Source: an uncultured Streptomyces sp.
GTDB lineage: Bacteria > Actinomycetota > Actinomycetes > Streptomycetales > Streptomycetaceae
Reading direction: 5' to 3'
Length of the DNA stretch: 15,763 nucleotides
NCBI GenBank assembly: GCA_946480485.1
Contig: CAMLJW010000075.1
Span: forward strand, 1 to 15,763
The translations under genes and the position numbers were made by a program. Positions 1-15,763 of the stretch are shown here, piece by piece. The notes under the pieces were generated by a model. That model worked only from the letters and a program-made list of their open reading frames with translations, was not told the DNA's origin and ran no database searches. Positions within the stretch are counted from its first letter, which is position 1; the number at the start of each line of letters is the position of its first letter.

Positions 1-898
1 CCACCAGGAAGACCCGGTCGGCGGCCCGGAACCGGTCGGCAACGAAGGGCCGCAGGGTCCAGCCGCGGTCCGCGAGCACCTCGAACGGCAGGTCCACGGC
101 GAGGGCACCACGGACCAGCGTCCTCGCGTCGGCGGATCCGCGGGGACCGTCGTCCGCGTCCGTCGTCAGCCGGTACAGCCCACGGCCGTCCAGCGCGCGG
201 ACGTGGAAGCGGGACGACGGCGACCCCATCAGTACGTAGCAGAGCGCGGCCCGTTCGCCGAGCCGGTCGCGCAGTTCGGGAGCGCGGAAGAGGATGTGCC
301 GCAAAGGCCGGGTGCCGTAGCGGGCGGGCGCCGCCACCCGGCATACCGCGCGGACGGCGGAGGACGCGCCGTCGCAGGCGACGAGATAGCGCGCGCGGAC
401 GGTCGTGACCTGCCCGCTGTCCAGGTCACGGACCACGGCGGCGATCCCGTCGTCGGCCGTGCGGAAGCTCTCCATCCGGTTGCGGAAGCGGATCGGCCCG
501 TGCGGGTGGACGCCCACGGCCCGGGCGAGCAGCGGCATCAGCCTGTGCTGTGGGCAGACCGCGTCCGGCTCCGGTGTGTGGGCGAAGGCAGGGCGAGCGG
601 CGGGGGTGCCGCGGCGCAGACGGTGCAGTTCGTGGCCACCTACCCGGGACACCCAGGCGATGTCGAGCGGGTGGTCGCCGGTGAGGCCCACCGCGCGGAT
701 CGCGTCCGTGAGACCGTGACGCCGGAGGATCTCCATGGAGCGTGAGCCCAGAGTGCTCACCGTCAGCGGCACCGATGAGGGGCCGCCTGCCTCGACGAGA
801 ACGAAGTCGATTCCCCGGTACCCGAGTTCGAGCGCCATCGCCATGCCGACCGGACCGCCGCCGACAATGAGGACATCCGCGTCATAGCTGTGGTTCAT
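1..898 (-). CDS. staC: RebC/StaC-type FAD-dependent monooxygenase, partial (C-terminal part beyond window edge)
   Basis: This enzyme acts on the oxidised chromopyrrolic acid intermediate and sets the oxidation state of the indolocarbazole pyrrole ring (StaC gives K252c, RebC gives arcyriaflavin). The 299 visible residues start at ATG 898, with GAAGAGG nine bases upstream. They show the FAD-binding GGGPVG (13-18), the subfamily signature GDHPLDIAW (74-82) followed by SRVGGHE, the CDGASS motif (175-180), and ILFRAPELR leading to DGRGLYRLT (Arg243). The reading frame leaves the window at RVFLV, just before the expected GDAAH FAD motif, so about 230 residues are missing compared with RebC (about 530). 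The match to RebC as I remember it is near-continuous. Oddities: the family arginine expected near residue 45-46 is absent (PLTVSTLG), and the residues reported to separate RebC from StaC are mixed here. It is divergent from staJ. Confidence 0.93.
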   Translation of the reverse strand, partial: MNHSYDADVLIVGGGPVGMAMALELGYRGIDFVLVEAGGPSSVPLTVSTLGSRSMEILRRHGLTDAIRAVGLTGDHPLDIAWVSRVGGHELHRLRRGTPAARPAFAHTPEPDAVCPQHRLMPLLARAVGVHPHGPIRFRNRMESFRTADDGIAAVVRDLDSGQVTTVRARYLVACDGASSAVRAVCRVAAPARYGTRPLRHILFRAPELRDRLGERAALCYVLMGSPSSRFHVRALDGRGLYRLTTDADDGPRGSADARTLVRGALAVDLPFEVLADRGWTLRPFVADRFRAADRVFLV

Positions 899-1131
899 CC
901 GTCCCGACCTCTTCGCAGGGCGCACCGTCGCGATTCAGTCTTCAGAGTCGGCCCGGGCCGCACATCCCCAGATCGGATGGCAGGTTTCGTCGCCGGGCGG
1001 CCGACCGGCGGGCTGTCCGGCGTGCCGAGCCGGCCAACCCCGCACATCGGTGCAGGCATCCGCGGGACATGCGTCGGATCCGGTGCGCGATGCCACGCTG
1101 GGGCCCTCGTTCGAGGAAGGAGCGACCACCC
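899..1131. promoter_or_regulatory. Divergent staC/staJ intergenic region
   Basis: These 233 bp separate the divergent starts of staC and staJ and must hold promoters for both. I see no convincing -10/-35 pair. The nine-base word CCGCACATC occurs twice in direct orientation (958-966 and 1040-1048, 82 bp apart), but in such GC-rich DNA this is weak evidence for an operator. Both genes have good ribosome binding sites at the edges (GAAGAGG for staC; AAGGAG at 1117-1122 for staJ). Confidence 0.5.
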
Positions 1132-2544
1132 ATGTTGCCGGAAACCACCATGGTCCCCGCCGCGCGGGGCCCGCTGATCCCTCGGGCAACCGGAGAACTG
1201 GCTGCCCGGCTGGCCCGCTCGGGGGCCGTGACCGACGTGGGCCACGACCTGCGCACCCGGGACGTCTCCGCGTGGCTGGGCTCGCGCCGCACCGCCCACG
1301 TCTTCCAGGTCGACCGGATTCCCTTCGCCGACCTGGACGCGTGGTCCTTCGCTCCGGAGACCGGCAACCTCAAGCACCGCAGCGGCCGCTTCTTCACCGT
1401 CGAGGGACTACACGTCGCGGTGGAGGACGGACCCGTCCCCGAGTGGGAGCAGCCGATCATCAGCCAACCGGAAATCGGCGTCCTCGGCATTCTGGCCAAG
1501 AAGTTCGACGGGGTGCTCCACTTCCTGATGCACGCCAAGATGGAGCCGGGCAACCCGAACCTGCTGCAGCTGTCTCCGACCGTGCAGGCGACCAGGAGCA
1601 ACTACACCCGTCAGCACCGGGGGGCCGGCGTCAAGTTCATCGAGTACTTCCTGGAGCCACGGCGCGGGCGGGTGCTCACCGATGTGCTCCAGTCGGAACA
1701 CGGCTCGTGGTTCCACCGCAAGTTCAACCGCAACATGATCGTCGAAACACTCGACGACGTCCCCTCGGACGACGACTTCCGCTGGCTGACGATCGGCCAG
1801 ATCGGCGCGCTGCTGAAGGAATCCAACGTCGTCAACATGGACGCCCGCACGGTCCTGGCCTGCGCCTCACCCGGACACGGCGAGTCCCGCGCGCTGCTCT
1901 CGGACACCGCCCTGCTGTCCTGGATCACCGAGCAGCGATCCCGGCACCGGGTGACGGCGCGGCGCATCCCGCTGCGGAGCGTCACCGGTTGGACGCGCGG
2001 AGACGAAGCGATCACCCATGACGCGGGCCGGTACTTCAGCGTGGTGGCGGTCCGGGTCCGAGCCGGAAACCGGGAGGTCACCAGCTGGACGCAGCCGCTG
2101 TTCGCGCCGTACGGACTGGGGGTGAGCGCGTTCCTGGTCCGCCGGATCGACGGGGTGCCGCACCTGCTGGCACACGCCCGGGTGGAAGCGGGCTTCCTCA
2201 CCATGACGGAGTTGGGGCCCACCGTGCAATACACCCCCTCGAACTACGCCCATCTCCCCGAGGAGAAGCGTCCGCCCTTCCTCGACCTGGTGCTCGGTGC
2301 CGACCGCGAGCGGATCCTCTACGAGGCCGTCCACTCGGAAGAGGGCGGTCGCTTCCTGGACGCGCAGAGCCGCTGTCTGTTCGTCGAGGTGGACGAGTCG
2401 GAGGTCCCGCTGGTCCCGCCGACCGGCTACCAATGGGTCACCCCCGGCCAGTTGTGCGATCTGGCCCGGCACGGCGGCTACGTCAACGTACAGGCGCGGA
2501 CGCTGCTCGCCTGTCTCAATACGGGTGCGGTGCGCTGCGCATGA
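1132..2544 (+). CDS. staJ: NDP-hexose 2,3-dehydratase (StaJ-like)
   Basis: This 470-residue protein belongs to the NDP-hexose 2,3-dehydratase family (TylX3/OleV/StaJ), which removes the C2 hydroxyl of dTDP-4-keto-6-deoxyglucose and is the committing step to 2-deoxysugars. The family's internal duplication is plain. One half runs from Trp71 with RFFTVEG, GVLHFLMHAK and LSPTVQATRSNY; the second runs from Trp287 with RYFSVVAV, GVPHLLAHAR and LGPTVQYTPSNY. Each half ends with a matching WLTIGQ or WVTPGQ segment and an ARTxLAC motif. I chose ATG 1132 because AAGGAG (1117-1122) lies nine bases upstream; an in-frame ATG at 1069 would add 21 residues unlike the family. The length is typical. The stop overlaps the staK start (ATGA), so the two are translationally coupled. 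Confidence 0.95.
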   Translation: MLPETTMVPAARGPLIPRATGELAARLARSGAVTDVGHDLRTRDVSAWLGSRRTAHVFQVDRIPFADLDAWSFAPETGNLKHRSGRFFTVEGLHVAVEDGPVPEWEQPIISQPEIGVLGILAKKFDGVLHFLMHAKMEPGNPNLLQLSPTVQATRSNYTRQHRGAGVKFIEYFLEPRRGRVLTDVLQSEHGSWFHRKFNRNMIVETLDDVPSDDDFRWLTIGQIGALLKESNVVNMDARTVLACASPGHGESRALLSDTALLSWITEQRSRHRVTARRIPLRSVTGWTRGDEAITHDAGRYFSVVAVRVRAGNREVTSWTQPLFAPYGLGVSAFLVRRIDGVPHLLAHARVEAGFLTMTELGPTVQYTPSNYAHLPEEKRPPFLDLVLGADRERILYEAVHSEEGGRFLDAQSRCLFVEVDESEVPLVPPTGYQWVTPGQLCDLARHGGYVNVQARTLLACLNTGAVRCA

Positions 2545-3563
2545 CATCGATACGTCTCGGGGTACTGGGCTGTGCCGACATCGCCCGCCGCCGCGTCCTG
2601 CCGGCCGCGGTCGCCGCACCGGAGGTGGAGGTGGTCGCGGTCGCGAGCCGCGACCGCGTGAAGGCGAGCCTGACCGCGGCGGAGTTCGGCTGCCGTCCGG
2701 TCGTGGGCTACGCCGAGCTGCTGGAGCGGGATGACGTGGACGCGGTGTACGTGCCGCTGCCGGCGGCCCTGCACGCCGAGTGGGTCGAGGCGGGCCTGCG
2801 CGCGGGCAAGCACGTCCTCGCGGAGAAGCCGCTGACCACCGACCTCACGCGGACCGCCGAACTCGTCGCGCTGGCGCGCTCCCTGAGACTGGCGCTGTGG
2901 GAGAACGTTATGTTCGTCCACCACTCCCAGCACCGCGAGGTACGGCGCGTCCTCGCGTCCGGGGCCATCGGGGAGCCGAGGTTCTTCCGTTCCGCCTTCG
3001 CCGTCCCCCGGCGGCCGAAGGACGATATCCGCCACCGTGCCGACCTGGGCGGCGGTGCCCTGTGGGATACCGGGGTCTACCCGCTCCGGGCGGCGCAGCA
3101 CTTCCTAGGCGGACAGCTGCGCACCGTTGGTGCCACGCGAGTGGTGGATCCGCGGGCGGGGGTGGATGTCTGCGGCGCCGCACTGCTGCGGTCCCGCGAC
3201 GGGGTGAGCGCGCACCTGTCCTACGGCCTCGACAACGCGTACCAGTCCCTGTACGAACTGTGGGGCAGCGAGGGCCGGATCGTGGTCGAGCGGGCCTTCA
3301 CCCCGGCCGCGGACCACCGGCCGGAGGTGCGGCTCTTCCGCGGCACGGGAATGGAAACGATCCGGCTCGACGCCGACGACCAGGTCTCACGCACACTGGC
3401 GGGCTTCGCGGCGGCAGTGCGCGAGGACCCTGGGCCCGACCCGCACATCGTGCCGTTGGCCCGGCTGCTGGAGAACGTCCGCCGCGCGGCGGACGGCACC
3501 CCGGACGAGGCCTTACGGGGTCAGACGCGGGCGGCTCCCTCGATCTCCCGGCACCGTGCGTAG
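2541..3563 (+). CDS. staK: NDP-sugar 3-ketoreductase, Gfo/Idh/MocA family (StaK-like)
   Basis: A 340-residue NAD(P)H-dependent reductase expected to reduce the 3-keto group left by the 2,3-dehydratase, giving a 4-keto-2,6-dideoxy sugar. The N-terminal Rossmann segment is GVLGCADIAR (7-16). AEKPLTTDL (94-102) carries the EKP motif, and the later GGGALWDTGVYP matches the C-terminal catalytic region of the family. Whether C3 is reduced to the axial or equatorial alcohol cannot be read from sequence. It starts at ATG 2541 inside the staJ stop. Leu325 is encoded by TTA (3513-3515), the only in-frame TTA I found in any gene here, which suggests bldA control. The last 43 bases overlap the 3' end of the minus-strand staE, so the tail RAAPSISRHRA is probably not constrained. 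Confidence 0.93.
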   Translation: MTSIRLGVLGCADIARRRVLPAAVAAPEVEVVAVASRDRVKASLTAAEFGCRPVVGYAELLERDDVDAVYVPLPAALHAEWVEAGLRAGKHVLAEKPLTTDLTRTAELVALARSLRLALWENVMFVHHSQHREVRRVLASGAIGEPRFFRSAFAVPRRPKDDIRHRADLGGGALWDTGVYPLRAAQHFLGGQLRTVGATRVVDPRAGVDVCGAALLRSRDGVSAHLSYGLDNAYQSLYELWGSEGRIVVERAFTPAADHRPEVRLFRGTGMETIRLDADDQVSRTLAGFAAAVREDPGPDPHIVPLARLLENVRRAADGTPDEALRGQTRAAPSISRHRA

Positions 3564-4123
3564 TCGGGCAGCAGTCCCCGCTGGTGCGCCTCGGCCAGGG
3601 TGATCGCGGCGCGGTCCCGCTCGGACACCACGGGGTCGATGTCCTCGGGGATGGGGAGGGCCAGCTCCGGATCGAGGACGGAGACAGCGAGTTCGACGCT
3701 CGGCACATACCGTGCGGACAGCATGTACGACATGACGGTGTGGTCCGTCAGCGCGACGAAGGCGTGGCCCACGCCGTGGGGGAAGTAGACGGCGCGGAAC
3801 TCTTGTTGGTTCATCGGCACCGCGTCCCACCGGCCGAAGGTGGGCGAGCCGACCCTGAGGTCGATCACGATGTCCAGTGCCTCGCCGGCGGCGCAGTACA
3901 CGTACTTCGCGACGCCGGGCGGGGTCACCGTGTAGTGGACCCCCCGGACCACGCCACGGCGGGACAAGCTGTGGTTGGTCTGCGCGACGGGGAACAGCGG
4001 GCCGCCGTGGGCCGCCATGAACGCCGCTTCCTGGAACGGGGAGACGAACAGGCCCCGGTCGTCGGTGAACGCGGGAGCTGTGAACTCCAGGGCTCCGTCG
4101 ACGGCGAGCTTGCGTGATTCCAT
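3521..4123 (-). CDS. staE: dTDP-4-keto-6-deoxyhexose epimerase, RmlC family (StaE-like)
   Basis: A 200-residue cupin of the RmlC family that epimerises a dTDP-4-keto-6-deoxysugar at C5 or C3 and C5, turning the D-series into the L-series. Visible signatures are DDRGLFVSPF (21-30), VVRGVHY with the catalytic-type His63, the DIVIDLRVGSPTFGRW block (84-99), GVGHAFVALTD with His120, and the closing RGLLPDY. Length and ends match the family. It starts at ATG 4123 with GGAGGA only three bases upstream, a short but usable spacing. It is transcribed against its neighbours and converges on staK with a 43-bp overlap, leaving no room for a terminator between them. With the Rml genes at 11.6-14.6 kb it completes an L-deoxysugar pathway. 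Confidence 0.95.
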   Translation of the reverse strand: MESRKLAVDGALEFTAPAFTDDRGLFVSPFQEAAFMAAHGGPLFPVAQTNHSLSRRGVVRGVHYTVTPPGVAKYVYCAAGEALDIVIDLRVGSPTFGRWDAVPMNQQEFRAVYFPHGVGHAFVALTDHTVMSYMLSARYVPSVELAVSVLDPELALPIPEDIDPVVSERDRAAITLAEAHQRGLLPDYARCREIEGAARV

Positions 4124-4416
4124 GTGTCCTCCGCTGGGTCTGGCCGACTGGCCGGGCGCGGCCTTCGAGGCTGCCTCCCCCGTTGCGCCCGTCCACCCGG
4201 TTCCCCACCGAACCCACGCGTTCGTGCGGGGTACCGCGTCGTCCCGGGCCCGCGGGCGGCCTCGCCGCTACCCACGGCCGGCGCCCATGGGGGATGTGGG
4301 GCGCGCGCGGGTGCGCGAAGGATGGTCGGTATCGGCGGTCCCTGCGGGCAGGGGCCGCCCACCGGTGCCGGGGCACAGGTCCACGGCGGAACAGACGAAC
4401 CCAGGGGCTGTCCAGC
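4124..4416. promoter_or_regulatory. Divergent staE/staD intergenic region
   Basis: These 293 bp lie between the divergent staE and staD starts and should carry the promoters of both, including the likely main promoter for the long rightward gene run. No -10/-35 pair stands out. The notable structure is the strong inverted repeat at 4334-4359, listed separately. No small coding region is supported here. Confidence 0.5.
4334..4359 (+). promoter_or_regulatory. Inverted repeat/hairpin upstream of staD
   Basis: Arms GGCGGTCCCTG (4334-4344) and CAGGGGCCGCC (4349-4359) flank a four-base spacer. They are complementary over 11 positions with a single G-T pair. The repeat lies 57 bp before the staD GTG, so it is either in the 5' leader as an RNA hairpin or an operator just upstream of the transcript start. 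It is too far from the staD ribosome binding site (4403-4407) to mask it directly. Confidence 0.55.
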
Positions 4417-7400
4417 GTGAGCGTCTTCGAACTGCCGCGGCTGCACTTCAGCGGAACGGCGACAACCCATCTTCCGACCGGCCCACGCGGCGGCCTGGTC
4501 GATCTGGCGACGAACACGGCGCTCACCGCCGACGGCCGGCCGTTCCCGGCCGACCGGCCGCCCACCGAGTACCACGACTACCTGGACCGGCTCGGCCCGA
4601 GGTTCGACGCCGAGGGCCGCCTCACGCCGGACGGGCCGTTCAGCGCGGCCCGGGGGGAGAACTTCGCAGGCAGCGGCCACTTCTCGATCGACGCGCGCAT
4701 CACCGGCGTGGAGACCGGCCCCGGACGCGTCGACGTCGCCGACTCGGTGGCCGGCCGGTGTGTCGACATGTGGGGGCACTACAACGAGTACCTGGCCACG
4801 ACGGCGAACCGGGCGCGGGTGTTCGACGTGGACCCCGCCTCGGATTGGACGACGACGCTCATGGTGGGGCAGTTCTGCTTCGGCCGGAGCGGGCGCTCCC
4901 ACGACACCGGATACATGGCCAGCGGAACGGTCCACGGCTTCCAGCCCCCGCGCTGGCTCAACCTCCGGCACGTCCGGGCGTTCGAGGAGCACGTCCTGGC
5001 GAAGCGGCTGCGCCGCTCCGTCGTCCACCAGTTCGTGGTCGCCACAGACGACGGCCTGGCATGGCTGGACGAGACGGACGCCTCGCCCGCCGTACGGCGG
5101 TTGCGCGAGGTGGTGGCGTCGGACGAGTACGGCGGTCTCGTCGTCCAGTTCGCGCTGAGCCACATGACACCGCCGCAGGCGCCCGACCGGCCGAGCCAGT
5201 GGCACCTGCGCGGGACCATCGCCCCCTGGCGCCCGGACGAGCTCGCGACCTACCCGGCGGGGCGGCTGCTCGTACCGGACCGGGACGAGGAGGGCGCTCG
5301 GGCCGAGGGCCCGCACATCATGACCGTCGCGCTGACGGACGGGCACGCGACCTTCAACATGATCAGCGCGCTGCCCTCGCTGCGCCGCGCCGACCTGGCC
5401 GAGCCGCCCGCCCCGGTCGACCTGGGCGACCTGGAGCTGCGCGGCGCCGACACCGGGCGACTCGTGGCCCGGCTGCCCAGGGAGGCATACCTCGGCGAGG
5501 AGTACCACCTGACCAGCGGCATCGTCACGGTGCCCAGCGAGCTCACCGCCGAGACCATGGGCGAGGAGGCGCTGTGTCTGGTCCTGGCGGACTGCTCCGG
5601 CGGACGGCCGCGACTACGCGAGCGGGAGGTCAACGTCCAGGCCGACGAGGCGAGCCTCATCGTGGAACACCCTCGCGACGCCGGCGACCGGGACCATGAC
5701 GTCGAGATCGCGGTCAGGTCCTACGTACGGGGCCGTCCGGCGCCCGTTTCAGGGATCGCGGTACGGCAGTTCTTCAACCCTGCGGCACTCCCCCGCGACC
5801 CCGCCGCGCGCTCCGCCGAGGCCCGCTGCACCGATGTCGCTGTCGCGCGGCTGCGGCCCGGCAGGCTCGGGGAGTCCGGTGCCTGGTCGGACACCTGTGA
5901 CCTCGGCACGGACACCACGGGGCGGGGGTGGTTCACGCTGCGAGGAGCGCGGGCCGGCACCGCCCGGGTCCTGATGTCCACCGGCCCGGACGACATACCC
6001 TGCGACACCGGGCGCGTCGGCTCCGCCGCTCTCGGCCACGACCACGCCGACACCCTCGGATTCTGGCCCGGCGCCGGACACCTGTCGCTGCGCGTGCTCC
6101 CCGACGACTGGCCTCCGGCCGACGCCCAGCAGCCGGACGACGTGACGTTCCAGCAGGTCTACACGGAGGTCTTCGCCTACTACGAGCAGGTGTACTCGTT
6201 CATGAAGGCGGAGGTCTTCGCACTGACAGACTCGTGCCGGGTGGAGACCTACGCCCAGCTCATTTGGCAGATGTGCGATCCCCGCAACAAGGCCAGGACG
6301 TACTACATGCCGCCCACCAGGGACCTGACGCGCCCCAAGGCGGAGCTGCTGCTGAGCTTCCTGAGGACCCAGCAGAAGCCGCGCGAGGTGACCCGAATCC
6401 TGCCTCCGTCGCACCGGCCGGACGGCGGAATCCGCAGCCGGGGGGAGCTGGTCACCGCACTGCGCCAAGCGGTCACCCTCGAACTTGCCGTCATGCTCCA
6501 GTACCTGTACGCGGCCTACTCGGTACCCGCCCACGGCACGGCCCTGACGTACGTACGGGAAGGGCTGTGGACACCCGAGCAGCTCCGGCTCGTCTGCGGG
6601 GACGGCGGCAGGACGCCGGATGGTGGGATCCGCGGCACGCTGCTGGAGGTCGCCCGCGAGGAGATGATCCACTTCCTGCTCGCCAACAACATCCTCATGG
6701 CGATCGGCGAACCGTTCTTCGTCCCGACGGTCGACTTCGGCACCGTCAACTGCGAGCTGGACGTGCCGCTGGACTTCTCTCTGGAGGCACTGGGCCGGGG
6801 CAGCGTCGAGCGGTTCCTCCTGATCGAGCAGCCCGACGACCACGTGGGCGAGGTACGGCTCGGCGACACGCCCACAGCGACCGCCGACCGTGAGGGGGTG
6901 GGCTACGGCTCGATCAGCGAGCTGTACGGAAACATCCGCGAAGGACTGCAGCGCGTCCCGGATCTCTTCCTCGTCGAGCCCGGCAGGGGCGGCGGGGAGC
7001 ACCACCTCTTCCTGCGCGAGTCGATCAACCACCGGCACCCCGACTACCAGCTCCAGGTGGATGACCTGCGCAGCGCGCTGTTCGCCGTCGACGTCATCAC
7101 CGAGCAGGGGGAGGGCGGTGTGCTGACGGAGGAGAGCGAGGAGGAGTCACACTACACCGCCTTCCTGCGGATCGCCGACGTCCTGGCGAGCGAGCCCCTC
7201 GCCACACCGGGCGGTCCGGGCCGACGACGGTGGAGCCCGGCGTACCCGGTGGTGCGCAACCCCACGCTGCGCCGCGGGGACCACGTGCTCCAGACGGTCA
7301 CCGATCCGGACGCCCGCGCGGTCATGCGGTTGTTCAACCGCGCCTACTTCCTGACCCTGCAACTGATGGCACAGCACTTCGGCGAGGGTCCCGACCGCAG

Positions 7401-7695
7401 CCTGCGCAGGTCCGACCTGATGAACGGCGCCATCGACGTGATGACGGGCATCATGCGTCCGCTGGCCGAACTCCTGGTCACCCTGCCCTCGGGCCATCGC
7501 GGCACGACCGCCGGACCGTCGTTCGAGCTGGACTCCCAGCCCGCCTGTGTCTCCCGCCCGGACGTGGCTCGACGCGGCATCGCGCTGCGCTTCGACCACC
7601 TCGCCGCGGTCTGCCGCAAGAACCCCCTGGTCCCGACGCGGGTGGCCGAACTGAGCGCCTTCTGGGCAGACCACTTCCGCCCCGCCGACTCCTGA
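4417..7695 (+). CDS. staD: Chromopyrrolic acid synthase (StaD/RebD, VioB family)
   Basis: This 1092-residue protein couples two molecules derived from indole-3-pyruvate imine (made from tryptophan by an RebO/StaO oxidase, not in this window) into chromopyrrolic acid, the indolocarbazole precursor. The N-terminus SVFELPRLHFSG and the segments WGHYNEYLATTANRAR, QFALSHMTPPQ and YPAGRLL align with VioB as I remember it. The C-terminal half carries the ferritin-like part: LELAVMLQYLYAAYS (688-702), REEMIH (747-752) and GGEHHLFL (859-866), followed by LMNGAIDVMTGIMRPL. I chose GTG 4417 because AGGGG (4403-4407) sits nine bases upstream and the N-terminus then matches the family. It is somewhat longer than RebD and VioB (about 1000), mainly in the middle region before LRVLPDDWPP. 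It is the first gene of the rightward run. Confidence 0.96.
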   Translation: MSVFELPRLHFSGTATTHLPTGPRGGLVDLATNTALTADGRPFPADRPPTEYHDYLDRLGPRFDAEGRLTPDGPFSAARGENFAGSGHFSIDARITGVETGPGRVDVADSVAGRCVDMWGHYNEYLATTANRARVFDVDPASDWTTTLMVGQFCFGRSGRSHDTGYMASGTVHGFQPPRWLNLRHVRAFEEHVLAKRLRRSVVHQFVVATDDGLAWLDETDASPAVRRLREVVASDEYGGLVVQFALSHMTPPQAPDRPSQWHLRGTIAPWRPDELATYPAGRLLVPDRDEEGARAEGPHIMTVALTDGHATFNMISALPSLRRADLAEPPAPVDLGDLELRGADTGRLVARLPREAYLGEEYHLTSGIVTVPSELTAETMGEEALCLVLADCSGGRPRLREREVNVQADEASLIVEHPRDAGDRDHDVEIAVRSYVRGRPAPVSGIAVRQFFNPAALPRDPAARSAEARCTDVAVARLRPGRLGESGAWSDTCDLGTDTTGRGWFTLRGARAGTARVLMSTGPDDIPCDTGRVGSAALGHDHADTLGFWPGAGHLSLRVLPDDWPPADAQQPDDVTFQQVYTEVFAYYEQVYSFMKAEVFALTDSCRVETYAQLIWQMCDPRNKARTYYMPPTRDLTRPKAELLLSFLRTQQKPREVTRILPPSHRPDGGIRSRGELVTALRQAVTLELAVMLQYLYAAYSVPAHGTALTYVREGLWTPEQLRLVCGDGGRTPDGGIRGTLLEVAREEMIHFLLANNILMAIGEPFFVPTVDFGTVNCELDVPLDFSLEALGRGSVERFLLIEQPDDHVGEVRLGDTPTATADREGVGYGSISELYGNIREGLQRVPDLFLVEPGRGGGEHHLFLRESINHRHPDYQLQVDDLRSALFAVDVITEQGEGGVLTEESEEESHYTAFLRIADVLASEPLATPGGPGRRRWSPAYPVVRNPTLRRGDHVLQTVTDPDARAVMRLFNRAYFLTLQLMAQHFGEGPDRSLRRSDLMNGAIDVMTGIMRPLAELLVTLPSGHRGTTAGPSFELDSQPACVSRPDVARRGIALRFDHLAAVCRKNPLVPTRVAELSAFWADHFRPADS

Positions 7696-7759
7696 ACGCA
7701 TCCAAGCGGACGCCCCCGGCGTACTCGGACGCGCATTGGGGTGGACGGCGTTCCGACCC

Positions 7760-7810
7760 GAAGCGGTGCGCCACCCCGCCTGAATGAGGGGTTCTCCAAG
7801 GCCCCGCTTC
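7760..7810. repeat. Nested dyad downstream of staD
   Basis: GAAGCGG (7760-7766) pairs with CCGCTTC (7804-7810). Inside it, ACCCC (7773-7777) pairs with GGGGT (7788-7792). It lies in the 225-bp gap between staD and the methyltransferase and could fold as a two-tier hairpin 64 bases after the staD stop. No T-run follows. The stems are short and the loops long, so a terminator or attenuator role is only a possibility. Confidence 0.3.
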
Positions 7811-7860
7811 CGCGCGCTCCGCGCGACGCGATGCTGTCGTGTGCGCCAGGCGTTCACCAG

Positions 7861-7893
7861 CCCCTCGGCCGTGCCCCTCGGCCGTGCCCCTCG
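7861..7893 (+). repeat. 13-bp tandem repeat, about 2.5 copies
   Basis: CCCCTCGGCCGTG occurs at 7861-7873 and again at 7874-7886 without change, followed by a third partial copy CCCCTCG (7887-7893). The tract ends 27 bp before the methyltransferase ATG, in its leader or promoter region, just upstream of the ribosome binding site. Identical copies suggest recent slippage duplication. Confidence 0.9.
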
Positions 7894-7920
7894 CACCCAT
7901 CGATCCGAAAGGCTGTTGCC

Positions 7921-8754
7921 ATGACCGACTCCACCCAGACACTGCCCGTGCCGGAAGCCGTCGGGGAACTGTACGACCGGCTGACACTGACCGCGATGAA
8001 CGACGGCACCTGCAACCCCCACGTGCACATCGGCTTCTGGGACACACCGGACTCCGAGGCCTCGCTGGATGATGCGGTGGTCCGGCTCGCCGACGTGGTC
8101 ATCGATCGGCTGACGGTGGACGACTCCGCCCACGTCCTCGACCTGGGCTGCGGGGTGGGCGGTCCGGCCCTGCGGATCACGGCGCGCACCAGTGCGCGGG
8201 TCACCGGCATCAGCATCAGCCCGGAGCAGGTCAAGGCCGCCAACCGGCTGGCGGCGGAGGCCGGGGTCGCCGACCGGGCCGTGTTCCGCCATGCCGATGC
8301 GATGAAGCTCCCCTTCGCGGACCAGTCGTTCGACGCCGTGCTGGCCCTGGAGTCGATCGGTCACATGCCGGACCGGCAGCAGGCGCTCACCGAGGCGTGC
8401 CGGGTCCTGCGCCCCGGCGGCCGGATCGTCCTGACCGACGCGTTCGAGCGTGCCCCGCGCAAGGAGGTGCGGCACCCGGCCATCGACACGTTCTGCCGCA
8501 ACTTCATGGTGACCATGGCGGACGTCGACGACTACGTCGCGCTGCTCCACCGTTCCGGACTGCGGCTGCGCAACCTCCTCGACATCACGGAGCAGACCAC
8601 GCAGCGCACCTGCCAGGAGCTGTCGAAGTCGGTGCCCGGCGGGGCCCGCCCCGAGGGCATCGACCCGACCCACCTCCCCGACCTGTGGCACCCGTCCGAC
8701 ATGCTCGGCGTCGACGAGTTCGGCTACCTCCTGGTCGTCGCGGAACGACCGTGA
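7921..8754 (+). CDS. SAM-dependent methyltransferase, RebM/StaM-like (probable sugar O-methyltransferase)
   Basis: A 277-residue class I methyltransferase. SAM motif I is VLDLGCGVGGPA (72-83), followed by VTGISISPEQV (94-104), HADAMKLPF (124-132), ALESIGHMPD (142-151) and RVLRPGG (161-167). The order and wording match RebM, the rebeccamycin 4'-O-methyltransferase, and the StaMA/StaMB family. ATG 7921 has GAAAGG (7907-7912) eight bases upstream. The likely job is methylation of a sugar hydroxyl on the glycosylated indolocarbazole. If the sugar lacks an amino group, as the rest of the window suggests, N-methylation is unlikely; 3'-O (as in staurosporine) and 4'-O (as in rebeccamycin) remain open. 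I leave the symbol blank because sequence alone does not separate these roles. A terminator-like hairpin follows its stop by 10 bases. Confidence 0.9.
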   Translation: MTDSTQTLPVPEAVGELYDRLTLTAMNDGTCNPHVHIGFWDTPDSEASLDDAVVRLADVVIDRLTVDDSAHVLDLGCGVGGPALRITARTSARVTGISISPEQVKAANRLAAEAGVADRAVFRHADAMKLPFADQSFDAVLALESIGHMPDRQQALTEACRVLRPGGRIVLTDAFERAPRKEVRHPAIDTFCRNFMVTMADVDDYVALLHRSGLRLRNLLDITEQTTQRTCQELSKSVPGGARPEGIDPTHLPDLWHPSDMLGVDEFGYLLVVAERP

Positions 8755-8764
8755 GCAGGTGAAA

Positions 8765-8796
8765 CGCCGGGGGGAGCCACCTGCCTCCTCCCGGCG
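8765..8796 (+). terminator. GC-rich hairpin after the methyltransferase gene
   Basis: CGCCGGGGGGAG (8765-8776) pairs with CTCCTCCCGGCG (8785-8796) over 12 positions with one G-T pair and an 8-base loop, starting 10 bases after the methyltransferase stop. There is no T-run, which is common for actinomycete terminators. Seven of the eight loop bases (8778-8784) are also complementary to GCAGGTG (8755-8761), so a second, competing fold is possible. It could terminate, attenuate or stabilise the 3' end of the upstream message. Confidence 0.55.
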
Positions 8797-8932
8797 CCCC
8801 GCAGCCCGCACGTTCAGACGGGTTTCGAACGCACCACCCCCACACGAGACATCGGCATCCCATGCTGTCGACGGCGACGAACCGGTCGCCGAGAGCAGGC
8901 CAAGGCCGTACAAACGAGGATTGGGCTGGACC

Positions 8933-10237
8933 GTGGCACGAGTGTTGATCGCGACGAGCCCCGCGGAAGGGCACGTCACCCCGGTGTCCTGGGTCGCCCG
9001 GGAGTTGATCGCGCGCGGACACGAGGTCCGCTGGTACACCGGCAAGGCGTACCGACGGAAGGTCGGCAGCACCGGCGCGGTGCACGAACCCATGAGGCGC
9101 GCCCTCGACTTCTCCGGACACAACCGAGAAGAAGCCTTTCCCGGCCATGCCGGGCTGACAGGCATCGCCAGCTTCAAGGTGGGTGTCAAGGAGATCTTCT
9201 ACGACTCGGCCCCGGATCAGGCCGAGGACCTGCTGGACATCCTCGGCGACTTCCCCGCCGACGTCCTGGTCGGCGACGACATGTGCTACGGAGCGTGCTT
9301 CGCACACGAGCTGAGCGGTATACCGCTGGCCTGGATCAGCAATTCCGTCTACATCCTGGGCAGTCGGGACACGGCCCCGCTGGGGCTCGCACTGCCTCCC
9401 AGCTCCTCACCCCTGGGACGACTGCGCAACCGACTGCTCCGCGCGGTCAACGACCACCTCGTCATGCGGGACGTCCGGCGCCACGCGGACCGGACGCGCA
9501 CCCGCATGGGCCTGCCCCGTCTGACGACTGCGGCGATGGAGAACATCGCCGAGCCGCCGGATCTCTACCTGGTCGGCACTACGCCGTCCTTCGAGTACCC
9601 GCGGACCGACCTGCTGCCCCAGACCCACTTCGTGGGTCTCTTCTCCGGCCCGCCGCCCGAGGAGTTCGACCCGCCCGGGTGGTGGGAGGACATGCTCGCC
9701 CACGGTCCGGTCGTGCTGGTGACCCAGGGAACGACCGCGAACGACGCCGGACGCCTCCTCGCTCCCGCGATCCGGGCCCTCGCGGACCGGGACGTGTTCG
9801 TGGTGGTGACCACCGGCGGCGCCACCGCGCAGGAGGTGTGGTCCGGACCGCTGCCGCCGAACGTCAGAGTGGAGCCCTTCATCCCGTACGCCCATCTGCT
9901 GCCGCACGTGGACGTGATGATCAGCAACGGCGGCTTCAACGGGGTGCACATGGCCCTCGGTCACGGCATCCCGCTCGTCGTGACTCCGGCAACGGAGGAG
10001 AAGGGCGAGGTGGCGGCGCGCGTCAGCCGGGCGGGAGCGGGCCTGACGATCACCCGGAGCGCCATCACCGAGGCGTCGATCCGGGACGCCGTGGACGAAG
10101 TACTGAACGATCCGCGGTACCGGCTTCGCGCCCGTGAACTACAGGCCGAGCAGCGCGAGTACGACGGGCCCAGCCGTGCCGCCGAGCTGATCGAAACCCT
10201 GGCCGCCCAGGGGCGGCGCGCCATCCGGACCGGATGA
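8933..10237 (+). CDS. staG: Indolocarbazole N-glycosyltransferase, GT1 family (StaG/RebG-like)
   Basis: A 434-residue GT-B fold glycosyltransferase expected to move the deoxysugar from dTDP onto an indole nitrogen of the aglycone. The N-terminus VARVLIATSPAEGHVTP has the acceptor-side His14, and EVRWYTGKAY resembles RebG. The donor-binding region is ISNGGFNGVHMALGHGIPLV (330-349), followed by TEEKGEVAARV (354-364); this is the modified GT1 signature with Asn in place of the usual His before GG. I chose GTG 8933, with GAGGA at 8916-8920 upstream (12-base spacing, slightly long). The frame is open back to 8759, but the added residues are low-complexity and would lie before the canonical first beta-strand. 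Placement directly before the P450 fits the staG-staN pair of staurosporine clusters. Confidence 0.92.
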   Translation: MARVLIATSPAEGHVTPVSWVARELIARGHEVRWYTGKAYRRKVGSTGAVHEPMRRALDFSGHNREEAFPGHAGLTGIASFKVGVKEIFYDSAPDQAEDLLDILGDFPADVLVGDDMCYGACFAHELSGIPLAWISNSVYILGSRDTAPLGLALPPSSSPLGRLRNRLLRAVNDHLVMRDVRRHADRTRTRMGLPRLTTAAMENIAEPPDLYLVGTTPSFEYPRTDLLPQTHFVGLFSGPPPEEFDPPGWWEDMLAHGPVVLVTQGTTANDAGRLLAPAIRALADRDVFVVVTTGGATAQEVWSGPLPPNVRVEPFIPYAHLLPHVDVMISNGGFNGVHMALGHGIPLVVTPATEEKGEVAARVSRAGAGLTITRSAITEASIRDAVDEVLNDPRYRLRARELQAEQREYDGPSRAAELIETLAAQGRRAIRTG

Positions 10238-10346
10238 ACTTCCCCGGCACCCCGGTCATCCTCGTCTCCCCCTTCCCTCCCCTCCGCCTCTCCTTTTCCT
10301 CCCCGCCTCACCGGCCTTGGGACCAGATCAGATCGGAGCAATGGCA
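10238..10346 (+). promoter_or_regulatory. Polypyrimidine-rich staG-staN spacer
   Basis: This 109-bp spacer contains an extreme strand bias. From 10261 to 10309, 46 of 49 bases are C or T and there is no A, with uninterrupted pyrimidine runs at 10265-10285 and 10287-10304. A C-rich, G-poor transcript of this kind resembles a Rho utilisation (rut) site; a DNA triplex-forming mirror tract is another option. The staN ribosome binding site GGAG (10335-10338) closes the spacer. Confidence 0.5.
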
Positions 10347-11570
10347 ATGACTGCTGATGCGCTGCTGGAAGCCCCCGTGTTCTCGATGCGCACCGCGACC
10401 GACGACGGTGACTGCATGCCGGAGATGCATGACGCCCGGCGGACCGCACCCGTCGTGCGCGTTCCCTTCGCCGGACGGGAAGCGTGGGTGGTGTGCGAAC
10501 CCGCACTGGCCCGGGCGGCGCTCACCGACATCCGGCTGAGCAAGGACGTGCGCCTGATCCCCGGCTGGATGCGCGTTCCCGGTTCGATGCTCGGGTCGCA
10601 GCCTCCGCCGGAGGACGGTGTCGCTATGGTGATGAGCGAGGGCGAGGAGCACGCCCGGATCCGGCGGGCCCATGCCAAGGCGTTCAGCCCCCGGCACACG
10701 GAGAACTGGCAGCGGCACATCCGCGATGTGGTCGACACCCTGCTGGACCGGCTCACCGTGCACGACGGCGCGGAAGCGGTGAACTTGGTGGACACGTTCG
10801 CGTACCCGCTGCCGATCACGTTCTTCTCCGAGATGCTAGGCCTGCCGCCCGAGATCGAGCCGACCATGCGCCGGATCACCGAAGAGATCATCTTCCATCC
10901 GGACATCGCGGTGCGGCAGACGGCCGTACCCGCCCTGTACGGCACGATCGCCGAGTGTCTGGAGGAGCAGTCCAAGCTCGGACCGGGGCTGATCGTCGAC
11001 ATCATCAGCCATGTGGAGGGGGACGGACGGACCGTCACGCCTCCGGAGGCCATCACCTGGACCGTCGGTCTGGTGATCGCGGGTTGGGAGTCCACCGCGA
11101 GTCTGATCAGCTCCGCGCTGTACGAGGCCGTGCGGCGCCCGGTGACGCAGCGGCCGGCCACGGAAGAGGAGGTGACGGCCTGGGTCGAGGAGACCCTCCG
11201 GGTCCACCCCCCGTTCCTCAGCGCGACCTGGCGGTTCGCCACCGAAGACGTCGAACTGGGCGGCTATCTCCTGCCCGAGGGGGCTCCGGTACTGGTCAAC
11301 CTGGCCTCGGCCAACCGCGTTACCGCCGAGACCCCGGAGGACTTCGATTCCGCGGGTGGGGGCCGGGGCCACATCAGCTTCGGGCTGGGGCACCACTTCT
11401 GCCTCGGAGCACCGCTGGCCCGGCTGGAGGCCAGGATGGCCGTACAGGCGTTCCTGGAGGCGTTTCCGAAGGCACAGTTGAGCGACGTCGGTCTTACGTG
11501 GCAGTCCGAGTGGCTGACCCGCCGGCTCAGCGTGCTGCCGGTGCACCTGAAGGGGAAGGGCGGGTCGTGA
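10347..11570 (+). CDS. staN: Cytochrome P450, StaN-like (second sugar-indole C-N bond)
   Basis: A 407-residue soluble bacterial P450. Visible motifs are HARIRR (102-107, helix C), the I-helix AGWEST (245-250), EETLR (281-285, ExxR) and the heme loop FGLGHHFCLG with Cys352 as ligand. The I-helix has Glu248 but Ser249 where most P450s have Thr. Two in-frame ATGs lie close together (10341, 10347); I chose 10347 because GGAG (10335-10338) is then eight bases upstream. Its position between the glycosyltransferase and rmlA, and its poor resemblance to StaP as I remember it, favour StaN, which oxidatively links C5' of the sugar to the second indole nitrogen. The alternative, aryl-coupling StaP, is less likely. 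Its stop overlaps the staA GTG start, so the two are coupled. Confidence 0.85.
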   Translation: MTADALLEAPVFSMRTATDDGDCMPEMHDARRTAPVVRVPFAGREAWVVCEPALARAALTDIRLSKDVRLIPGWMRVPGSMLGSQPPPEDGVAMVMSEGEEHARIRRAHAKAFSPRHTENWQRHIRDVVDTLLDRLTVHDGAEAVNLVDTFAYPLPITFFSEMLGLPPEIEPTMRRITEEIIFHPDIAVRQTAVPALYGTIAECLEEQSKLGPGLIVDIISHVEGDGRTVTPPEAITWTVGLVIAGWESTASLISSALYEAVRRPVTQRPATEEEVTAWVEETLRVHPPFLSATWRFATEDVELGGYLLPEGAPVLVNLASANRVTAETPEDFDSAGGGRGHISFGLGHHFCLGAPLARLEARMAVQAFLEAFPKAQLSDVGLTWQSEWLTRRLSVLPVHLKGKGGS

Positions 11571-12634
11571 AGGCTCTCGTACTGGCCGGCGGCTCCGGCA
11601 CGCGTCTGCGTCCCATCACCCACACCTCGGCGAAGCAACTGGTGCCGGTCGCCAACAAACCGGTGCTCTTCTACGGTCTCGAAGCGATCGCCGAGGCTGG
11701 GATCACCGAAGTCGGGATCGTCGTGGGCGACACCGCGGACGAGATCAAGTCGGCCGTGGGCGACGGTTCGAAATACGGCCTCACTGTCACGTACATCCGG
11801 CAGGAGGCCCCCCTGGGGCTGGCGCACGCGGTGCTCATCGCCCGGGAACACCTGGGCGACGACGACTTCGTGATGTATCTCGGCGACAACTTCGTCCTCG
11901 GCGGCATCACCGGCTTGGTCGACGGTTTCCGCGCCACCCGGGCGGATGCGCAGATCATGCTCAGCCGGGTACGCGATCCGACCGCCTTCGGCGTCGCCGA
12001 ACTCGATTCCTCCGGGCGGGTGGTGCGGCTGGAGGAGAAGCCGAGCGAGCCCCGCAGCGACCTGGCCCTGGTCGGGGTCTACCTCTTCGGCCCGGCGATC
12101 CACGAGGCCGTGCGGGCCATCAGGCCGTCCTGGCGCGGCGAGTTGGAGATCACCCACGCCATCCAGTGGCTGGTCGACCACGACAAGGACGTCGGGTCCA
12201 CCGTCATCTCGAAGTACTGGAAGGACACCGGCAACGTGGCCGACATGCTGGAGGTCAACCGGTTGGTGCTGGAGGACCTGGAGCCCGCGGTGCGGGGCAC
12301 GGTCGACGAGACCAGCGAGATCATCGGCAAGGTACGGATCGATGAGGGTGCCGAGGTTACCGGCAGCCGGATCGTCGGTCCCGCGGTCGTCGGTACGAAC
12401 ACCGTCATACGCGGTTCGTACATCGGCCCGTTCACCTCCGTCTCGGAGAACTGCCGCGTCGAGGACAGCGAGATCGAGTACTCGATCGTGCTGCCCGGGT
12501 CCTCGGTGACCGGGGTGCGGCGGATCGAGGCGTCCCTGATCGGCCGCGGCGTAGAGGTCACCCCTGCCCCGCGCTCGCCCGCCGCGCACCGTCTCGTGCT
12601 CGGCGATCACAGCAAGGTGCAGATCGCCTCATGA
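11567..12634 (+). CDS. staA: Glucose-1-phosphate thymidylyltransferase (StaA/RmlA, long form)
   Basis: A 355-residue nucleotidyltransferase that makes dTDP-glucose from glucose-1-phosphate and dTTP. The N-terminus KALVLAGGSGTRLRP carries the pyrophosphorylase signature, followed by AKQLVPVANKP and YLGDNFVLGG with the metal-binding type Asp. It is the long secondary-metabolite type (StrD-like, about 355 residues): after the catalytic domain, residues from about 250 on form hexapeptide-type repeats of a left-handed beta-helix (IIGKVRIDEGAEV, VGTNTVIRGSYIG, EDSEIEYSIVLPG). It starts with GTG 11567 overlapping the P450 stop, and its own stop overlaps the staB ATG, so it is in one coupled operon. 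Confidence 0.97.
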   Translation: MKALVLAGGSGTRLRPITHTSAKQLVPVANKPVLFYGLEAIAEAGITEVGIVVGDTADEIKSAVGDGSKYGLTVTYIRQEAPLGLAHAVLIAREHLGDDDFVMYLGDNFVLGGITGLVDGFRATRADAQIMLSRVRDPTAFGVAELDSSGRVVRLEEKPSEPRSDLALVGVYLFGPAIHEAVRAIRPSWRGELEITHAIQWLVDHDKDVGSTVISKYWKDTGNVADMLEVNRLVLEDLEPAVRGTVDETSEIIGKVRIDEGAEVTGSRIVGPAVVGTNTVIRGSYIGPFTSVSENCRVEDSEIEYSIVLPGSSVTGVRRIEASLIGRGVEVTPAPRSPAAHRLVLGDHSKVQIAS

Positions 12635-13689
12635 CGACACGGATTCTCGTCACCGGTGGTGCCGGGTTCATCGGTTCGCACTACGTGCGGACCCTGCTCG
12701 GCGCCGAGGGCCCGGACGCGGTCGAGGACATCCGGGTGACCGTTCTCGACAAGCTCACCTACGCGGGCAACCCGGCCAACCTCGACCCGGTGCGCGGGCA
12801 CCCGGGCTTCTCCTTCGTGCGAGGCGACATCTGCGATGCCCCGCTGGTCGACGAGCTGATGGCCGGGCACGACCACGTCGTGCACTTCGCCGCCGAGTCC
12901 CATGTGGACCGCTCGATCGACGGCAGCGCCGAGTTCGTCCGGACGAACGTCGTCGGCACCCACACGCTGGTCGACGCCGCGTACCGGGCCGGGATCGGGA
13001 CGTTCGTCCACATCTCCACGGACGAGGTGTTCGGCTCGATCGACGAGGGCTCGTGGCTGGAGACGGACCCGCTGCGGCCCAACTCGCCATACGCGTCGTC
13101 CAAGGCGGCCGCCGACCTGATCGCCCTGTCGTACCACCGCACGCACGGACTGGACGTCCGGGTGACCCGCTGCTCCAACAACTACGGGCACCACCACTTC
13201 CCGGAGAAGGTCATCCCGCTGTTCATCACGCAGCTGCTGGACGGCAGGAAGGTCCCGCTGTACGGCGACGGTCGCAACGTGCGCGACTGGCTGCACATCG
13301 ACGACCACGTCCAGGGCATCGAGCTGGTCCGTACGAAGGGCCGGCCGGGTGAGGTCTACAACATCGGCGGCGGCACCGAGCTGTCCAACGAGGAGCTGAC
13401 GAAGCTCCTGCTGGACGCGAACGGCGCCGCGTGGGAGGGCAGCGTCGAGTACGTCGCCGACCGCAAGGGGCACGACCGGCGTTACTCAGTGGACTGGACC
13501 AGAATCCGCGAGGAGACGGGCTACGCGCCCCGCAAGGACTTCGTGGTCGGGCTGGCGGAGACCATGCGGTGGTACCGCGACAACCGCGCCTGGTGGGAGC
13601 CGCTCAAGGAAAACGTCCGTCTGCCGGACGGGGTGGCCGACGTGGCGGCCTCGGAGCCGGGGCACGAGGGAAGGAGCATCGGGGCATGA
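12631..13689 (+). CDS. staB: dTDP-glucose 4,6-dehydratase (StaB/RmlB)
   Basis: A 352-residue extended short-chain dehydrogenase that converts dTDP-glucose to dTDP-4-keto-6-deoxyglucose, the branch point for all the sugar steps here. Visible motifs are VTGGAGFIGSH (7-17) for NAD binding, FAAESHVDRSI (87-97), ISTDEVFG (128-135) with the dehydratase Asp131-Glu132 pair, and Tyr154xxxLys158 (YASSK). NNYGHHHFPEK and GDGRNVRDWLHIDDH are standard for the family. The start ATG 12631 overlaps the staA stop, and the stop overlaps the next ATG. Length is typical, with a slightly long acidic tail. Confidence 0.97.
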   Translation: MTTRILVTGGAGFIGSHYVRTLLGAEGPDAVEDIRVTVLDKLTYAGNPANLDPVRGHPGFSFVRGDICDAPLVDELMAGHDHVVHFAAESHVDRSIDGSAEFVRTNVVGTHTLVDAAYRAGIGTFVHISTDEVFGSIDEGSWLETDPLRPNSPYASSKAAADLIALSYHRTHGLDVRVTRCSNNYGHHHFPEKVIPLFITQLLDGRKVPLYGDGRNVRDWLHIDDHVQGIELVRTKGRPGEVYNIGGGTELSNEELTKLLLDANGAAWEGSVEYVADRKGHDRRYSVDWTRIREETGYAPRKDFVVGLAETMRWYRDNRAWWEPLKENVRLPDGVADVAASEPGHEGRSIGA

Positions 13690-14582
13690 GCGGCTGCTGG
13701 CTGGTGACCGGAACCCGCGGCATGCTGGGCCAGGACCTGGTGGACCGGCTGCGCCGGGACGGGCAGGAGGTGGTGGGAACGGCCGCCGCCGACCTCGACA
13801 TCACCGATCGTGCGGCGGTGTTCGCGGTGGTGGAGCGGTACCGCCCGGCCGTCGTCGTCAACTGCGCCGCCTGGACCGCCGTGGACGACGCCGAGAGCCG
13901 GGCGGACGAAGCCCTGCGCGTCAACGGCGCCGGCCCCCGTCACCTCGCCGAGGCGTGTGCCCGCTACGGCGGCGTACTGCTTCAGGTCTCCACGGACTAC
14001 GTCTTCCCGGGCGATGCCACGACCCCGTACGCCGAGGACGCCCCCACCGGCCCGAGTAGCGTGTACGGGCGCACGAAACTCGCCGGGGAACAGGCGGTCC
14101 GCTCGCTCCTGCCGGACCGCGGCTACATCGTGCGGACCGCGTGGCTGTACGGCCGAGGCAGGCCGAACTTCGTCCGTACGATGATCAGACTGGAATCCGT
14201 CAAGAGCACTGTCGAGGTGGTGGACGACCAGTACGGGCAGCCCACGTGGACGGTAAATCTCGCCGACCGTCTGGTGCTGCTCGGCCGAACGGCGGTGGCG
14301 GGCACCGCCCCAGCGGGGATCTACCACGGCACGAGTGGCGGCGCCACGACGTGGTGCGGACTGGCCCGGGAGATCTTCCGGCTGCTGGGCGCGGACCCCG
14401 CGCGGGTCCACCCCGTCACCGGCGCGTCCTTGGCCCGGCCGGCGCCCCGGCCCGCCTACACCGTGCTCGGCCACGACCGGTGGGCGGACGCCGGCCTCGC
14501 GCCCATCCTGGACTGGCGCGAGGCGCTGCGGGAGTCGATCGGCACCCTGAAGGCGGCGGAGCACCACGCCAGAGGTTGGTGA
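13686..14582 (+). CDS. rmlD: dTDP-4-keto-6-deoxyhexose 4-reductase, RmlD family
   Basis: A 298-residue short-chain reductase of the dTDP-4-dehydrorhamnose reductase (RmlD/StrL) family, reducing the C4 ketone of a dTDP-4-keto-6-deoxy sugar to a hydroxyl. Motifs: LVTGTRGMLGQ (6-16) for the nucleotide, NCAAWTAVDDAE (59-70), VSTDYVFPG (101-109) and Tyr127xxxLys131 (YGRTK). Start ATG 13686 overlaps the staB stop and has AAGGAG (13671-13676) nine bases upstream. It is the last gene of the rightward operon, followed by a hairpin at 14631. A 4-ketoreductase is not part of amino-sugar (staurosporine) assembly, where an aminotransferase acts at C4; its coupling to staA-staB points to a neutral 4-hydroxy sugar. 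A housekeeping rhamnose role is possible but less likely in this operon. Confidence 0.94.
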   Translation: MSGCWLVTGTRGMLGQDLVDRLRRDGQEVVGTAAADLDITDRAAVFAVVERYRPAVVVNCAAWTAVDDAESRADEALRVNGAGPRHLAEACARYGGVLLQVSTDYVFPGDATTPYAEDAPTGPSSVYGRTKLAGEQAVRSLLPDRGYIVRTAWLYGRGRPNFVRTMIRLESVKSTVEVVDDQYGQPTWTVNLADRLVLLGRTAVAGTAPAGIYHGTSGGATTWCGLAREIFRLLGADPARVHPVTGASLARPAPRPAYTVLGHDRWADAGLAPILDWREALRESIGTLKAAEHHARGW

Positions 14583-14630
14583 ACCGGCCCAGTCGGGTTG
14601 GCTGTCGAAACCCCACCGACCAGGGCACGA

Positions 14631-14647
14631 CCGCAAGCTCCTTGCGG
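14631..14647. terminator. Short perfect hairpin, possible bidirectional terminator
   Basis: CCGCAAG (14631-14637) and CTTGCGG (14641-14647) form a perfect 7-bp stem with a 3-base loop. It lies 48 bases after the rmlD stop on the plus strand and 17 bases after the stop of the minus-strand gene remnant, so it could end transcription from both sides. No T-run follows on either strand. Confidence 0.5.
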
Positions 14648-14664
14648 AGCGTCCGGACGTTCCC

Positions 14665-14853
14665 TCATCGCTCGATGATGTGCTGGTCGCGACCGGCCTG
14701 ATAGATCCACGCGTTTCCAGAGGCGTGTGCGTGCATCTGCACCGAGGGAACAGAGGGCTGTTCGACCTCGGGCAGAGACGCACGCGCCTCCGCCAGAACT
14801 TCCTCAAGTTCCCGGGCAACGGACGGATCGCAGCCAACAAAGCGACGGACGAC
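14665..14853 (-). pseudogene. C-terminal remnant of a protein ending in a YQAGRDQHI-type tail
   Basis: On the minus strand the last ~63 codons read as plausible protein: RRFVGCDPSVARELEEVLAE, then a Pro/Val linker, then HASGNAWIYQAGRDQHIIER and a TGA at 14667-14665. From memory, actinomycete proteins of several poorly characterised regulator or effector-associated families end in a similar ASGxxxxYQAGxDQHIxE tail preceded by a short acidic helix. The frame stays open back to 15060, but the upstream part does not look like protein and no start codon or ribosome binding site lies near the credible part. I therefore read it as a degraded fragment whose N-terminal part has been lost. The family and function are not established. 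Confidence 0.5.
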
Positions 14854-14858
14854 ACCGC

Positions 14859-14887
14859 CCCGTGCACACCAGAGCGATGTGCACGGG
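14859..14887. repeat. Inverted repeat with 9-bp perfect arms
   Basis: CCCGTGCAC (14859-14867) and GTGCACGGG (14879-14887) are exact reverse complements separated by 11 bases. It falls immediately upstream (on the minus strand) of the credible part of the gene remnant. It could be a DNA-binding dyad or a hairpin; nothing else in the region indicates which. Confidence 0.6.
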
Positions 14888-15100
14888 CATCGGACCGGAT
14901 CCAGGCCGACCGGCGTGCCCTGGGCGTGAGGAACCCCGCCCCCGCATCCCCGGACCATGGACACGATCCGTGCCGCCGGACGCGGCGAGTACGCGGGCGA
15001 CCAGGACATCCAAAACCGTTCGGGGTGTCCGCAGTGACCAGGTATGGGTCCAAGGCTCACTCCTGCTCACTGATGAGGAACGGTTGCCGCTCTCGCCCGG

Positions 15101-15487
15101 TCACTGCTCCTGCGGGCCCTGCTCGCCCTGCTGCTCCGCGATGGACTTGCGGACCTCGTCCATGTCCAGCTTCCGGGCCTGCCCGATGACGTCTGTCAGG
15201 GCGGACTCGGGCAGCGCCCCGGGCTGGGCGAAGACCGCCACCTGATCGCGGACGACCATCAGCGTCGGAATCGACTGGATGTCGAAGGCCGCTGCCAGCT
15301 CCGGCTGCGCCTCCGTGTCCACCTTGCCGAAGACAAGGTCGGGGTTGGCCTCCGCCGCCTTCTCGTAGACGGGCGCGAACTGCCGGCATGGACCGCACCA
15401 GGACGCCGAGAAGTCGATCAGCACGAACTCGTTGTCCGTGACCATCTGGTCGAAGTTGTCCTTGGTGAGCTCCACGGTGCTGCTCAT
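15101..15487 (-). CDS. trxA: Thioredoxin
   Basis: A 128-residue cytoplasmic thioredoxin that reduces protein disulfides. The active site is WCGPC (30-34) and the cis-proline is in SIPT (Pro74); the core beta-strands VLIDFSASW and DLVFGKVDTEA are standard. It has a longer than usual charged C-terminal tail (from about residue 105, ending GEQGPQEQ). I chose ATG 15487 (SSTVELTKDNF) because it gives the family N-terminus; GGGAA lies eight bases upstream. The frame extends to 15562 but that part is not thioredoxin-like. It is divergent from the flavoprotein gene and unrelated to indolocarbazole synthesis as far as the sequence shows. Confidence 0.96.
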   Translation of the reverse strand: MSSTVELTKDNFDQMVTDNEFVLIDFSASWCGPCRQFAPVYEKAAEANPDLVFGKVDTEAQPELAAAFDIQSIPTLMVVRDQVAVFAQPGALPESALTDVIGQARKLDMDEVRKSIAEQQGEQGPQEQ

Positions 15488-15606
15488 GGCGTTGATTCCC
15501 ACTTCCTGGTGTCGGGACTCCGCTGTGCACAACGGAGCCGTCCGGCGGCGTATTCCGCGCACGTACCCGTGTGGCCACGGCGCACACCAACAACCAGACT
15601 GAGCCC
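15488..15606. promoter_or_regulatory. Divergent trx/flavoprotein promoter region with a 20-bp dyad
   Basis: These 119 bp separate two divergent redox genes. At 15518-15537 there is a 20-bp dyad, CTCCGCTGTGCACAACGGAG, symmetric at 18 of 20 positions around a perfect TGTGCACA core. It is 30 bp upstream of the thioredoxin ATG, a reasonable place for an operator acting on that gene. I could not assign promoter hexamers. Confidence 0.5.
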
Positions 15607-15763
15607 ATGACGGAATCGCAATCCATCGCGTACGACGTCGTAGTACTCGGGGCCGGGCCCGTAGGGGAGAACGTCGCCGACCGCTGCCGCGCGGCCGGCC
15701 TGTCCACGGCCGTCGTGGAGAGTGAACTGGTCGGCGGCGAATGTTCGTACTGGGCGTGCATGC
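15607..15763 (+). CDS. FAD-dependent pyridine nucleotide-disulfide oxidoreductase, partial
   Basis: Only the first 52 codons are present. They show YDVVVLGAGPVGENVADRC with the FAD-binding GAGPVG (15-20), a strand ending AVVESE with the ribose-binding type Glu, and GGECSYWACM, whose Cys46 and Cys51 form the CxxxxC redox pair of the lipoamide dehydrogenase/mercuric reductase/glutathione reductase class. The start at ATG 15607 gives the family N-terminus; no strong ribosome binding site precedes it. The substrate cannot be told from this part. It is divergent from thioredoxin, and a shared redox role is plausible but not shown. Confidence 0.9.
   Translation, partial: MTESQSIAYDVVVLGAGPVGENVADRCRAAGLSTAVVESELVGGECSYWACM

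What the first reader, a model, noticed from the sequence alone, without database searches (positions are those of the whole stretch)
11567..14582. 4-ketoreductase instead of aminotransferase predicts a neutral-sugar staurosporine relative
staA, staB and an RmlD-family 4-ketoreductase are translationally coupled, and 2,3-dehydratase, 3-ketoreductase and RmlC-type epimerase genes lie upstream. Together they make a 2,6-dideoxy-L-hexose with a 4-hydroxyl. Staurosporine needs a 4-amino sugar (StaI) and its N-methyltransferase; no aminotransferase is present in the window. With a StaG- and StaN-like pair, the expected product is a staurosporine-type alkaloid with 4'-OH or 4'-OMe (RK-286C-like, from memory) instead of a 4'-methylamine.
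Basis: partly seen in the sequence, partly recalled or inferred. Interest (0 to 1): 0.7.

Follow-up and report, generated by a model that had tools for sequence, protein, structure and literature searches.

The report
Neutral-sugar staurosporine-like gene cluster

Summary
In detail: RmlA, RmlB and RmlD genes overlap by 4 bases, a 2,3-dehydratase, a 3-ketoreductase and an RmlC/EvaD-type epimerase lie upstream, StaG- and StaN-like genes are present, and no aminotransferase is in the window. In staurosporine StaI is a hexose-3-aminotransferase and a 4-ketoreductase (StaK) is already present. So RmlD replaces StaK, and the Gfo/Idh 3-ketoreductase (2541-3563, coupled to the dehydratase) stands in StaI's place. 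The one methyltransferase is StaMB-type (66% vs 35% to StaMA), predicting 3'-OMe, 4'-OH (RK-286C-like), not 4'-OMe. Of 22 comparison loci with StaG and StaN, none shows such a 3-ketoreductase in the stretch held; one (MUM 2J, K-252a-like) shares the RmlABCD set. The cluster looks like a mosaic. Caveats: the window is cut at the left (StaO and StaP are also missing), so StaI is not excluded; and the cut FAD monooxygenase has RebC-type, not StaC-type, residues, so C-7 oxidation is open. A 94%-identical 'StaG-like' protein from an uncultured bacterium is already public; soil-DNA hydroxysporine may be the same kind.

The parts
2..898 (-). RebC/StaC-family FAD monooxygenase, cut by the window's left end; 81% to the second such paralogue of Streptomyces sp. 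MUM 2J
1132..2544 (+). NDP-hexose 2,3-dehydratase (EvaA/StaJ type)
   Evidence: tree groups it with a dideoxysugar-cluster dehydratase (L077) and Salinispora StaJ, support 1.0
2541..3563 (+). Gfo/Idh/MocA sugar 3-ketoreductase, ATGA-coupled to the dehydratase; the enzyme that stands in place of the 3-aminotransferase
3521..4123 (-). dTDP-4-keto-sugar epimerase, EvaD/StaE type (3' end overlaps the ketoreductase tail to tail)
4417..7695 (+). chromopyrrolic acid synthase StaD/RebD/VioB family; 81% to MUM 2J
7921..8754 (+). SAM methyltransferase, StaMB-type (O-methyltransferase of staurosporine)
8933..10237 (+). StaG-like N-glycosyltransferase; 94% to P0121 'StaG-like glycosyltransferase [uncultured bacterium]'
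10347..11570 (+). StaN/SpcN-family cytochrome P450 (second C-N bond)
11567..12634 (+). RmlA/StaA glucose-1-phosphate thymidylyltransferase
12631..13689 (+). [quoted passage not shown]
13686..14582 (+). RmlD-type 4-ketoreductase (in place of StaK); 80% to MUM 2J RmlD, 67-71% to the Streptomyces RmlD proteins aligned

Best explanation
This is the right-hand part of an indolocarbazole cluster whose sugar branch makes a neutral 2,6-dideoxy-L-hexose. Proposed route: RmlA and RmlB give dTDP-4-keto-6-deoxyglucose; the 2,3-dehydratase gives the 3,4-diketo-2,6-dideoxy sugar; the 3-ketoreductase, not an aminotransferase, sets a 3-OH; the EvaD-type epimerase inverts C5 (possibly C3 too); RmlD reduces the 4-ketone; the StaG-like enzyme attaches the sugar to one indole nitrogen, the StaN/SpcN-type P450 closes the second C-N bond, and the StaMB-type enzyme methylates hexose O-4 (staurosporine O-3'). 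Expected sugar part: 3'-OMe, 4'-OH, as in RK-286C. If the epimerase acts at C5 only and the ketoreductase leaves an equatorial 3-OH, the donor is L-digitoxose, the same ribo pattern as staurosporine's amino sugar (recalled as L-ristosamine). Gene content, order and coupling are shown; every catalytic step, the stereochemistry and the product are inferred.
Against: The left end is cut: StaO, StaP and any StaI could lie there. The P450 is only about 50% to StaN and its place within the StaN-containing clade is unresolved (support 0.27; 0.97 for the wider clade, which also holds P450s of two loci without StaG). The FAD monooxygenase has RebC-type residues, so the aglycone may not be K252c. Six genes (FAD monooxygenase, RmlC, StaD, RmlA, RmlB, RmlD) are, among the loci compared, nearest to MUM 2J, described as K-252a-like (PMC13200232), which leaves a ring-contracted product possible. 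RmlABCD alone would give L-rhamnose. EvaD, though called 5''-specific, showed proton exchange at both 3'' and 5'' in PMC9095892, so the C5-only step is unsure.
Confidence: 0.6

Rival explanations
1. A K-252a-type cluster: the sugar is further oxidised (FAD enzymes left of the window) and the pyranose contracts to a furanose carboxylate that is methylated.
For: StaD, FAD monooxygenase, RmlA, RmlB, RmlC and RmlD are 81, 81, 87, 84, 74 and 80% to Streptomyces sp. MUM 2J, whose cluster PMC13200232 (section 5) says holds homologues of all K-252a genes plus two FAD enzymes.
Against: MUM 2J has no match to the window's 2,3-dehydratase in its genome (0 matches, while the 3 other genomes in the same search matched), no StaMB-type methyltransferase in the 23 kb of L001, and only distant Gfo/Idh proteins (at most 35% identity, partial). 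The window has all three, which fits a 3'-O-methylated pyranose.
Confidence: 0.12
2. Ordinary staurosporine-type amino-sugar cluster with StaI, StaMA, StaO and StaP left of the window; the 3-ketoreductase is redundant.
For: The window is truncated; StaO and StaP must lie outside it. In S. jumonjinensis a StaI relative lies on another contig than the cluster.
Against: A dedicated 3-ketoreductase coupled to the dehydratase would compete for StaI's substrate; StaK is not seen and RmlD is; in the 18 of 22 comparison loci that hold StaI it lies beside StaJ, StaK and StaE, and the StaJ and StaE homologues of the window have no such neighbour.
Confidence: 0.1
3. Both L-rhamnose (RmlABCD) and the dideoxyhexose are made, giving a mixture or a rhamnosyl product (K252d-like).
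For: RmlD is 67-71% to the Streptomyces RmlD proteins, with the STDYVF and YxxxK motifs invariant in all 17 sequences; a staurosporine-cluster glycosyltransferase (SpcG) was proposed to use dTDP-L-rhamnose when the aminotransferase was knocked out (PMC3640393).
Against: The epimerase is EvaD-type rather than RmlC-type by score, and a 2,3-dehydratase and 3-ketoreductase are in the same gene set.
Confidence: 0.1

Closest known systems
Staurosporine cluster (sta/spc; S. clavuligerus L076)
   Same: StaD, StaG, StaN, StaA, StaB, StaJ, StaE, StaMB homologues (50-74%); G-N-A-B order
   Different: no StaI, StaK or StaMA orthologue in the window; 3-ketoreductase and RmlD instead; FAD monooxygenase of RebC-type residues; other gene order otherwise
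Streptomyces sp. MUM 2J cluster (L001; K-252a-like variant of PMC13200232)
   Same: closest StaD, FAD monooxygenase, RmlA, RmlB, RmlC, RmlD among the loci compared (74-87%); RmlC divergent from StaD; A-B-D order
   Different: no 2,3-dehydratase match in the genome; no window-type 3-ketoreductase; no StaMB-type gene in the 23 kb of L001; glycosyltransferase only 60%
RK-286C (4'-demethylamino-4'-hydroxystaurosporine)
   Same: predicted 4'-OH, 3'-OMe sugar
   Different: no cluster assigned to it according to PMC13200232; another producer, S. sanyensis FMA, carries a staurosporine-type cluster (PMC3640393)
hys cluster / hydroxysporine (soil environmental DNA)
   Same: tryptophan-dimer cluster from uncultured soil bacteria; P0121 'StaG-like glycosyltransferase [uncultured bacterium]' is 94% to the window's
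   Different: hydroxysporine's structure and the hys gene content could not be read here; among the 120 listed hits the best nr-sourced relatives are 65% for the 3-ketoreductase and 79% (the MUM 2J protein) for RmlD, so identity with hys is not shown
2,6-dideoxysugar cassettes (for example Streptomyces sp. W1SF4 plasmid L077; OleV/OleW type by recall)
   Same: dehydratase followed by Gfo/Idh ketoreductase
   Different: no indolocarbazole genes annotated in that stretch

Membership tests
staurosporine-type (doubly N-linked sugar) indolocarbazole cluster | chromopyrrolic acid synthase StaD | tested here: met
   60% to S. clavuligerus StaD over the full length; tree places it with exactly the 22 StaG+StaN loci, support 1.0
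staurosporine-type (doubly N-linked sugar) indolocarbazole cluster | StaO and StaP genes | tested here: inconclusive
   not in the window, which is cut on the left; MUM 2J has them in the corresponding flank
staurosporine-type (doubly N-linked sugar) indolocarbazole cluster | StaG N-glycosyltransferase and StaN P450 | tested here: met
   63% and 50%; P450 best solved match SpcN 8k1x. That it makes the second C-N bond is not testable here
staurosporine-type (doubly N-linked sugar) indolocarbazole cluster | StaC-type FAD monooxygenase giving the K252c lactam | tested here: inconclusive
   the window enzyme has RebC-type Q117/R239/T241; 19 of 20 enzymes scored in StaG+StaN loci are StaC-type, the exception being MUM 2J's second paralogue; MUM 2J also has a StaC-type one; left flank unread
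staurosporine proper (amino sugar) | StaI 3-aminotransferase and StaMA N-methyltransferase | tested here: inconclusive
   no orthologue in the window; left flank unread
staurosporine proper (amino sugar) | StaK-type 4-ketoreductase | tested here: inconclusive
   no orthologue in the window (best match lies in RmlB, 27.5%); RmlD-type enzyme present; left flank unread
RK-286C-like product | 2,3-dehydratase, 3-ketoreductase, epimerase, 4-ketoreductase and StaMB-type methyltransferase together | tested here: met
   all five gene types in the window
RK-286C-like product | the compound itself | not testable with these tools
   needs expression and LC-MS/NMR
K-252a-type cluster | ring-contracted, carboxymethyl sugar | not testable with these tools
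   needs left flank and product; the K-252a reference cluster itself was not fetched (only the InkG protein P0220 was seen)

The most novel reading that the evidence does not exclude
The cluster makes an indolocarbazole not described before: a staurosporine-like, doubly N-linked, O-methylated neutral dideoxyhexose on a rebeccamycin-type aglycone fully oxidised at C-7, built from a MUM 2J-like backbone, a borrowed dideoxysugar cassette and a RebC-type monooxygenase.
Probability: 0.2. Interest if true: 0.6.

Novelty: new variant of a known kind. Interest (0 to 1): 0.42.

Why it matters
Staurosporine-type kinase inhibitors differ mainly in the sugar and in C-7 oxidation. A natural cluster in which a 3-ketoreductase and RmlD take the place of StaI and StaK would be a candidate gene source for the RK-286C type, for which a 2026 survey (PMC13200232) lists no cluster, and a ready set of parts for exchanging amine for hydroxyl. 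The mosaic also shows how amino- and neutral-sugar branches can be exchanged between indolocarbazole clusters.

Tried and rejected
Whole genome of the window: none held. A near search of plasmids found only partial, mostly 60-80% matches (47 records, none covering 80% of the query); viral contigs none. No Rfam match; promoter and terminator scans at chance level. Of eight competing reading frames scanned, seven show no Pfam domain and the eighth contains RmlA in frame.

Dihydrostreptose (StrL-type) role for RmlD: considered because an RmlD paralogue is proposed to contract the ring in streptose-type sugars (PMC9095892). Weakened because the protein is 67-71% to ordinary Streptomyces RmlD; StrL itself was not compared. 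Reading P0121 as hys: not provable here, the record could not be fetched. Papers: 10 searches; I found no paper in the listings that describes this cluster, but most subscription journals, including the original hydroxysporine paper (recalled), are not held. Most papers were seen as passages only; of PMC13200232 I read section 5.

Rows dropped: tblastn pieces under 60 aa, under 100 aa and below bit-score limits in the trees, under 200 aa (L046 is fragmented; L002 ends before StaC), under 300 aa. One search ended in a script error after the tree was printed. The control (Pfam dehydratase family) did not ring, so I rely instead.
Full report
What is there. The window holds the right-hand part of an indolocarbazole cluster. 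From left to right: a cut RebC/StaC-family FAD monooxygenase (2-898, minus), a 2,3-dehydratase (1132-2544), a Gfo/Idh 3-ketoreductase (2541-3563), an RmlC/EvaD-type epimerase (3521-4123, minus), StaD (4417-7695), a methyltransferase (7921-8754), a StaG-like glycosyltransferase (8933-10237), a StaN-like P450 (10347-11570), RmlA, RmlB and RmlD (11567-14582), and, probably outside the cluster, a thioredoxin gene (15101-15487, minus). P450, RmlA, RmlB and RmlD overlap by 4 bases at each of the three junctions, as do dehydratase and 3-ketoreductase.

What is missing. Against the annotated S. clavuligerus staurosporine-like cluster (L076; gene names assigned by me from order and family), the window has homologues of StaA, B, C, D, E, G, J, MB and N, and no orthologue of StaI, StaK, StaMA, StaO or StaP. 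StaO and StaP are needed for any indolocarbazole, so the cluster continues to the left and absence of StaI from the window proves little alone. The positive sign is the 3-ketoreductase.

The numbering error in the finding. A 2025 review calls StaI a 3-aminotransferase and StaK the 4-ketoreductase, and names RK-286C 4'-demethylamino-4'-hydroxystaurosporine (PMC12525477, passages). Hexose C3 is thus staurosporine C4'. A 4-ketoreductase is needed in both pathways; here RmlD takes StaK's place, and the 3-ketoreductase takes StaI's. The methyltransferase is 66% to StaMB and 35% to StaMA and falls in the StaMB clade (support 0.88), so a 3'-O-methyl is expected and no N-methyltransferase is seen.

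Comparison with other clusters. StaD brought in 75 loci of sequenced genomes (the best 80 of 86 matching stretches were kept). With L076, 22 loci carry both StaG and StaN. In the stretches held, 18 of these 22 have StaI, 19 StaK, 0 a relative of the window's 3-ketoreductase, 1 RmlD (L001, MUM 2J). The four without StaI are L001, L002 (contig ends), L050 (J-K-I-E not in the held stretch; a 63% dehydratase lies on another contig of that genome) and L059 (see noticed in passing). A search of 392 Streptomyces genomes with the glycosyltransferase gave 21 matches at E 1e-60 or better. Ten are of 51% identity or more, one of them MUM 2J's; I fetched flanks of the other nine, for two of them only the left side, the right being in L005 and L044. 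None of the nine showed an RmlD match, and the only 3-ketoreductase-like gene was a 35% match 11.6 kb from StaN.

Ancestry. Among the loci compared, the window's StaD, FAD monooxygenase, RmlA, RmlB, RmlC and RmlD are nearest to MUM 2J (81, 81, 87, 84, 74 and 80%; for RmlD only). Its glycosyltransferase (60%) is not, and MUM 2J has no match to the dehydratase in its genome (the 3 other genomes searched matched). The dehydratase groups with that of a dideoxysugar gene set on a Streptomyces plasmid (L077) and with Salinispora StaJ (support 1.0). I read this as a mosaic: a MUM 2J-like (rhamnose-type; K-252a-like by PMC13200232) backbone plus a dideoxysugar cassette and a StaMB-type methyltransferase. 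The direction of exchange is inferred.

A point against a plain staurosporine aglycone. RebC (2r0c) and a RebC variant (4eip; from memory the StaC-like RebC-10x) differ at 117, 216, 231, 239 and 241 among others (RebC numbering worked out by me from the alignment). At 117/239/241 the window enzyme has Q/R/T, the RebC state; at 216 it has C, neither state, and at 48 S, the variant's state. Of 20 enzymes scored in the StaG+StaN loci, 19 have A at 117 with N or T at 239, and the one exception is MUM 2J's paralogue nearest to the window's. Of 36 other rows, 28 are RebC-like (Q or H at 117, R at 239) and 8 StaC-like; of these 8, six are StaC genes of further StaG-bearing loci or of MUM 2J itself, and two are L009 and L040. 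MUM 2J has both types. So either a true StaC lies left of the window or the product is oxidised at C-7; StaC and RebC are known to give different C-7 oxidation (PMC11484176, passage).

What is already known. PMC13200232 (section 5 read) states that only the staurosporine and K-252a clusters of the doubly linked class were reported and lists RK286c as without a cluster. Against novelty: RK286c was isolated from S. sanyensis FMA, whose described cluster is staurosporine-type (PMC3640393, passages); a glycosyltransferase 94% identical to the window's is public as 'StaG-like glycosyltransferase [uncultured bacterium]' (P0121); and the hys cluster for hydroxysporine was obtained from soil DNA (PMC8123854, PMC6022970, passages). 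I could not read the hys gene content or the structure. Among proteins, the three 3-ketoreductase relatives of 84-89% come only from metagenome-type sources, and named organisms reach at most 68% (best 120 of 4942 listed). RmlD is matched by one such protein with a single residue changed (P0241) and by three more at 83-87%.

Verdict. Observation confirmed. Product class plausible and the best reading (0.6), with the responsible enzyme corrected. New variant of a known kind; the open left flank decides most of it.

Noticed in passing
window 2-898 (-), L001 1319-2605, L119 1511-3118: MUM 2J carries two RebC/StaC-family monooxygenases, one StaC-type and one with RebC-type residues; the window's cut enzyme is the partner of the RebC-type one.
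   Followed up: partly
L059 15655-18935; G002:C200:147123-149786: In S. jumonjinensis the staurosporine-like cluster has J-K-E without StaI between them; a 74% StaI relative lies on another contig next to a second 2,3-dehydratase.
   Followed up: partly
L050 14680-18392; L121 8160-18644: Two further Streptomyces clusters have StaMA and StaMB side by side with no J, K, I or E match between them, so their sugar genes lie elsewhere or are lost (for L050 a dehydratase on another contig).
   Followed up: no
L001 18358-22314: Right of RmlD the MUM 2J contig has a MycE_N-type methyltransferase and a berberine-bridge-type FAD oxidase.
   Followed up: no
L012 21791, L013 21791, L017 21723: Three Lentzea clusters have a second StaN-family P450 after StaC; the two aligned are 52-53% to the window's P450.
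   Followed up: no
L009 16244, L040 12981: StaN-family P450 genes in indolocarbazole loci without a StaG match, together with StaC-type monooxygenases.
   Followed up: no
L132-L135 (G200, G305): Two Streptomyces genomes have a 54% StaG relative near StaJ, StaK, StaE and StaI relatives but no StaD or StaO match in about 37 kb: perhaps the same glycosyltransferase type on another aglycone.
   Followed up: no
window 15101-15487 (-): A thioredoxin gene after about 0.5 kb without a clear gene right of RmlD, a likely cluster edge.
   Followed up: no
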